A stretch of 64,000 bases of DNA from Glycomyces sp. YM15 (GTDB lineage Bacteria > Actinomycetota > Actinomycetes > Mycobacteriales > Micromonosporaceae). The stretch is taken from contig NZ_JAERMK010000007.1 in assembly GCF_016918015.1 (NCBI RefSeq), positions 1 to 64,000 on the forward strand, written 5' to 3'. A model generated the notes under the pieces. That model ran no database searches. It was not told the DNA's origin and was given only the letters and a program-made list of their open reading frames with translations. A program made the translations under genes and the position numbers. The stretch's first letter is position 1, and every line of letters starts with the position of its first letter. Below, one piece after another: positions 1 to 64,000 of this stretch.

Positions 1-2
1 TG

Positions 3-89
3 CGCAGTCTCCAGAAACTCCCTGAGACCGTCAAGCGCTTCTTCAACCACCCCGAACTCGCCTACATCCTTGCCGCCCAACCGGAATGA
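3..89 (+). CDS. C-terminal end of an unidentified protein (partial)
   Basis: An open frame enters from the left edge and ends at TGA 87-89, encoding 28 residues that finish in YILAAQPE. It has an amphipathic, protein-like composition (LPETVKRFFNHPEL). Too little is present to name a family, and the 5' part lies outside the window. Confidence 0.4.
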   Translation, partial: RSLQKLPETVKRFFNHPELAYILAAQPE

Positions 90-505
90 CACCAGAACAA
101 CCAACTTCACAGTTCCGGATTAGTAGCGGCGCGGACTGCGGTACGAAGATCAATGCCGCTTGATTCAAGTCGAGGACGACAAACCCCCGACCTGAACGAT
201 CCGATTCACCGAAGAAACGGTCTTTCGACGCAATGCTGCCCCTAGCAAGAATGCCCTCAATTCGCCTCATACGCCCAGCCCAACACCGGACCTCCCGCCC
301 GATGGTCAGCATCGACGCAGGTAATCCACCCGCGAGCGGAGGTGCCGTCACGATCAATGCTCATGAATCGCTCGCGGAACCCAGTCGCGGTGTCATGCTG
401 ACGGTGTGGTGGCACGAACGATCCTGAACACGACGCTTGAGGTCGGATGGTGGTCATCCAGGTGAAGGCTCGCCGGACGGAACTGAACTTAAAGGAGGCG
501 TCTCG
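90..505. other. Stretch without a recognisable gene
   Basis: About 415 bases of moderate GC with only short overlapping open frames on both strands and no ribosome-binding site leading into any of them. I see no RNA gene or repeat here. It ends in the AAAGGAGG ribosome-binding site of the next gene. Confidence 0.4.
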
Positions 506-1060
506 ATGGGTCAGCCAAGATATGAGTTCCAAACGGTCAAAATACCAAAACGTTATCCCAGACGGACGGGCCGGGAGCGCGACAAGGTTCTGCGCATGTA
601 TAGCGCGCAGGGCTGGGAATTCGTGCGGAAGGTTCGGGAATTGTGGGGGCGCAGCGAGGAAGTTGAGCTTCGTCGAGCCCTACCGTCCGGTGACGCGTCC
701 CCTGCTGGAGGGAGCCCAGGACCTTCGACTGCCGACGAGCTCACCAAACTTGCTGATCTTCTTGCTCGCGATCTGATCACCCGCGACGAGTTCGATTGGC
801 AGAAGCAGCGCGTCCGGGGGTCGTCAGGCAGATCAGGTGCCTATTCGGTCGTCCTCGACGCCGCAGGCGCAGGTGTTACGAAAATCCGTGTCATCACAGA
901 GATCCGTTCATTGATTGGGATGGGCCTCAAGCCCGCTGTCGCCCTGGTAGACAACACACCTTCTACTTTGCTGTCTGGAGTCGATCATGCGACTGCGGCT
1001 CAAGCCCAGGAGACCTTGGTAGGACTTGGCGCGACCGCCCGCATTGTTCCGGCGGAGTAG
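506..1060 (+). CDS. SHOCT domain protein with ribosomal L7/L12 C-terminal-like domain
   Basis: Start chosen at ATG 506 because a near-perfect ribosome-binding site (AAAGGAGG, 491-498) precedes it; the frame stays open further upstream but without such a site. The 184-aa product has three parts. An N-terminal ~60-residue region (YEFQTVKIPKRY, then QGWEFVRKV) resembles DUF4177-type small domains. A ~30-residue segment (ADELTKLADLLARDLITRDE) fits the SHOCT short C-terminal domain. The last ~70 residues (TKIRVITEIRSLIGMGLKPA, then ALVDNTPSTLL) match the L7/L12 C-terminal fold, which in ribosomes contacts elongation factors. This is not the ribosomal protein itself, because the L7/L12 N-terminal dimerisation domain and hinge are absent. 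The role is unknown. It stands alone in a region of mobile-element debris. Confidence 0.7.
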   Translation: MGQPRYEFQTVKIPKRYPRRTGRERDKVLRMYSAQGWEFVRKVRELWGRSEEVELRRALPSGDASPAGGSPGPSTADELTKLADLLARDLITRDEFDWQKQRVRGSSGRSGAYSVVLDAAGAGVTKIRVITEIRSLIGMGLKPAVALVDNTPSTLLSGVDHATAAQAQETLVGLGATARIVPAE

Positions 1061-1192
1061 CGCCGAAACCCTCGAACTGCGGAGACCGCGCTCTATGAGC
1101 ACGATGCCTCCCCTCGGTGCGCGCCCCCTCGAATTGCGTCGTCTGCCAGACAACAGCGAGGGGAATCAAACTCACACAACCTCGATACCGTT

Positions 1193-1579
1193 TTGACGCA
1201 TAGGCCAGAATGGAATGAGCTGACACCGACCGAGATCCATTGCAACGCACCGAATCTGAATGATATTCATAATTATGAATGTCCGGTGGACCTTAGTACC
1301 GCTTACTACAACTCATCGCCGCAGGTCACGGCCTTGTTGTGGCGCGTACGGGACGTCATTTCGGCCGCGGCGGCCCCGGAACGGCACCAGTCAATCCCGC
1401 AGGTTTCTACGCTGGCGGCTGCTTCCTGCAACGGCCGGCCGCGGGCGATCAGGGATCGGCTCGCGCCTGAGGAGTTCGATCGTCTGCTGACCGCGGCTCG
1501 CGGTGGGGCCTGTAGGAAGGCGCTTGCGGCCGAGTTCGGCATCAGTCGCCGGAGCATCCACCGCCTGCTCACGGGTTGA
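1193..1579 (+). CDS. Small helix-turn-helix protein
   Basis: The last ~50 residues (RLAPEEFDRLLTAARGG, then KALAAEFGISRRSIHRLLTG) form a clear helix-turn-helix of the kind at the C-terminus of resolvases and in small phage or plasmid regulators. The N-terminal half has no recognisable domain. The AT-rich repeat at 1231-1280 lies inside the first third of the frame, so the true start may be further downstream, or the gene may be the surviving 3' end of a recombinase. No good ribosome-binding site decides the start. Its position beside tRNA-like and transposase remnants fits a mobile-element origin. Confidence 0.4.
   Translation: MTHRPEWNELTPTEIHCNAPNLNDIHNYECPVDLSTAYYNSSPQVTALLWRVRDVISAAAAPERHQSIPQVSTLAAASCNGRPRAIRDRLAPEEFDRLLTAARGGACRKALAAEFGISRRSIHRLLTG
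1231..1280. repeat. AT-rich direct repeat, copy A
   Basis: This 50-base segment aligns without gaps to 6721-6770, with 42 of 50 positions identical by hand count. Positions 1251-1270 differ from the other copy by a single base. It contains the perfect 16-bp palindrome ATTCATAATTATGAAT (1264-1279), which stands out in very GC-rich DNA. It could be one end of an integrated element or a binding site for a Fur/Zur-like metalloregulator; the sequence alone does not decide. Confidence 0.6.
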
Positions 1580-2180
1580 GTGGAGACACGGCACGGTCGC
1601 TTCCGTGAGAGGTGAGGGCTCTGGCGTTATGGTCGGGCGATGGCAGGCTATGAGCGTCGGATCAGCGTGTTTGGCGAGCGGCTCGAGACCATCGACGCGC
1701 ACCGCATCGCCGGAGTCCTCATCCGGCTCGCGAAAGCCGAACGGGAACGGGCCCAAGGCCTGGCTCGAAAAGCCGAGCCGGAAGACCCCGCCATGGGAGC
1801 GGTCAAGGAAATCCCGCACTGCTGCGGGCCAAAGGAGCTGCAGAGGGAGGCTGGTCCCGAGCGTGCGAAGGCACTACGCTCACTGCATGCAGCGCTTTTC
1901 CTCGAATCGCCATCGCGAACGGCGCGACCGCTGCCGCTACCGAGGAGAAACCCCTCGCCAGCATGAATGACCTCCGCAACTTCATCAACGCTCGTCTTGA
2001 CGAGGGCGAAGCAGCTGTGCGCGCGATTGGCGCTGCGCGCCTGTGCGCTGCTGGTCCTCATCACTCCGAGCGCACCTGCCCGACACGATTCCGACACGGT
2101 TCGTTCTGCGCTTACACAACCTCACGCGACAGTCGCATTTTGACCCGATCGCAGACATGGAAATGCGCCCTCGACAAGTG
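1580..2180. other. Degraded accessory sequence, possible DUF6221-like gene remnant
   Basis: No intact gene. A plus-strand frame starting at ATG 1963 begins MNDLRNFINARLDEGEAAVR. That resembles the N-terminus of DUF6221-type small proteins common in actinobacterial phages and plasmids, but the similarity stops after about 35 residues. An earlier frame at 1640-1966 has protein-like composition but no recognisable family. I read the stretch as decayed mobile-element genes. Confidence 0.35.
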
Positions 2181-2256
2181 GGTGCCCTACCTGGGATTCG
2201 AACTCAGAATGTGCGGGTTTTGAGTCCGCTCTCTCTGCCAGTTGGAGTAGTAGGGC
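2181..2256 (-). tRNA. tRNA-Leu(CAA)-like gene with a short variable loop
   Basis: Read on the minus strand, the segment folds as a cloverleaf. A 5' GCCCTAC (2250-2256) pairs perfectly over 7 bp with 3' GTAGGGC (2184-2190), followed by ACC. There is a D-arm with AACTGGCAGA and a T-arm with TTCGAAT flanked by CTGAG/CCCAG. The anticodon arm GCGG/CCGC encloses CTCAAAA, giving anticodon CAA (Leu, codon UUG). The variable region is only about 5 nt, whereas genuine bacterial tRNA-Leu has a long variable arm. This is either a phage- or element-borne atypical tRNA or a tRNA-derived remnant. The anticodon and T stems each have one mismatch. Confidence 0.5.
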
Positions 2257-2840
2257 CGGTGCTGGTGGTCTGGCCAGGAGATGCTACCTGCAGTTCACGG
2301 GCGTCAGAGGAGTCTGGTGGCGGTCGTGGCCGGTGGGGGAGCGGGGTGTTCACGCTGGTCACTTCAGCGGTGAGCTCGCTGCCGTCCCTGTCGTATGTCG
2401 CCTGGATGAGGAAACTCGGGGAGGAGTCGTGTTCGGCCAGTTCGGGGGCGTACGAGTCTGTGACATGACCCGGGCAGGAGCCGAACCCACGCTCACTTTG
2501 GCCGGTGAAGGAAGCTGACCTTGCGGTGTCGCCAGGGCTCTTTCCCGGCGGTTTCAGGCAGCGACCCTGGTCGTCGCAGTTTGCACCCGCTGTCGAGCGC
2601 ACCGTGCGAGGCGTGTGGGTTCGAATCCCTGCAGGCCATGAACAAGTAATGACCTGAGTTGTAAAGCGGCCGAGATTGGTCTTGATACGTTCATCCGGAC
2701 AACCGTTATTGCTGCCCCACCCGACGTGGTGCAACCGGGCCCCGATCCACGACGTTCGGGGCCTTCACCAACTCGGCGTCGGGGCGAACGTACAGCTGGC
2801 GATTGAGTACCGCCGCGAAGGACTTGTTCTTCTCTGCCAC
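2257..2840. other. Degraded sequence with a second tRNA-like fragment
   Basis: No convincing protein gene. Around 2616-2637 on the plus strand there is a T-arm-like stretch (GGGTTCGAATCCC) followed by GCAGGCC, but I cannot find a matching 5' acceptor strand or anticodon arm upstream. It looks like a tRNA 3' remnant, as often left by integration events. Confidence 0.3.
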
Positions 2841-3040
2841 TCAGCCGGACTTCGCCAGGTTGAGTGACATAACGGTCTGGGAGGTGTCGTCTGCGAGGTG
2901 GATCTTGGTGGTCCAGCTCTCGCGTGAGTGGCCCAGGGCGTGGTCGTCGGGTTCGCCGGGGACGGGCGTCTTCCCGGCTCCGGCTGGCCGCGCATCTGGG
3001 GGATGCGCTTCTCGTGAGCGTAATTCGGGTGGCACGCAAG
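2841..3040 (-). pseudogene. IS5-type DDE transposase fragment
   Basis: The minus-strand frame reads GEPDDHALGHSRESWTTKIH followed by LADDTSQTVMSLNLAKSG and a stop. The pattern D-H-A-L-G-x-S-R-x-x-x-T-T-K-I-H is the segment preceding the catalytic core of many actinobacterial IS5-family DDE transposases. Only about 45 recognisable residues remain, the frame ends prematurely, and the flanking parts are scrambled. No terminal inverted repeats could be identified. Confidence 0.55.
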
Positions 3041-3335
3041 GGGCTAGGCCTTCAAGTGTCGGTAAGGCGACATCACTGCCCTACCTGCGGGAACGATGTT
3101 GTCGCACTTTCGGTCCGGTGCTGGCCTGGCAATCGTGTTGGCAGTAGGTGCTACCTGCACGGACAGTTAACCATCACCCGGGCAAACCTGGAACACCGCG
3201 GCCGCGCGGAGGCGCCAACGCTTGCAGGGCACAACAGTCATGAACTCCGCACCCTAGCGAAAAACCCGATCACCGTACTAGGATTCGCCTCTCAACCATT
3301 CGCAGACCTTCCCCTCTCCGCGAAAGGAACGCACC

Positions 3336-3842
3336 ATGACAGCACCCCAGCCTGTCAGTGATCTGTACGGTGGCCTCATACGTGAAGTCGTCGAGGTGCT
3401 CGCGCCAAACGAACTCCCGATCGTCGATGCCGCAATCGCGCTCAAACGCCGACGTCGCAGGCCGCGCTGGCGGCCCCGTTCGGACCGGGTCGGGTTCGGC
3501 TGGAGTGAAGCTGTCGTTCTTCTCGCCCCTGTGGTTTGGGTTGCTGTCGAGAAGATCGCCAAAGGTGCCGCAGACTCCCTTGGCGAACGGATCGCCCAGC
3601 TCGTCCTGCGGCTGTTCCGCAGAAGCAAACGACGGCAGGTCGACAAAGACGCTGTTCGCAAGATCGTCCGTAAGGTTGCCGCCGAGTACGGCGTCAATGA
3701 CGATGACGCTGAACGGATCACGGACGAAATCTGGCCGCGCCTGCCACTCCACCTCCGCATTTCCGGCGATCCGGTCACCGACCCTGCGCCCCCCGACGAG
3801 TCAGACAAACCTGAACCCCCCGAGCCAGCCAAGTCTTTATGA
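3336..3842 (+). CDS. 168-aa membrane-anchored protein, first gene of the M48 protease operon
   Basis: ATG 3336 is preceded by a GAAAGGAA ribosome-binding site. The protein has a very basic stretch (KRRRRRPRWRPR, residues ~38-49), then one hydrophobic segment (VVLLAPVVWVAVEK), then a charged region (RRSKRRQVDKDAVRKIVRKV) and a proline-rich acidic tail. It looks like a single-pass or membrane-associated protein. The stop overlaps the start of the metalloprotease gene as ATGA, so the two are probably translationally coupled and act together, for example as regulator, adaptor or substrate of the protease. I do not recognise a named family. Confidence 0.65.
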   Translation: MTAPQPVSDLYGGLIREVVEVLAPNELPIVDAAIALKRRRRRPRWRPRSDRVGFGWSEAVVLLAPVVWVAVEKIAKGAADSLGERIAQLVLRLFRRSKRRQVDKDAVRKIVRKVAAEYGVNDDDAERITDEIWPRLPLHLRISGDPVTDPAPPDESDKPEPPEPAKSL

Positions 3843-6574
3843 CCAGCCCCCGACTGGCAACCACATCAGCGTCCACCAGGACTTCGCTGCAGTTCATGCA
3901 GCTGCTCCTGCTGACGACCGCCGCCGCTTTCGGTATGAGCGGCAACATCGTCAGTATTTTCGAACCTACCGGCCGCGAACGCGCCTGCTTCCTTGCCGCC
4001 GGAGTCGACCTCGAACACCCGGCTGTCGCCAACCTCGCGCAGGCCCTGGCCCTCAACGGACCGGCCATCGACGCCTGTCTCGCCCGCCATGACGATTCCC
4101 CCACGCTCCTTCTCGCCCTCGCCTGGACCACGTTCACTGCCCTTGCCGCTCTGGCCGTGTTCGCAGCATTGCCACTCTGGCGTACACGCCGCAGCCGTTA
4201 CAGCCCGATCGCCGACGCTGACGTTTCCGGCGCCATCCGCATGGAACTTGCCGTCCTCACCCGCGAAGCCGGACTGCGTGAAAGTCCACGAGTTGTCGTA
4301 GAACCATTCGCGAGTTCAGGCGGGGGCTGCGTGTTCGGCCGCACCGGACGACCGGTACTACGCCTTCACGGCGGATTGACCGCCCTCGCCGGCACCGACC
4401 GGTTCCGCACCGTGCTCCGCCACGAACTTGCCCACATCCTCAATCGCGACATCACACTCACCTACAGTGTCATCGCCGCCTGGCGGGCCTTCGTCGCTTT
4501 GATCCTCCTGCCGTTCATCGCTGCACAGGTCTATGTAGCATTCGTGGCCGCCGAACGGTTTCCTTGGGGTGCTACGACGCTCGGCTCCTCCACCGTGTCC
4601 ATCGGTGCCGCCGCAGTCATGACCGTGCTGGTCCACCTCACGCGCGCGGACATTCTCCGCACGAGAGAACTTGAAGCTGACGCGGCCGCGCACCTTCCGG
4701 GAACCGACCCTGCATGCTCTCCCGACAACGATCCCCGCTGGCTCCTGCGACTACCCCTGCCGGTGCAGCGGTTCGTCGTACTGTGGCGAACCCACCCGAC
4801 CTGGGCTATGCGCCGTCACGCCCTCAGCGACCCGGCCTCCAGCGGGCGCATACAGCCCTTGACTTTGGCACTCACCGGCTTCGGTGCGGTCCTCGTGCGG
4901 GAACATATCCAGTTGACGGTGACCGCCGCCGCGATCGCCCCCTATCTTGCTGATCTTCTAGCGATGGCAATCCTCGCAGGAGTGCTCACGCTCGCCCTTC
5001 AACGGGCTCTCAGCGCGCCCGGGCCGACGCGCCTGCCTGTCGGCATCGCGGCCGGATTGTGGACTGGTACGGGGATGGCGCTTGCGGTGCCACTGGTCAG
5101 TCCGCGGTTCGCGCTTGGCGACCTGCCACCGCATCCGGAGGTCCTCCTCGTCCTTCCCGCCGTGCTCGCCGTATTCGGCTGGTGGACCGCTCAGACCCTG
5201 CACGTCTGGACCCGCGGAACCGTTCGCGGAGTCTGGCCACGGACTACCGTGGTCGCAGGTGCCGGAGCAATCGTTCTCGCCGGCGTGTGGGAACTGTGGG
5301 ACCAGATCAGTTTGCTGATGGCGGGCAACGTCTTTGACTTCGCCGAGTTGCGGGAGTTTTGGGCTGCGTACACCGTCGTCGGGCTTCCGCCTCTCGGCTG
5401 GAGCCTCAGCACCGACGATCTCGGCGTGCAGGTCCTTGCCGCCTGGTCGACCCTGCAGATAGTCCTCTTTGGGCCTGTGGTGTTGACCGGGGTCGCAATC
5501 TTGTGGGCGTTGCCGCTACTACTGGTGGTCTACACCGGTCGGTTCAGCGCTGAGTCACAGCCGGAGATGCTCCCGTTCGCCATCAAGCTCGGAATTACGG
5601 CTGCGTTTGTCAGTTGGCTTTTCCAGCCAGTGCTTGACGGCCTGCCGATGTCGAGAACTCCAGCGGTCGAACCTTGGTTCGTGTTGTACGTGCACTGGCA
5701 GCTCACACTTGCCCTGTTGGCGGCACTTCTGGCAGGGGGTACAGCCGCCTTCGGGGCGCGCAGCCACCGGCTACTCAGCGCGATCGTCGTCGGCCAGACT
5801 GCGGCACTGACCGCGGTCGGCGGCTCCCTCTTGATCGACATCGCCATGTCCTGCCGCAGCAGCGACACCTCCTGTATTGATTCCGCGGGAGTGGTGTGGG
5901 CTATTTTCGCAGCAGTGTTCGATTCCTTCCCGGTTCTCACGGCCGTCATATGTGTCCTCACGGCCCTGGCGGCGTCAGCATGGCACCAGGCCCGCAAGCG
6001 CCCACCGTTGCGTGAGATTACGACCACGCGTCGCGAAAGCCGGAGGCGAAAGGTTGGACGGCTGACGGCCGCCGCGACCGCGTCGGCCGTAGTCCTCGCG
6101 CTCACCATTTGGGATGGCGTAGGCGATGCCCGCCTGGACACCGCCCCTTCGGCTCTCAACATGGACGTGTTTGCGACCGTCGACTTCAATGCCTCCCCAG
6201 AGATGCTGTCCGCGCAGGTGAACGCGTGGTTTACCGAAGGTGGATCCGACCTCACCGAGCGGCTCACTAACGCCATCGCAGGGCTGCAAGAGGTGGACGC
6301 GGACCCGACACAAGAGATACTGGTTCCCGAGCGTTGCGGGGTATTCACCGTTGTCGCAGCCGACGCCCGCGCATTCTTCATTTACCCTGAGGTTGAGGGC
6401 CAGGAGGCCTGGAACAGAATCCTCACACTTACCGAGCTGTCGGCTCACCTGTGCCTTTTGGCATATGTCTATGGCGAAACCGAATATCTCGACCTTGCGG
6501 TTGACACGCTCGCGTACGGCCTTCCCGACCTGCTCCTAGCATTCCTGGAGCGGATCCTGGAAGACGCAGGCTAA
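3839..6574 (+). CDS. Large M48-type membrane metalloprotease
   Basis: The 911-aa protein starts at ATG 3839, overlapping the upstream gene by 4 bases. Two hydrophobic segments lie near residues 20-40 and 85-110. They are followed by the zinc motif HELAH (195-199, within FRTVLRHELAHILNRD) and ELEAD (277-281), whose second Glu is the expected third zinc ligand. This is the layout of M48 (HtpX/Ste24-type) membrane peptidases. A long multi-pass region follows, then a ~130-residue soluble tail with ETEYLDLAVDTLAYGLPD. Typical M48 enzymes are ~300 residues, so roughly two thirds is extra membrane and tail sequence. The target is unknown. Its position among mobile debris and its coupling to the small membrane protein suggest an accessory two-gene system. 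Confidence 0.8.
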   Translation: MTSPRLATTSASTRTSLQFMQLLLLTTAAAFGMSGNIVSIFEPTGRERACFLAAGVDLEHPAVANLAQALALNGPAIDACLARHDDSPTLLLALAWTTFTALAALAVFAALPLWRTRRSRYSPIADADVSGAIRMELAVLTREAGLRESPRVVVEPFASSGGGCVFGRTGRPVLRLHGGLTALAGTDRFRTVLRHELAHILNRDITLTYSVIAAWRAFVALILLPFIAAQVYVAFVAAERFPWGATTLGSSTVSIGAAAVMTVLVHLTRADILRTRELEADAAAHLPGTDPACSPDNDPRWLLRLPLPVQRFVVLWRTHPTWAMRRHALSDPASSGRIQPLTLALTGFGAVLVREHIQLTVTAAAIAPYLADLLAMAILAGVLTLALQRALSAPGPTRLPVGIAAGLWTGTGMALAVPLVSPRFALGDLPPHPEVLLVLPAVLAVFGWWTAQTLHVWTRGTVRGVWPRTTVVAGAGAIVLAGVWELWDQISLLMAGNVFDFAELREFWAAYTVVGLPPLGWSLSTDDLGVQVLAAWSTLQIVLFGPVVLTGVAILWALPLLLVVYTGRFSAESQPEMLPFAIKLGITAAFVSWLFQPVLDGLPMSRTPAVEPWFVLYVHWQLTLALLAALLAGGTAAFGARSHRLLSAIVVGQTAALTAVGGSLLIDIAMSCRSSDTSCIDSAGVVWAIFAAVFDSFPVLTAVICVLTALAASAWHQARKRPPLREITTTRRESRRRKVGRLTAAATASAVVLALTIWDGVGDARLDTAPSALNMDVFATVDFNASPEMLSAQVNAWFTEGGSDLTERLTNAIAGLQEVDADPTQEILVPERCGVFTVVAADARAFFIYPEVEGQEAWNRILTLTELSAHLCLLAYVYGETEYLDLAVDTLAYGLPDLLLAFLERILEDAG

Positions 6575-6847
6575 CGGCTTCGTGCTCGTAGTCAGACCGT
6601 AAGGCCGACATGATGAAGGCGGGTATTTCGATCAACGGTGCAGGGACTGCCGCAGTCGAGCCGTGCGACCAGTTCGATTGTGGCCGTTTGGCGGATCTCG
6701 TGACATCAACGAACACGACACGAGATACCTTGTAACGCAACGAATCCGAATGATATTCATGAATATAAATATGACGTGGGCTTAACCGGGATCGAACCAA
6801 TGGCCTATCTGCGGCTTGTGGTGCTTGGCGGAAGTAGCCACATCTAA
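6575..6847. other. Non-coding segment with direct repeat and tRNA-like 3' end
   Basis: This segment follows the protease gene. It holds direct-repeat copy B (6721-6770). On the minus strand, around 6781-6806, there is a T-arm-like sequence (ATTGG, TTCGATC, CCGGT) next to the broken integrase gene. No protein gene is seen. A tRNA 3' end beside an integrase is the usual layout of an integration site, but the rest of the tRNA is not recognisable. Confidence 0.4.
6721..6770. repeat. AT-rich direct repeat, copy B
   Basis: Same orientation as 1231-1280, with 42 of 50 positions identical and no gaps by hand count. It contains the perfect palindrome ATATTCATGAATAT. It sits between the end of the metalloprotease gene and the integrase remnant, about 5.5 kb from copy A, so the two copies bracket the metalloprotease operon. 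Confidence 0.6.
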
Positions 6848-7394
6848 ATGCCGGCGAGGCGGTCATTCGCTCCCGCACGAGCAGGTCTGTCCCTCGACCG
6901 GGTTGAGGTGGGTGTGGGCCCATTCCAGGGGCCGGGCTTCCTCAGTGCGGACGCCGGTGAACATCGACAGGGCGTAGGCATGGATCGGTCGCCCCTTGCC
7001 GGCAGCCGGAAGTGCCTTGCCCTGATCGTGCGTGAGCGCTTTGGGCCTCGGCCATGGTGTCGAGCCAGGCGTCGACGTCGTCGGGCACTCCCTGACGCGG
7101 CTGCGCGGGTCGAGGACGGTGACGGTGTCGGCGAACGGCAGGAGCTTGCGCACGTCCGCCAATTCGTGGCAGTGCGGGACGGCCGCAGTGCGTCAAGAGC
7201 CCGTAGCGATCCACGGTCCTGCGAGGCGTGGGTTCGCCCGGTCGCCGGTATTCGACGCGGAGCCGCACTCCTTGGCCGCGACGACGGTCCGCACCGGCGA
7301 GCTGTGCTTGGCGGTCGGCGGCGCCCCAGCATCGGTCGACGCACTCTACGAATCCTGGAAGGCCAGTCTGATCCGGGCGGGCTCGGTCTCGCAC
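6848..7394 (-). pseudogene. Broken tyrosine recombinase/integrase gene
   Basis: On the minus strand, fragments of an integrase appear in different frames. One frame reads PDDVDAWLDTMAEAQ. The adjacent frame reads LTHDQGKALPAAGKGRPIHA followed by YALSMFTGVRTEEARPLEW. The latter is the N-terminal part of the catalytic domain of phage-type integrases (L-T-x-x-Q, then T-G-x-R-x-x-E containing the first catalytic Arg). At least one frameshift separates the pieces, and the C-terminal HxxR and Tyr motifs are missing. It is therefore inactive. Confidence 0.6.
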
Positions 7395-7445
7395 CCAGCC
7401 CGCCCGCTACCTCAGGAACACCCGAGCCGGACCTGCGTCGCGCCG

Positions 7446-8924
7446 CTAGCGCTGCAGGGTCAGCACACCCGGCCGATAGGGCAGGAGGCCGTAGTCCATC
7501 CCGTCAGAGCTGGGGTCGCGTCCCTGATAGAGGAACTGCAGGTTGCAGGGGTCGATGGTCTTGGTCTGGTCGGGGTTGTTACGCACCAGGTCGCCGTGGC
7601 TGATGTCGTTGGTCCAGGTGGCGCCGCTGTTGGCCTTGCCCGCGAAGGGGTTGCTCTCCGTCGCGGCCTGCGGCGTCCACGTCCCGTCCAGGCTGGTTGC
7701 CGTGAACGAGCGGAAGTAGCGACCCTGGTCGCCCATGGCCTCGACGATCATGAGGTACTGGTTCTGGCCCTGGACCTTGTAGACCTCGACCGCCTCGAAC
7801 AGGTTCGCCTTCGTGTCGCTCATGACGAGCTCGTAGTCCGTGCCGAAGCTGCTCGGGAAGTCCCCGAGGGGCATGCTGGACCGGTAGATCTGGCCTTCGT
7901 CGTTGGCGAAGAACATGTACATGTTCTGGTCATCGGCGATGAGGGTCTGGTCGATGGGGTTGTTCACGGGAAGCTCCCCGTTGAAGAGCTCCTGGTGCGG
8001 GCCCCAGCTGTTGGGGTCGGCGGGGTTGGTCGACGTGCGGTAGGAGAACTTGTACGGCCAGCCCCACTGGTAGGCGAGCACCCAGACGTTCTTCGGGGCG
8101 AAGTAGATCAGCGTCGGGGCCACCGGGTTGAAGCTCGTCACCATGGTCTGGCCGGCCGAGGCCATGTCGGACCAGTTGGTGAACGGGCTGAAGACCACCG
8201 CGTTCCAGGCGTCTCCGGCGTCGTGCGTCGTGGCGTAGACGAGGTACTGGCCGTTGTGGCGGACTGCGGTGAAGTCCTTGAGTGCGACCTGCCCGTTCCT
8301 CGGTTCCGCGAGCGGGCCGGTCGAGGTCCAGTTGTACGTCGACGGAAGAGCGCAGGCGCCGCTGCCGCCGTCGACGCGGGCGAGCTGCCATTGCTGGTTG
8401 GCGCCGCCCCAGTCGCTGTACTGCACGACGCCTGCGCCGTCGTTGGTCGCGGCGTTCTGGACCTCGACGGCCTTGTTGCTGTTGCGGTTGATCAGGCGCA
8501 CGTAGCCGCTGTCGGAGTCGGCCAGCCGGAACTGCTGGTTGGTGCCGCCGTGGTCGGTCCACTGGTGGATGGCGGCACCGTCGGCGGTCGACCAGCCGGA
8601 CACGTCGAGCACCTTGCCCGAGTGCCGCGCCTTGATCCGGTAGTAGCCGCCGCCGGCGTCCACGAACTGGAACTGCTGGTTGTCGGCGTTCGTGCGTGTC
8701 CACTGGTGAAGCAGGGCTCCGTCGGCGGTGGACACACCGCTGACGTCCAGGACCTTGCCGCTGTTGCGATTCAGCAGCACGTACCAGGCGGAGGTGTCGA
8801 CCGTGGCGGCTGCAGCCGGGCCGGTGAACGGGTTGAGTACGGTCGCGGCGGCGGCCCCGGCGAGCACGCCGGCTCCGCCGATGAGCATCCGCCTGCGGCT
8901 CTTGGGGGTTTCCATCCAGGCCAT
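7446..8924 (-). CDS. Secreted CBM13-GH62 alpha-L-arabinofuranosidase
   Basis: Start taken at ATG 8924, which has AAGGAGG seven bases upstream; the frame extends 11 codons further without a better site. The 492-aa protein has a Tat-type signal ([20 protein letters not shown]). Next come three ricin-B-lectin repeats with QQF/QQW motifs (residues ~35-175, CBM13), then a GH62 domain starting [13 protein letters not shown]62 hallmarks are visible: ALKDFT (general base Asp), NPIDQTLI and [12 protein letters not shown] (acid Glu). GH62 enzymes remove arabinofuranose side chains from arabinoxylan. A near-consensus promoter lies at 9208-9236, giving a ~275-nt leader. A damaged second GH62 lies at 17860. 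Confidence 0.92.
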
Positions 8925-9200
8925 GGTGGCCTCCTTAGTTGAGGTTCGTCGGGTCATGGAGATGCGGGTTCATTGCTACGGGTGGGACAGGACCGGGCGG
9001 TCGCGGACCGGCGGGTCCGCCGCCGCGGTCCGGTCCCGGATCGGTCAGTCAGCGGAGGCCGCCGCGAGCGCGGCCATGCCTCGGGTCCAGCGGGACAGGA
9101 TCGAGAGATCGGATGCTCCCTAGCGGACGCGGGTACGGAGAATGCTTGTTATCGTTCACATATCACAACCTAGTTCCAAAACATCTGATGATTTTCCGGC
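8925..9200 (-). other. Long 5' leader of the GH62 gene
   Basis: The promoter at 9208-9236 is about 285 bases upstream of the GH62 start, so this interval should be transcribed as an untranslated leader. I see no riboswitch fold that I recognise and no leader-peptide gene with a good ribosome-binding site. Confidence 0.4.
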
Positions 9201-9207
9201 GATTCAA

Positions 9208-9236
9208 ACTATAGAGAGATCTCGATGTGTAGTCAA
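9208..9236 (-). promoter_or_regulatory. Promoter of the GH62 gene
   Basis: On the minus strand, TTGACT (-35, 9231-9236) and TATAGT (-10, 9208-9213) are separated by exactly 17 bases. The spacer includes ATCGAGATCTC. The same boxes, spacing and most spacer bases recur upstream of the GH95 gene at 55516-55544, with 27 of 34 positions identical. Confidence 0.7.
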
Positions 9237-9382
9237 CGGCTCGACTGAGGTTTGTTGGCACACCTGGCGTTAAACTGTCGCGTCGAGTCTCGGCTTCACG
9301 GTCGTTTCCTGAAGGCCTGCAAGCGATCTCTGACCGCGCCCAGCCGCGGCAGGAGACGGAGAAGTCGGTGTCGAAGATTGAC

Positions 9383-9590
9383 CTATTGGCAAAATTTGGC
9401 CACCGACGAGCTCAAAGTCGCGTTCCACGAGATCGTTCGCGGCCGGCCCTGCCGCGACCGGGGATCGGGCACTGCATCGAGGTAGGGGCGAAGGTCGGCG
9501 ATCCGGTCGGCATCGAGCGGACCCAGTTTCGCGAGCACGGCAGGGATCGGAGAGGATACATCGGCAGGCACGGGCAGCTTTCGTGATTGT
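9383..9590 (-). pseudogene. ISAs1-type transposase N-terminal fragment
   Basis: The minus-strand frame contains SSPIPAVLAKLGPLDADRIA followed by DLRPYLDAVPDPRSRQG. This matches the conserved start of ISAs1-family transposases (the D-L-x-x-x-L-x-x-V-P-D-P-R-x-R-x-G pattern). The reading frame is lost after about 60 residues and the catalytic core is absent. No terminal repeats were recognised. Confidence 0.6.
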
Positions 9591-10062
9591 TTGGCTTCAG
9601 CACCACAATGATCACGAAGCCCGTGTCTGCCTTGATATGCACCCCAAGCCATCTCAACCAGGCTCTCTACGCAACCACGGAACTTGAAACCGCCCTGCCA
9701 CTGAACCCGCTGGCAGCTCGCGACAACAGCGGGTGATTGGGGAATTCCGAGCAATCCGTTGAGTGCCGAACGTGACCGAATCCTGTTGAGATGCAGGGAA
9801 ACCCCTGATGTCACCTGCGCCGCCGTCCTGGTCAGCATCGGCGGCACGAACCGCCGAGGACCCCCGGGCTCCTGAACCTGCCGGTATCCTGCCGCCGTTC
9901 CGCCTTGAACGAGCAGCCAATCGCTGATTGACTGCTCTGACCGATTCCCATGCGGAGCCTCATCGGCGAACTATGGCTTCGCCGGGGAATCGTTCGCGAT
10001 ACAAGTCGAGCGCATTCCCCAGCCATGACACCGCAACCCACCTGAGAAAGGCGTACCAGCTC
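9591..10062. other. Stretch without a recognisable gene
   Basis: About 470 bases between the transposase fragment and the Tat-secreted protein gene. The open frames here are short and lack ribosome-binding sites. It probably contains the promoter of the downstream gene, but I cannot single out convincing boxes. Confidence 0.35.
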
Positions 10063-10884
10063 ATGGCCGACAACGGCGACACTCCTAACGGCTCCACCGC
10101 TTCCGTCGGCGGCTTCGACCGCCGACGGCTCTTCACGCTCGCGGCGGGAGGGGCCGCTGCCGCCTCGGGCATCCTCCTCCCCGCGACTGCGGCGCAGGCG
10201 CACGGCGAACTCCGGTACTACTCCGGCATCTGGGCTCAGAAGACGGTCAACTCGGCCAACGCTCAACTCAAGTCATACAGGTACCGACCGGCGTTCCACG
10301 ACAAGCTGAACGCCTGGCTGCAGCTCTGGTTCGAGAACACGCCGTACGAAAAGCCGCTCCGAGTGTGGATCTCAGGAGTGCACAAGGACAGCGGCAATGC
10401 GGCGCAGCAGCAGGGCAGGGCGCTCCTCCTCGACCACATCTACGTCAATCACGGCGGCCCCAACGCGCAGGGCGCCTTCCAGGCCAACTACGAGATCTGG
10501 GGCAGGGGGAGCGGTTCGGGCCTCACCTACGCCCGCAATAACTACTGGGCGACTGCGGCGACCCTCCACTACCACTTCGGAACGGTGCGGACCTATCTCA
10601 ACGGCAGCAGAGTCAGCCTCTACGTCGACAACATGACGTCCGGCACCGGCACCACTTCCTTCACCAGGACCAAGTCGCAGATCCTGCATGTTCAGGCCAG
10701 CTGCCGCTATATCTGGGGCAAGGGGACCGCCATCGACGGCGTATGGAGCGACCAGGCCAAACGGCACTCGCACGAGGTCCTGGAGCGGATCGGCAAGGGC
10801 GGCTACCTGGGAACGTCGAAGTCCCATTGGCAGGCGTTCAACGTCGCCACGATGCGCAAGGGCATCGGGACCGAAACCTACTGA
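10063..10884 (+). CDS. Tat-secreted protein of unknown function, weakly peptidase M15-like
   Basis: ATG 10063 starts a Tat signal (FDRRRLFTLAAGGAAAASG) ending near ATAAQAHG; the frame is open upstream but without signal-like sequence. The 273-aa protein then has an ~80-residue segment (PLRVWISGVHKD, GRALLLDHIYV) and a C-terminal half with YWATAATLHYHFGTV and HVQASCRYIWGKGTAIDGVW. The arrangement recalls secreted M15/extensin-like proteins, in which a SxHxxGxAxD motif and a later HxH bind zinc. Here the expected ligands are largely replaced (QQQGRALLLD; SLYVDN), so catalytic activity is doubtful. That family link is my inference and unverified. Confidence 0.55.
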   Translation: MADNGDTPNGSTASVGGFDRRRLFTLAAGGAAAASGILLPATAAQAHGELRYYSGIWAQKTVNSANAQLKSYRYRPAFHDKLNAWLQLWFENTPYEKPLRVWISGVHKDSGNAAQQQGRALLLDHIYVNHGGPNAQGAFQANYEIWGRGSGSGLTYARNNYWATAATLHYHFGTVRTYLNGSRVSLYVDNMTSGTGTTSFTRTKSQILHVQASCRYIWGKGTAIDGVWSDQAKRHSHEVLERIGKGGYLGTSKSHWQAFNVATMRKGIGTETY

Positions 10885-11009
10885 ATGCGCGGGCGATGGT
10901 CCCGATCTTCCAGGGCTCGAAGAGTTCCTGCGCAACGAGCCGGACGTCTGGTGGCACCTCGCCGCCTGAGCCGACAGCGGAGCCTCCCCGGTCGGCCTAT
11001 CATTGCCGC

Positions 11010-13622
11010 ATGGCCGACCCCCTGTCCAAAGCCACCGCCAATCTCCGTCAGCTGCGGCTGCGGGCGATGATGACGCAAGAGGAGCTCGCCCTCAAATCGG
11101 GGGTCGGGACGCGGACCGTGCGTGACATCGAGTCAGGGAAGGTCCGGCCGCAGCCGCGAACCCTGCGGCTGCTGATCGAAGCGCTGGACCTGGACGAGGC
11201 CGACCGGGCGATGCTGGCCAGAGTGCCGGACGAACCCACGGCGCGGGACCTCGCACCGATGACGCTCCCGTCGGGCACGACCGCGTTCACCGGCCGCAGT
11301 GCGAGCCTCGCGACGTTGGACGAAGCGGCGGACGCGGCGTCGAGCCCGCTTGTCATCCTGTCCGGCACCGGGGGCGTCGGCAAGACGATGCTGGCCCTGC
11401 ACTGGGGACACCGCGCCGCCGACCGGTTCCCAGGCGGGCGCTTCTACCTCGACCTGCACGGCTTCGCCCCAGGCGCGATCGCGATGGAGCCGGCCGAGGC
11501 GGTCCGCCACCTGCTCGGCGCGATGGGCGTGGAGCCACAGCGGCTGCCGACCGAGGCCGATGCCCAGCTGGCCCTCTACCGCACCCTCATCGGCAGCGAG
11601 CGCCGCCTGCTGATCCTCGACAACGTCCGCGACGCGGAGCAGGTGCGGCCGCTGCTTCCGGACGGCGCCCAGGTGCACACCGTGGTGATCAGCCGCCGCC
11701 GGCTCGTCGGGCTCGCGGCGTCGCACGGCGCGGCGTCCATCGAGGTGGGGACGTTCGACACCGCCGAAGCCGCCGCGCTGCTCGAGCGTCAGCTCGGGAC
11801 GGCTCGGATCGCGGCCGAACCCGAAGCGGCGGAACGGGTGCTGGCCTCGTGCGCGGGACTGCCGCTGGCCCTCGCCATCGCCGGTGCCAGGGCCGCGACA
11901 CGGCCCGATCTCCCCTTGGGCACCGTCGCCGACGAGCTGGCCGCCTCGCGGCTCGACGCGCTCGCGATCGATGAGCCGTCGATGGACCTCAGGGCGGTGT
12001 TCTCCTGGTCCTACCGCTCGCTCGAACCCGACGCGGCTCGGCTGTTCCGGCTGCTGGCCGTCATCCCCGGCCCCGACTTCGACACGGCTGCGGCCGTGCG
12101 GCTCCACGGCGGCACCAAGGCGGATGCCGTGCGGGCACTTCGATCCCTTGCGGACACTCACTTGGTCGAGTACGGCCGCCCTGGCCGCCACCGCCTCCAC
12201 GACCTGATCCGCGCGTACGCGGTCGAACTCCTCGAATCCGAAGTGTCGCAGTCCGATCGCGACGCCGCCCTCGACAGGCTGCTCGACTGGTACCTGCACG
12301 CGGCCGCCGCGTGCCGTGCGGCGCTCTACCCCGCGATGCTCAGCCTGCCCCTTCCCGACACTGGGAACACCTTCGAGCCGACGGCGGCGGAGGCGGCGCA
12401 GTGGCTGGAGGCCGAGTGGGAGAACCTCATCGCGGCCGTGGAACTCGCCGCCGCGCACGGACGGGCGCGGTTCACCTGGCTCTTGGCCGATGTGCTGCGC
12501 GGATACGTGTGGCTCCACATGCTCGGCGATGACGGCGTTCGCATGAGCAGGGCTGCCTATGCTGCGGCGTCAGACGCCGAAGATTCGCTCGGCATGGCTT
12601 CGTCAGCGCTCGCGCTGGGCTGCGCGCTGATGCGCTCCAACCTGCTCGAGGAGGCCGTCGACCACCTGCGCGACGCCGCCGACTTCGCTCGCCGCGCCGA
12701 TTGGCCCGCCGGCGCCGCGGCGAGCGAAGGGAACACCGCGATGGCCTGCTACCGCCAAGGCAGGATGCGCGACGGACTGGACCACGCTTACGGTGCGTTG
12801 CGTGCGTACCGGGCGATAGGCGAGCGTCGCTCCGAGGGCTCGAACCTGCAACTGATCGGACTTTTCCACTCCCTCATGGGAGAACTCGACACGGGCATCG
12901 ACTACCTCGAACAGTCGCTCAAGTTCGCGACGGAGGCGGACAACGACCCGATCCGCCTGCTCCTGCTGACGCACCTGGCCGAGATCCAGATCCACCGCGG
13001 GCGCCTCGACCTCGCGGCCGCCCATCTCGACGAGGCCGCCGACCTGGAGCGCAGCAGCGTCAGCATCGACAGGACCAGCGACATCCCCGGGGCGCGGGCA
13101 CGGCTCCTGCTGGCCGCGGGGCGGATTGCTGAGGCCCTGGAACTCGCAAGCCAGGTGGTCGCGGAGCGGACCGGCGATGCCGACCACCGAATCCGAGCCG
13201 CCGCGATGGTCACCCTGGCCGCCGCCCTCGACGCCGCGGGCGATCACCAGGAGGCGGTCGACCTCTATGACCGCGTGCTCGCCATGACCGAGCACGACGC
13301 CACCGTCTTTCACCGGGTCGAGGGGATGGTGGGCCGCGCGGGGGCGCTGCTGCGCGGCGGCGACGCCCCCGTTGCCGAGAACGCTGCCGTCCAGGCACTG
13401 CAGCTGGCCCGGCAAGCCGAGTACCGGTTCCTGGAAGGCCGGGCGCTCAACGTGCTCGCCGAGATCGACCTGCGGGCCGGACGGCTCGCCGAAGCCGCCG
13501 ACCGGGCGACCAGGGCCATGGAGATCCACCGTCAGACCGGCCACCGCGCCGGTGAGGCGGTGTCGCTCCAGCTCCTCGCCGACTGCGCCACTGACCCGGA
13601 GATCGTCCCGCGCCCGGCGTGA
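11010..13622 (+). CDS. XRE-family regulator with NB-ARC ATPase and TPR repeats
   Basis: Start ATG 11010 begins MADPLSKATANLRQLRLRAM, a normal N-terminus for this family; the frame is open further upstream into the preceding gene. The 870-aa protein has an XRE helix-turn-helix (residues ~10-62, TQEELALKSGVGTRTVRDIE). An NB-ARC NTPase follows, with P-loop GTGGVGKT (119-126) and a Walker B-like LLILDNV. The C-terminal half consists of tetratricopeptide repeats (many AAxLxxA helices from ~residue 530). Such STAND-type proteins act as signal-integrating transcription regulators in actinomycetes, often near secondary-metabolite genes. The SARP/BTAD domain is absent. It lies ~1.6 kb from the peptide-P450 pair on the opposite strand, so a link is possible but unproven. 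Confidence 0.85.
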   Translation: MADPLSKATANLRQLRLRAMMTQEELALKSGVGTRTVRDIESGKVRPQPRTLRLLIEALDLDEADRAMLARVPDEPTARDLAPMTLPSGTTAFTGRSASLATLDEAADAASSPLVILSGTGGVGKTMLALHWGHRAADRFPGGRFYLDLHGFAPGAIAMEPAEAVRHLLGAMGVEPQRLPTEADAQLALYRTLIGSERRLLILDNVRDAEQVRPLLPDGAQVHTVVISRRRLVGLAASHGAASIEVGTFDTAEAAALLERQLGTARIAAEPEAAERVLASCAGLPLALAIAGARAATRPDLPLGTVADELAASRLDALAIDEPSMDLRAVFSWSYRSLEPDAARLFRLLAVIPGPDFDTAAAVRLHGGTKADAVRALRSLADTHLVEYGRPGRHRLHDLIRAYAVELLESEVSQSDRDAALDRLLDWYLHAAAACRAALYPAMLSLPLPDTGNTFEPTAAEAAQWLEAEWENLIAAVELAAAHGRARFTWLLADVLRGYVWLHMLGDDGVRMSRAAYAAASDAEDSLGMASSALALGCALMRSNLLEEAVDHLRDAADFARRADWPAGAAASEGNTAMACYRQGRMRDGLDHAYGALRAYRAIGERRSEGSNLQLIGLFHSLMGELDTGIDYLEQSLKFATEADNDPIRLLLLTHLAEIQIHRGRLDLAAAHLDEAADLERSSVSIDRTSDIPGARARLLLAAGRIAEALELASQVVAERTGDADHRIRAAAMVTLAAALDAAGDHQEAVDLYDRVLAMTEHDATVFHRVEGMVGRAGALLRGGDAPVAENAAVQALQLARQAEYRFLEGRALNVLAEIDLRAGRLAEAADRATRAMEIHRQTGHRAGEAVSLQLLADCATDPEIVPRPA

Positions 13623-13846
13623 CCAGGCTCGTGCCCTGAGCCCCCAGGAGCCCCCGCCGTGAACTGCCTGAGCTTTAAGCCTCCGCGCCGGACGCCGGCT
13701 CCCCTACCGGCCGCACTACGAACGCGACGGGGCAGAGCACGACATCCGCATGACTCTGCGGCTCAATGAAGGCGAGGACACGCCGGGGAGCACCGACACC
13801 AACCGTGTCCGCGGCGTCGACGGCATCCCCCGAATCGGAAAGCGCC

Positions 13847-15184
13847 CTACGGACGAACTCGATGCCTCGCCGACTCGTCGCGGCCGACTCGAACGCGGAA
13901 CCGGCGGGGTCTGGCGATCGCGTCCCACTGTGGTTTGATCGGTCCCGAACGCGACGTCACGGTCCTGCCGTCGAGCAGGTCGGCCGCGGTCTCCAGTACG
14001 GCGTTGGAGATGTGCACGCCGGTGCACATCCGGGGGCCTGCGCCGTACGGGAGGTATGCGTGCGGCTCGTGGACCTTGTCGGCGAGCCAGCGTGCCGGAT
14101 CGAACCGGCTCGGGTCCTCGCGCCACCAGCGGGGATCGGTGTGGAACAGCAGAGGACTGATGAAGACCGAGTTGTCGGCTGAGACCGTGTAGTCCCCGAA
14201 CTCCCTGTCCTCGACCAGAACCCGGCTGGTGAGCGCGACCGGTGGATAGGCCCGCAGGGTCTCCTTCACGACTGCCCGCGCCCAGTCCTCGCGGCTGGTC
14301 GTCTCGGGCCTGGCGAAGTCGTGTGCGCCGTGGGCTGCGAGCAGCCACGCCAGTCCGGCGCCGCCGACCGTGTAGAGGTTTCCGAGGTTGATTGAGAGCG
14401 TCTGCGCCACATCAAGATCGGTGAACGCCGGACCGTCGTCGTCGCGAGCGTCGAGGAGCAGGTCAAGGAGGTCCGACGGAGGTTCATCGGGGTTGCGGGA
14501 CGCCCGGCGCGATGCGACGTGCGCCAGGAGCGCCTCGATCATCGCGTCGTTCGCGCGTATTCGACGGTGCGTCCACAGCGAGAGCCAGGCGGGCGGTGCG
14601 ATCGAGGACATGCCCTGGGGAATGAGCAGGGCCGCCGCGCGGATCATCTTCGCGCGCAGATCGCCTTCCAGATCGCGGATGAAGATCGCACCGGCAGCGT
14701 CGAGAAGGACGCGCTCGCAGTCGCGCATGCGGATGGCCGCGTGTTCGGCGCGATCGAGGAATTGTTCGAGGTGCAGACGGATGCCCGGGACCGTCCGTTC
14801 GGCGATGTCGCGGCCGAGGCGGTGCCATTGGGCGGTGCGTTTGGTGGCCATCCACGTCTCGACGTTGTCGCGGACGAGACCCCGGCGCTGGACCGCGCGG
14901 GGCGGTTCGGGCGGGTCGACGAGGGTCTCGCGATTGGTGTGGGCCAGTACCCAGCGCGCCCATTCGGGTCGGGCGAGCGCGACTTTGCCTGCTCCGAAGG
15001 CGTAGACGTCACCGTATTCGCCCCGCAGGCGGGCCAGGGACGCAACCGGGTCGCGGTCGAAGTCGTCAGGAGGGAGGCCGAACGGCCGCGGCGCCGGTCC
15101 CGGAAGGGGTTGAACAGATCCCCTTGCACCGCTTGTGGAGACAGGCACCGGATTTGCGCCGGCACCGCGACCGTCAGAACTCAT
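13847..15184 (-). CDS. Cytochrome P450, candidate RiPP-modifying enzyme
   Basis: The 445-aa protein has the P450 signature: ExxR in VVKETLRAYPP and the heme loop YLPYGAGPRMCTGVHI with heme-ligand Cys387. The I-helix region (SINLGNLYTVGGAGLAWLLA) lacks the usual A-G-x-D/E-T acidic-Thr pair, so oxygen activation may differ from canonical monooxygenases. ATG 15184 lies two bases after the stop of a 29-codon peptide gene (TAA-GA-ATG), with GGAG just upstream, so the two are co-transcribed and probably coupled. A P450 directly after a tiny peptide gene rich in Trp/Tyr at its end is the layout of P450-crosslinked RiPPs such as tryptorubin-type atropopeptides. The peptide-substrate role is inference. 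Confidence 0.9.
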   Translation of the reverse strand: MSSDGRGAGANPVPVSTSGARGSVQPLPGPAPRPFGLPPDDFDRDPVASLARLRGEYGDVYAFGAGKVALARPEWARWVLAHTNRETLVDPPEPPRAVQRRGLVRDNVETWMATKRTAQWHRLGRDIAERTVPGIRLHLEQFLDRAEHAAIRMRDCERVLLDAAGAIFIRDLEGDLRAKMIRAAALLIPQGMSSIAPPAWLSLWTHRRIRANDAMIEALLAHVASRRASRNPDEPPSDLLDLLLDARDDDGPAFTDLDVAQTLSINLGNLYTVGGAGLAWLLAAHGAHDFARPETTSREDWARAVVKETLRAYPPVALTSRVLVEDREFGDYTVSADNSVFISPLLFHTDPRWWREDPSRFDPARWLADKVHEPHAYLPYGAGPRMCTGVHISNAVLETAADLLDGRTVTSRSGPIKPQWDAIARPRRFRVRVGRDESARHRVRP

Positions 15185-15186
15185 TC

Positions 15187-15276
15187 TTACTCCGTGTAAT
15201 AGGCCACGTACCAGCGGCCAGCGGTGACTTTGCCTCCGATGATGCGGGCGACCGCTGCCTTGGCGAGACTTCGCAT
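15187..15276 (-). CDS. 29-aa putative RiPP precursor peptide (atropopeptide-like)
   Basis: ATG 15276 is preceded by GGAG at a 6-nt spacing (GGAGCGAACATG) and the frame ends at TAA 15187-15189. The product has a basic, alanine-rich amphipathic N-terminal part beginning MRSLAKAAVARIIGG. Its C-terminal tail is GKVTAGRWYVAYYTE, with W22, Y23, Y26 and Y27. This is the design of a leader plus aromatic core. In tryptorubin-type atropopeptides the core is a Trp/Tyr hexapeptide at the precursor C-terminus, crosslinked by one P450. Here the aromatic spacing is W-Y-x-x-Y-Y and two residues (T-E) follow. The P450 gene begins 2 nt downstream. Functional assignment is inference from composition and context. 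Confidence 0.75.
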   Translation of the reverse strand: MRSLAKAAVARIIGGKVTAGRWYVAYYTE

Positions 15277-15366
15277 GTTCGCTCCATTCCGTAGTGGCGG
15301 CTTGAGGCCGCCGCCGTTTTCGTACGCCAAGTACAGCAGCAGGAAGTGGTGATTTCGAGGCGTTTC

Positions 15367-15388
15367 ACCGGCGGGAAACCGGCGGGAA
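15367..15388. repeat. Tandem 11-bp repeat upstream of the peptide gene
   Basis: The unit ACCGGCGGGAA occurs twice head-to-tail (15367-15377, 15378-15388), about 90 bases upstream of the putative precursor peptide start. It could be an activator-binding site. No other copy was noticed nearby. Confidence 0.4.
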
Positions 15389-15557
15389 GCAGTCGACCCC
15401 TCATCTGGCCGTCGTGGGCGATCACCAACAGCCGCAACGCCATGAAGGCTCCGCATCGAGCTTGGCGGGGACGAGAGAGGCACGACAAGGCACAAAGGAG
15501 CGGGCGGGGCTTCGTTCGAGCAGAGGATGACGGAGCGCCGGGTCGGCGCCCCGCGTG

Positions 15558-15818
15558 ATGGACGCGGGGGAGGCGAGTGGTGAGGGTGATGGCGATCTCG
15601 AAGCGGGCGAGTTGAGCGCCGGCGCAGGAGTGGATGACTTCGCCGAAGGCGACGTGATGCGATGTGCGGGCCCGGTCGGGGTCGAAGACGGCTGCCTGGG
15701 TGAAGGCGGTCTCGTCGCGGTTCATGGCGGCGAGGAGGAACCGGACGGGCGTGTGCGGCGCGAGGATGGTCTCTGAGGGGAAGCTATTGCCTAGCAGGAC
15801 ACCCGTAATCCATTGCAC
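15558..15818 (-). pseudogene. C-terminal remnant of a second cytochrome P450
   Basis: The minus-strand frame contains TPVRFLLAAMNRDETAF and FDPDRARTSHHVAFGEVIHS followed by CAGAQLARFEIAITLTTRL. This is the meander and heme-binding loop of an ordinary bacterial P450 (the F-G-x-x-x-H-x-C-x-G pattern). The N-terminal ~300 residues are missing, and the frame is lost after TTRLP before the usual end. It is not closely similar to the intact P450 next to it, whose heme loop reads YLPYGAGPRMC. Confidence 0.65.
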
Positions 15819-16514
15819 TGCAAGGTGTTCATCACCCTCGAGTTGCGGATTGCATCTCGATGTGGAGGTCGGGGCTCGATGATGCGTTCGCTCTGATGGC
15901 GGGCGTCTTCAAACGGCGAGCGTGCGGTGGCGAGCGAGAGCGTCTGACGGGCCTCTTGGCGCCAATCGAGCGGAAGACACCGCCTGGCAGCTCTCCGAGA
16001 CCGCTGGAGATCCGAACCCCGATGGGGCACAGTACTTCCTGGACGGGGCGGTGTGGTCGGCCGTGGGGTTCAAGTCTCCCTCGTGCACAGATACGAAGGC
16101 GCCGCTTGTGCGGGCCCCTGGTTTGGGAGTCAAAACGTTTCTTGAGGATCCAGGTGTTCCTCCTGGAGTGCTGCGTCCATCAGGTCGGCCCCCTTGGTGA
16201 TGACCGGTCGGCGCTGGTGGCGGTACACGATCCAGGTCGTGGCTGGTCACCGAGAACTGGCCGTGCAACGCCGCGTTCACGTCCAGCAGCAGCTCCGCGA
16301 GCGGTGCTGGCGCCAGCGTCCTTCGGCGAGCCATTCGCTTTCACCCCCAAAGGAAGCCGTGCGCGCCATCCGGAACCGCCACGAGCGCCGGGCGAACCGA
16401 GAGCACGAAACCCTTGTGGAGGGTGTAGAGAATCTGCAATGTTGCACTGTAGGTCGATGAATCCAGGTGTCGCCGTCGAACTTGACGAGCACGTCCGTAT
16501 TTGTCGGGTGGTGG
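15819..16514. other. Stretch without a recognisable gene
   Basis: About 700 bases with broken, overlapping short frames on both strands and no ribosome-binding site leading to a protein-like sequence. Composition is mixed, suggesting degraded genes. I could not match any piece to a known family. Confidence 0.35.
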
Positions 16515-17678
16515 TCAGAATTTGAGGAAGTCGCGGATCGCGAGGACGGCTCCGGCCCGCGCCCATTCGGAGAAGTCGAACGGCTGGATGTCGGGTGCGG
16601 CGGGCGCGTCGTTGGGGCGGCGGCGGTACATCGCGATCGCGGCGTCGAGTTCGCCGCGCGCGAGCTCGGCCACCGCGATGCCGTCGCCGGTGATGACGAT
16701 CTTCTCGGGATCCATGAAGTTCGCCACTGTCGCGGTCAGGACGCCGAGCGCGTGCCCGGCGTCGCGGAACGCCTGCCTGGCGGCGGGGTCCCCGCTTCGC
16801 GCGAGATCCAGGACGGCCGCGTAGTCCAGACCCGGGGTGCGCAGTGCTCCCACGATCGCGGGCTTCGGGAGGTACGTTGCGACGCAGCCGCGGTGGCCGT
16901 GCTCGCAACGGGGTCCCACCGGGTCGATCAGCAGGTGCTCCAGGCTCCCGGCCCTGCCGCTGGTGCCGGTCACGACCTTGCCGTCGACGACGATCCCCAC
17001 GCCGATCCCGGCGCCGATGGCGATGAGCACCATGGAGTCGTATCCCGCGCCGACGCCGAACCAGTGCTCGGCCGCAGTCAGGGCGTGCACGTCGTTCTCG
17101 GCGGTGGTGGGGATGCCCAGGCGCTCGCTCACGAGGTCGGCCAGCGGCACGTCGCTCCACCCGAGGAACGGCGACTCCAGGACGATCTGGCGCCCGTTGG
17201 TCGATGCCACGTCGCCGGCAAGGCCGATCCCGGCTGCGGTGATGTCTGGGTATTCGCCCGCGAGGCGCTCGCGGACGGCGCCGATCTGCCCGACAACCTG
17301 CTCCACGCTCTGCGACGCCAGCGGCTCGTCGTACTCGGCGAGGGCTTGCGCGGTGAGGTCGGTGACGACGGCGAACAGCCGGTCGCCGGTGAGCTTGACG
17401 CCCAGGAACCGCCTGCCTTCGGGACGGATGCGCAGGACCTCGCCGGGCCGACCGGCGGCGCTGCGCAGCTCCACCGCGCTGTCCCCGATCAGGCCCTGCT
17501 CGATGAGTGTGCGGGTGACACGAGTGAGGCTGGCCCGCGACATGCCGAGTTCCCGCGCGATCGCCGCGCGGGTCTGCGGGCCGCGGATCAGCAGCTCGCG
17601 AAGCGTGCTGCGTTCCAGGCCGGTCATCGCCGCCCGCGCCGGTGGCTCCTTGGTCGCCGAAGCCGACGTCTGCTCCAT
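16515..17678 (-). CDS. ROK-family transcriptional regulator
   Basis: The 387-aa protein starts at ATG 17678 with a GAGGGG-like site upstream. Residues ~20-80 form a winged helix-turn-helix (RAAIARELGMSRASLTRVTR, LIEQGLIG). The remainder is a ROK domain with the cysteine motif CEHGHRGCVATYL and glycine-rich AIGAGIGVGIVVDG. ROK regulators of this type are usually sugar-responsive repressors. The gene is divergent from the truncated GH62 and close to the GH5 cellulase. The motif TACCGTA (plus or minus strand) occurs in its own promoter region and in both glycosidase promoters. That suggests it controls them and itself; this is inference. Confidence 0.85.
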   Translation of the reverse strand: MEQTSASATKEPPARAAMTGLERSTLRELLIRGPQTRAAIARELGMSRASLTRVTRTLIEQGLIGDSAVELRSAAGRPGEVLRIRPEGRRFLGVKLTGDRLFAVVTDLTAQALAEYDEPLASQSVEQVVGQIGAVRERLAGEYPDITAAGIGLAGDVASTNGRQIVLESPFLGWSDVPLADLVSERLGIPTTAENDVHALTAAEHWFGVGAGYDSMVLIAIGAGIGVGIVVDGKVVTGTSGRAGSLEHLLIDPVGPRCEHGHRGCVATYLPKPAIVGALRTPGLDYAAVLDLARSGDPAARQAFRDAGHALGVLTATVANFMDPEKIVITGDGIAVAELARGELDAAIAMYRRRPNDAPAAPDIQPFDFSEWARAGAVLAIRDFLKF

Positions 17679-17705
17679 CCCGATCCCCCTCGATTTGTTC
17701 AGGAC

Positions 17706-17714
17706 TTACGGTAA
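17706..17714. promoter_or_regulatory. Candidate ROK operator in the ROK promoter region
   Basis: TTACGGTAA is an odd-length palindrome 28 bases upstream of the ROK start. Its complement TTACCGTAA shares the TACCGTA core with GTACCGTAC at 17826-17834 and 18775-18783. Confidence 0.4.
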
Positions 17715-17802
17715 CCCCTGCGACGCCGAAAGATATTTGCCCCTTCTTGTCCGTTACTGCGAGCGCCATCGAACTCCGCTGCGCAGGAAGTAGTTTCATC
17801 TG

Positions 17803-17834
17803 TGGACAAATTCGATACGTGCTGCGTACCGTAC
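17803..17834 (+). promoter_or_regulatory. Promoter of the truncated GH62 gene with candidate operator
   Basis: TGGACA (17803-17808) and TACCGT (17827-17832) are 18 bases apart, and the palindrome GTACCGTAC (17826-17834) overlaps the -10 region. The same boxes, spacing and operator recur upstream of the GH5 cellulase at 18752-18783. Both contain GACAAAT just after the -35 start and GCGTACCGTACTC at the -10. Confidence 0.55.
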
Positions 17835-17859
17835 TCCGCATCAGATCAGGAATGTGCAT

Positions 17860-18618
17860 ATGTCGATACAACCGGACCCGTCGCAATCCTCAGTGACTTC
17901 GCCGCCCCTGCCCGGACACCCCCCTTCCCGCGGGGCGGATTTCCCGGTTCCCCGTCCGATCCCCACCCCGGGGCAGGCAGCCCCACCCACCTCGCGGATC
18001 GCCTTGGCGGCGCTCGCGATCGTCGCGATGATCACCACCGCGACGGCGGCGGCCCAACCCGCCACAGCCCAGGAATCGCCGCCGATCGAAGCGGCCGACC
18101 TCACAACCTCGTTCCAGTGGTCCTCGACCGGGCCGCTGATCGGGCCCAAGCCCGACGCGAACCATCCCGTCGTCGCGGTCAAGGACCTCACGGTGGTCCG
18201 CTGCAATGGCCAGTGGATCGTGTACATGACCACCGCCGACGGCAACGGCGCTTGGAGCATGGTCATGACCAGCTTCTCCGACTGGTCCCAGGCCGGCAGC
18301 GCACCGCAGCGGTTCCTCAGCGACAACCCCAATCTGAGGGGCTGGTACACGGCCGCGCCGCAGCTGTTCTACTTCGCCCCGCGCGACGAGTGGTACCTGG
18401 TCTACCAGACCGGCCCGCCCTCGTACTTTGTCAGCAAGAACCCGGCCGACCCGATGAGCTGGTCGGCGCCGAAGCGGAGGGCGCCGACGGCGCCCGCGGC
18501 GGACAGCGGTGCGGCCAGTGCTGCGGTGAGGAGCGATCTGCGCCGCATGAAGGACACGCCTTCCTCGAGGAACTCGGCTTCATCCCGCGACATTCATGAA
18601 TCCATGGTGATTAATTAG
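17860..18618 (+). pseudogene. Truncated GH62 arabinofuranosidase fused to foreign sequence
   Basis: After an N-terminal region with a hydrophobic segment (IALAALAIVAMITTATAAA), the frame carries the first ~110 residues of a GH62 domain (FQWSSTGPLIGPK, VVAVKDLTVVRCNGQW, APQLFYFAPRDEWYLVYQ, NPADPMSW). It holds the general-base Asp, but the second Asp and the acid Glu that follow in intact GH62 proteins are missing. From about 18470 the sequence changes abruptly. Read on the opposite strand it encodes the start of another secreted protein (feature at 18402). The gene is therefore a broken duplicate of the GH62 family. Start could be GTG 17854 or ATG 17860. Confidence 0.7.
18402..18548 (-). pseudogene. 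Orphan Tat signal peptide of a secreted protein
   Basis: On the minus strand, ATG 18548 starts MRRRSLLTAALAAPLSAAGA followed by VGALRFGADQLIGS, a textbook Tat signal and cleavage region. The frame then runs into the antisense of the truncated GH62 from about 18470. So only the 5' end of a secreted protein gene remains, joined head-to-head to the GH62 remnant by a rearrangement. Confidence 0.5.
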
Positions 18619-18751
18619 ATCCAGCAACAAATAGGATAGTCACATCCTTCTCAGGTCCCGTCAAAACGCCGTAAATCGGGCGCTTTGATGCGCAGTGTCG
18701 CCTGCCTTCCACGGGCATAAGCCTCGATCATGCTTTCTTTCGTTTCATTGG

Positions 18752-18783
18752 TTGACAAATACCATGGCGTTTGCGTACCGTAC
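18752..18783 (+). promoter_or_regulatory. Promoter of the GH5 cellulase with candidate operator
   Basis: TTGACA (18752-18757, perfect -35) and TACCGT (18776-18781) are 18 bases apart. The palindrome GTACCGTAC (18775-18783) covers the -10. Layout and sequence repeat those at 17803-17834, pointing to common control, possibly by the neighbouring ROK regulator. Confidence 0.6.
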
Positions 18784-18866
18784 TCTCGGCGGGCCAACAT
18801 CTACATATCTCGATGCACCCGATCCTTGGCCCTCGCACAATCCCCTTTCCTGGCAAGGAGTCTTGA

Positions 18867-20924
18867 ATGAGTCCAACCACTGACCACAGACGGCGCCTGC
18901 GCCTCGGCGTGATCGCCGCCGCGGCCGTCACCGCACTCTCCGCAGGCCTCCTCGGCGCGGTCAGCGCTCAAGCGGCCCAAGGCTGCGAGGTCGACTACGA
19001 GGTCACCAGCCAGTGGCCAGGCGGCTTCATCGCCGACGTGCAGGTCACCAACCTCGGCGAGCCGGTCGACGGCTGGAGCCTCGAATGGTCCTGGCCCGAC
19101 GGCCAGCGCGTCACGGACATGTGGAACGCGAAGCACACCGCCTCGGGCGAGACCGCCACGGCCGAGAGCCTGGGCTACAACAAGAAGATCGCCACCGGCG
19201 CTTCGACCTCGTTCGGCTTCACCGGCTCGTGGTCCGGTGCGAACACCGACCCGACCGAGTACCGCCTCAACGGCCGCCTCTGCGACGGGACGGTCGGGGA
19301 GCCTACGGAGACGCCCACGGGCGGACCTTCTCAGTGGGACAACGCGATGGAGCAGGTCGCGGCTATGGAGCCGGGCGTGAACATCGGCAACACGCTCGAC
19401 GCGCTGGGTGGCGAGACCGCTTGGGGCAACCCGATGATCACCGAAGCACTGCTCCAGACCTACAAGGCCGAGGGGTACAACTCGATCCGCCTTCCCGTCA
19501 CGTGGGACGAGTTCACTGGCCCGGCACCGGATTACACAATCGCCCCCGAGCGCATGGAGCGCGTCGCGCAGGTCGTGGACTGGGCCCTGGAGAACGACCT
19601 CCAGGTCATGCTGAACCTCCACCACGACTCGTGGATGTGGCTCGACGAGCTGCCGAACGACCACGACAACGTCATGGCGAAGTTCGAGGCGATGTGGACG
19701 CAGATCGCGACCCGCTTCAAGGACTACCCCGCCGAGCTGTCGTTCGAGAGCAACAACGAGCCGCAGTTCGTGGGCGCCGAGAACGACGCGGGCGACCCGT
19801 ACAACGAAGAGCTCAACCGCGCCTTCTACGACGTGGTCCGCGGCACCGGCGGGGGCAACGCCGACCGGCTGCTGATCCTGCCGACGCTGAACACCAACGC
19901 CGCGCAGGAGCGCCTCGACCCGGTCAAGGCGATGATCGAGGGCCTGAACGACGACATGGTCGGCGCGACGATCCACTACTACGGTTTCTGGCCGTTCTCC
20001 GTGAACGCCGCCGGGTACCCGACCTACGAGGAAGTCTCCCGGGCGGACCTGCTGGGCGCCTTCCAGCGGACGCACGACACCTTCGTTGCGAACGGCATCC
20101 CGGTCATCGTGGGCGAGTGGGCCATTCTGAACTACGGCTACACCGGTCCCGAGGTGGTCGAGTACGGCGAGATGATCAAGTTCTTCGAGGAGATGCAGTT
20201 CGAGGCCCGCGACAAGCAGTTCACAACGATGATCTGGGACGCCGGCCAGTTCCTCAACCGCAACACCCTCCAGTGGCGCGACCAGTACATCGCCGACCGC
20301 ATCGCCTCCAGTTGGACCACCCGCTCGGGCTCCACCTCCTTCGACCGGATCTACCTCGAGAAGGCCGGGACCATCGCCGATGTGTCGCAGACGCTGAACC
20401 GCAACGGCCTCGAGTTCACGGGCCTGTGGCACGGCGACACGAAGCTGGTCGAGGGCACCGATTACACGCTCTCGGGCGACACGCTCACCTTCAAGGCCGC
20501 GACCCTCACCCGGCTCGCGGGCGACCGCGCCTACGGCACCAAGGCGGTGATCGAGGCGCGCTTCTCGGCGGGCGTCCCGTGGCGCATCAACGTCATCAGC
20601 TACGACACGCCCGTCCTCTCGGACGCGACCGGGACGACCTCGCTGGTCATCCCGACCCAGTTCAAGGGCGACCACATCAAGCAGATGGAGGCCCACTACG
20701 CGGACGGCTCCAACGCCGGCCCCGCCTCCTGGACCCCGTACCAAGAGTCCAACGTGAGCTGGCTGCCGAACTACAGCGGCGGCACGATCACCGTTCCGGA
20801 GCAGTTCGTGAACGCGATCAGGGACGGCGAGCCCGTCACGATCACGTACCACTTCTGGGGTGGCGACTCGGTCACCTACACGGTGACCAAGAATGGCTCG
20901 ACCGTGACCGGAACGGCCTCCTAG
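18867..20924 (+). CDS. Secreted multidomain GH5 endoglucanase
   Basis: The 685-aa protein starts at ATG 18867 (AAGGAG upstream) with a signal peptide (LRLGVIAAAAVTALSAGLLG). Residues ~38-137 form a CBM2 cellulose-binding module (CEVDYEVTSQW ... RLC). A short PTETPTGG linker leads to a GH5 domain (~150-490) with NIGNTLDALG, the acid/base Glu298 in SNNEPQF and nucleophile Glu417 in VIVGEWAI. Two C-terminal beta domains follow: an X2/Ig-like module (FDRIYLEKAGTIADVSQTLN) and a CBM46-like module (WLPNYSGGTITVPEQF). In characterised GH5 subfamily 4 enzymes, CBM46 helps bind xyloglucan and mixed-linkage glucan. A strong terminator follows. Confidence 0.93.
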   Translation: MSPTTDHRRRLRLGVIAAAAVTALSAGLLGAVSAQAAQGCEVDYEVTSQWPGGFIADVQVTNLGEPVDGWSLEWSWPDGQRVTDMWNAKHTASGETATAESLGYNKKIATGASTSFGFTGSWSGANTDPTEYRLNGRLCDGTVGEPTETPTGGPSQWDNAMEQVAAMEPGVNIGNTLDALGGETAWGNPMITEALLQTYKAEGYNSIRLPVTWDEFTGPAPDYTIAPERMERVAQVVDWALENDLQVMLNLHHDSWMWLDELPNDHDNVMAKFEAMWTQIATRFKDYPAELSFESNNEPQFVGAENDAGDPYNEELNRAFYDVVRGTGGGNADRLLILPTLNTNAAQERLDPVKAMIEGLNDDMVGATIHYYGFWPFSVNAAGYPTYEEVSRADLLGAFQRTHDTFVANGIPVIVGEWAILNYGYTGPEVVEYGEMIKFFEEMQFEARDKQFTTMIWDAGQFLNRNTLQWRDQYIADRIASSWTTRSGSTSFDRIYLEKAGTIADVSQTLNRNGLEFTGLWHGDTKLVEGTDYTLSGDTLTFKAATLTRLAGDRAYGTKAVIEARFSAGVPWRINVISYDTPVLSDATGTTSLVIPTQFKGDHIKQMEAHYADGSNAGPASWTPYQESNVSWLPNYSGGTITVPEQFVNAIRDGEPVTITYHFWGGDSVTYTVTKNGSTVTGTAS

Positions 20925-20938
20925 AAGGCACTGACACG

Positions 20939-20980
20939 GCGGCGTGAGGATCTCTCAGACGAGGAGGACCCTCACGCCGC
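20939..20980 (+). terminator. Rho-independent-like terminator after the cellulase
   Basis: Perfect 11-bp inverted repeat GCGGCGTGAGG / CCTCACGCCGC (20939-20949, 20970-20980) with a 20-nt loop, 14 bases after the stop codon. There is no T-run, as is usual in actinomycetes. Confidence 0.65.
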
Positions 20981-21194
20981 TCTGCTCCCTGCTCTCGAGT
21001 CCACTCGGTAAGGCGTGGCAGCGATGCAAACCACTTGGCCATCACCGAGCAGACACGGCGACTGCCCACCCACGCGCTCGCCGACCGGCCCGCCGAAGAC
21101 GCGGTCCTTGACGCCGAAGGCGTCGAGCATGCGAAGTTCGTTGCTCGCGGGGTCGTAGGCGAGGTACGGCTTCGGGAATTCGAGGGTCCAGTGA

Positions 21195-21400
21195 CTACAG
21201 TTCGGGAAGCTTGGCGGTGGTCGTGCAGGGAGAGGAGTAGGACGACTCTTGCCGGGCGACCGCGCCGCGCACCCGCTTCTCAGTGACCCTGCAGTACCTC
21301 AGGGTCGTTTGCAGCGTCCTGTGTCCCATGAGATCCCGCAGAACGTCGGGGCGCTGCGCCGTTGTCGGCACGGCGCTGCGCATAGCTGTAACGGTAACCG
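21195..21400 (-). pseudogene. C-terminal fragment of a tyrosine recombinase
   Basis: The minus-strand frame reads RPDVLRDLMGHRTLQTTLRY followed by CRVTEKRVRGAVARQ. This is the C-terminal catalytic segment of an integrase, with the L-M-G-H-x-x-x-x-T-T-x-x-Y motif that includes the nucleophilic Tyr. The rest of the gene is absent, so it is a remnant of an integration event upstream of the zincin gene. Confidence 0.6.
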
Positions 21401-21490
21401 TAAGGGACGACCTGAGCTGCGTCCAGCGGCGGGCACGGAATTCTCCTCCACTGAGCTCTATCCGAATGCGGCGATCGCTGCCATACTCAT

Positions 21491-21504
21491 TGGTATCGAT
21501 ACCA
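21491..21504. promoter_or_regulatory. LacI-type operator upstream of the zincin-DUF4185 gene
   Basis: TGGTATCGATACCA is a perfect 14-bp palindrome with central CG and flanking TGG/CCA, the form of LacI-family operators (compare the CebR box TGGGAGCGCTCCCA). It lies 18 bases before the TTG start, where bound repressor would block transcription. Confidence 0.55.
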
Positions 21505-21521
21505 TCGGACGGAGGGCAGTC

Positions 21522-24356
21522 TTGAGAAGACTTCCGATCGCTTGCGCTGCAGCGGTATTCGTCAGCATGCTGGTCATCCAGCCCACCCAGGCCGCCCCTC
21601 CGGGGGCGGCCTCTGATCCTGCATTCCCAACCGGGGCCGCAGCGGAGACGGAGGAGCTGCAGCAGCAGGGCGTCTCCGAACCGCAGCCCTGGGACCAGGC
21701 CGCCTTCGACGCGTTCACCGACGAGGGTGACGCCGAGTTCGCTCCCGCCGCAACCGAAGCGGGCTGGAGCTCGGCGCTCGCCGCCGAGAACAGCCCGGTG
21801 CGACAGGAGATCACCGCCGAGTCGCTCGGGGTCGAGCCGGTCGCGATCAAGGAGGCCGCCACCGCGGCCGCCGACGACTGCGCCTCCTCCTACAACTACA
21901 ACTTCCACGACTACGAGTGCCAGGCGTTCGTCGGCGACTTCGTGTTCCTCTACGACATCAAGGACAACCCCGGCGACACCCGCGGCGTCCCCGCCGCCGC
22001 CGGCCCCAACGGCCGCCCGAACGCGGTGGTCGACATGGTCAACGCCATCGCCGAGGCCCAGTCGGCCTACCGCGAGATGGGCTACGACGTCGACCCCGGC
22101 GACGGACCGTGGGCCGTCATCGTGGGCCTCAACGACACCCAGGAGGGCTGGTTCAACGGCGGGGCGTTCGCGCTCCCGTTCGGCGCCAACGACCAGCCGA
22201 TGATCATCCTGCCCTCCGACCCGGGCCTGGACGACAGCGACAACTACGACTACCTGCCTCGGCATGAGTTCTTCCACATCGTCCAGTACCAGTACTGGGA
22301 CGACACCGGCGAGATCAGCTGGGCCTACGTCCGGGACTGGATGGGCGGCAGCGACTTCAAGACCATGAACTGGTGGATGGAGTCGACCGCCGAGTGGGCC
22401 GCGCTCATGTCCTACCGGCTCCAGCCGTACGACCCGGCCAACCCGACCGCCGCGATGATGTACGCCGACTCGATCTCCGAGTTCCTCGGCGACCCGGGGC
22501 GCGCGCTCAACGCCGCCGACGACCTCGGCAGCTCGCGCCAGTACAGCACGTTCCTATTGGCGTTCTACATGAACGAGACCACCGGCAGCATGAACGCGGT
22601 CCGCAAGACCTGGGAGCACATCCGCGACCACGACTCGACGCCGATCACCGCGATCAAGGCCGTCCTCACCGGGTACGGCCTCGACATCCCGTCCACACTG
22701 CTCGGCTTCTCCGTGGCGAACTACCGCCTCGCGGAAGAGCAGGGCGGCGCCCCGCCGAACCCCATGGCCGGCTACGGCTACGCCGATCTGGAGCGCACCG
22801 TGTGGCGCGACTTCCTCATGGGCGACTCCCGCACCGACGACCACCTGCTCGGCGACTACCGCCCCTACCGCACCACCCGCGCCGTCCCCATGGGCACCCA
22901 GGAGACCTACACGGCCATGATCGAACCGGGAGGCTCCGCCTACTTCGATTTCTCGGCCGTTCAGAACTCCGGCGACCCCACCGACGGCTACCAGTCGGAG
23001 CTCACCATCGCCACCGAGGACCGCGACGACCTCGAGTACGTGGCCATGGTCTGGTCACCGCAGGGCAGCCCCGGCACCCTCTCGGAATACCCCTACGCCG
23101 CGCGGGCGGTCTACCCCGCCGTCAACAACGTCATCACCATCACCGACTACGCCTACCCGATGGTCGTCACCCTCATCGCCACCCGCACCGACCTCCAGAC
23201 GAACTCGGTCGAGGCCGACGGCGACGGCCGCGAGTACCGCTTCCGCGTCAGAGCCCTGGTCCCGCTCGACAACCCGTCGTGCAACCTCTCGAACCTGACC
23301 GTCAGCAACCTCCAGGACGACGGCGTGGCACCCGAGCAGCAGTTCCTCGACTACGCCGAGGACACCCCGAACGGCTGGACCGGCGGCGACTCCACCTACT
23401 CGGTGCGCCTGCCCGACGGCGACCTGCTGTGGCTGTTCTCCGACACGTTCCTCGGGCCGCTCAACGACGACGGCACCAGACCGGTCACCGCGCCGCTCAT
23501 CAACAGCACCTTCGTCAGACAGGAAGGCGGCACGTTCTCGACCATCCAGGGCGGTACCACCGCCAACCCCGAGGCGATCATGCCCCCACCGGAGGCCAAC
23601 CACTGGTACTGGCTCGGCGACGGCATGATCTCCCGCCAGGGGGGCACCGACTACCTCCAGGTGATCTTCCAGGAGTACCTGCGGTTCGGGGACGGCGACT
23701 GGGACTGGCGGTTCGACCAGAACGTCGTCGCCACGTTCTCGCTGTCGGACCTGAGCGAGCCGATCCGCGTCGAGGCCCTGCCCTCGCAGGCGGGCGCGTG
23801 GGGCTCGGCGCTCCTCCCGGCCAGCCAGTCCGGGGACGGCTACACCTACATCTACGGGCTCGCCGACGCCCCCACCGACAAGAAGCAGCGGATCGCCCGC
23901 GTCCACGGCAGCGACATCGGCGCCACCGAGAAATGGCAGTTCTGGACCGCGAACGGCTGGACCGCCTATGAATCCGACACCGGCATCGGCCTCAACGGCA
24001 TCGCCAACGAGTACTCGGTAACCAAGTGGAACGGCCAGTACCTCCTGGTCAGCCAGGACTCCACTGTCGGGTTCAGCAACAAGGTGTACGCCTACACCTC
24101 GTGCTCGCCGGCCGGGCCCTTCACCAACCAGAGCCTGCTCTACCAGATGCCGGAGACCGGCATGTTCGGCGTCCCGTACTACGACGAGCGGATCTTCGCC
24201 TACAACCCGCACATCCACGCGACGCTGAGCTCAGGCAACCGGTTCGTCATGTCGTACAACGTCAACACCTTCGACAGCCGAATGACCGCCGAGGGGTCCC
24301 ACTACACCGACCCGAGCATCTACAAGCCCCGGTTCATCAGCTTCACCCTGAATTAG
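21522..24356 (+). CDS. Secreted zincin metalloprotease-like protein fused to DUF4185
   Basis: Start chosen at TTG 21522: GGAGGG lies 6 bases upstream and the N-terminus is then a signal peptide (LRRLPIACAAAVFVSMLVIQ, cleavage near TQAA); the open frame extends 91 codons further without such features. The 944-aa protein has a zinc motif HEFFH (248-252) followed by MESTAEW (Glu287 or Glu291 a likely third ligand), as in gluzincin-type secreted peptidases. From about residue 590 it carries a DUF4185 beta-propeller-like domain (DSTYSVRLPDGDLLWLFSDT, then NHWYWLGDGMI). DUF4185 is often found in secreted carbohydrate-related proteins. The fusion, and control by a LacI-type operator, suggest a role in polymer breakdown. 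Confidence 0.75.
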   Translation: MRRLPIACAAAVFVSMLVIQPTQAAPPGAASDPAFPTGAAAETEELQQQGVSEPQPWDQAAFDAFTDEGDAEFAPAATEAGWSSALAAENSPVRQEITAESLGVEPVAIKEAATAAADDCASSYNYNFHDYECQAFVGDFVFLYDIKDNPGDTRGVPAAAGPNGRPNAVVDMVNAIAEAQSAYREMGYDVDPGDGPWAVIVGLNDTQEGWFNGGAFALPFGANDQPMIILPSDPGLDDSDNYDYLPRHEFFHIVQYQYWDDTGEISWAYVRDWMGGSDFKTMNWWMESTAEWAALMSYRLQPYDPANPTAAMMYADSISEFLGDPGRALNAADDLGSSRQYSTFLLAFYMNETTGSMNAVRKTWEHIRDHDSTPITAIKAVLTGYGLDIPSTLLGFSVANYRLAEEQGGAPPNPMAGYGYADLERTVWRDFLMGDSRTDDHLLGDYRPYRTTRAVPMGTQETYTAMIEPGGSAYFDFSAVQNSGDPTDGYQSELTIATEDRDDLEYVAMVWSPQGSPGTLSEYPYAARAVYPAVNNVITITDYAYPMVVTLIATRTDLQTNSVEADGDGREYRFRVRALVPLDNPSCNLSNLTVSNLQDDGVAPEQQFLDYAEDTPNGWTGGDSTYSVRLPDGDLLWLFSDTFLGPLNDDGTRPVTAPLINSTFVRQEGGTFSTIQGGTTANPEAIMPPPEANHWYWLGDGMISRQGGTDYLQVIFQEYLRFGDGDWDWRFDQNVVATFSLSDLSEPIRVEALPSQAGAWGSALLPASQSGDGYTYIYGLADAPTDKKQRIARVHGSDIGATEKWQFWTANGWTAYESDTGIGLNGIANEYSVTKWNGQYLLVSQDSTVGFSNKVYAYTSCSPAGPFTNQSLLYQMPETGMFGVPYYDERIFAYNPHIHATLSSGNRFVMSYNVNTFDSRMTAEGSHYTDPSIYKPRFISFTLN

Positions 24357-24390
24357 GAGGTCGCAGGGCGAACCAGCCGGATCGCTCAGT

Positions 24391-24409
24391 TCGGGCCGAA
24401 CCGGCCCGA
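24391..24409 (+). terminator. Hairpin terminator after the zincin gene
   Basis: TCGGGCCG (24391-24398) and CGGCCCGA (24402-24409) form a perfect 8-bp stem with a 3-nt loop, 35 bases after the stop codon. Confidence 0.5.
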
Positions 24410-24714
24410 TCGGGGCGGTCCGGCGGTGGGGTCCGCACCGTGAGCGGGGCCGTGACGTAACTGATGGTCGGCGGCGCGATCTACTTCGTGCTGCGGCTGT
24501 ACGGCCTCTTACGCCCCAGACCTCCAGACCGGCGACAAGCTCCCGGATCCGCAGGCCGGGGCGGACCGTCGCGCCGAACGACCAGAAGCCCGCAACGATC
24601 CGCTTGACGGACTGAGCCGTTGGATTGTCGAGGGAGCTTCGCGTGCGAACTGCGCCGTATCGGGGAACGGGCGCGTTCGTTGTTCATAGAGGGCGGCAGG
24701 AAGGAACGGGGAGC
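24410..24714. other. Intergenic stretch
   Basis: About 300 bases between the zincin gene and the glycosyltransferase. It has no recognisable gene on either strand. It ends in an AAGGAA ribosome-binding site. Promoter boxes are not obvious. Confidence 0.35.
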
Positions 24715-25956
24715 ATGCGCATCCAGATCATCACGGCGGGTACGACCGGATCCATCGCGCCCTACACCGGTCTGGGGCACCGGCTGCTGGCGGAGGGACA
24801 CGAGGTGGAGCTCGTGGTGCACGCGAAGTTCGCGGCATCGGCCGGCTGCTGCGGGCTCCAGGTGCACTCGATGGCGGCGGACCCGTTCGAGGCGCTCATG
24901 GGTGTCCACAACAGTCTTCGTGGCGGATGGTCTCCCGGCGCGCTGCTCAGGTTCGTCCGTGTCGCAGGGGAGGCGGCCGTGGCTTTGGCCGATGCGATCC
25001 TTTCGGCGGCAGACCCGAAGGCCGACTTGATCCTGCTGTCCTCGATCGCAGCGCCGATCGGCAGAGTCGTGGCCCGGCACCACGGGGTCGAGAGCATGGG
25101 AGTGTTCCTGCAGCCGGATACCCCTACAGCCGCGTTCTCGCCCTGTCTCATGGCGTTGCGAGCGCCGAGCCGCCTCAACCGCCAGCGCGGCAGGGCCATC
25201 AATGCCGGCCTCGACATGCTGTCCGCCGGCGTCTACCGGCACCTCGGGCGAAGGCTCGGTCGCTCCGGACTCGGCGGCATGCGCATGCGCCTGGAACGCG
25301 AGCGCGAGCGGTGGCCGATCTGGCACGGCTTCAGCCCCTCGGTAGTGGCCCGACCGAAAGACTGGCGTCCCGGCCTCGAGGTGGCCGGCTACTGGTGGCC
25401 GCACGAGTGCCCGGCCTGGGAGCCGCCGGCTCGTCTGCGTGACTTTCTCTCCTCCGGTCCGTCGCCGGTGTTCGTGGGGTTCGGGAGCATGAAGCTCGGA
25501 GATCCGGAGCGGCTGGCGGGTCTCACCAAGCGTGCGCTGCGCCTGGCGGGTCTGCGCGGCGTGGTCCAATCCGGCTGGGCCGGACTCACTGTGGAAGGTG
25601 ATGACGTCATCACGGTCGGGTCCGTCCCCCATCACTGGCTGATGCCGCAGACGGTCGCAGTGGTGCATCATGCGGGCGCGGGGACGACGGCGGCGGGCCT
25701 GCGGGCCGGGGTGCCGGCGATTCCGGTGCCGGTCTTCACCGACCAGCCGTGGTGGGCCGCCCATCTGATCCGGATGGGAACGGCCCCTGCGGCGCTGCCG
25801 TACCGCGACCTGACCGCCGAGCGTTTGGCGGTGGCGCTGCGCCGGGCCACTGGCGAGTCGGTCTTCGCCCGACGGTCGGCCGCGCTGGCCCGACGTCTGG
25901 CCCGAGAGGATGGTGCGGGCATCGTGGCCCGAGCGATCAGCGAGGCGGGCAATTGA
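24715..25956 (+). CDS. GT1-family glycosyltransferase (sterol/lipid glucosyltransferase-like)
   Basis: ATG 24715 begins MRIQIITAGTTGSIAPYTGL, the expected GT-B N-terminus; the open frame extends 30 codons upstream but AAGGAACGGGGAGC precedes this ATG. The 413-aa enzyme shows the glycine-rich acceptor-side start, GFGSMKLGDPERL, and the nucleotide-sugar binding segment VVHHAGAGTTAAGLRAGVPA, then VFTDQPWWA. This pattern is typical of UGT80-like glucosyltransferases and antibiotic MGT enzymes that glycosylate lipophilic acceptors. Its stop codon overlaps the TTG start of an acyltransferase-like gene, so the pair may build an acylated glycolipid; that product is inference. Confidence 0.82.
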   Translation: MRIQIITAGTTGSIAPYTGLGHRLLAEGHEVELVVHAKFAASAGCCGLQVHSMAADPFEALMGVHNSLRGGWSPGALLRFVRVAGEAAVALADAILSAADPKADLILLSSIAAPIGRVVARHHGVESMGVFLQPDTPTAAFSPCLMALRAPSRLNRQRGRAINAGLDMLSAGVYRHLGRRLGRSGLGGMRMRLERERERWPIWHGFSPSVVARPKDWRPGLEVAGYWWPHECPAWEPPARLRDFLSSGPSPVFVGFGSMKLGDPERLAGLTKRALRLAGLRGVVQSGWAGLTVEGDDVITVGSVPHHWLMPQTVAVVHHAGAGTTAAGLRAGVPAIPVPVFTDQPWWAAHLIRMGTAPAALPYRDLTAERLAVALRRATGESVFARRSAALARRLAREDGAGIVARAISEAGN

Positions 25957-27221
25957 GCTCGGTCGCCGTCCCGATACCGATGCCGCAGGTGGACGCTTGG
26001 CTGCACCGGAGGCAGAGCGAGGGCGGGACCTGTACGACCTGCGGGCTGCTCGCCTGGTTCGAAGGCCCCTGCCCGACGCTTCGGGAACTGCGCGGGCGCG
26101 TCAGGACCCGCTGGAGCGGATTCGAGCGACTCAGGCTGATGGCTGCAACGGCGCCGGGCGGCGATTCGTGGCCCCATTGGGCGCCGCGAGCGGACGACGA
26201 CATGGACCAGCACGTCTCAGCGGCGCCTTCCGCTCCCATGAGCTCGACCGGAGAACTGGACGCAGTCGTCGCCAGTCTGATCGCACTGCCTTTGCCTTCG
26301 GCAGTGCCGCCTTGGCGACTGCTGCTCCTGCCTCGCACTGGCGGCTTCGCGCTGCTCCTGCTCGCCGACCATGCGCTGCTGGACGGTGTCTCGTTGATGA
26401 CGCTGATGCGGTCCCTGCTTGACGGGGACGACTCGTCAGCACGGCCGTCGAACGGTGCCGGCGCACTCGAGACGGCGGCACGTCTGCCCTTGGCGGACAA
26501 GGCCCGCGCTCTTGTCGACCTGCTGCCAATGGCCCGTCCGCTGCCGTTTCACGGCCGGGTGGACTCCGACCGGGCAGTGTCATGGAGCGAGCTGGACGGC
26601 ATTGAGATGGAGGCGGCGCGCGGTGCGCTGCCCTCCGGTCGGGCTTCGACCAATGCGGTCCTCCTCAGCGCTACTGCCGGGGCGTTGCGGGAGCTCGGAG
26701 CGGTGGGCCGGGCTCCGCTGCTGCCGACGGCGTGCGCGCTGGTGCCGGTGGACGTCCGCGGCCGGGGCCGGGAGGGCGTGCTGGGCAACCACTATGCGAC
26801 GGTCAGGCTGCCGTTCCCTCTCCGCGGCGGGCCGCTGCAGCGGCTGTCGGCGGCGGTTTCCCGCACCGCACGGGACGAACTCAAGAGGAGGGCGCAGGCC
26901 CAGGCGTCGCTGGTCGACTCCCGGCCTCGGCGCCGCGACCTGCTGAATGAGGCGTTCGGTCGCTATGCGGACTCCCCGTACTACTCCTCGCTGCTCTGCA
27001 GCAGCGTGCGGAGCCACGTGGAAAGGCTCGCATTGGGACCGGCACGAATGACCGGGCTCTCCGGCATACCACCACTGAGCCCGAATAGCCCGCTGGCCGT
27101 GACCATGACGCTGTACGGCCCGCGCTGCGTGGTCACCGTCGTCAGCGACCGTGCCCACCGCGCCTGGGGATCTCGACTGGCCGCGCTGATCACCGACGAC
27201 ATCCGCTCGCTGCGGTCGTGA
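25953..27221 (+). CDS. WS/DGAT-like acyltransferase
   Basis: TTG 25953 overlaps the upstream stop (TTGA), giving translational coupling; ATG 25980 is an alternative start. The ~422-aa protein has the acyltransferase motif in the form DHALLDG (around residues 138-144). The family signature is HHxxxDG. The catalytic second His, Asp and Gly are kept, but the first His is Asp. The C-terminal WSD1-type segment VPVDVRGRGREGVLGNHYAT is clear. Family members esterify long-chain acyl-CoA to alcohols or diacylglycerol. Coupling to a lipid-type glycosyltransferase suggests acylation of a glycoside. Confidence 0.75.
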   Translation: MSSVAVPIPMPQVDAWLHRRQSEGGTCTTCGLLAWFEGPCPTLRELRGRVRTRWSGFERLRLMAATAPGGDSWPHWAPRADDDMDQHVSAAPSAPMSSTGELDAVVASLIALPLPSAVPPWRLLLLPRTGGFALLLLADHALLDGVSLMTLMRSLLDGDDSSARPSNGAGALETAARLPLADKARALVDLLPMARPLPFHGRVDSDRAVSWSELDGIEMEAARGALPSGRASTNAVLLSATAGALRELGAVGRAPLLPTACALVPVDVRGRGREGVLGNHYATVRLPFPLRGGPLQRLSAAVSRTARDELKRRAQAQASLVDSRPRRRDLLNEAFGRYADSPYYSSLLCSSVRSHVERLALGPARMTGLSGIPPLSPNSPLAVTMTLYGPRCVVTVVSDRAHRAWGSRLAALITDDIRSLRS

Positions 27222-27252
27222 ACCGTCCGGGACGGCAGATCCTGGGCGAGCG

Positions 27253-27282
27253 GTCACGGTGACGACGCCGTCGCCGTGACCC
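27253..27282 (+). terminator. Terminator of the glycosyltransferase-acyltransferase operon
   Basis: GGTCACGG and CCGTGACC (27253-27260, 27275-27282), with further inner pairs TGACG/CGTCG (one G-T), make a ~13-bp stem with a 4-nt loop, 31 bases after the stop. Confidence 0.65.
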
Positions 27283-27371
27283 GGCTCGAAGTACCGGGCC
27301 TACCAGGACAACATGTTCGAGAGTCCGTCGGCGAACGCGATGTCGCCGGATGCGGGCCGGCCGCCAGGTGC

Positions 27372-27401
27372 AGCCCCGCCTCTCACTCGAGTGGCGGGGC
27401 T
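27372..27401 (-). terminator. Terminator after the 226-aa hypothetical gene
   Basis: AGCCCCGCC (27372-27380) and GGCGGGGCT (27393-27401) form a 9-bp perfect stem just past the stop of the minus-strand gene at 27410. It may serve as a bidirectional barrier between convergent genes. Confidence 0.6.
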
Positions 27402-27409
27402 GCCGCTTG

Positions 27410-28090
27410 TCAGACCGGGCTGTCGACGCCCAAGGCGATGCTGGAGCCGTCGGGGAACTCCAGGAGATGGAAAACGCCCTCGACGGATCCCTTGGGCTTG
27501 CGCCGGTCCCGGCCGCGGTCCCAGTACCGATCGGCGGACAGCTCGAACGCCGGGATGGTCGTCACCGGGCCGAGCTGCCGGTTCTCTTGGTCAGGCGACC
27601 ATTTGCCGGGCAGGTCGAAGTCCATCTTCAGCAGTCCGAGCCGGTCCTCGGTCGATTCGGGGGCCGTCTCCCGCCGGTCGTCGTCGCGCACCTCGACGAA
27701 GGCGAAGCGCCGGTCGGTGAGGATCCAGACGCCGGTCTTCCTGCGCGCGGCGTCGGCGAGCGACGCTGCCCGGCAGTCGGATCGCGGACCGGAGACGGTC
27801 ACCGGCACGACACGTCTGCGCACCAGCTCGGGAGTGAAGTACGGGCGCAGGTAGATCTCGATCAGCTTGGCGGTCACCTTGGTCGTGGTGACCAGCGTCG
27901 TCTTCAACGCGGACAGGACGAAGCGCTTCGGGCTCCCGTCGCGCTCCCGTCCCCGCACGTCGTAGGCGGCGTTCGCGGGCGAGACCCCGACCGCGAACAG
28001 GAGCTCCTCGCCGGGGCGAATGTACTGCGAGTGCATCACCGGCCGTGCGTCGAGATCGGGATCGAAGCCGCGGTACTGCGTCTGCTCCAT
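27410..28090 (-). CDS. Conserved-type hypothetical protein, 226 aa
   Basis: ATG 28090 has AAGGACG upstream. The protein is soluble, with no signal or membrane segment. It has a segment TGVWILTDRRFAFVEVRDDD that looks like the central strands of a bacterial PH-like (bPH) domain, where T-D-x-R-x-x-F is common. A helical stretch (KTTLVTTTKVTAKLIEIYLR) sits in the middle. No catalytic motif is visible and no neighbour gives a clue. The PH-like suggestion rests on one motif only. Confidence 0.55.
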   Translation of the reverse strand: MEQTQYRGFDPDLDARPVMHSQYIRPGEELLFAVGVSPANAAYDVRGRERDGSPKRFVLSALKTTLVTTTKVTAKLIEIYLRPYFTPELVRRRVVPVTVSGPRSDCRAASLADAARRKTGVWILTDRRFAFVEVRDDDRRETAPESTEDRLGLLKMDFDLPGKWSPDQENRQLGPVTTIPAFELSADRYWDRGRDRRKPKGSVEGVFHLLEFPDGSSIALGVDSPV

Positions 28091-28297
28091 GATGGTTCGT
28101 CCTTCGGTTCCAGCTGCGGGGCGTTCGGGGTGACATCCCGAACGTTAGCGGTCAGCCGCGTGTCGCGGGGGACCGTCGCCTCGCGCTGGCAGTGGCCTGA
28201 ATAGGGCTATGACGTGCAATGCTGCCCGCTGACGGCGTTATCTCGATCCCTACACCCCCGCCTGGGCGCCGTCTTCGGTGCGCCCGTCCCTTAGGGG

Positions 28298-28318
28298 ACC
28301 GAACGTCTCCCGTTCGGT
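28298..28318 (-). terminator. Terminator of the Sap/GAP-type membrane protein gene
   Basis: ACCGAACG (28298-28305) and CGTTCGGT (28311-28318) form an 8-bp stem with a 5-nt loop, directly abutting the stop codon at 28319. Confidence 0.6.
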
Positions 28319-29011
28319 TCAGCCGACCCACAGGAACAGGGTGGCGAGGCTCGCGGCGGCCCCCGCGAAGCAGGCCGCGGCAGCCTTCGGACTCGGCTCG
28401 GCGGTCCCGGAGGTGCGGCCGTTGAGCATCGACTGGAGCTGCTCGCGCAACTCCTCGTTGAACGCCAGACCGGCCGCGAGGATCAGCGCCGAAGGCAGCG
28501 CATAGACCAGGGTGTAGCCGACCAGGACGACCACTGCGACCAGGGTATCCACATCGGCCTCGATGAGGCGTTCGACGGCCAGGACCATCGGGAACGCGTT
28601 GGGGAGGTCGCCGACCGTGGCGAGCGCCCCGAACGGCAGTGCGCTCCAGGCGTTCACCCACGGCGGCAACGTGTAGCCTTTGCGCTCGCGAGGCCTGAGC
28701 CTGCGCACACCCATCACGACCAGCGCCACCGCAAGGCCGAAGAACAACAGACGGCGCAGCCACAACGTGAACCCGTCCAGCACCGAGTCCGCGAACGTCA
28801 ATCCGAAGTAGAACATCAGAGCGAAGGTCAGGAACGACGCGGCCGCCCCGAGCATGAAAGCCCAACCAGTCGGCGCGGGGCGCTTGGCGCCCAGCAGGAT
28901 CACGATGACGATCCAGATCGTGGCGGTGTTGACCGAGTCGAGCAGTGCCAGACCCGTCAAGCCCCACAGCAGCGCGCCGCTCAACGGGCACCGGCCCGTT
29001 CCCCGGCACAC
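28319..29011 (-). CDS. GAP/Sap-family membrane protein
   Basis: The 230-aa protein has six predicted membrane segments (LTGLALLDSVNTATIWIVIV, AFMLGAAASFLTFALMFYF, LFFGLAVALVVMGVRRL, and three in the C-terminal half). The opening L-x-D-S-x-N and the basic loop RRLRPRERKG are typical of the Sap (sulfolipid-1-addressing protein)/GAP group related to LysE-type exporters, found in actinobacteria next to lipid genes. Substrate is unknown. The start is uncertain: GTG 29011 or TTG 28984, neither with a strong ribosome-binding site. Confidence 0.65.
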   Translation of the reverse strand: MCRGTGRCPLSGALLWGLTGLALLDSVNTATIWIVIVILLGAKRPAPTGWAFMLGAAASFLTFALMFYFGLTFADSVLDGFTLWLRRLLFFGLAVALVVMGVRRLRPRERKGYTLPPWVNAWSALPFGALATVGDLPNAFPMVLAVERLIEADVDTLVAVVVLVGYTLVYALPSALILAAGLAFNEELREQLQSMLNGRTSGTAEPSPKAAAACFAGAAASLATLFLWVG

Positions 29012-29387
29012 TCCATCAGGTCGCCACCGTCACGGCCCATCCGCGATCCCTCCCTCTCTGCGACACCCTCGCCGCAAGTCATGTCGAGGGCGGGACCGCC
29101 CCGCCCGACCGCACACTACCCGCCCGACCCGGCCTGACGACACGGCGATCGAACCCCATTCGAACAAGTACCGAAGCCCTTGCCCGACGAATCCCTCCTC
29201 ACGCTCCCTCCGGCCTGGCGCGCCGGCATCGTCAAGAGTCGTCCCGGGAAGCCTGCGGGCGGTGCACTTGAGCGTTGGCACGAGAGGCTCGAACGAGGCC
29301 GCGAATCCATCCTCCCGAACGCGGACAGGATCCGACCTGGTTCACGGCGACCATGGCCAGGTCAACCAGTACGCGAAAGGACCAGCG
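29012..29387. other. Intergenic stretch
   Basis: About 375 bases between the divergent membrane-protein and VOC genes. No gene-like frame with a ribosome-binding site is seen. It should contain both promoters. A GAAAGGA ribosome-binding site lies at its right end. Confidence 0.35.
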
Positions 29388-29942
29388 ATGACCGCAATGC
29401 CTCCCGTCCCGGCAGGGTCGAACACCGTGAACCCGTTCATCATCGCCGACGGCGCCGCCGATCTCGTCGGCTTCCTCATCGAGGTGTTCGAGGCCGAGGA
29501 GGTCGCCGAAGCCCGCACCTTCGACACCGACGGGCTCCTCCTGCACACCGAACTGCGCGTCGGCGATTCACTGCTCACGGTCGCGGACCGCAAGCCCGAC
29601 TGGCCGTTCACGCCCGCGCTCATCCGGGTCTACGTGGACGATGTCGACGCGGTGCTCGCCCGCGCCGAGCAGCGCGGCGGCCGCGTGCTCACCCGCCCCA
29701 CCGACTTCTTCGGCGACACCCTCGCCCGATTCCAGGACCCCGCCGCGAACCTGTGGTGGGTCTACCGGCACCACCCGGAAGCGGTCCAGGACTGGTCGAG
29801 CGACGAGGCGGGGGAGTGGCCGGCCGACGACGCCGCGCCCGCGGAGGACTGGAGCAGCTTCACCACACCCGAACTCGAGTACATCAACGCCACGCTGCAC
29901 GAGTCGCTGAGCGCGCTCACCGATCCGAGGACTGCGAGCTGA
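29388..29942 (+). CDS. VOC-superfamily (glyoxalase-like) protein
   Basis: ATG 29388 follows GAAAGGA; the frame is open far upstream but without a better start. The 184-aa protein begins NTVNPFIIADGAADLVGFLI, as in PhnB/VOC proteins. It has the beta-strand motifs LLLHTELRVGDSLLTVAD and IRVYVDDVDAVLARAEQRGG, then FGDTLARFQDPAANLWWVY. These fit a single VOC unit with two beta-alpha-beta-beta-beta halves. The metal residue pattern is partial, so the reaction is unknown. The convergent neighbour is a WYL regulator, a common pairing, separated by a shared terminator. Confidence 0.8.
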   Translation: MTAMPPVPAGSNTVNPFIIADGAADLVGFLIEVFEAEEVAEARTFDTDGLLLHTELRVGDSLLTVADRKPDWPFTPALIRVYVDDVDAVLARAEQRGGRVLTRPTDFFGDTLARFQDPAANLWWVYRHHPEAVQDWSSDEAGEWPADDAAPAEDWSSFTTPELEYINATLHESLSALTDPRTAS

Positions 29943-29947
29943 CGCGC

Positions 29948-29990
29948 CGGCGCTGGACCGGCGGCCCGCACCGCTACCGGTCCAGCGCCG
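29948..29990. terminator. Bidirectional terminator between VOC and WYL genes
   Basis: CGGCGCTGGACCGG (29948-29961) pairs perfectly with CCGGTCCAGCGCCG (29977-29990): a 14-bp stem and 15-nt loop. It begins six bases after the VOC stop and overlaps the last codons of the convergent WYL gene. Confidence 0.7.
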
Positions 29991-30933
29991 CGAGCATGCG
30001 CCGCAACGACTCCCGAAGTTCCTCCCGGTCGGCGTCGGCGAGCTCGACCCGGTAGGAGGTACCCTCCGGCAGCCACGAGAGGCCGTAGGCGACGTCGCGG
30101 GCGCTCGATCCGCCCACCGGCCAACGGGTCCGCTCCGGACCGTCCGGCGTCGCGCCCCGCGCCCACTCGCCCAAGGCGGCATTGAACCGCTCGATCGGCA
30201 TGTCGACCACCGCCACCGCCTCGTGCGCGCGCGGCCCCCAGGTCCGCACCACGGCGATGAGCTCGTCCACCCGCTCCGGCGCCAGCGTTCGTGGTGCGAA
30301 CCCGACCCGCAGCGGTTCGACGGCGGCCAGGCGGTCGACCCGGAACGTCCGCCAGTCAGCGCGATCGAGGTCCCAGCACACCAGGTACCAGTCCCCGCCG
30401 ACCGGGATGAGCGCCTGCGGCTCGACGCGCCGCTCCTGCCGTGCGCCACCACTGGGCAGGTAGCCGAGCCGCACGCGCTCCCGGTCGCGGCACGCCAGCG
30501 CCAGATCGGTGAGCACCGCCGAGGAGATCCCGCCGCCACCGTGCACGCCATGGAGTCCCGGCGCCAGGGCGCTCACGCGGCGACGCAGTCTCGTCGGGAG
30601 AACCTGCTCGAGCTTGGCGAGCACCGACAGCGCGAACTCGGCCCCGCGCTGCAGGCGCCCGACCGCGACCAGGCGCAGGCCGATCGCGATCGCGACCGCC
30701 TCTTCGTCGGAGAGCAGCAGCGGCGGCAGCGAAGCGCCCGCTTCGAGGCGATAACCGCCGTGCACCCCAACCGTGGAGTCGATCCGGTACCCGAGCCCGC
30801 GCAGCCGCTCCACGTCCCGGCGCACGGTCCGTACCGTGACGCCGAGGCGCTCGGCGAGCTCGGGGGCGGGCCAGTGGCGATGGGACTGCAGCAGATTGAG
30901 CAGCGCGAGCGCGCGGCCGGTCGTGTCGGACAT
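29974..30933 (-). CDS. YafY-type HTH/WYL-domain regulator
   Basis: Start placed at ATG 30933 (MSDTTGRALALLNLLQSHRH), the usual N-terminus; the frame extends 20 codons further. The 319-aa protein has an N-terminal HTH_11 domain (ELAERLGVTVRTVRRDVERL), then the WYL core (GGDWYLVCWDLDRADWRTFR) and a C-terminal WCX-like extension. WYL domains bind small ligands or nucleic acid and control transcription. There is no clear ribosome-binding site, so the mRNA may be leaderless. The adjacent VOC gene is a likely target. Confidence 0.82.
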   Translation of the reverse strand: MSDTTGRALALLNLLQSHRHWPAPELAERLGVTVRTVRRDVERLRGLGYRIDSTVGVHGGYRLEAGASLPPLLLSDEEAVAIAIGLRLVAVGRLQRGAEFALSVLAKLEQVLPTRLRRRVSALAPGLHGVHGGGGISSAVLTDLALACRDRERVRLGYLPSGGARQERRVEPQALIPVGGDWYLVCWDLDRADWRTFRVDRLAAVEPLRVGFAPRTLAPERVDELIAVVRTWGPRAHEAVAVVDMPIERFNAALGEWARGATPDGPERTRWPVGGSSARDVAYGLSWLPEGTSYRVELADADREELRESLRRMLAALDR

Positions 30934-31176
30934 GGGGTGATTCTGCCGCGCAACGGTGACAGGACCGGTCCTGCTCCCGTCGAAGGAGGTCACCGCGACG
31001 GCAAGCAGGCTCGCTTCGCCTCCAGGGAATGGAGGTCCTCATCATCCTTTTCGGCGCAGGAACTGCGGGGCGTCAGCATGCGCCTCGCACCTCGAGTAGC
31101 AGCGGCAAGCGGGATGCGGATCATGGTTTCAGGCGGATGGTCCATCGTTTCGTGGAAACGCCGAAGCCGTTCCCGG

Positions 31177-31863
31177 TCAGCTCAGGACCTTGCGGGCGAA
31201 CTTCGCGTACGTCTCGGCCAGCTCGTCCACGTCGATCCCCAGCTCCGGGCGCCACCACTCGGCCACTCGGATGCCCATGGAACCCAACGCGGTCATCCCC
31301 AGCACGGGCTCGAAATCACCGAACAGGCCCTGCTTCCGTCCACGCTCGATGATCGCCACCGCGGCGGATTCGGCCTGGACCCGCGCCGCGTACGCCGCCT
31401 CGCGATCCTCCGGAGCCAGCGCCTCCAATTCCCGGTTCGACACTCGCATGAGCAGCGGATAGTCGGCATGGAGCCGCACCAGCGCGGCGACCATCGCGGT
31501 GATCTGCTCGACCGGGTCGTCCTCGGCTTCCGCCACGGCACGGGTGAGGCGCTGGGCCTGTTCCTCGTGCCCGATCCGGATCAACTGCGCCAGGATCTCC
31601 TGCTTCGACTTGACGTGGGAGTAGACCGTGCTCGGGTGGATGCCCACCGCACCGGCGAGGTCGCGGATCGAGACGGCGTGGTACCCGCGGGCACCGAATT
31701 GGAGCAGCGCCTCCTCGTGGATCTTGCGCAGCGTTCCAGTGCTCGTCGCACGCGGCGGCAGCAGCGTGCCCGCCGCTCCGGTGGTCGTGGGGCCGCGTTC
31801 GGCATTCCGCTGCAGCACGCGCTTGCGCTCCTGATCGGTCCTCTTGCGTGCATCGCCTGCCAC
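31177..31863 (-). CDS. TetR-family transcriptional regulator
   Basis: The 228-aa protein has a ~40-residue basic N-terminal extension and then a TetR helix-turn-helix (YHAVSIRDLAGAVGIHPSTV, then YSHVKSKQEILAQL). The C-terminal ligand/dimer domain is helical and of the expected length (VEQITAMVAALVRLHADYPL). The extension could be an artefact of start choice. The gene lies downstream of the WGR protein gene on the same strand, with a hairpin between. Target genes are unknown. Confidence 0.85.
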   Translation of the reverse strand: MAGDARKRTDQERKRVLQRNAERGPTTTGAAGTLLPPRATSTGTLRKIHEEALLQFGARGYHAVSIRDLAGAVGIHPSTVYSHVKSKQEILAQLIRIGHEEQAQRLTRAVAEAEDDPVEQITAMVAALVRLHADYPLLMRVSNRELEALAPEDREAAYAARVQAESAAVAIIERGRKQGLFGDFEPVLGMTALGSMGIRVAEWWRPELGIDVDELAETYAKFARKVLS

Positions 31864-31953
31864 TGCGCCGCCGCCTCCTCACCGATCAGATGTAGACCTT
31901 CCAGGATTCTAGGCGCACGCGGCTTCGGGAGGCGGCCGGTGAACGATCGGGAC

Positions 31954-31979
31954 GCCCCGGCCCGTGCGGCGGCCGGGGC
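31954..31979 (-). terminator. Hairpin between the WGR protein gene and the TetR gene
   Basis: GCCCCGGCC (31954-31962) and GGCCGGGGC (31971-31979) form a perfect 9-bp stem with an 8-nt loop, about 100 bases after the WGR gene stop. Confidence 0.45.
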
Positions 31980-32077
31980 CTCCGGGTCATGCCAAGGGCT
32001 GGCCGGTGATCAGCGTCGACCGGGTCGCCGCCGCGGGGTTCCACACCGCGATCGTCTCAGTAGCGCCTGCGCCGGGA

Positions 32078-35000
32078 TCACGCCGAGATCTCCCGGTAGC
32101 CCTGCTTCTCCTTGGCGGCGATGAGCTTCGCCGCCTTCTTCCCGGCTTTCGCCGGGTCGGCGTAGCGCTTGGTGTCGACCTTCCCGTCGGAACCGAGCGT
32201 GCCGTAGCGGGTCGCGACGAAGTCCAGTCCGGGATCGGTGACGACCTCCCAGAACTTGCGGCCGTTCTTGGTATCGGCCTCGAACCGCCGCACCGACATC
32301 CCTGCTCCGAGTGCCTGCCCGCCGAACAGCATCCGCGTCTCGGGTGCGGCCGCGACGACGGCCTCCGCGAACGCCGTAAGGGCGCCGACCGCGAACATCC
32401 ACGACAAGGACCTCTCCCACCAGGCGTCGGAGAGGTTCCCGCCGAGCTGTACGAACACTCGGTCGTCCTCTGCGGACCGAGGCACCGCCGAGAACGCCAG
32501 ATCCGGTTCGCCGTCGGGCCGAACTGAGAGCACGTCCAGCGACGCGGCGACCGGCAGGAGCGATTCGGCCACGTGCGGCGGGAGCTTCGCGACCATTGCC
32601 GCGCCCGCGGCCCGCACTTCGGAGCGGCGGGCGATGGACTCGGCAGGGGAGAGGATCCGCGTGCCCCGCCCGTTCAGCGACCAGCTCGCATGCCCGACCT
32701 GCGACCAGAACTCCCGCAACTGCTCAGGGATCGGGTGCTCACGGCCCGCCTCGAACGCGGCGATCTCGGCTTCCGATGCGCCCGAGCCGATCTCGACGGC
32801 CAGGGACGACAGTCCTCCCTCGGCGAAGCCGTGCGACCCGAGGTAATCGGCGATCTCACTCAACGACCGCACATGCCATGCCGGGCTCTGCCCGTCGTGG
32901 CGGATCCTGGCTTTGATCCATTCCTCCACGGTCAGGTCTTCGCGAACCTTGTAACCGTCCCAAGTGGTCGTCTCGATCACCGAGAGCGCGTAGCCCTCGT
33001 CGCGCTGGGCCGTCAGTTCCCATTGCCCCAGTTCGCGAGCCTTCGCTGCATCGACGACGAACGTCGCCGGGTCGAACGCCATCGCTTCGGCGACGTCGCC
33101 ACCGGGCTTGTGGAAGCGGCGCTTGACCGCGCCCGTGCCCGGCACGTACCAAGGCTCGCGCTCGGTGAACTTCGCCGCCTCGGCGGTGGCTTTGAGCCGC
33201 GCGTAGGCGGCGGCGGCCGACTCGGAACCGTCGAAGACGAGGCCGCGGCCGTCGAGCCTGCCGCAGTTGACGCCCCAGTGGTAGGCGATCCGCTCGCCGT
33301 AACGGGCGAGGTCGGCGACTTCCTGCGCGCCCTTGGCCCACAGGACCGCGTGCTCGGTCCGCTTCTCGACGCCCGCCAGGAACGCCGAGGTCTGCTCCGA
33401 GCCGAGCGGCTCGATCCGGAACGGCGGCTCGGTGAGGGCGTACCCGTCGAAGGCGTGCATCTCGCCTTCGGTGTCGAGGAACCAGATCTCGCCGGTGCCC
33501 TTGTCGGCGAGCAGCCTGCGCGCGACGGCGCACCCGGCGAGGGTCTCAAGCTCCTCGTCGGTGATCTTGACGAGCGGTTCCCCTGCGGCCCTGGCGGCTT
33601 CTCCAGCTTGAACGAGCTGCCTGCGGACCGCGTCCGCCTCCCCGGAGAGCACCTGCTCCAGCGCGCGCTTGGTCTCGTCCTTATCGAGCGGATTCGTCCA
33701 GTCGCGGTGCCGCACCAGGGCATCGGGCTCGATCGCCTCGTCACCCATGGACTCAGCGAGCGAACATGCGGTGCGGACGAGTTCGAACTCCTTGGCGGCC
33801 AAGGCGGCCTCGATGCCGACGATGAGCGCGTACTTGAACTGCCGCCGCACCTCCGGCTCCTCCGGTAGCGGCCAAGTGGCGATCTCGGCGAGCAGCTTCA
33901 CCTTCGGGTGGCGCTTCTCGACGTGGTCGTCGAGTGCGTAGGCGTAGTAGGCGGCCGCCAAGTGGTCGCGGGTCTCGCGCAGTCGCCGCATGACCTCCAC
34001 GTGGACCTCGGGGGAGTAGATGTCGCCGATGGCGTTGCCCATCCGCCAGATGCTGCGCCGCTCGGTCCACAGCCGTTCGATGAGCGCCGCCCGCGACTCG
34101 GGCGTCTTCAGCTTCGCGACCGCCGAATACAGGTTGTCGACGACGCTCTCAAGCTGGCTCTCCTCGGTCTGACCGTGGCTCAGCTCGCGTCCGCCGGGCG
34201 TGGCGTGTGCGTAGCGGTCCCCGTATTCGGTGAGCGCGGCGAGCAGGAAATCCTGCGCGCCGAGGTGATGGAACCGGTAGAGCTGATGGCCGGCCGTGTT
34301 CCGCGCCTGGATGCCGGGGTGCTCGAGAATGGTCCCGATCATCGCCCGCGCGGCGCGCTCGGCCTGCTCGTCGGTGAGACGCGGCAGCAGATACGTGCTC
34401 TCCTCGAACGGGTTGAAGAGCTTCTCCCAAAGTTGCTCGATCGTGGATTCGGGCGCGGGCTCCGCCGCCAGCCTCATGAACGCGTCGAACACCACGGGTT
34501 CGTGGGCGAACGGGAACAGGATGCGGAACACGGCCTGCTTGACGTCGTCGGCTTGAATCCCCGCGAGGAAGTCCCCGGCGTCGGGCTCGGGCAGTCGCTC
34601 CAGGATCCGCGCCAGGACCGGTACCAGCGGACTGTCCACGGCATCCACCGAATCGCCGAGAACCTTGACGACACTCGCAAGAGCGTCGAGCGGCAGCTGC
34701 TCCAGACCCCGCCCGGCGAGCTCGACCCGGTCCGGATGGCTCCCGGCCAGCGTGGTGGTGACGGCCCACTCGACCGCGGCGGCGTCGAGCTTGTCGAAGT
34801 CGGCACGGCACAGCAGCCGCTGCGCCAGCACCTCGGCGACCTCCGGATCGGCGACGGCTCCGAGGATCTCGCGGCCCGCTTCAGGAGATTCCTTGAGCGC
34901 CTTGAGGACCTCCGTTGAAGCCTCCGCCAGCGGCCTGCGACCCAGCAACTCGACAGCGGTCAGCACCGCGTCGTCCGCCCCGAGCTCATGGGCGCGGGCG

Positions 35001-36214
35001 AGCATGTCGAGGCCGATGCGCACGTACGGGTCCTTGCCGAGCGCGAGCGCACCGGCCTCGGCGAGCAGGCCCGCATCCTCAACGAGTTTGAACGTGTGGT
35101 CGAATCCCCAGAACCGGGCGGGCCAGTCGTCCTCGCTCGCGAGTGCCATCCGCATTGCAGTGGAGGCATGGTCGCTGGACTCCCTCCCTGCGCGCCGGTC
35201 GATCTCGGCCCGGACGAGCTCCGTACCGGCGGTGACCGGCGCACCGACGAGTGACGTGATGACCTCGCCTTCGTCCAGGAGCTCATTGTCGAGCGCGTGC
35301 AGGACCCAGCTGGCGCGCCCGATCGAGAGATGCTTCGGGTCCATCACCATGGCCCGCAGCGCAGCCCATGCGCGCTCGCCGTACTCGGGGGCGCAGCGGT
35401 ACTGCTGCACGAGCGCCCGCCGCTCCCGGAAGTCGGGCACGACCGGCACGTCCCCGTCCAATGCCAGTTCCCCGAAGACGGCCCGGAACGACTGCACCAG
35501 TTCCGGCTGCTCCCGCTCGTCGAGCACCGCGAGCAACCGCGCGCGGTACTCGTCTTGAGCGAGGATCCCGGTGTGCAGCAACCAGTAGACGGCAAGATGC
35601 GGGTCCACGGCCGTCAGCGGCAGCTCCGCCTCGAAGGCCCGACGCTCGGCCTCGGGGTTCGGCCAGAGGCGCATGTAGTGCCCGGCTCCGCTGGAGGCGA
35701 AATCCTCTGCCTGCTGCGTTGGCCTTCCCTCATGGATGAGCGGCTGGGCGAGGAACCACACCAGCCACTGGTAGCGGTCCGCCAGTTCCGTCGAGGTCGG
35801 TGCCGTCCCGTCGCGCTCGACCTCCTTCGGCGTGCCCCACGCCTCTCGAATGTCCCATTGGTCGCGGCCGTCGTTCTCGTCGGCGTCGGCCTCCTCGACC
35901 TCGCGCTTGAACGCCTTCCAATCCGCGAACGAATCGAACTGGAGCTCCAGGTCGCGGGTCTCGTGGCTCTGCCACCACACCTGCCCGCCGCCGCGCACGT
36001 CCACCAGCGTGTAGTCGTCGCCCTCATCGTCGACGACCACGAAGCCGCTCAAGGACTTGTCGACGGCGCCGAAGTACGCGTAGTTGATGTTGAGATGCGC
36101 CTCGACCAGGTCCTCGCTCCCGCCCGTCCAATAGGCGAGCAGGCTCGGATCGTGGTCGGCGATCGCAGTGGGCACGGGCATGCCGAAATGCCGGGAGGCG
36201 GTCGGATCGGTCAC
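32078..36214 (-). CDS. Giant HEAT-like/SMI1/WGR-domain protein
   Basis: GTG 36214 is chosen because AAGGA lies 7 bases upstream; the frame is open 38 codons further. The 1378-aa protein has an N-terminal region of unknown fold and a long central array of helical HEAT-like repeats (~350-800). An SMI1/KNR4-type segment lies near residues 1150-1200 (SEAEIAAFEAGREHPIPEQL, then REFWSQVGH). A C-terminal WGR domain (~1305-1378) follows, with NGRKFWEVV, YGTLGSDGK and DPAKAGKKAAKLIAAKEKQG. WGR is known from MolR-type regulators and PARPs, and SMI1 from toxin-immunity and signalling proteins. A 14-bp palindrome at 36250-36263 matches one upstream of the DUF4132 gene. Confidence 0.75.
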   Translation of the reverse strand: MTDPTASRHFGMPVPTAIADHDPSLLAYWTGGSEDLVEAHLNINYAYFGAVDKSLSGFVVVDDEGDDYTLVDVRGGGQVWWQSHETRDLELQFDSFADWKAFKREVEEADADENDGRDQWDIREAWGTPKEVERDGTAPTSTELADRYQWLVWFLAQPLIHEGRPTQQAEDFASSGAGHYMRLWPNPEAERRAFEAELPLTAVDPHLAVYWLLHTGILAQDEYRARLLAVLDEREQPELVQSFRAVFGELALDGDVPVVPDFRERRALVQQYRCAPEYGERAWAALRAMVMDPKHLSIGRASWVLHALDNELLDEGEVITSLVGAPVTAGTELVRAEIDRRAGRESSDHASTAMRMALASEDDWPARFWGFDHTFKLVEDAGLLAEAGALALGKDPYVRIGLDMLARAHELGADDAVLTAVELLGRRPLAEASTEVLKALKESPEAGREILGAVADPEVAEVLAQRLLCRADFDKLDAAAVEWAVTTTLAGSHPDRVELAGRGLEQLPLDALASVVKVLGDSVDAVDSPLVPVLARILERLPEPDAGDFLAGIQADDVKQAVFRILFPFAHEPVVFDAFMRLAAEPAPESTIEQLWEKLFNPFEESTYLLPRLTDEQAERAARAMIGTILEHPGIQARNTAGHQLYRFHHLGAQDFLLAALTEYGDRYAHATPGGRELSHGQTEESQLESVVDNLYSAVAKLKTPESRAALIERLWTERRSIWRMGNAIGDIYSPEVHVEVMRRLRETRDHLAAAYYAYALDDHVEKRHPKVKLLAEIATWPLPEEPEVRRQFKYALIVGIEAALAAKEFELVRTACSLAESMGDEAIEPDALVRHRDWTNPLDKDETKRALEQVLSGEADAVRRQLVQAGEAARAAGEPLVKITDEELETLAGCAVARRLLADKGTGEIWFLDTEGEMHAFDGYALTEPPFRIEPLGSEQTSAFLAGVEKRTEHAVLWAKGAQEVADLARYGERIAYHWGVNCGRLDGRGLVFDGSESAAAAYARLKATAEAAKFTEREPWYVPGTGAVKRRFHKPGGDVAEAMAFDPATFVVDAAKARELGQWELTAQRDEGYALSVIETTTWDGYKVREDLTVEEWIKARIRHDGQSPAWHVRSLSEIADYLGSHGFAEGGLSSLAVEIGSGASEAEIAAFEAGREHPIPEQLREFWSQVGHASWSLNGRGTRILSPAESIARRSEVRAAGAAMVAKLPPHVAESLLPVAASLDVLSVRPDGEPDLAFSAVPRSAEDDRVFVQLGGNLSDAWWERSLSWMFAVGALTAFAEAVVAAAPETRMLFGGQALGAGMSVRRFEADTKNGRKFWEVVTDPGLDFVATRYGTLGSDGKVDTKRYADPAKAGKKAAKLIAAKEKQGYREISA

Positions 36215-36249
36215 GGGGTTCCTTCGGGTCCGGTACGCGAGGATACATA

Positions 36250-36263
36250 CAAACGATCGTTTG
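36250..36263. promoter_or_regulatory. Palindromic operator upstream of the WGR gene
   Basis: CAAACGATCGTTTG is a perfect 14-bp palindrome 36 bases before the WGR start. It matches CAAGCGTTCGTTTG upstream of the DUF4132 gene (41346-41359) at 12 of 14 positions, at a similar distance and orientation. Confidence 0.55.
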
Positions 36264-36309
36264 GCGCGACGGTATCGTACGGCTGCGACATTCGACTGTT
36301 CGAAGACCG

Positions 36310-36480
36310 ACCCGTCGATGCCGCCCACACCTACGGCCGAGCGGAGGCGGTGGCCACGGTGGAGTGCTCCACCTGCTGTTGGGGGACGAATCCATGGACG
36401 CCGAACTCGCCCAGGCCATCACGAGATCACTGTTCGAGAACCGCGAGCTCCTGCACAGGGCGGCCGGCGAAGTCGTCCGG
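36310..36480 (+). pseudogene. Fragment of a TAXI solute-binding protein gene
   Basis: The plus strand reads AHTYGRAEAVATV, then after a one-base shift HLLLGDESMDAELAQAITRS and LFENRELL. This closely matches the intact TAXI protein at 47303-48262 (AHTYGQAEAVATV, LLLVHESMDAELAQDITESL), with high nucleotide identity. Only ~50 residues of the C-terminal region are present. It is a displaced duplicate with a frameshift, about 12 kb from the source-like gene. Confidence 0.65.
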
Positions 36481-36557
36481 CAGGCCGACCAGGTCAAGCA
36501 GTCCGACCACCCGGGCGGCCCTCCGGGTGAGACCTGCCCTCGCCCTATAGTCGGCGA

Positions 36558-37295
36558 ATGCCCTCACCCGACCCCTTGGCGGAGGCGATCGACCGGCTGT
36601 ATGCCGTGTTCGCGCCCGTGCCGAGGCCGACCGCGATCAATTGGTGCCCGTGCTGCCTCACCGAAGCGGAGGCGTCGCGGTTGCTCGGCCCCGTTCCGCT
36701 GCACGCGTTGACAGTCGATACGCTCCGGCCCTATGCCGACCACGTCCTGCTCACCGTCGGCGATGTCGCCGACTTCCGCCATTACCTTCCCCGGATCTTC
36801 GAGATCGCATGCACGAGCGGCTTCAACTGGCCTGACCTCGAACCGCTGGTCGGCCGACTGCGCATCGCGGAGTGGGCGAACTGGGCCGCCGACGAGCAAT
36901 CGGCCGTCCGCGGCCTCTTGCGAGCCTTCTGGCGGAAGACCCTCGCCGCCTACCCCGGCTTCCCCGACGCCGAGACAGTGCTGTGCGCCATCGCCAACGC
37001 AGAGGACGACCTCACCCCCTATCTGGACGAGTGGGCGGCGGCGCTGCGGCAGCCGGCCGCGGCAGCCGCATTGCTGGACCTGCTGGGTTACTCGACTCGC
37101 CTGCGCGCCGGCGCGTTGCGCTTGGCGAACGCCTTCTGGGACGACCATGACGAACAGGTCGTCCGGTGGTTCACCGGTCCCGCGTTGAGGAAAGCCGTCG
37201 GCGACGCGTTCACCGCCGCCGACGCTGAAGCGACCATGCAGACGCTGGCGGACCTCGACGAACTGCTCGGCGTACATGCACAGCACCGAGTATGA
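36558..37295 (+). CDS. Unknown 245-aa protein between the two giant genes
   Basis: ATG 36558 starts a soluble, helix-rich protein with a CPCC motif in NWCPCCLTEAEASRLLG (residues ~29-45), which could bind zinc or be redox-active. Later segments include FRHYLPRIFEIACTSGFNWP and ADEQSAVRGLLRAFW. Coding character is strong, but I do not recognise a family. It is oriented opposite to the giant genes and lies beside the TAXI fragment and the broken DUF4132 copy. Confidence 0.65.
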   Translation: MPSPDPLAEAIDRLYAVFAPVPRPTAINWCPCCLTEAEASRLLGPVPLHALTVDTLRPYADHVLLTVGDVADFRHYLPRIFEIACTSGFNWPDLEPLVGRLRIAEWANWAADEQSAVRGLLRAFWRKTLAAYPGFPDAETVLCAIANAEDDLTPYLDEWAAALRQPAAAAALLDLLGYSTRLRAGALRLANAFWDDHDEQVVRWFTGPALRKAVGDAFTAADAEATMQTLADLDELLGVHAQHRV

Positions 37296-37319
37296 GCGTT
37301 GACGGCCAGGCCAGAGCCG

Positions 37320-37989
37320 TCATCCGGCCCCGGTGACGCGCCAGGGAAGTCCTCGATCGGCCGCAGGTTCCGCGTCGAGCAGGCTTGTGACCTGCGTGAT
37401 CGTCTCACTGGGGGTCTCGTGGCCGCGGCGTCGTCGCTGGGCAGCAAGGCGATGCCCTTGAGGACGGTGCGGCGCTATTCGGCGGAGGGCGGGGCGGACT
37501 GTTCGAGCGTCGCAGCCAGGATCGGCAGACTGGCGGTACCGATCCCGTCCATGAGGGCGGCGACAGCGGTCCGGTCCACCGTGTGGCGGTCGATCTTGGA
37601 CAGACCGGCGGCGGCCGGATGCTCGGGCGCTCGACCGCATGCCAGACGTTCAGGTCCTCACGAACCCAACCGCGGTTGTCGCGGTACTCGGTTCGGGCAG
37701 TGGTGGGTGCGTGCGGTGACGGCCCCGGCGCCGCGCGGATCCGGTTCGTCCGCGAGATAGGCGTGGGCGGCGTCGGTGTAGCCGGCGTACTCGGATGTGG
37801 CCAGCGCCGGCGGAGCCGCTGATCGTAGCGCCGCAGAAGGTTCTTGACGTCGGCGGCGGCCCTTGCGTAGAGCCGCAGATCGGGGTGGAGCCGTCTGCCG
37901 CGCTTCGGAAGCAGCAGCGCGGTCCAGGTGTCGGGCAGGACGAGCTCGTCCTCGTCGGGGAGGGGGGCCACGGTCTGGTTCTCCTTCAC
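37320..37989 (-). pseudogene. Frameshifted, truncated DUF4132 paralogue
   Basis: GTG 37989 overlaps the stop of the intact DUF4132 gene (GTGA). The first ~60 residues (LPDTWTALLLPKRGRRLHPD) parallel the intact copy (LPDSWTAHLLPWRGKRLGPD). The frame is then lost. In another frame, around 37430-37560, the segment AALMDGIGTASLPILAATLE and LKGIALLPSDDAA parallels VAMLVDAMGVDALPVLGATL and LQAIGLLPGDAAP of the intact protein. The rest is deleted. It is the remnant of a tandem duplicate that was once coupled in the same operon. Confidence 0.7.
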
Positions 37990-40900
37990 GAGGTCTGGGT
38001 GATCCGGGCGAGGCCGATGAGGATCTCGGAGGCGGACACCGGGTCGATCTCGGTCGGATGCGAGCGCCCTTGCCGCTCGTACGCCGAGTAGTCCTCGATG
38101 TGGGACAGGCAGACTCCGACGACGTGCTGCTCCGGCAGCTCAGCAGGGTTGCCGGCGTAGATGCCCGGGTCGAGCGAGAGGACGACGAACCCGCCTCCTG
38201 GCAGCGGGAAGCACAGGCCCGGTTCGCAACCGCCGTCCTCCGGGGCGGCGCGCTGCCAGCCCCAGTGGGTCATGCCGAGGAGCCGCACCGATTCGACTGT
38301 GGCGCCGACGAAGCGGGTGAGCCGCCCGGTAGCCAGCTCCTCCTCGGTGAAGGCCATGACGGGCCTGCCGAGCTGGTCGAACGGCTGGAGGATCTCGTAG
38401 TCGGCCAGGATCTGGCCCCACACGCTGAGGTCGGTGCCGAGCCGCGCCGGGTGGATGAGGCTGACGGTCGCGTCCTCGGGCAGGGTGAAGTCCTCTTCCT
38501 CGACGTCGGTGAGGCTCTTGTCCTCGGCGATACGGAAGGCCGCCTGCGTGCCGTCGGTCTCGGCGAGCCAGATGAGGCGGCGGGCGAGGTGCGAGGTGAG
38601 CGGGTGGTCGACGAAGAAGGCGCGGAACTCGGCCGCGGTCCAGGAGCGTCCGGCGATCATCGCGCGTTCGAGGCGCCCGATCTGGTCCTTGGCGACGGTG
38701 CGCAGGTCTTTCTTCAACTGTGAGAAGCGTTTGCGGGCGGCCTCGGCCAGTTCCGCGTCGTCCGACGCCCCGGGCTTCGGCAGGTCTTTGCGCGGCTTGC
38801 CGTCCATGTCGGTGACGAACGGTTTCAGCTGCTCGTCGAGGCCGACCTTGAACTGGCGGGGGCCGTAGTCCAGGACCAAGGCGGAGCCGCCTTCCTCGGA
38901 GGGGCCGCCGAGGCCGAAGTCCGGCACGAGCCGGTCGCCGAGTTGATCGGTGGTCAATCCCAGGTCCGCGGCGATCATCTGGATCAGCTCGGTCGCCTTC
39001 TCCTTGAGCGCCTTGAACTTCACCTTCTCGGAGATCCCGTGGATCGCGCGCAGCGCCGCTTCGGTGCCGATCGCTCCGAGGACCTCCAGGCCCGCCACGG
39101 CCCGCTTGTGCTGGGACTGACCCGGCCAGGCGCGGACCATCGGCGTGAGTTCACGAACCGCGTCGTCACCGCCGAAGTGCGTGAGCTGCGTCAGCGCCCA
39201 CCCGTCCTTGGACGGCGCGTCGGCGGCGATCCACAGCTCGAACAGTGCCCAGGAGAACGCGGCGAGCGAGTCGCGGTCGCACGTCTCGGCGACGACATCG
39301 ATTCCGGCGTAGGGCGAATCGGGGGAGGCGAGCGAGAGAACCGTGGTCAGGTGCCGGACGGATTCGGCCGGGAGCGCCGTCTCGCGATCCTTGAGCAGGA
39401 CCTGCGGCAGCATCGCGGGGTCGGCCCAGACAGGGGCCTTGGGGATCTTGATCTCGCCGGGGTCGAGCGGGTCGGCGTCGATCAGCGCGCCGATCGCGGC
39501 GACGGCCTCGTCGCCGTACTCCTTGGCGGCATCGACGACCACCGAGGCACCGTGGACGGCGATGAGGTGCCGCAGTGCGTTCGCGGCGTTGCGGCGCAAC
39601 GTCTTGTCGCTGCCCAGCGCGTCGGGAACGAGCAGATGCGCGGCCGCGGCGCTGTGCCGGACGAACCACTGTCTGGCCAAGGGCCGCAGGGACTTGAGCC
39701 GGGTCAGTCTGTCGGCGGCGAGCCGCGCCGCCTCCAGGTTCTGGATCGGCATGATCGCCGGGGTGTAGCTCGTGCCGCGTTTGAGATGCGGCGTCAAGCG
39801 CTCGAGCACCCGGAGTCCGAACCGGCCGAGCATCCGCTCGATCTCGATCACGTGCGGGTCCTCGGCCGAGCCGTCCCATTTGTCGAGCAGTTCCTCGGCG
39901 ACGTCGAACGGCGCCCACGCGAAGAAGTAGGTCGCGTCCCGGAACCGCGAATGCTTACGGGCGCGGGCGATATCGTTGTCCCAGAAGCCATCCTGGATCC
40001 AGCTGATGTCCTCTTCCTGAAGCCCGGCCCAGCGCAGCCGCTCCTCCTCGGTCCAGACGAGACGGTCCGCCAACGAGGGCGCGAGCCCTTCGATGACCAC
40101 CTCTTTCCGCTTGGCGCGCTTCCTTGCCCAGGGCGGGGACACCAGCAGCGGAGGCAGCGCCTCACCAGGTGCGGACGGAACGAGCAGGGAGTCGTCCACG
40201 AGCTCGGCGATCGCTTCCCGGTGCCAGGACTCGAGGTCCTGCGCTGCGGCTTCGAGCAGCCCCGGGGCGGTCCTGGCGAACCCGGCGAGTTTGACTCGCA
40301 GCCCCGGTGCGGCGTCGCGGGAGCGCTGGGCGACGGCCCGAGCCACCCGCTCGGGAGTCAGTGCGGCCATCGCGAACAGCGCGTTGAGCGTGCCGGGCAC
40401 CCGCAGGTGGTCGATCAGGAACAGCGGTGCGGCGTCGCCCGGCAGCAGGCCGATCGCCTGCAGCACCAGGGAGCGCTGGGCGGCCGTGAGCGCTTCGGCC
40501 TGCGTCAGGGTCGCGCCGAGCACCGGCAGGGCGTCGACCCCCATGGCGTCGACCAGCATCGCCACGGTCTGCTCGCTGAGGGCGTCCTTGCGGATGAACG
40601 GCCGCTTGGCGGCGGCGACGTGCTCAGGGGTGGTGGCCATGGACCGCAGGGCCCACTCGAAGCCGACCCCCGCCGACTGGTCGGCGCAGGCCTCCGCGAC
40701 CCAGTCGAGCTCGGTGGGCATGAGCAGCGCCGCGGCGATGCGCCGCACCGGACTCGTGCGGTGCGCCCCGACCGCTGCGACGGCCGCCGCGTACTCGCTG
40801 CCGCTAGCGCGCGCGAGGAGCGCGCGCACGCGGATGATCGTGTCGCGCATGTAGAACCAGTACCAGGCCGCATGGTGCGGTTCGATCTCGCCGAGATGCT

Positions 40901-41318
40901 TGTCCGCGATGATCTTCCGGTAATCGGGGAACCAGCTCTGGAGCGGCATCGCCCCGACCGTCGCCGCTGCGGCGAACGGCAGGCCGTGCTCGCGGAGCCA
41001 CGCGTCCAGGTGCAGGTTGCGCCGGTCCGGGGCGATCTGGCCCGAGTACTGACCCGACTCGGCGACGTTCAAGACCACGGCCGCGCCCTCGGGACTCGGG
41101 CTGCCGTCGAGGTGTTCGAGGGCCGCGTCGGCCCACCGCTTGTTCTCGGGCCGGCGCAGCGCCGTCTCGATCCGGCTGCGGTGGTGGGCGATCCGCTCGG
41201 CGACCTGGGTCGGCGCGGTGGCGTCGGTGTCGATGTCGGGACCGAGGCGCTTGCCGCGCCACGGCAGGAGGTGCGCAGTCCAGCTGTCAGGAAGGCGAAC
41301 GGGGTCGTTGTGTTCCAT
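37986..41318 (-). CDS. DUF4132-domain protein (MolR-like), 1110 aa
   Basis: ATG 41318 (MEHNDPVRLPDSWTAHLLP) is the likely start, with ATG 41330 as alternative. The N-terminal two thirds are helical repeats. The DUF4132 region is near residues 835-1000 (QIGRLERAMIAGRSWTAAEF, RAFFVDHPLTSHLARRLIW, ILQPFDQLGRPV), as in the MolR protein family, which usually combines WGR and DUF4132 in one chain. Here the WGR domain sits on the separate giant protein at 32078. The shared upstream palindrome (41346-41359) suggests the two proteins are co-regulated and may work together. Function is unknown. Confidence 0.8.
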   Translation of the reverse strand: MEHNDPVRLPDSWTAHLLPWRGKRLGPDIDTDATAPTQVAERIAHHRSRIETALRRPENKRWADAALEHLDGSPSPEGAAVVLNVAESGQYSGQIAPDRRNLHLDAWLREHGLPFAAAATVGAMPLQSWFPDYRKIIADKHLGEIEPHHAAWYWFYMRDTIIRVRALLARASGSEYAAAVAAVGAHRTSPVRRIAAALLMPTELDWVAEACADQSAGVGFEWALRSMATTPEHVAAAKRPFIRKDALSEQTVAMLVDAMGVDALPVLGATLTQAEALTAAQRSLVLQAIGLLPGDAAPLFLIDHLRVPGTLNALFAMAALTPERVARAVAQRSRDAAPGLRVKLAGFARTAPGLLEAAAQDLESWHREAIAELVDDSLLVPSAPGEALPPLLVSPPWARKRAKRKEVVIEGLAPSLADRLVWTEEERLRWAGLQEEDISWIQDGFWDNDIARARKHSRFRDATYFFAWAPFDVAEELLDKWDGSAEDPHVIEIERMLGRFGLRVLERLTPHLKRGTSYTPAIMPIQNLEAARLAADRLTRLKSLRPLARQWFVRHSAAAAHLLVPDALGSDKTLRRNAANALRHLIAVHGASVVVDAAKEYGDEAVAAIGALIDADPLDPGEIKIPKAPVWADPAMLPQVLLKDRETALPAESVRHLTTVLSLASPDSPYAGIDVVAETCDRDSLAAFSWALFELWIAADAPSKDGWALTQLTHFGGDDAVRELTPMVRAWPGQSQHKRAVAGLEVLGAIGTEAALRAIHGISEKVKFKALKEKATELIQMIAADLGLTTDQLGDRLVPDFGLGGPSEEGGSALVLDYGPRQFKVGLDEQLKPFVTDMDGKPRKDLPKPGASDDAELAEAARKRFSQLKKDLRTVAKDQIGRLERAMIAGRSWTAAEFRAFFVDHPLTSHLARRLIWLAETDGTQAAFRIAEDKSLTDVEEEDFTLPEDATVSLIHPARLGTDLSVWGQILADYEILQPFDQLGRPVMAFTEEELATGRLTRFVGATVESVRLLGMTHWGWQRAAPEDGGCEPGLCFPLPGGGFVVLSLDPGIYAGNPAELPEQHVVGVCLSHIEDYSAYERQGRSHPTEIDPVSASEILIGLARITQTS

Positions 41319-41345
41319 GCGAGTGAGCATAGAAAAGGGGACCGA

Positions 41346-41359
41346 CAAGCGTTCGTTTG
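41346..41359. promoter_or_regulatory. Palindromic operator upstream of the DUF4132 gene
   Basis: CAAGCGTTCGTTTG, 28 bases before the DUF4132 start, is a 12-of-14 match to the perfect palindrome at 36250-36263 and lies at a comparable distance from its gene. Confidence 0.5.
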
Positions 41360-41645
41360 GTGAAACCGTGTGGCTTCCGTGAACCTGTCGTTGCCGGTCA
41401 GGGGAGGCGTACGTCCGGCGGCAGCTTGTCGACCACGATGAGCCCGCCCGGACCGCGGCCCCTCGGTGCCGGCCCCTCCGGGAGATGCCGAACGCTCCCG
41501 GCAGGCCCATCGTCGCGCGAACCGAGTACATAGGACTCTGACCGAGCTGTGCCGTCCCGCAGACTGCGGGCCTCCAAGGGCTTGAAGGTGTGCCGCCCTA
41601 CTGCGGCGTAGGAGACCGCGCCGCGGAGGGGCCGACCGCCGCTGT
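41360..41645. other. Intergenic stretch
   Basis: About 285 bases upstream of the DUF4132 gene and downstream of the TRAP permease gene. No gene is seen. It ends at the TRAP terminator hairpin. Confidence 0.35.
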
Positions 41646-41682
41646 CGGTGTCGCACCGAGCTCATGGAGCGGTGCGACACCG
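41646..41682 (-). terminator. Terminator of the TAXI-TRAP operon
   Basis: CGGTGTCGCACC (41646-41657) pairs perfectly with GGTGCGACACCG (41671-41682): a 12-bp stem with 13-nt loop, 12 bases past the permease stop. Confidence 0.75.
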
Positions 41683-41694
41683 TTCGCACCACTC

Positions 41695-43683
41695 TCAACG
41701 GTGCGCCGGCTCGGCGGTCCGATGCCGCCACAGCTGCACGCCCGCCACCGCCAGGACCAGCGCCAACCCGATCGCGTCGAACACGAACCGGGGTGCCACG
41801 ATCAGCGCCATGGCCGCGACCATGGCCACGCGCTCGACGAGCGTGGTCCTGGTGAGCCAGTAGCCTTCCAGCGCCACGGCGAACGCGAACAGTCCACCCA
41901 TGCCGGTGACCACCGCCAGCGCCACCTCCGCGGGGCTGCCGTTGAGCAGGAGCGGCGAATACGCCATGAGCAGCGGTATCAGATAGAGGCCCTTGGCGAA
42001 CTTCCACGCCGAGAAGCTGGTCCTCATCGGACTGGCTCCGGCGATGCCCGCAGCGGTGAATCCCGCCAGCGCCACCGGAGGCGTGACGTTCGAGTCCTGG
42101 CTCAGCCAGTAGATGATCATGTGGGCGACGATGATCGGCAGCCCCAGGTCGAGCAGTGCCGGGCCGGCGAGCACCGCCAGCACCACGTAGGAGGCGGTCA
42201 CCGGGAGGCCGAGGCCGAGCACCAAGGAGGCGAGGGCGATCATCAGCAGCATCAGCAGCAGGTTCTCACCCGCGAAGTCGACCATCATGCCGGAGAATCG
42301 CAGGCCCAGGCCGGTGAGCCCGACCATTCCCACCACGATTCCGGCCGCGGCCGTCGCCACCGACACGGTGAGCGTGTTCCGGGCCGCCAGTACGAAGACC
42401 TCGGCGAGATCGCGCAGGCTCAGTCGGCTGGACCGTCGCAGCATGGCCACCACGAACAGGGCGACGACCGCCCAGAGTCCGGCCTTGATCGGCGCGACGT
42501 ATTGGAACAGCAGGTACACCAGCAGTGCGAACGGCGCCAGGAAGTGGAAGCCTTGGGCGAGAATCGTTCTGGCCCGAGGGAGCGACCCGGCCGGAATGCC
42601 GCCGATGCCCTGCTTGCGGGCCAGGATGTCCACGAAGAGGAAGACGACGGCGAAGTACATCAGCGCCGGGATGATGGCGACCAGCGCGATCTCGGCGTAG
42701 GGGACGCCGATCATCTCGGCCATCACGAAGGCGCCCGCGCCCATGATGGGCGGCAGGAGCTGTCCACCGGTGGACGCGGCCGCCTCCACTCCGCCGGCGT
42801 CGTGCGCCTTGTAGCCGACCCTCTTCATCATCGGGATCGTGAACGCGCCCGTGGTGACGGTGTTGGCGATGGCGCTGCCGGAGATCGAACCCATGAAGGC
42901 GCTGCCCACGACGGCGCCCTTCGCGGGACCTCCGCGGTACTTCCCGGTCAGGCAGTTCGCCAGGTCGATGAAGAAGTTGCCGCCTCCGGTCTTCTCCAGC
43001 AGCGCACCGAAGAAGATGAACATGAAGACGAACGTGGCCGCCACCCCGAGTGCGAGACCGTAGATGCCCTCCTGGAACAGGAAGCTGTGGTAGGAGATCC
43101 GCTGGAAGGTGTATCCGCGGTGCGCGAGGAAGTCGGGGAGCAGCGGCCCGATCCAGGCATACGCCAGGAACACGGCCACCAGAACGCTCATGAACAGGCC
43201 GATGGTCCGGCGGCACGCCTCCAGGAGCAGCAGGACCATCACCGTGCCCATGGCGACGTCGAGGTCGCTGGGGTCGCCGATGCGCAGCAGGATCGAGTCG
43301 TATTCGACCACGGGGTAGAGGCTGACTGCCACGGCGACCGCGACGAGGACGAGGTCTGCGATGGCCATCGGCAGGCGGCGTGCCCATCGCCGCTTGGCGG
43401 CGGGTTTGAGCATGAACACCAGCACCAGCACGAACATCAGGTGGACCACGCGCTGGTGGTAGGAGTTCAGCGACAGGAACAGCGCGGTGTAGAGCTGGAA
43501 CGCGCCGAGCAGGACGGCCACCGCGAGGACGACGACGCCCGCCGGTCGGGCGAGGGCGGTCTCGCCCCAGCGGTCGGCGGCCAGGCGCTGCCACAGCGGC
43601 CGCGGGTCGGGCGGTTCGGGGACGTTCGCTTCGACTTGCTTCGGTTTTTCGGCGTCCGGCAGGGACCGGGCGGATTTGGACAT
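41695..43683 (-). CDS. TRAP transporter permease, fused 4TM/12TM (TAXI type)
   Basis: The 662-aa polytopic protein has a ~55-residue cytosolic N-terminus. Four membrane segments of the small (DctQ-like) part come next, then the large DctM-like part with GSAFMGSISGSAIANTVTTG, GGVEAAASTGGQLLPPIMGA and VTASYVVLAVLAG. These are hallmarks of the fused permease of TAXI-TRAP systems. It uses ion gradients to import a small acid or similar solute delivered by the TAXI binding protein encoded just upstream. Together with the divergent two-component genes it forms a complete sensing-and-uptake unit. Confidence 0.9.
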   Translation of the reverse strand: MSKSARSLPDAEKPKQVEANVPEPPDPRPLWQRLAADRWGETALARPAGVVVLAVAVLLGAFQLYTALFLSLNSYHQRVVHLMFVLVLVFMLKPAAKRRWARRLPMAIADLVLVAVAVAVSLYPVVEYDSILLRIGDPSDLDVAMGTVMVLLLLEACRRTIGLFMSVLVAVFLAYAWIGPLLPDFLAHRGYTFQRISYHSFLFQEGIYGLALGVAATFVFMFIFFGALLEKTGGGNFFIDLANCLTGKYRGGPAKGAVVGSAFMGSISGSAIANTVTTGAFTIPMMKRVGYKAHDAGGVEAAASTGGQLLPPIMGAGAFVMAEMIGVPYAEIALVAIIPALMYFAVVFLFVDILARKQGIGGIPAGSLPRARTILAQGFHFLAPFALLVYLLFQYVAPIKAGLWAVVALFVVAMLRRSSRLSLRDLAEVFVLAARNTLTVSVATAAAGIVVGMVGLTGLGLRFSGMMVDFAGENLLLMLLMIALASLVLGLGLPVTASYVVLAVLAGPALLDLGLPIIVAHMIIYWLSQDSNVTPPVALAGFTAAGIAGASPMRTSFSAWKFAKGLYLIPLLMAYSPLLLNGSPAEVALAVVTGMGGLFAFAVALEGYWLTRTTLVERVAMVAAMALIVAPRFVFDAIGLALVLAVAGVQLWRHRTAEPAHR

Positions 43684-43814
43684 CGGGTTCTCCGAGTTTC
43701 GCGGGGGCTTTGAACGGTGCGGAGCGGCGGCGGACCGCGCCAGCGGGAGTGCCGCCGCCGCTCGCGCTTGGAGGGGGAGTGGTCGTGGCGGCGGCCCGAT
43801 GCCGGGCCGGTCCG

Positions 43815-44837
43815 CTACGGCTGCAGGTGGTCCGGCACCGCCAGTCCCTGCTCCTCGATGTATCGGACCGCGCCCGGGTGGAGCGGGACGGGGCTGTTGG
43901 CGAAGCTGTCGGGCACGAAATAGGGCGCACCGGGCTCGTAGACCTGGTCGATCATCGCGACCTGGCCGTACATGGCCTCAACGAGCTCGTAGGCGAGATC
44001 GTCGGGGAAGTCGGCGTCGACGACGAGCACGTTCCACAGGGCGATCGTGTCCACGTCGTCGGGCACGCTGGCGTAGGTGCCGCCGGCGATGGTGTGCGGT
44101 GTGTAGAAGGGGTACTGCTCGGTCACGGCGTCGACTTCGTCGGGGCACATCGGGATGAGGTGGATCGGGGCGGTGGCTTCGAGCTCCCGGAGGCTGCCGT
44201 GGCCTTCGCCGACGACCCATGAGCCCGCGTCGATCTGGTCGGCCCGCAGCGCCTCGGCGGTCTCGGCATAGGCGTAGCGCTGGACGTCGACATCGTCGAA
44301 GGACATGCCGAGGGCGTCGAACACCAGGTCGGTGGCGACCTCGTTGCCGCTGCCGGGCGCTCCCACCGAGAAGCGCGTGCCCTCGATGTCCGCGAAGCAG
44401 TCGAGGCCGAGCGACTCGTCGATCGACTGCAGCGACACCCCGTGGTACACGTTCGGATAGAGCACCATGAGCACCCTCAGGTCGATGGGGGCGTCGAACG
44501 CGCCTTCGCCGTTGACCGCCTGGTACACCACGTCGCCTTGCGCGATGGCCACTTCGCTGTCGCCCGATTCGAGCAACCGGAGGTTCTCCAGCGATCCCCC
44601 GGTGGCCTCGGCCGTGGCCGTGACGCCGTCGACGTGGTCGCTGATGATCTCGGCCATCGCGCCGCCGACGGGGTAGTACACGCCGCTGGTCGTACCGGTC
44701 GCAATGGACAGGCTGCTGATCTCGTGCTCGGCGGCGGCGTCGCTCTCGGCCGGCTGCGAACAGCCGGCCAGGGCCACGGCCAGGACTGTGGAAGTGCCCG
44801 CTGCGAGCATCGCGGCGGTTCGGGCTCGTTTCAACAT
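43815..44837 (-). CDS. TAXI-family TRAP solute-binding lipoprotein
   Basis: ATG 44837 has AAGGAGC upstream; the longer frame adds 32 residues without signal character. The 340-aa protein has a lipoprotein signal (MLKRARTAAMLAAGTSTVLA, lipobox LAGC with Cys26). The TAXI start SLSIATGTTSGVYYPVGGAM is followed by GGSLENLRLLESGDSEVAIA and RFSVGAPGSGNEV. It should deliver the substrate to the fused permease at 41695, whose gene follows ~130 bases downstream in the same operon. A second TAXI protein is encoded at 47303. Confidence 0.9.
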   Translation of the reverse strand: MLKRARTAAMLAAGTSTVLAVALAGCSQPAESDAAAEHEISSLSIATGTTSGVYYPVGGAMAEIISDHVDGVTATAEATGGSLENLRLLESGDSEVAIAQGDVVYQAVNGEGAFDAPIDLRVLMVLYPNVYHGVSLQSIDESLGLDCFADIEGTRFSVGAPGSGNEVATDLVFDALGMSFDDVDVQRYAYAETAEALRADQIDAGSWVVGEGHGSLRELEATAPIHLIPMCPDEVDAVTEQYPFYTPHTIAGGTYASVPDDVDTIALWNVLVVDADFPDDLAYELVEAMYGQVAMIDQVYEPGAPYFVPDSFANSPVPLHPGAVRYIEEQGLAVPDHLQP

Positions 44838-45157
44838 TCGCTCCTTCTGGTTCGGCGACGGCCGGTGGGCGACGCCGCTCGAGAGGTTGGACATGGGAGG
44901 TGGTTGAACCGAAACGTAGGTGACACACGACACTCATCACAATGAAATGTCGACAAGCTTGAGGAAGGCCTTACACACAGTCATCCGTTCAGTTGATATG
45001 CCCTCGCCCGGAAGGGTTGTCCTGACTGATCTTTCGTTTGATGTCGCACAGGTATCACGGCTGCTCACGCGTCGGTAGGGTCGCCGGAAAGGGTGTTACC
45101 AGCGCTCGAATCCGCCTGCATACCATGACAAATCGGAAGTTTCAGCCAATGTGACCT
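44838..45157. other. Divergent promoter region
   Basis: About 320 bases separate the TAXI-TRAP operon from the response regulator gene. The segment is AT-richer than its surroundings (for example TCATCACAATGAAATG) and should contain both promoters and the response-regulator binding sites. I could not define paired boxes with confidence. Confidence 0.4.
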
Positions 45158-45865
45158 GTGTCGCTTTCCGATACTCTCGGTGGAGTGAAGGTCCTCCTTG
45201 TCGAAGACGACACCCGGATGGCGGATGCGCTGTGCGCCGCGCTCAAGCGGCGTGGCTATGAAGTCCTGAAGGCCACCACCGCCGCTGCCGCCTTGGCGGT
45301 GCCACCGGTCGATGTGGTCCTGCTGGACCTCGGCCTGCCCGACCGGGACGGCATCGACGTCTGCCGAGCGATGCGCTCCCGATCGGACACCGCGATCATC
45401 GCGGTCACCGCCCGCGGCGAGGTGACCGATCGCGTCCAGGGCCTGCGCAACGGATTCGACGACTACGTCGTCAAACCCTTCTCCATGGTCGAACTCGAAG
45501 CGCGCATCGAGGCAGTCCTGCGCAGGGCGAAGCCGCGGCTCTCCGGGGCGATGAACGTCGGCCCGCTGCGCATCGATCCGGACACCGGAGAAGCCTGGCG
45601 CGACGGCTCCCCCCTCGCCCTGGCCCGAAAGGAATTCGCCCTGCTCCTCGCCCTCGCCCGCTGCCCGGGGGCGGTGGTGGGACGCGAACGGCTCCTCATC
45701 GACGTGTGGCAGAGCACTTGGAGCGGCGGGCGCACCCTCGACGTCCACATGTCCTCGCTGCGCAGCAAACTGGGCGCACCGCCGCTCATCGAGACCGTGC
45801 GCGGCATCGGATTCCGGCTCGCCGTGCCCAGCCCCGCGGCCGACACCTCCGCCGGGAGGCCGTGA
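45158..45865 (+). CDS. OmpR-family response regulator
   Basis: The 235-aa protein (GTG 45158; an in-frame GTG 45185 that gives MKVLLVEDD is an equally plausible start) has a receiver domain with acidic pair VEDD, phosphoacceptor Asp57 in VVLLDLGLPD and Lys in VVKPF. A winged-helix output domain ends in RTLDVHMSSLRSKLG and IETVRGIGFRL. It is followed five bases later by the sensor kinase gene. Position and divergent orientation suggest it controls the TAXI-TRAP operon, like TctD for tricarboxylate transporters. Confidence 0.9.
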   Translation: MSLSDTLGGVKVLLVEDDTRMADALCAALKRRGYEVLKATTAAAALAVPPVDVVLLDLGLPDRDGIDVCRAMRSRSDTAIIAVTARGEVTDRVQGLRNGFDDYVVKPFSMVELEARIEAVLRRAKPRLSGAMNVGPLRIDPDTGEAWRDGSPLALARKEFALLLALARCPGAVVGRERLLIDVWQSTWSGGRTLDVHMSSLRSKLGAPPLIETVRGIGFRLAVPSPAADTSAGRP

Positions 45866-45869
45866 GCTG

Positions 45870-47306
45870 ATGCGCCGTCGACTCCTGCTCACCTACCTGT
45901 CCCTGCTGTTCACCATCATGGCCGGCCTGGCGGTGCCCCTGGCCGCGACTCTGGCGACACAAGAGACGCAGACGATGTTCATCGACCGCCAAGGCGACAC
46001 GGCGCGGTTCGCCAGCATCGCCGAACCCGCGATCCGCACCGGCGAGCTGGTCGCCCTCACCGCGGAGCTGACCGGATACGAGGAGATCTACGGCATCAGC
46101 ACCGTCGTCATCGGGCGCGACGGAGTACCGGTGGCGGCCTCCGGCTCCAAGGCCGACCTCACCGACGACGGATTGGAGCGACGGCTGCGAGCGGCCCTCG
46201 CGGGGGAGCGGTCGGCCGATATCGAACCGTTGTGGCCCTGGCAGGGCCGGCCCATCATCGTGGCAGAACCGGTGGGCAGGGGCGGTGAGGTCATCGGGGC
46301 CGTGGCCACCGTCTCACCGACCGCATCGCTCCGCGCCGCGACGATGCGAAGCTGGGGCGTGCTCGGCATCGCCGTGCTCGTCGCGCTCGCCGTGGGACTC
46401 GCGGCGGCCCGCCCCCTCACCGCCTGGATGCTGCGGCCGGTCGCCGAACTCGACCAGGTGACCCATGACATCACCGAGGGCAGACTGGGAGCCCGCGTCC
46501 GCGGCGACGCCGGACCACCCGAACTCCGCCGGCTGGCCGACTCCTTCAACACCATGGCCGACACCGTGACCGAACTGGTCGATAGGCAGCGCACCTTCGT
46601 CTCCTATGCGAGCCACCAACTTCGAAACCCGCTCGCGGCCCTGCGACTCCGAGTCGAGGACCTCAACGCCCATCTCGGCGAGCGCGGCGAAGCGGATCAC
46701 GCCCTGGCGCTCGACGAGGTCGACCGGCTCACCCGGATCTGCGACGGACTGCTGGCCGTGGCCAGGACCGGAGCGAAACCGACCGATCGGTTCGTCGCCG
46801 ACGCCGCGGACATCGCAGCGCGGCGCATCCTCGCCTGGCGGCCCGTCGCCGCCCGCAGCGGCAGCAGCCTGCGGCAGACCGGCGACCTCGCAGCCCCCGT
46901 TCTGGCACCCGCGGGCACCCTGGACCAGGCGTTGGACGTGCTCATCGACAACGCGCTGAAGTTCGCCGGCCCGCACGCCACCGTCACCGTCGACGTGCGC
47001 CGGTCCGCCGACGGCCCGGTGCACGTCCACGTCATCGACGACGGACCCGGCCTGCCCGAGACCGACCTGGAGTCGGCGGTGCGCCCGCTGTGGCGCCATG
47101 ACCACCCGGGCGACACCGGCGGGTTCGGACTCGGGCTGGCCATCGTCGCCACCCTCCTGGACATGGCCGACGGCGGACTGCACCTGGCACCGGCCGAGCC
47201 CCGCGGCATCGACGCCCGGATCACATTGCCGCCGCCCCAGGCGACGCTGCCGGATTCGCTGCACCGCACCGATCCTGACGGAATCGAATCGAGGCCGCGC
47301 ACATGA
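45870..47306 (+). CDS. Sensor histidine kinase
   Basis: The 478-aa protein has an N-terminal membrane helix (LLLTYLSLLFTIMAGLAVPL), an ~130-residue extracellular sensor region and a second helix (WGVLGIAVLVALAVGLAAA). HAMP and HisKA domains follow, with phosphorylatable His in VSYASHQLRNPLAALRLRVE, then an HATPase domain (LIDNALKFA, DDGPGLPE, GGFGLGLAIV). It is TctE/QseC-like in layout. The stop overlaps the start of a TAXI lipoprotein gene (ATGA), so the three proteins are made together and the TAXI protein may present ligand to the sensor domain. Confidence 0.9.
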   Translation: MRRRLLLTYLSLLFTIMAGLAVPLAATLATQETQTMFIDRQGDTARFASIAEPAIRTGELVALTAELTGYEEIYGISTVVIGRDGVPVAASGSKADLTDDGLERRLRAALAGERSADIEPLWPWQGRPIIVAEPVGRGGEVIGAVATVSPTASLRAATMRSWGVLGIAVLVALAVGLAAARPLTAWMLRPVAELDQVTHDITEGRLGARVRGDAGPPELRRLADSFNTMADTVTELVDRQRTFVSYASHQLRNPLAALRLRVEDLNAHLGERGEADHALALDEVDRLTRICDGLLAVARTGAKPTDRFVADAADIAARRILAWRPVAARSGSSLRQTGDLAAPVLAPAGTLDQALDVLIDNALKFAGPHATVTVDVRRSADGPVHVHVIDDGPGLPETDLESAVRPLWRHDHPGDTGGFGLGLAIVATLLDMADGGLHLAPAEPRGIDARITLPPPQATLPDSLHRTDPDGIESRPRT

Positions 47307-48262
47307 ACGGCATCGCGACCCGCCTGATCGGCCGACTCGCCGCGGTACTGCTGGTCGCCCTGAGCGCCGGGTGCAGCGACAGCGCCGAAGCGCCGCCACT
47401 GTCCATAGCCACCGGTGAGGCGGGCGGGGTCTACTACGCCTACGGCACCGGCATCGCCGAACTACTGACCCGGGAACTCGACACCGAAGTCGCGGTGGTG
47501 GAGACCGCGGCGTCACTGGAGAACCTGCGAATGGTCGTTGAGGGCGAGGCCGACCTGTGCTTCGCCCTCGCCGACGCGGCGGCCCTGGCAGTGGACGGCC
47601 AAGCACCGTTCGGCGAGGCCCAACCGCTGACCGCGCTGGCTCGCCTGTACGACAACTACACGCACCTAGTGGTCGACGCCGACCTGCCGATCGCCACTCT
47701 GGACGATCTGCGCGGTCACGCGGTGGCCGTCGGCGCCGAGCATTCAGGGGCCGAACTGATGGCCGACCGCCTCCTGGACATCGCGGGGATCGACCCCCAG
47801 ACCGACATCACGGCGCTTCAGCTCTCCCTGGCCGAGTCCCTCGAGGCGCTGCGTTCGGGGCGAATCGCGGCCTTCTTCTGGTCCGGCGGCCTGCCGACGA
47901 CCGCCATCGCCGAGTTCGCCGAATCCGAACCGATCCGCCTCATCAGCCTCAGCGAATACGTCGCCCCGCTCCGCGAGCGGTACGGCGAACTGTTCTCCGA
48001 GCTGTCGATACCGGCCCACACGTACGGCCAAGCGGAAGCGGTGGCCACGGTGGGAGTGCCCAACCTGCTGCTGGTGCACGAATCGATGGACGCCGAGCTC
48101 GCGCAGGACATCACCGAGTCCTTGTTCGAGAAACGCCTGTCGCTGCGTGAGGCGCACCCGGAAGCCGAACACCTCAACGTCCGCGTGGCCATCGCAACCT
48201 ATCCGGTCGCCCTGCACCCGGGCGCCGTCGCGTACTACCGGGGCTCGAAGCCGCACCTTTGA
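47303..48262 (+). CDS. TAXI-family lipoprotein, probable co-sensor
   Basis: ATG 47303 overlaps the kinase stop by four bases. The 319-aa protein has a lipoprotein signal (lipobox LSAGC, Cys24), then the TAXI motifs LSIATGEAGGVYYAYGTGIA and ASLENLRMVVEGEADLCFAL. No permease gene follows, and it is encoded in the two-component operon rather than with the transporter. A role as periplasmic ligand sensor for the kinase is likely, by analogy with binding-protein-assisted two-component systems; this is inference. A damaged copy of its 3' region lies at 36310-36480. Confidence 0.87.
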   Translation: MNGIATRLIGRLAAVLLVALSAGCSDSAEAPPLSIATGEAGGVYYAYGTGIAELLTRELDTEVAVVETAASLENLRMVVEGEADLCFALADAAALAVDGQAPFGEAQPLTALARLYDNYTHLVVDADLPIATLDDLRGHAVAVGAEHSGAELMADRLLDIAGIDPQTDITALQLSLAESLEALRSGRIAAFFWSGGLPTTAIAEFAESEPIRLISLSEYVAPLRERYGELFSELSIPAHTYGQAEAVATVGVPNLLLVHESMDAELAQDITESLFEKRLSLREAHPEAEHLNVRVAIATYPVALHPGAVAYYRGSKPHL

Positions 48263-48525
48263 CGATCGAACTCGTTGACCTTCAGCGGTCCTGGTCGACG
48301 GTCGCGGGACGTTCGGCGCCGGTCCGACTCGCGAGGCGGTGTTCGGCCGGATCGAGGGCGTACGGGTCCGTGACCGGCAACGGCGCGTCGGCCGCCGCGC
48401 CGGGGCCGAGACGATCGTGAACGGCTTCGAGCACACCGCGTGGGCGTTCCTCGGCATGCTCCGCGGCACGGCAATGCGTGCGCTCACCACGGACTGACCG
48501 CGATGTCGGTGCTCCTCTGCCCACT
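48263..48525. other. Stretch between convergent genes
   Basis: About 260 bases. A plus-strand frame ending in AETIVNGFEHTAWAFLGMLR has protein-like character but no start or ribosome-binding site, so it may be the last piece of a lost gene. Otherwise nothing is recognised. Confidence 0.3.
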
Positions 48526-49728
48526 TCAGTCGAGCCGCATGTACGGGATGGTCAGCGGATAATCGCCGAAGGCGGCCTCGGCGTCGGTGCTCGTCAGGCC
48601 GTAGCGGCTCAGATCGTGCTCGTGGGCGCGCCCGATCCCCGGGCCGGCCAGGACCTCCTCGAGCCGACCGGAGTCCGCCTGGGTCCACGGGGTGCCGACC
48701 CGCTCGAACAGCACCGGCAGCTTGGCGCGTGCGTCGGCGTCGAGCTGCGGGTACGGCACGTTGATGACGGCGTCGCGCGGCAGCTCCATGCGGTCGGCGC
48801 GCGCTCGTTCGATCATGGTCGCCATGAGCTTCAGCCACACGGCCCCGATCGCGTGCCGATCGGGGCCGCGGACATGCAGCGCCATGGACGTCTCGATCAG
48901 GCTGCACATCGACCCGACGACGGTGACCGGATCACGGTGGAGCCAGACGATCTTGGCATCGGGGAAGATCTCCCTGATCACCGCGAAGTTGGCCAGGTTC
49001 GCCGACGCCTCCACCACCCAGCGGGTCGGCGGCCGGCCGTACTGGAGGACCTGGAGCGCCGCCTTGAGGTGGCGGTAGTCGATCCTGAAATCGCGCTTGT
49101 ACAACCACTCGACGTAATCCGGGAGGATCGCGCGGGTGAGGTGCTGCGCGCCGTGGGGCAGCAACTGCGAGCAGTCCCACGGCTGCTCGGCATCGAAACC
49201 ATAGGTGTCGTGGAACTTCGGGGCGAGCCTGCTCAACTGCCTGTACAGAGCGGCCACCGATTTGATGCGTTCGCGCCGCTCGCGCTCGGGCAGTTCGATG
49301 TCGGTGAAAACCATCTCCCACAGCAGCGGGGCGCGGTGGTTCGCCGAGCGGGCGAGGACGCCGCGGGTGAGGGTGGCGGCGGTGCGCGGGAGGGCGGCGA
49401 TGAAGATCGGCGCGGCGATCTTCTCGCGGCCGATTTCCGGGTGGTCGTGATGCAGTCGCCGAATCCGCAGGCGGTTCTGAAGCCGCAGTTGGATATCGGC
49501 CTGGACCGCCTGCCAGCCGATCGCCGTGAGGCGGTCCATCTCCGCGAAAGCGTGGAAGAGCCGGCGGTAGTCCTCCACGAACGCCTCATCGCCTTGAGCG
49601 CTCCAGTTCGCGTCGCGTTCCGCTTTGGTGAGGAGGAGATTGAATATGCGGTCCGGAGTGCGTTGACCGGCGAGCGTGGGCCGCAACAGTGCATTGAGGA
49701 GTTTCGTACTGGTCGGTATGCTCGGCAT
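48526..49728 (-). CDS. Sulfotransferase-family protein
   Basis: ATG 49728 follows GGAGGCG; the frame is open 59 codons further upstream without a site. The 400-aa protein shows a PAPS-binding 5'-phosphosulfate loop in the form PIFIAALPRTAATLTRGVLA (around residue 110) and the 3'-phosphate region FPDAKIVWLHRDPVTVVGSM. These match Stf0/Sulfotransfer_3-type enzymes, which move sulfate from PAPS to hydroxyls of lipids or small molecules. The acceptor is unknown. Nearby isoprenoid-type genes (polyprenyl synthase, MpaB-like) could supply one, but they form a separate operon. Confidence 0.8.
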   Translation of the reverse strand: MPSIPTSTKLLNALLRPTLAGQRTPDRIFNLLLTKAERDANWSAQGDEAFVEDYRRLFHAFAEMDRLTAIGWQAVQADIQLRLQNRLRIRRLHHDHPEIGREKIAAPIFIAALPRTAATLTRGVLARSANHRAPLLWEMVFTDIELPERERRERIKSVAALYRQLSRLAPKFHDTYGFDAEQPWDCSQLLPHGAQHLTRAILPDYVEWLYKRDFRIDYRHLKAALQVLQYGRPPTRWVVEASANLANFAVIREIFPDAKIVWLHRDPVTVVGSMCSLIETSMALHVRGPDRHAIGAVWLKLMATMIERARADRMELPRDAVINVPYPQLDADARAKLPVLFERVGTPWTQADSGRLEEVLAGPGIGRAHEHDLSRYGLTSTDAEAAFGDYPLTIPYMRLD

Positions 49729-50198
49729 GTCTCGCCTCCGGTTAGGCTGCCGGTTATAAGGGATCGGCGATATTCTCGCACAACGGTCCGTAATCATTTC
49801 GTGGCCGAGAATGGAATCGATTCCATGGCCGGTGGAGATGTACTGAAGCACGAGAAATCCCGTTCTTGAAGCATCGAATCGGCGAAGTCCGGCGAAGTCC
49901 TCCATTTGGCGCTCCAGTTGTTATTCGGGATACGAGGAATGAAGCCGCCATGGCTCACGGCTCCCCGCTCTTGAACGGCTCCTTTCCGCTCGCGGGCAAC
50001 GTCTTCGTCAACGGGAACAACTTCACGGTGTTCACCCGGGACCGCCTGGTCTGCAAGCAGTATTGGCGTCGGACCCGGTCCCTCGCGCGCCTCGGTCCGT
50101 TGGGAGGGCGCTCTCTCGGGCTCCGCGGCTTTGACCAGGCGCGGCACGTGTCCCGGCTTCCTGCGGCCACGTGCGCAGCTGACGGAAGCGGCCGTAGG
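49729..50198. other. Stretch without a confident gene
   Basis: About 470 bases between the sulfotransferase start and the MpaB-like stop. The part near 49730-49950 is unusually AT-rich and probably holds the sulfotransferase promoter. A plus-strand frame (NEAAMAHGSPLLNGSFPLAG, VFVNGNNFTVFTRDRL) is open, but it lacks a good ribosome-binding site and has no recognisable family. Confidence 0.35.
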
Positions 50199-51353
50199 TC
50201 ATGACCTCACGGTCGTCCTCGGCGGCGTCCAACGCCCGCCGCTGGTCGGCACCCCGAAGTCCGGCTTCAGCTCCTCCGGGATGGCGTAGTGCATGACCCG
50301 GCCGCGCGTCAGCGAACTGAGCTGGAACACGGTGGCGAGGTGACCGAGGCGGTCGACGCCCCACGCTCCCAGCGGCGAGCGCTCCTCGACCGACTCGACC
50401 GCCCGCAGCAGCGACGGCGCCACCCTCGCAACGGCGTCCCAAGTGGAGCGCGGCACGTCGAGCCAGTCCGCGCAGGTGTCGCCGATGAGGTGGCGGATCA
50501 TGGCGCTGACGATCGGGTCGAAGAACGTCCCGGGTACGACCTCCTCGTACAACTCGATGAGCTGGCGGGTGAGGTCGGCGCCCTCGGGTGACGGTCCCAT
50601 GTGGCGGGTCAGGTACAGGTCGAGGAAGCGGCGGGCGCTCTCGAGGTCGGCGGGGGCGTGTTCTCGGTCAACGCCGAGCATCGCGCCGACCACCCGCCAG
50701 GCGTAGAAGTACGCCTCGGCGCCTTCGGTGCTCATCTGGATCCCGAGCCGGTCGAGGCTGTCGAGGACCAGCAGCGAGAACAGCATCTGCCCGCCGATCA
50801 TGTCCTCCTGGCAGATCGGGGTGCCGAGCCGGGCGACATCCCAGCGGCCCCCCTGGGCGAGGTGGTGGCGGATGGACGCGTGCAGCAGCCGGACCTTCTG
50901 CGCGGCGGGGATGAACCGGCCGCCGGCCTCGAACGCGTCGGGCTGCATGAGGAACACGGTGAACTGCCCGGTCTCGGCCATCCGCTTCGACGGGTACTTG
51001 AGCGAGTGCGTCGCGCTGAGCAGTCGCGCGACATGCGGGACGACGTAGCACGCGGGCATCGACGCGAACGAGAGCGCCGTGGAGATGTGCACGTTGTTGT
51101 CGATGAAGAACAACCGCGCCCGCTCCATCTGGTCCCAGTCGATCCATGACGGCGGCATCGAGGTGGCTTCGAGGTATTCGCGTGCCGGCTCGGGGAGTCC
51201 GTCGGGCAGGTCCTGGCCGGCGCTGGAGAAGTAGCGCATGAGCGTGTTGAACTCGCCGATCTCGCCTCGCTCGAACAGGGCCGCCACGGTGGCGTCGGCG
51301 AGCTCGTCGCCGTAACTGCGGAACCGGTCCATGTCGCTCGGGTCGTAGTGCAT
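50199..51353 (-). CDS. MpaB/DUF2236-family oxygenase-like protein
   Basis: ATG 51353 follows CAAGGAGCCCC; a longer open frame exists upstream but overlaps the polyprenyl synthase gene. The 384-aa protein shows family motifs: ARLLSATHSLKYPSKRMAET, the conserved VRLLHASIRHHL and PICQEDMIGGQMLFS. Members include the heme-type rubber oxygenase Lcp and mycophenolic-acid MpaB, which cleave or oxidise isoprenoid chains. The gene is directly downstream of a polyprenyl diphosphate synthase, which suggests an isoprenoid substrate (inference). Confidence 0.8.
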   Translation of the reverse strand: MHYDPSDMDRFRSYGDELADATVAALFERGEIGEFNTLMRYFSSAGQDLPDGLPEPAREYLEATSMPPSWIDWDQMERARLFFIDNNVHISTALSFASMPACYVVPHVARLLSATHSLKYPSKRMAETGQFTVFLMQPDAFEAGGRFIPAAQKVRLLHASIRHHLAQGGRWDVARLGTPICQEDMIGGQMLFSLLVLDSLDRLGIQMSTEGAEAYFYAWRVVGAMLGVDREHAPADLESARRFLDLYLTRHMGPSPEGADLTRQLIELYEEVVPGTFFDPIVSAMIRHLIGDTCADWLDVPRSTWDAVARVAPSLLRAVESVEERSPLGAWGVDRLGHLATVFQLSSLTRGRVMHYAIPEELKPDFGVPTSGGRWTPPRTTVRS

Positions 51354-51390
51354 CGGGGCTCCTTGAATCACGAGTTGGATCGGTACCGGT

Positions 51391-52455
51391 TCAGCTCTGC
51401 CGGACGGTCGCGGTGTGCGCCAGCTCGACGAGGGCCTCGGCCGTGCCGCCGGGCAAGGGCGCGCGGCGCACGACGTCGACGGCGGTGCCGACGCGATCGG
51501 CGACCATCCGCTCAACGCGCGCAGGGGCTCCGGTGCGCCGCATGATCGTTCGGACGCGTTCCAGGCCTTCCGCTTCGGCGCGGCGGGACCCGAGCAAGCG
51601 GCGCAGGTCGCGCCGCTCGGCGCCGGTGGCGGCATGCCAGGCGAGGGCGACCAGCACGGTCGGGCGGGCCGCGGCGATGTCATCGGTGTTGGCCTTGCCG
51701 GTGCGGTCCGGGTCGCCGAACACGCCGAGCAGGTCGTCCCGCAGCTGGAACGCCTCGCCGAGCGGCAGTGCGTAGGCGGTGAAGCACTCACGCAGTTCCG
51801 CGGAGGCGCCCCCGAGAACGCCGCCGATATGGAGCGGATGCTCGACGGTGTACTTGGCGGTCTTGTAACGGATCACCTCCAGTGAGGCGTCGACGTCGGG
51901 CCGTGCGCCGGTGCGGAGGATCTCGAGGCATTCGCCGGCGACCAGTTCCCGGGCGAGCACTGGCCACAGGAGGCGCGCTCGCGCGAGGTAGGCGGCGGGG
52001 AGTCCGCTGTCCGTGAACAGTTGACCGGCCCAGGACATGAGTAGATCGCCCGTGAGCATCGCGAGCGACCGGGCGGCGCCGTCCGGCCGCGGGCGCCCGG
52101 CCATGGCGTCCCGCAAGGCGAGGTGCGCGGTCGGAAGTCCGTGGCGCAGGCGGCTGTTGTCGATGAGATCGTCGTGGACGACCGCGGCCGCGTGCACCAG
52201 TTCCATTGCGGCAGCAGCCCGGACGAGCGCGGCGCTGTCGGGCTGGCCGGTGGCTCTCCAGCCCCAGTAGCAGAACGCGGCTCGCAGGCGCTTGCCGTGG
52301 GCGGTGGCGATCCGGAGCTGGTCGGCCACGGGCCGCAGGTCCTCGTCGATGGCGAGGAGGTGGCCGGTCTCCGTCTCGACGAATTCGCCGAGCACGAGGT
52401 CGACTCGCTGTTTCAGGTTCGTCCCGGGCTCGACGTCAACGGTCGCGGTGGCCAC
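51391..52455 (-). CDS. Polyprenyl diphosphate synthase (GGPP synthase-like)
   Basis: GTG 52455 begins VATATVDVEPGTNLKQRVDL and overlaps the preceding 90-codon gene by 20 bases; the longer open frame upstream is the antisense-like extension of that gene. The 354-aa enzyme has the first aspartate-rich motif DDLID (95-99, in VVHDDLIDNSRLRHG) and the second in QLRDDLLGVFGDPDRTGK, typical of trans-polyprenyl synthases making C15-C20 diphosphates. It lies in an operon with the small upstream gene and the MpaB-like gene, a compact isoprenoid-modifying unit. Confidence 0.9.
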   Translation of the reverse strand: MATATVDVEPGTNLKQRVDLVLGEFVETETGHLLAIDEDLRPVADQLRIATAHGKRLRAAFCYWGWRATGQPDSAALVRAAAAMELVHAAAVVHDDLIDNSRLRHGLPTAHLALRDAMAGRPRPDGAARSLAMLTGDLLMSWAGQLFTDSGLPAAYLARARLLWPVLARELVAGECLEILRTGARPDVDASLEVIRYKTAKYTVEHPLHIGGVLGGASAELRECFTAYALPLGEAFQLRDDLLGVFGDPDRTGKANTDDIAAARPTVLVALAWHAATGAERRDLRRLLGSRRAEAEGLERVRTIMRRTGAPARVERMVADRVGTAVDVVRRAPLPGGTAEALVELAHTATVRQS

Positions 52456-52708
52456 GGCCGGTTTCCACGTGCTGCGCGAGGACCTCCAGATAGGCGGGCG
52501 GGGCGGTGGCGTACCGGTCCAGAGCGAGTCGGCCGCGGGCCTTGAGCTCGGTGATGCCGTCCTCGGCGAGCGCGGACCCGTCGTTGCGGCCGAGGAGGCC
52601 CAGGGCGGTGGTGATGCCGTTGACGACCAGGTCGGCGACTCCGGCCGCGATGAGGACCGCACCGTTGGACTCGGGGACTTCCGGCTCGCTCGTGGTACGG
52701 GAGGTCAT
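52436..52708 (-). CDS. Small 90-aa protein leading the polyprenyl synthase operon
   Basis: ATG 52708 starts a 90-aa protein with a hydrophobic segment (GAVLIAAGVADLVVNGITTA) and a charged C-terminal half (ITELKARGRLALDRYATAPP). It overlaps the synthase start, so it is probably co-translated. I do not recognise a family. It may be a membrane-associated accessory of the synthase. Confidence 0.6.
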   Translation of the reverse strand: MTSRTTSEPEVPESNGAVLIAAGVADLVVNGITTALGLLGRNDGSALAEDGITELKARGRLALDRYATAPPAYLEVLAQHVETGRGHRDR

Positions 52709-52903
52709 GGGGGCCCTTCTCTCGGCTCGTCATCATCATCCGGTGAATATGCCGGTGCCACAAGAGAAGACGATCGGATGTCATCCCAACGGGGGACCAT
52801 GCCGACCGCTCATGGGTGTCGCGCGGATGCTTCCGAGCGCTGCGGTGCGTCGTAGGCGAAGAGGCGGATCCGCCACGGCAGAGTGTCCGAGAGGCGGGTC
52901 ACC

Positions 52904-52933
52904 TTGTCGATCGAATACCCCCGGGGGTATATT
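52904..52933 (+). promoter_or_regulatory. Promoter of the sulfur-stress operon
   Basis: TTGTCG (-35, 52904-52909) and TATATT (-10, 52928-52933) are 18 bases apart. Transcription should begin near 52940, the A of the ATG, so the mRNA is probably leaderless. The CsoR box fills the spacer. Confidence 0.6.
52915..52930. promoter_or_regulatory. CsoR/CstR-type operator
   Basis: ATACCCCCGGGGGTAT is a perfect 16-bp palindrome with the A/T-flanked G-C tract that defines CsoR-family operators. It lies between the -35 and -10 boxes, and the operon it precedes encodes a CsoR-family protein, which points to autoregulation. Confidence 0.85.
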
Positions 52934-52939
52934 TGCGAT

Positions 52940-54673
52940 ATGAAGGACAGCCAGAACACCAGCGCCGCCTCCGCGGGCGAGCCGATGCGGATCGTGGTCG
53001 TCGGCGGCGTGGCCGGCGGTATGAGCGCCGCTGCGAGGGCGCGTCGCCTCGACGAGCACGCCGAGATCGTGGTGCTCGAGCGGGGTGCGCACGTCTCGTT
53101 CGCGAATTGCGGACTCCCGTACCACGTCGGCGGCGAGATCGAGGACGAGTCGGCACTGCTGGTGCAGACCCCGGAGTCGCTGCGCGCGGCGCTGAACCTG
53201 GACGTGCGGACCCGGCACGAGGTGATCGGGCTCGACACGACCTCGAAGACGCTGACGGTGCGCACCGAAACCGGGACCGAACCGCTCCGGTACGACGCCC
53301 TGGTGCTCTCACCCGGTGCACGGGCCGTCGTCCCGCCGGTGCCGGGCCTGGACTCCGCGCGGGTCCGCACCCTGCGGACCGTCGAGGACGCGGTCGCATT
53401 GCGGCGATCGGCCGATCTCGGCGCGGCGAGGGCCGTGGTCATCGGCGCCGGTTTCATCGGCGTCGAGACCGCTGAGGCGCTGGCGCAGCGCGGCATCGAG
53501 GTCAGCCTCGTCGAACTCGCTCCGCATCCGTTGCCGCCGTTGGAGACCGAGATGGCGCAGCCGGTCGCGGACGAGCTCAGCCGACTGGGAATCGACCTGC
53601 GCACCGGGGTCGCCGCCGAACGGGTGCGATCGGGCGCCGATCACGACCTCGTCGACCTCACCGACGGCACGACGATCGCGGCAGATCTGATCGTCCTGTC
53701 GGTAGGGGTGCGTCCCGACACCGAGATCTTCGAGCAGGCCGGAATCGCCTGCGAGCGCGGCGCGATCGTCACCGATGAGCACGGCCGCACCTCGGCTCCC
53801 GGCGTGTGGGCCGTGGGCGACGCGGTGGCCAGCACGGACCAGGTCACCGGCGCGCACCGGCCGGTGGCGCTGGCGGGGCCGGCGAACCGGGCCGGGCGCC
53901 TGGTCGCCGACGACATCCTCAGGCCGGGCTCCGCCCGTCCGCTGCCGCGGCCCGTCGGCACCGCGATCGTGCGGGTCGGGGGCCTGACCGCGGCGCTCAC
54001 CGGCGCGAACCGCGCGAGCCTGCGGGCCGCCGGGATCGCGTTCCACACGCTGCACCTGCACCCGAAGCACCACGCCGCCTACTTCCCGGGGGCCGCGACC
54101 GTCCATTTGCTGCTGCACTACCGCGAGGGGGACGGGCTGCTCCTGGGCGCTCAGGCGGTCGGGAGCGAAGGCGTCGACAAGCGGATCGACGTGCTCGCCA
54201 CGGCGCTGCGCGCCGGCATGGGCGTGGCCGACCTCATCGATCTGGACCTGGCGTACGCCCCGCCTTACGGCCAGGCCAAGGACCCGGTCAACCTGGCGGG
54301 CCTGATCGGCTCGAACGTGCTCGACGGGACCCTCCGGTCGTGGCACGCCGACGACCTCGACGGCGTGTCGGACGCGGCGCTCGTGTTGGATGTGCGCACC
54401 CGCGGCGAGTACGACGCGGGCCACCTGCCCGGTGCGATGCATGTACCGCACGTTGAACTGCGCGAACGCCTCGACGAGGTCCGAGCGGCCGCGGGCGGGC
54501 GGCCAGTGCGCGTGTTGTGCGAGTCGGGGGTGCGGTCGAACATCGCCCACCGGGTGCTCGCGCAGGCCGGTTTCGACAGCGCCTCGCTGTCGGGAGGCAT
54601 GCTCACGCTGCGCGCCGCGCTGGGCGACCGGGTCATCGCCGAGGAACCCGTTTCCGCGGCCGACCGACTCTGA
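52940..54673 (+). CDS. CoA-disulfide reductase-like FAD oxidoreductase with rhodanese domain
   Basis: ATG 52940 gives a 577-aa protein; no ribosome-binding site precedes it, consistent with a leaderless mRNA. It has an FAD-binding GGVAGGMSAA motif, the active-site Cys57 in SFANCGLPY, an NAD-binding VVIGAGFIGVETAEAL and a dimerisation domain. A C-terminal rhodanese domain (~480-577) carries Cys527 in RVLCESGVRSN. CoADR-rhodanese fusions reduce CoA persulfides and polysulfides. Together with the CsoR/CstR-type regulator downstream, this marks an operon against reactive sulfur species. Confidence 0.9.
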   Translation: MKDSQNTSAASAGEPMRIVVVGGVAGGMSAAARARRLDEHAEIVVLERGAHVSFANCGLPYHVGGEIEDESALLVQTPESLRAALNLDVRTRHEVIGLDTTSKTLTVRTETGTEPLRYDALVLSPGARAVVPPVPGLDSARVRTLRTVEDAVALRRSADLGAARAVVIGAGFIGVETAEALAQRGIEVSLVELAPHPLPPLETEMAQPVADELSRLGIDLRTGVAAERVRSGADHDLVDLTDGTTIAADLIVLSVGVRPDTEIFEQAGIACERGAIVTDEHGRTSAPGVWAVGDAVASTDQVTGAHRPVALAGPANRAGRLVADDILRPGSARPLPRPVGTAIVRVGGLTAALTGANRASLRAAGIAFHTLHLHPKHHAAYFPGAATVHLLLHYREGDGLLLGAQAVGSEGVDKRIDVLATALRAGMGVADLIDLDLAYAPPYGQAKDPVNLAGLIGSNVLDGTLRSWHADDLDGVSDAALVLDVRTRGEYDAGHLPGAMHVPHVELRERLDEVRAAAGGRPVRVLCESGVRSNIAHRVLAQAGFDSASLSGGMLTLRAALGDRVIAEEPVSAADRL

Positions 54674-54705
54674 CAGCAGATGGAACCTCGAGAAGGAGCC
54701 GAACC

Positions 54706-54984
54706 ATGGCGATCCCCGACCCGCAAGCGCAACGTCGCGTCCTGAACCGGCTGAAGCGCGCCCGCGGCCAGCTCGACGCGGTCATCACCGCGGTCGAGGA
54801 GGGCGGCCGCTGCCGTGACGTCGTCACGCAGCTCGCCGCCGTCTCGACCGCGCTCGACCGCGCCGGCTTCGCGATCGTGTCCACAGCGATGAAGGACTGC
54901 ATCGCCGACCCCGAGCGGGTCGCCACGGACGAAGACGGCTTGACCGCCGAAGAGCTCGAGAAGCTCTTCCTCATGCTGGCCTGA
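54706..54984 (+). CDS. CsoR-family repressor, CstR-like
   Basis: ATG 54706 follows AAGGAGCC. The 92-aa all-helical protein has the family core (RRVLNRLKRARGQLDAVITA, CRDVVTQLAAVSTALDRAG). Cys36 and Cys65 are present, but the copper ligand His expected at position 61 is Ala. Copper-sensing CsoR needs Cys-His-Cys. The two-Cys pattern with no His is that of CstR, which senses persulfides. With a CoADR-rhodanese gene upstream in the operon, persulfide sensing is more likely than copper. The operator at 52915-52930 is its probable site. Confidence 0.88.
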   Translation: MAIPDPQAQRRVLNRLKRARGQLDAVITAVEEGGRCRDVVTQLAAVSTALDRAGFAIVSTAMKDCIADPERVATDEDGLTAEELEKLFLMLA

Positions 54985-55033
54985 GCGACCCGCCGGGCCT
55001 GGACGACCGAGAAGAATAGGGAGTCAATCCTCC

Positions 55034-55189
55034 ATGTGCTACACCGTCAAGTGCCGCCAGTGCGGCAATACCACCTGGGCCGGCTGCGGCCAGCACGCTC
55101 AAGAGGTCATGAGCGGCGTCCCCAAGGCCGAGCGCTGCGAAGGCCACGAGAAGCAACCCGGTCTGCTGGCCCGGATCCTCCGGCGCTGA
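55034..55189 (+). CDS. 51-aa cysteine-rich small protein
   Basis: ATG 55034 begins MCYTVKCRQCGNTTWAGCGQ; seven codons hold most of the cysteines (C2, C7, C10, C18), with H21, C35 and H38 further on. The C-x-x-C and C-x-x-H pattern suggests a small zinc-ribbon-like fold. It lies 49 bases after the CsoR-family gene on the same strand, so it is very likely in the operon. Small proteins of this kind accompany CsoR-family genes in actinobacteria. Its role is unknown. Confidence 0.8.
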   Translation: MCYTVKCRQCGNTTWAGCGQHAQEVMSGVPKAERCEGHEKQPGLLARILRR

Positions 55190-55280
55190 GCGGTCGTTCG
55201 CGGAAGCCGTCGGTGCGGACGGGCTCTGGTGCTCGGCATCTTCCGGGCTCCTCCGGTTCGTCCGCGTGCAGGGACGGGAG

Positions 55281-55448
55281 CGTCCACAGTTGCAGCAGGG
55301 CCCGGCGTCGCGACGCCCGGGCCCGCAGGAACGGGGGGCGGCCGGGGGCGCCCCGTCCCCCCGCCCGGGCCGCGGGCGGTGCGGGGCGGGCCCTCCGGGG
55401 CTCCGGGCCCCCGCGTCGCGACGCCGGGCCCTGCTGCAACTGTGGACG
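55281..55448. repeat. 168-bp element with 36-bp perfect inverted repeats
   Basis: Positions 55281-55316 and 55413-55448 are perfect reverse complements over 36 bases. They begin CGTCCACAGTTGCAGCAGGG and include the palindrome GGCGTCGCGACGCC. The 96-base centre is almost pure G and C and itself partly self-complementary. No target-site duplication is evident. It lies just after the CsoR operon. It could be a non-autonomous mobile element (MITE-like), a large structured RNA or terminator, or a protein-binding cruciform. Confidence 0.75.
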
Positions 55449-55515
55449 GCGTAGGGCGCCGAGACGCGCGACCGGTCCTCGGCTCGGCCGGGCAGGCCGG
55501 GACAGTGCCGAGGCG

Positions 55516-55544
55516 TTGACTATGTATCGATAACTATCTATAGT
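55516..55544 (+). promoter_or_regulatory. Promoter of the GH95 gene
   Basis: TTGACT (55516-55521) and TATAGT (55539-55544) are 17 bases apart, and the spacer contains the palindrome TATCGATA (55525-55532). The region from the -35 to just past the -10 matches the GH62 promoter at 9208-9236 at 27 of 34 positions. A ~215-nt leader follows. Confidence 0.7.
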
Positions 55545-55559
55545 CTGAAGTATCTTGTT

Positions 55560-55586
55560 TTCGAAACTTCCATCGAATGTTTCGAA
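55560..55586. promoter_or_regulatory. Inverted repeat downstream of the GH95 promoter
   Basis: TTCGAAAC (55560-55567) and GTTTCGAA (55579-55586) are perfect 8-bp inverted arms around 11 bases. The repeat lies within the first ~40 bases of the predicted transcript, a typical repressor-operator position. Confidence 0.45.
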
Positions 55587-55765
55587 TCCGCCTTGCGCTG
55601 GTGAACGCTAACAGGCGGCTGACCCAGTTGACCGAACATCGAACCCCGCACCCCTAGCGGTGACTGAACGTCGGCTTCCGGCTCGCGACCTATCGCGCGC
55701 CCGGTCCCGGGCAGCGCCGCGACCGGCGTGCGTCTCGCCGTCATCGCCTCCTGAAAGGAGTGAGC

Positions 55766-58168
55766 ATGGCGCTCTCCACCGATCGCAGGAACTTCCTGAC
55801 CCTGGCCGCGGCCACCGCCGTCGCGGGTGCCGCGGCCGGCACCGCGGCCGCCGTCGCCAATGAATCCGAATCCGACTTGCAAGCAGCCCAAGACCACCAG
55901 CTGCGTCTCTGGTACAACGAGCCCGCCTCCGAATGGCTCCGGGCGCTCCCGATCGGGAACGGGCGGCTCGGAGCGATGGTGTTCGGCGGCACCGCGAGCG
56001 AACGGCTCCAGCTCAATGAGGACACCGTCTGGGGCGGCGGACCGTACTCCCCGGCGAACGTCGGCGGCGTGAACCACCTGCCGGAGATCCGGCGGCGGGT
56101 CTTCGCCAATGACTGGAGCGGAGCGCAGTCGCTCATCGACGCCGAGTTCATGGGCAGCCCGCTGGGCGAGCTGCCCTACCAGACCGTCGGCGACCTCAAC
56201 CTCGACTTCGACTGCGCGGACAACGCCACCGGCTACCACCGCGAACTCGACCTCACCACCGCCGTCGCGCTCACCCGGTACACCTCGGGCGGGGTCACCT
56301 TCACCCGCGAGGTCTTCGCGAGCGCTCCCGACCAGGTGATCGTCCTCCGCCTGACCGCGGACAGGGCCGCGGCCCTGTCCTTCACCGCCGACTTCGACAG
56401 CCCGCAGGCGCACACCGTCCATTCGCCGGACCAGCAGACCATCGGCATGGACGGCTCCGGCGAGACCGTGAGCGGCATCCCCGGCCGCATCCGCTTCCGC
56501 ACCTTGGTGCGGGCGGTCGCCACCGGCGGCTCCGTCAGCAGCTCCGGCGGCCGCCTGTCGGTCAACGGCGCCGACTCGGTGACCCTGCTGGTGTCGACCG
56601 GCACCAACCACGACGACTACCAGAACCTCACCGGCGACCAGAACTCCCGGGCACTGCAACCGATCCAGGCCGCCGCGTCCCGCACGTACGACCAGCTCCG
56701 CTCCCGGCATGTGGACGACTATCAGGCGCTGTTCAATCGCGCCACCCTCGACCTCGGCACGACCGCGGCCGCGGCGAACCCGACGGACGACCGCGTCGCC
56801 GCCTTCGCGAACGGCACCGACCCGCAGCTCATCACCCTGTTCTTCCAGTTCGGACGCTACCTGCTCATCGCCTCGTCCCGCCCCGGCACGCAGCCGGCGA
56901 ACCTCCAGGGGATATGGAACGACGCGCTGCGCCCGCCGTGGAGCTCGAAGTACACGGTCAACATCAACACCGAGATGAACTACTGGCTCGCCGGGCCGAC
57001 CAACCTCATCGAACTGACCGAGCCGGTCCTGGACATGCTCGCCGAACTCGCGGTCGCCGGAGCCGAGACCGCCGAACTCCAGTACGGGGCGAGGGGATGG
57101 GTCTGCCACCACAACACCGACGGCTGGCGGGGCACCGCCCCGGTCGACGGTGCGCTGTGGGGGATGTGGCAGACCGGCGGGGCGTGGCTGGCGCTGCACA
57201 TCTGGGAGCACTACCGCTTCACGGGCGACGTGGACGGCCTCCGCGCCCGCTACCCCGTCCTCAAGGGAGCCGCGCAGTTCTTCGTCGACTCGCTCGTGCA
57301 GGACCCCGGCTCGGGCTACATGGTGACCTGCCCGTCGAACTCGCCGGAGAACTCCCACCACGGCGGCGTCTCGGTCTGCGCCGGGCCCACGATGGACATG
57401 CAGATCCTCCGGGACCTCTTCGGCGCGGTCGCCGCCGCGGCGGACGTCCTCGGCACCGACGCGGGCTTCCGCGACCAAGTCAGGGCCCTCGCGACCCGCC
57501 TGGTGCCCAACCGGACCGGTGCCCAGGGGCAGCTGCGCGAATGGCAGGCCGACTGGGACGCCGGAGCGCCGGAGCAGCACCACCGACACGTCTCGCACCT
57601 GTACGGACTCCACCCGAGCAACCAGATCACGCCCCGCGGCACCCCGACCCTCGCGCAGGCCGCCCGCGTCACGCTCGAGAAGCGCGGGGACGCCGGGACC
57701 GGGTGGTCGCTCGCCTGGAAGATCAACTTCTGGGCCCGCCTCGAAGACGGCGCCCGCTCCTACAAGCTCCTGCGCGACCAGCTCACGCCCGACCGCACCG
57801 CGCCCAACCTGTTCTGCCTGCACCCGCCGTTCCAGATCGACGGCAACTTCGGGGCCACCGCGGGCATCGCCGAATGGCTGCTCCAGTCGCACGCGGGTGA
57901 GATCCGACTGCTGCCCGCCCTGCCCCCGGCACTGCCGAACGGCTCGGTCACGGGCCTGCGCGCCCGCGGCGGCGACACGATCGACATCACTTGGCAGAAC
58001 GGGCAGATCACCGCCGCGACGCTCCACGCCGCCGCCGACCGCGAGGTCCGGGTGGCGGCCGCCGATCCGCTCACCCTCGACGGCGTCCAGGTCGCGTCCG
58101 AACAGGACGGCGACGCCCTCGTGTTCACCGTCGAGGCCGGTACCAGCTACCGCCTCACCCCGCGGTAG
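55766..58168 (+). CDS. Secreted GH95 glycosidase (alpha-L-fucosidase/galactosidase type)
   Basis: ATG 55766 follows AAAGGAG; GTG 55760 in the same frame is less well placed. The 800-aa protein has a Tat-like signal (TDRRNFLTLAAATAVAGAAA). GH95 hallmarks run throughout: WLRALPIGNGRLGAMVFGG, ERLQLNEDTVWGGGPYSPAN, SRPGTQPANLQGIWNDALRP, WSSKYTVNINTEMNYWLAGP, PENSHHGGVSVCAGPTMDMQ and LFCLHPPFQIDGNFGATAGI. GH95 enzymes cleave terminal alpha-L-fucose or L-galactose from plant and other glycans by inversion. It lies directly before the arabinose-type operon. Confidence 0.9.
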   Translation: MALSTDRRNFLTLAAATAVAGAAAGTAAAVANESESDLQAAQDHQLRLWYNEPASEWLRALPIGNGRLGAMVFGGTASERLQLNEDTVWGGGPYSPANVGGVNHLPEIRRRVFANDWSGAQSLIDAEFMGSPLGELPYQTVGDLNLDFDCADNATGYHRELDLTTAVALTRYTSGGVTFTREVFASAPDQVIVLRLTADRAAALSFTADFDSPQAHTVHSPDQQTIGMDGSGETVSGIPGRIRFRTLVRAVATGGSVSSSGGRLSVNGADSVTLLVSTGTNHDDYQNLTGDQNSRALQPIQAAASRTYDQLRSRHVDDYQALFNRATLDLGTTAAAANPTDDRVAAFANGTDPQLITLFFQFGRYLLIASSRPGTQPANLQGIWNDALRPPWSSKYTVNINTEMNYWLAGPTNLIELTEPVLDMLAELAVAGAETAELQYGARGWVCHHNTDGWRGTAPVDGALWGMWQTGGAWLALHIWEHYRFTGDVDGLRARYPVLKGAAQFFVDSLVQDPGSGYMVTCPSNSPENSHHGGVSVCAGPTMDMQILRDLFGAVAAAADVLGTDAGFRDQVRALATRLVPNRTGAQGQLREWQADWDAGAPEQHHRHVSHLYGLHPSNQITPRGTPTLAQAARVTLEKRGDAGTGWSLAWKINFWARLEDGARSYKLLRDQLTPDRTAPNLFCLHPPFQIDGNFGATAGIAEWLLQSHAGEIRLLPALPPALPNGSVTGLRARGGDTIDITWQNGQITAATLHAAADREVRVAAADPLTLDGVQVASEQDGDALVFTVEAGTSYRLTPR

Positions 58169-58201
58169 TACCTTCACCGGCCGCATCAGTCCACTCCTCC
58201 C

Positions 58202-58244
58202 GCCGCCGCGGGAAGCCCCATGCCGGAGGGCTTCTCGCGGCGGC
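58202..58244 (+). terminator. Terminator of the GH95 gene
   Basis: GCCGCCGCG (58202-58210) with GAAGCCC pairs with GGGCTTC and CGCGGCGGC (58236-58244): a ~17-bp stem with one G-T pair and a 9-nt loop, 33 bases after the stop. Confidence 0.7.
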
Positions 58245-58247
58245 ATA

Positions 58248-58277
58248 AATCGATTATCGTCTATGTGAGCGTGCTCA
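58248..58277 (+). promoter_or_regulatory. Promoter/operator region of the GH127-ABC operon
   Basis: Just after the terminator lie the palindrome AATCGATT (58248-58255), a TCTATG (-10-like) and the inverted repeat TGAGCGTGCTCA (58266-58277; arms TGAGC/GCTCA). The ATCGAT core followed by TCTAT also occurs in the GH95 promoter. A consensus -35 is not visible. Confidence 0.4.
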
Positions 58278-58298
58278 TTACGATTCAAGGAGATTCGA

Positions 58299-60611
58299 AT
58301 GCACTCGTCACCGATGCGCCGCCGCAGGCTCTTCCAAACGGCGGGCGTCGTCGCGATCGCCGCCACCGCGACCGGACTCGCCGCGAACCCGGCCCACGCG
58401 GCCATCGCCCCCGCCCGCGAGGACATCGGCGCGCTCGCCGAGCCCTTCGCCCTCGGCCAAGTCAGGCTCAACGCGGGCCGCTGGCTCGACAACCAGAACC
58501 GCACCCTCTCCTACCTGCGGTTCGTCGACGTCAACCGGCTGCTCTACAACTTCCGCGCCAACCACCGCCTCTCCACCGGCGGCGCCGCGGCCCTCGGCGG
58601 CTGGGAAGCCCCGAACTTCCCCTTCCGCACCCACTCCCAGGGCCACTTCCTCACCGCCTGGGCCCAAGCATGGACGGCCCTCGGCGACACCACCTGTCGC
58701 GACAAGGCCGACACCATGGTCGCCGCACTCGCCGAATGCCAGGCCAACAACGCCACCGCCGGATTCGCCCCCGGATACCTCTGCGGCTTCCCCGAATCCG
58801 ACTTCACCGCCCTCGAGAACGGCAACCTGAACAACGGGAACGTCCCGTACTACGTCATCCACAAGACCCTCGCCGGGCTCCTCGACGTCTGGCGGCACAT
58901 GGAGAACACCCAGGCCCGCGACGTCCTCCTCGCCCTCGCCGGCTGGGTCGACACCCGCACCGCCCGCCTCTCCTCCTCCCAGATGCAGACCGTGCTCGGC
59001 CGCGAGTTCGGCGGCATGAACGCCGTCCTCACCGACCTCTACCAGCAGACGGGCAACACACGCTGGCTCACCGCCGCACAGCGCTTCGACCACGCGGCCG
59101 TCTTCAACCCGCTCGCCGCGGGCCAGGACCAATTGAACGGCCTGCACGCGAACACGCAGGTGCCCAAGGCGATCGGCGCCGCCCGCGAGTACAAGGCCAC
59201 CGGCACCACCCGCTACCGCGACATCGCCGACAACTTCTGGAGCATCGTCACCGGCGCGCACACCTACGCCATCGGCGGGAACAGCGAAGCCGAGCACTTC
59301 CGGCCGCCGAACGCCATCGCCGGATACCTCGACACCGACACGTGCGAAGGCTGCAACACCTACAACATGCTCAAGCTGACCCGCGAGCTGTGGCTCCTCG
59401 ACCCCGACGACGCGTCCTATTTCGACTACTACGAGCGGGCGATGCTGGGGCACATGATCGGCTGGCAGAACCCGGCCGACGCCCACGGGCACATCACCTA
59501 CTTCACCCCGCTCAAACCCGGCGGGCGCCGCGGCGTGGGCCCGGCCTGGGGCGGCGGCACCTGGTCCACCGACTACGACTCGTTCTGGTGCTGCCAGGGC
59601 ACCGGCATCGAGACGTTCACCAAACTCATGGACTCCGTCTACTTCCACGACGACGCCGGACTCTACGTCAACCTCTACACGCCCTCGACCCTCACCTGGA
59701 CCCAGCGGGGCGTCACCGTCACCCAGGCCACGAGCTACCCGGTCGGCGACAGCTCGACCCTCACCGTGACCGGCACCAGTGCGCAGTGGACGATGCGCCT
59801 GCGCATCCCCGCCTGGACCCAGAACGCCACCGTCAGCGTCAACGGCACGGTCCAGAACATCGACACGGCACCGGGACACTACGCCGAGCTGCACCGCACC
59901 TGGGCCTCGGGCGACACCGTCACGGTCACGCTCCCGATGCGCGTCGTCATCGAAGCGGCCAACGACAACGCGAACGTCGCCGCCGCCGTCTACGGACCGG
60001 TCGTGCTCTCGGGGAACTACGGCAGCACCGCGCTCAGCGCCCCGCCCGCGCTCACCGTCGGCTCGATCCAGCGGACCAGCACCTCGGCGCTGGCCTTCAC
60101 CGCGACCGCCAACGGCGCCACCGTCGACCTGGGCCCGTTCTACGACGCCCACGGCCACAACTACACCGTCTACTGGAACACCGGCGGCGGCGCTTCAGGA
60201 CAGGTCGTCAAGCTCCAGAACGTGGGCACCGGCATGGTCCTCGGCGTCCAGAACATGTCCACAGCAGACGGCGGCCTGGCCGTCCAGTGGTACGACACGA
60301 GCACCGCCGACCACTATTGGGAGATCGTGACCTCCGGCTCGATCGTGAAGCTGCGCAACCGCAACAGCGGCAAGGTCCTCGGTGTCGAGAACATGTCCAC
60401 CGCCGACGACGCCCGCGTCCTCCAATGGGGCGACAACGGCACCGCCGACCACAACTGGACCCTCCTCAACCTCGGCGACGGCACCTACAAGATCAGGAAC
60501 GCCAACAGCGGCAAGCTGCTCGGCATCCTCAACGGCTCCACCGCCGCCGGCGCACAGGCCGTGCAGACCCCCGACGACGGCACCGCCGACAACCGGTGGA
60601 GGCTCGTGTGA
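58299..60611 (+). CDS. Secreted GH127 beta-L-arabinofuranosidase with CBM13
   Basis: ATG 58299 follows AAGGAG. The 770-aa protein has a Tat-like signal (MRRRRLFQTAGVVAIAATAT). The GH127 (DUF1680) domain shows VDVNRLLYNFRANHRL, AIGGNSEAEHFRPP, TDTCEGCNTYNMLKLTREL and FWCCQGTGIETF. In the family the Cys and Glu residues of the C-E-x-C and W-C-C segments bind zinc and one Cys is the nucleophile. The last ~130 residues form a ricin-type lectin (VLGVQNMSTADGG, VLGVENMSTADDA repeats). It releases beta-L-arabinofuranose from plant glycoproteins or pectin. The stop overlaps the start of the permease gene (GTGTGA). Confidence 0.9.
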   Translation: MHSSPMRRRRLFQTAGVVAIAATATGLAANPAHAAIAPAREDIGALAEPFALGQVRLNAGRWLDNQNRTLSYLRFVDVNRLLYNFRANHRLSTGGAAALGGWEAPNFPFRTHSQGHFLTAWAQAWTALGDTTCRDKADTMVAALAECQANNATAGFAPGYLCGFPESDFTALENGNLNNGNVPYYVIHKTLAGLLDVWRHMENTQARDVLLALAGWVDTRTARLSSSQMQTVLGREFGGMNAVLTDLYQQTGNTRWLTAAQRFDHAAVFNPLAAGQDQLNGLHANTQVPKAIGAAREYKATGTTRYRDIADNFWSIVTGAHTYAIGGNSEAEHFRPPNAIAGYLDTDTCEGCNTYNMLKLTRELWLLDPDDASYFDYYERAMLGHMIGWQNPADAHGHITYFTPLKPGGRRGVGPAWGGGTWSTDYDSFWCCQGTGIETFTKLMDSVYFHDDAGLYVNLYTPSTLTWTQRGVTVTQATSYPVGDSSTLTVTGTSAQWTMRLRIPAWTQNATVSVNGTVQNIDTAPGHYAELHRTWASGDTVTVTLPMRVVIEAANDNANVAAAVYGPVVLSGNYGSTALSAPPALTVGSIQRTSTSALAFTATANGATVDLGPFYDAHGHNYTVYWNTGGGASGQVVKLQNVGTGMVLGVQNMSTADGGLAVQWYDTSTADHYWEIVTSGSIVKLRNRNSGKVLGVENMSTADDARVLQWGDNGTADHNWTLLNLGDGTYKIRNANSGKLLGILNGSTAAGAQAVQTPDDGTADNRWRLV

Positions 60612-61621
60612 CCGGGCCGTCGCCCTCGCTCGACGCCGCAGCGGCACCGGAGGGACTCGGCGCGCGGCTCCGCGAGCGCTTCGCCCACGCGGCCGCCGAA
60701 TCGACCGCCGCGGCCGCGCTCCTCGTCCTCTTCGTCGTCCTGAGCTTCGCCAGCCCGCACTTCCTCACCGCCGACAACCTGTTCAACATCGGGTCCCAGA
60801 CGGCGGTCATCGCGATCATCGCCGCGGCCCAGACGCTGGTCATCATCACGAAGGGCATCGACCTGTCCGTCGGCTCGGTCGCCGCCCTGTCCGGCGTCAT
60901 CGCGGCGATCACGGTGCGGGACCTCGGCTTCGACGTGTGGACCGCGACGGCCGTCGCGATCGCGGTCGGAGCCGCAGCCGGGGCCCTGAACGGCCTGCTC
61001 GTCGCCGCGGCCCGCCTGCCGCCGTTCATCGCCACCCTCGGCACCATGTCCGTCGGCCGGGGCCTGGTGTTCATCGCGACCGGCGCCGTCGGCGTCTACA
61101 GCCTCCCCGAATCGTTCCAGCTCATAGGGAACGGCGAGATCGCGGGCATCCCGTTCGCGATCCTCGTGACGGCGCTCGTCGCGGTCGCCACCGGGGCCAT
61201 GCTGTCCCGGACCCGATTCGGGCAGCACGTATACGCCATGGGATCCAACCTCGAGGCCGCCCGCCGCGCGGGCATCCCCGTGCGGCGCAACCTCCTCCAG
61301 GTCTACGTCCTCGCCGGCGCCCTCGTCGGCCTCGGCGGGATGATCGCGGCCTCGCGCGTCAACTCGGGGCAGCCGAACTACGGCATCGGGCTCGAACTCG
61401 ACGTCATCGCCGCCGCCGTCATCGGCGGCGCCAGCCTCTTCGGCGGACAGGGCCGCATCGCCGGGACGCTCATCGGCGCGTTCCTCATCGCCCTGGTGCG
61501 CAACGGCTCCGTGCTGCTGGGCATCGACATCCACTTCCAGCAGGTCATCGTCGGCCTCATCATCTGGGTCGCCGTCTACTTCGACCAGTATCGCCGCCGC
61601 CGCATCGAGGCCCGCGGCTGA
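60608..61621 (+). CDS. Sugar ABC transporter permease, RbsC-like
   Basis: GTG 60608 overlaps the GH127 stop, so translation is coupled. The 337-aa protein has about nine membrane helices and RbsC-family motifs: FLTADNLFNIGSQTAVIAII, IITKGIDLSVGSVAALSG, LPPFIATLGTMSVGRGL and YAMGSNLEAARRAGIPV. It forms the channel for a monosaccharide importer and is expected to take up the L-arabinose released by GH127 (substrate inferred from the operon). Binding protein and ATPase genes follow directly. Confidence 0.9.
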   Translation: MTGPSPSLDAAAAPEGLGARLRERFAHAAAESTAAAALLVLFVVLSFASPHFLTADNLFNIGSQTAVIAIIAAAQTLVIITKGIDLSVGSVAALSGVIAAITVRDLGFDVWTATAVAIAVGAAAGALNGLLVAAARLPPFIATLGTMSVGRGLVFIATGAVGVYSLPESFQLIGNGEIAGIPFAILVTALVAVATGAMLSRTRFGQHVYAMGSNLEAARRAGIPVRRNLLQVYVLAGALVGLGGMIAASRVNSGQPNYGIGLELDVIAAAVIGGASLFGGQGRIAGTLIGAFLIALVRNGSVLLGIDIHFQQVIVGLIIWVAVYFDQYRRRRIEARG

Positions 61622-61644
61622 CCCCGCAGAAAGGCAAGCACACC

Positions 61645-62667
61645 ATGAGCACCACGAGACGATGGGCCACCGCCCTCCTCGCCGCCGCGGCCATGACCAC
61701 CGCGAGCGCCTGCGTCGAAGTCCGCGACGGCTCCGACGGCGAAGGCGCGACCAACCCCGACGGCCCCCTGACCATCGCCGTCGCCCCGAAAGCGGTCGGC
61801 CACGAGTTCTGGACCACCGTCCAGGCCGGTGCCGAATGCGCCGCCCAACTCGCCGGCGACGTCACGGTCGAATGGGACGGCGTCGCCGCCGAGACCGACG
61901 TCGAAGGCCAGGTGAACCTGATCCAGAACTTCGTCACCACCCAGGTCGACGGCATCGTCTACGCCGCCACCGACTCCGCCGCCCTCGCCCCCGCGACCCA
62001 GGCGGCCCTCGACGCGGGCATCCCCGTCGCCATGATCGACTCCGGCACCGACCCGCAGCCCGACGAGGTCCCGCTCTACGCCACCGACAACCGCGCCGGT
62101 GCCGTCGAGGCCGCGAACCTCCTCGCCGACGCCCTCGGGGAGGGCGAACACGACGTGGCGCTCATCGAGTTCCAGCCCGGTTCGCAGACCAACACCGAAC
62201 GGGTCGAGGGCTTCACCGAAGGCCTCGCCTCGCACGCGAACCTGACCTTGGTCGGGCAGCAGCCCAGCCACAGCGACGTCAACGAGGCCCGCCGGGTCAC
62301 CGAGGACCTCCTCACCGCCAACCCGGACCTCGACGGGATCTTCGCCGCCAACGAGCCCAGCGTCCTCGGCGCCGTCCAGGCCATCGAGGCCGCGGGCAGG
62401 ACCGGCCAGATCACCGTGATCGGATGGGACGCCTCCCCGGACGAGATCCAGGGCCTGCGCGACGGGCAGATCGCCGCGCTGGTGGTGCAGAACCCCTTCA
62501 ACATGGGCTACCTCGGCGTCGCGAACATGGTCGAGCACCTCCGCGAGGGGACGCCCATGGAGCCGGCCGACACCGGCGTCACCTTCCTGACGCCCGAGAA
62601 CCTCGACACCGAAGAGGCGCAAGCGGTCCTGGAACCCGGCTGCGACAACCCGCCGGTGGACCGATGA
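61645..62667 (+). CDS. Sugar-binding lipoprotein of the ABC transporter
   Basis: ATG 61645 follows GAAAGGCAAGC. The 340-aa protein has a lipoprotein signal (TTASAC, Cys23) and the periplasmic-binding-protein type 1 fold of the RbsB/AraF group: TIAVAPKAVGHEFWTTVQAG, VDGIVYAATDSAALAPATQA, GIFAANEPSVLGAVQAIEAA and ITVIGWDASPDEIQGLRDGQ. It captures the sugar at the cell surface for the permease encoded upstream. Its stop overlaps the ATPase start (ATGA). Confidence 0.9.
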   Translation: MSTTRRWATALLAAAAMTTASACVEVRDGSDGEGATNPDGPLTIAVAPKAVGHEFWTTVQAGAECAAQLAGDVTVEWDGVAAETDVEGQVNLIQNFVTTQVDGIVYAATDSAALAPATQAALDAGIPVAMIDSGTDPQPDEVPLYATDNRAGAVEAANLLADALGEGEHDVALIEFQPGSQTNTERVEGFTEGLASHANLTLVGQQPSHSDVNEARRVTEDLLTANPDLDGIFAANEPSVLGAVQAIEAAGRTGQITVIGWDASPDEIQGLRDGQIAALVVQNPFNMGYLGVANMVEHLREGTPMEPADTGVTFLTPENLDTEEAQAVLEPGCDNPPVDR

Positions 62668-63440
62668 CGGAACCGGTACTGGAGGCCCGCGGCATCGTCA
62701 AGCGCTTCGGCCACGTCGAGGCCCTGCGGGGCGCCGACTTCACCGTCGACCGGGGCGAGGTCGTGGCGCTCATCGGTGACAACGGCGCCGGGAAGAGCAC
62801 CCTGATCAAGGTGCTCTCCGGCGCGCACCAGCCCGACGCGGGAGCGATCCTGGTCGGCGGCGAGTCCGTTCGCTTCACGACGCCGCTCGACGCGCGCCGC
62901 GCGGGCGTCGAGACCGTCTACCAGGACCTCGCGATCGCCGACGACCTCAGCGTCGCCGCCAACCTCTACCTCGGCCGCGAACTGCGCAGGCGCGGACTGC
63001 CCGGCCGCCTCGGGCTCCTCGACAAGCGGGCCATGCAGCGCGGCGCGGCCGAAGCGCTCGCCGAGCTCGGCGTCCGCATCCCGCGCGTCACCACCCCGAT
63101 CGCGATGCTGTCGGGAGGTCAGCGCCAGTGCGTCGCCGTCGCCCGGGCGGTCGTGTGGGCCACCGACGTGGTCATCCTCGACGAGCCCACCGCCGCACTC
63201 GGGGTGGTCCAGACCGAGCGGGTCCTCGGCGTGATCGACCGGGCCCGCGAGACCGGCAAGTCCGTGGTCCTGGTCAGCCACAACATGCCTCAGGTCCTCG
63301 AGATCGCCGATCGCGTCGAGGTGATGCGCCTGGGCCGGCGCACCGCCCGCTTCACTACGGCCGATGCGACGACCGACGACCTGGTGGCGGCGATGACCGG
63401 CGCCCTCGTCACCGAACCTGAAGCGGCGGAGGGCCGTTGA
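62664..63440 (+). CDS. Sugar ABC transporter ATPase (single domain)
   Basis: ATG 62664 overlaps the binding-protein stop. The 258-aa protein has Walker A GDNGAGKST (38-46), signature LSGGQRQ, Walker B VVILDEPTAAL and the switch His in VLVSHNMPQVL. RbsA-type partners of RbsC permeases normally have two ATPase domains (~500 aa). This one has a single domain and would act as a homodimer, as in FrcA-type transporters. It completes the GH127-permease-binding protein-ATPase operon, closed by a strong hairpin. Confidence 0.92.
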   Translation: MTEPVLEARGIVKRFGHVEALRGADFTVDRGEVVALIGDNGAGKSTLIKVLSGAHQPDAGAILVGGESVRFTTPLDARRAGVETVYQDLAIADDLSVAANLYLGRELRRRGLPGRLGLLDKRAMQRGAAEALAELGVRIPRVTTPIAMLSGGQRQCVAVARAVVWATDVVILDEPTAALGVVQTERVLGVIDRARETGKSVVLVSHNMPQVLEIADRVEVMRLGRRTARFTTADATTDDLVAAMTGALVTEPEAAEGR

Positions 63441-63452
63441 GGCCTCCGATGC

Positions 63453-63478
63453 GGCCGGCGCGCCGTGGCGCGCCGGCC
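63453..63478. terminator. Bidirectional terminator after the ABC operon
   Basis: GGCCGGCGCGCC (63453-63464) and GGCGCGCCGGCC (63467-63478) are perfect 12-bp arms separated by two bases, between the convergent ATPase and CBM13 genes. Confidence 0.75.
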
Positions 63479-63485
63479 GGTCGCT

Positions 63486-64000
63486 TCAGGCGCGTTGGAG
63501 GTTGAACCGCTGGTTGGCACCGCCGGTGAGGTTCCACTGGGAGACGCGGGCGCCGTCCTCAGTGGACTCGCTCCAGACGTCCATGGCCAGGCCGCTGGCA
63601 CGGTTGACGAGGCCGACGACGCCGCCGCCGTAGTCGACGACCTGCCAATGCTGGCTCGTCGCACCAGAAGTCGGCTGCTGGGTGATGTCGGCTCCCGTGC
63701 CGGTGCCCGACACCTGGAGCACCAACCCGGAGTGCCGGGCCCGGATCCGCCAGTACCCGCCTCCGGCATCGACGAAGTCGAACTGCTGGTTGGTTCCGCC
63801 GTTCAGCGTCCACTGGACGAGCGCGGCCCCCGCTCCGGTGGAGGCGCCGCTGATGTCGGCGGCCTTGCCGCTGTGCTGGGCCACCATCCGGTAGTAGACG
63901 CCCGGTTCGACCGGCCCGCCGCTGCCGCCGCCGGTCTCGGTGGGCTTGCGGGAGAGCGCCATCGCCTGGTCGAGGTCCGGCAGCGGTTTGAGGCGGTAGG
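63486..64000 (-). CDS. C-terminal CBM13 lectin domain of a secreted enzyme (partial)
   Basis: The frame is open to the window edge. The visible 170 residues begin YRLKPLPDLDQAMALS, the end of an unidentified catalytic domain. A Gly/Ser linker (GGGSGGPVEPG) and a ricin-type lectin follow, with three repeats ([50 protein letters not shown]). The repeats resemble those of the GH62 protein at 7446 ([27 protein letters not shown]), so the modules share ancestry. The enzyme is probably another polysaccharide hydrolase converging on the arabinose operon. Confidence 0.85.
   Translation of the reverse strand, partial: YRLKPLPDLDQAMALSRKPTETGGGSGGPVEPGVYYRMVAQHSGKAADISGASTGAGAALVQWTLNGGTNQQFDFVDAGGGYWRIRARHSGLVLQVSGTGTGADITQQPTSGATSQHWQVVDYGGGVVGLVNRASGLAMDVWSESTEDGARVSQWNLTGGANQRFNLQRA

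Follow-up and report, generated by a model that had tools for sequence, protein, structure and literature searches.

The window analysed here is a stretch of 64,000 nucleotides from Glycomyces sp. YM15 (contig NZ_JAERMK010000007.1, positions 1 to 64,000). It contains a peptide gene of only 29 codons followed almost immediately by a cytochrome P450 gene. The original prediction likened this pair to the genes for atropopeptides, the RiPPs of tryptorubin type. Which reaction such a P450 might carry out on such a peptide, and whether the likeness extends beyond the gene plan, are the questions raised by the locus.

The precursor gene and its P450

The precursor frame runs from an ATG at 15276 to a TAA at 15187 on the minus strand (29 aa plus stop, 90 nt) and has its own GGAG at 15285-15282, in agreement with the prediction. 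The features of the locus are as follows.

15356..15388, minus strand: upstream element of 33 nt with direct repeats of about 11 bp, TTCCCGCCGGT TTCCCGCCGGT GAAACGCCTCG; precedes the precursor gene
15282..15285, minus strand: precursor ribosome-binding site GGAG, 5 nt before the ATG; same place in 9/9 loci
15187..15276, minus strand: precursor peptide gene, MRSLAKAAVARIIGGKVTAGRWYVAYYTE; found in 9/9 close loci, window included
15217..15276, minus strand: leader, codons 1-20; changes tend to fall at third codon positions
15190..15216, minus strand: core region, codons 21-29, RWYVAYYTE; variable apart from Y23 and Y27
15208..15210, minus strand: Tyr23 codon; invariant, proposed crosslink partner
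15196..15198, minus strand: Tyr27 codon; invariant, proposed crosslink partner
15190..15193, minus strand: second GGAG, within the last precursor codons and 5 nt before the P450 ATG
13847..15184, minus strand: cytochrome P450, proposed macrocyclase, 445 aa; I-helix without the acid-Thr pair
10743..13622, plus strand: HTH-NB-ARC-TPR protein, open reading frame as listed; convergent with the P450

The precursor stop is separated from the P450 ATG (15184) by 2 nt (GA). The second GGAG could serve the P450, and since it sits within the final precursor codons, translational coupling of the two genes is suggested. The leader/core boundary is placed provisionally at codons 20/21. The peptide matched no Pfam or NCBIfam family at E 1. 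The P450 scored 110.6 bits against Pfam p450 and has the heme loop YLPYGAGPRMCTGVHI, while its I-helix stretch, SINLGNLYTVGGAGLAWLL, lacks the acid-Thr pair. This pair helps oxygen cleavage in hydroxylating P450s. Both the intact P450 at a distance of 2 nt and the missing pair had been predicted, and the DNA and the alignment bear them out; W22, Y23, Y26 and Y27 likewise stand in the precursor where they had been placed.

Just upstream of the precursor gene, positions 15570-15752 of the minus strand (within the open reading frame 15174-15818) encode a fragment from the C-terminal end of another P450, HVAFGEVIHSCAGAQLARFE, with a Pfam score of 23.4 bits against a cut-off of 22.8. It is apparently a decayed gene.

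Conservation in Glycomyces and the pattern of the core

A genus search showed that 8 of 22 Glycomyces genomes carry nine P450s of the window type, the window's included, the other eight being 62-87% identical to it. Reading by eye revealed a 27-29-codon precursor directly before the P450 in 9/9 of these loci. Small frames before related P450s were where the original prediction expected the peptide to be conserved, and it is kept in all nine close loci. The sole match in the named genome collection was Glycomyces algeriensis DSM 44727 (P450 87% identical), whose DNA encodes MRSLVKAAVARAIGGKVTAGRWYVAYYTD at the equivalent place upstream of the P450.

One more Glycomyces genome (G008) carries only a remnant of the cassette, at about 41929-42246 of its contig C20 (L019, L104). 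The upstream element and the ribosome-binding site are kept there and are followed directly by the P450 heme-loop region; everything from the precursor start codon up to the heme loop is gone as a single block. This loss fits precursor and P450 being a unit. Among the 11 stretches compared, the P450 was the sole gene common to all those having it intact. Few other neighbours were common (pairwise, one gene at 86% in L100 and L104 and four at 32-45%), with the neighbours chosen by third-position GC, by which some genes may be missed. With so little shared gene context, precursor and P450 again look like the unit.

Two flanking elements recur. The upstream element was found in 9/9 loci and in the G008 remnant. 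Across the same 22 genomes it was matched with at most 2 mismatches at 64 places in 16 genomes (some listed as L106-L125), and the reversed control pattern gave no match. Of these places, 54 lie away from a window-type P450, and at least 4 of 12 examined precede exported or lipoprotein-like genes. The element looks like a genus-wide regulated promoter. The convergent HTH-NB-ARC-TPR gene is present in 4/10 Glycomyces stretches (window, G018, G014 and the G008 remnant) and is the only neighbour besides the P450 common to at least three of them. Its true start is probably further in, because the HTH domain begins near residue 100. The three other copies occupy the equivalent position and are 32-37% identical to the window's and 61-73% identical among themselves. 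A role as regulator of the locus is possible, with an uncertain link: the window's own genome has 9 NB-ARC places, 8 of them above the cut-off, so the adjacency may be due to chance and shared descent.

The nine Glycomyces precursors have conserved leaders, all containing GG, and variable tails: RWYVAYYTE, RWYVAYYTD, HYYRLHYPE, GWYAWHYWL (twice), SWYSLYYME, SYPLPYPK, NYRLPYAQ and DYRLPYPK. A tenth locus, L046, has a 31% identical P450 in another family with MSIFHSIKAKRAAASAGKYYIRMYPV just upstream; this precursor is without GG, and its leader can be aligned only with gaps. A search for further L046-type members in 149 genomes of that family returned one, L046 itself.

Over nine distinct precursors, the alignment has invariant columns at M1, A7, G15, Y23 and Y27. 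The C-terminus reads Y-x-x-x-Y-x-x in 10/10 loci (nine Glycomyces and L046), an end produced by 0.2-1% of shuffles of each peptide. This is the only core feature kept throughout. The original prediction had all of W22, Y23, Y26 and Y27 crosslinked; conservation upholds the choice of Y23 and Y27 and does not extend to W22 and Y26. Because they are the only conserved core residues, Y23 and Y27 are the best clade-wide candidates for a crosslink. The pattern does not amount to ten independent events, nine of the ten loci belonging to one genus, and the two tyrosines could be retained for binding or packing instead of crosslinking. The loops between them read VAY, RLH, AWH, SLY, PLP, RLP and IRM.

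An unlikely alternative is a RiPP locus that uses the known ring spacings. W22 would then be linked to Y23, the i,i+1 spacing of tryptorubin, or two residues would be joined at i,i+3, for example Y23 and Y26, and Y27 would serve recognition. The available parts of the published accounts describe P450-RiPP rings of i+1 (Trp-Tyr, tryptorubin), i+2 and i+3, and the residues needed are common here, with W before the first Tyr in 5/10 loci and Y or H before the second in 6/10. Nevertheless, L012, L015 and L027 have S, N or D at the W22 position and P at the Y26 position while retaining precursor and P450, so a clade-wide link cannot use these positions. A co-varying W22-Y/H26 pair was also considered. 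Where an aromatic precedes Y23 in a Glycomyces locus, Y27 is preceded by Y or H (6/6); in the remaining three loci it is preceded by P. The pair was rejected, the three P loci forming one tree clade (one event) and L046 breaking the rule (Y with M).

Codon positions were counted in six 29-residue Glycomyces precursors, two of them identical in sequence. Changes at positions 1/2/3 numbered 64/75/100 in leader codons 1-20 and 60/53/39 in core codons 21-29. As judged from these counts, the leader is constrained and the core free, which is the usual RiPP pattern. Mean pN and pS for the precursor were 0.28 and 0.37, against 0.31 and 0.27 and 0.29 and 0.33 in the shifted frames. The difference is only modest, and taken by itself the codon test would be too weak; the case therefore rests on leader, tail and position.

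The P450 clade and its sister group

Related P450s were collected by an order search (E 1e-25; 12/397 genomes, of which four belong to the window's genus), a class search (5/394 genomes, own included) and a family profile search (32/200 genomes at E 1e-40, nine of them Glycomyces). At most 4 candidates per genome were scored for order and class and 8 for family, which makes absences soft. Plasmid records gave no match at E 1e-15. Three loci from these searches with ordinary I-helices (L043, L047 and L048) served as controls.

The remaining group consists of L016, L037-L042, L044, L045 and L073-L093, many of them in the window's own family, and is referred to as the sister group. A candidate precursor of 25-32 residues was read upstream of the P450 in 27/27 distinct loci, with start codons picked by eye and three further rows of the family search outside the 27. 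Tails with Y-x-[YW] were seen in 24 of 25 typed precursors (L044 and L088 being omitted as identical to L042 and L087), the exception being L016. The Y-x3-Y-x-x end occurred in 0/25. Examples of the tails are GRYPYWFYNYPE, GRYIYWPYHYE, GRYEWWYYHQA, GGLYFYWDISN and AGRYPWRH; with several core types, the group possibly makes several products.

Common ancestry of these precursors with those of the Glycomyces clade is weakly indicated. A model built on the sister precursors gave the window peptide 6.4 bits, a score matched by 14/2000 shuffles. L009 scored 6.4 bits (11/2000) and L010 9.9 bits (1/2000), and the scores of L014, L011 and the other four were reached by 99/2000, 364/2000 and at least 659/2000 shuffles, respectively.

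A small-ORF caller that takes a ribosome-binding site, a length of 22-34 aa and at least 3 aromatics among the last 12 residues fired at 29/36 loci of the Glycomyces clade, the sister group and L046, and at 1/21 other P450 loci. Because of this difference, the peptide upstream of the P450 is more than chance. Three of the seven misses are Glycomyces loci with fewer aromatics. The lone control match was L048, MRKMILTGALFARLTRKDRLTLPYSYY. L048 has an ordinary ET I-helix, yet a 27-residue open reading frame with GGAGG, ending LPYSYY, lies upstream, 225 to 141 nt before the P450 match, and is possibly a precursor itself.

The P450 tree comprised 55 rows, with L085, L003, L004 and L005 dropped. Support was 100/100 for the Glycomyces clade, 98/94 for this clade plus L046, 98/98 for the sister group and 100/100 for the atropopeptide P450s; it was only 83/83 for Glycomyces, L046 and the sister group together. 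A joint clade was rejected neither for Glycomyces and the atropopeptide P450s (p-AU 0.081) nor for Glycomyces and ordinary P450s (p-AU 0.16). By these sequences the Glycomyces P450 clade is distinct, and the sister group is loosely its nearest kin, a placement that is unsettled. A firm grouping with ordinary P450s, which would have spoken against the original prediction, did not appear. In the sister-group model the window P450 scored 205.5 bits and L048 254.0; in the ordinary P450 model the window P450 scored 156.6 bits.

The I-helix acid-Thr pair is absent from 9/9 Glycomyces P450s, from L046 and from every sister row with letters there, whereas 9/11 comparison P450s have ET at this site. 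Because the pair is absent and a leader-bearing aromatic peptide adjoins the gene, oxidative coupling of side chains appears the likeliest reaction of the P450.

A different outcome would be that the P450 oxidises the peptide by hydroxylation or dehydrogenation with no crosslink, or that the peptide is a regulatory leader ORF of an ordinary P450. The tight coupling of the two genes would also suit a leader ORF, and the unrejected joint clade with ordinary P450s, the 156.6 bits in the ordinary P450 model and the higher sister-model score of L048, with its ordinary I-helix, all agree with such a reading. It is nevertheless rather improbable: the acid-Thr pair is absent, aromatic tails occur in 10/10 loci, and there is no reason for a regulatory ORF to keep Y-x3-Y-x-x invariant at its end while its interior varies.

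The proposed product and known systems

The reading that we favour, and consider fairly probable, is a two-gene RiPP locus centred on Glycomyces in which the P450 joins Y23 to Y27 (i,i+4), and possibly W22 to Y26. Precursor and P450 would be translated together. The P450 would bind the conserved leader (RSL.KA...AR..GGK), pull the C-terminal tail across the heme and couple aromatic side chains instead of inserting oxygen. The clade-wide link between Y23 and Y27 would close a ring over Y-V-A-Y-Y, and the window version may have a second link, W22-Y26, also i,i+4. A protease encoded elsewhere would then remove the leader, possibly after GG. By analogy, i,i+4 is the spacing of one helical turn, as in a stapled helix.

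More tentatively, and less probably than not, the P450s may be a family that closes Tyr-x3-Tyr rings; in the window peptide, the staggered W22-Y26 and Y23-Y27 links would then interlock as a bicycle within a core of six residues. If the favoured reading is true, the field gains a clade of P450 macrocyclases that has a leader of its own and closes a tyrosine ring at i,i+4, beyond the i+1 to i+3 spans of the rings in the accounts available. The natural loop variants between the two tyrosines would then offer ready material for finding out which positions are read by a crosslinking P450. No report of the Glycomyces clade was found in the literature searched; the likeliest surveys (He 2023, Nam 2023, Liu 2024) lie outside it and may already list the clade.

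A yardstick for atropopeptides was obtained by searching 199 genomes of one genus, that of G424 and G913 and probably Streptomyces, with a KSLK-WxxW pattern. There were three matches, one of which, reading KSLKASAWYLWY, was followed. Its P450 was matched in 14/101 genomes, and 12/12 fetched loci had KSLK and AWYxWY. An earlier KSLK pattern, perhaps too strict, had found nothing in 394 class genomes.

In the available parts of its source, the atropopeptide definition consists of a KSLK leader motif (or RSLK, ESLK, KSRK, KPLK, PSLK) and a core xWxxxx with Trp at core position 2 (PMC11450843). The KSLK-type motif was found in 0/9 distinct window-clade precursors, against 11/11 atropopeptide precursors as the positive control. 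The core Trp is absent from 5/10 window-clade loci; the window peptide has W22 and continues to residue 29. Against a model built from 12 atropopeptide P450s, the window P450 scored 44.6 bits and the members 641-693, with ordinary P450s reaching 59.3 and sister P450s 68.9. The window precursor scored 1.2 bits in the precursor model, reached by 156/2000 shuffles. Membership was rejected on the missing KSLK, the unconserved core Trp and the P450 score. A true atropopeptide with a drifted leader would account for the two-gene plan, the similar precursor length, the WY in the tail and the unrejected joint clade, and is highly improbable given these results and a tail that runs two residues beyond the last Tyr. 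What stands of the predicted likeness is the minimal precursor-plus-P450 RiPP plan; kinship beyond this plan does not. A search that depends on KSLK, as the refined CoreFinder requires in the available description (PMC11450843), would miss the window clade.

Atropopeptides such as tryptorubin A and scabrirubin, as described in the available parts of PMC11450843 and PMC12352619, resemble the window locus in the two-gene plan and the short aromatic-tailed precursor. Their P450s likewise lack the I-helix acid-Thr pair (12/12). The window clade differs in the two residues after the last Tyr, in its conserved i,i+4 pair and in its P450 clade, and the predicted difference between the core and the tryptorubin AWYIWY is supported.

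The window P450 matched no NCBIfam model above its cut-off; its best match, ApyO of aminopyruvatide (NF050147, an equivalog), reached 79.9 bits against a curated cut-off of 525. Biarylitides also have a minimal peptide-plus-P450 locus, but their precursors, in the available parts of PMC13417212, have 5-8 residues with aromatics at 3 and 5, compared with 26-29 residues including a leader here (29 aa in the window).

The micitide/pseudosporamide link runs from Tyr i to Trp i+2 in the available parts of PMC11002830, PMC13250620 and PMC7277628. The sister group is likened to the micitide type by its Y-x-[YW] core motif; one member, L076, ends RYPWRH, and Tyr-Pro-Trp is the pseudosporamide sequence (PMC7277628, in the part available). 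The window peptide has Y-V-A in place of a Tyr-x-Trp core, which occurs in the window clade only in L011/L013 (Y-A-W), where an additional i,i+2 link is possible.

In the wide sense of a P450-crosslinked RiPP, or cyptide, the layout is present: a short precursor with a conserved leader and a variable aromatic tail beside a P450. The window locus would be of cyptide type, with a putative aryl crosslink. The cyptides roseovertin, rubrin and lapparbin likewise have aromatic links made by a single P450 on a ribosomal peptide. Compared by description only, and as far as the available parts of PMC12299652, PMC11002830 and PMC13383641 go, their links are i+2 and i+3 versus the i+4 proposed here, and the ring size proposed for the window peptide may be unlike those described.
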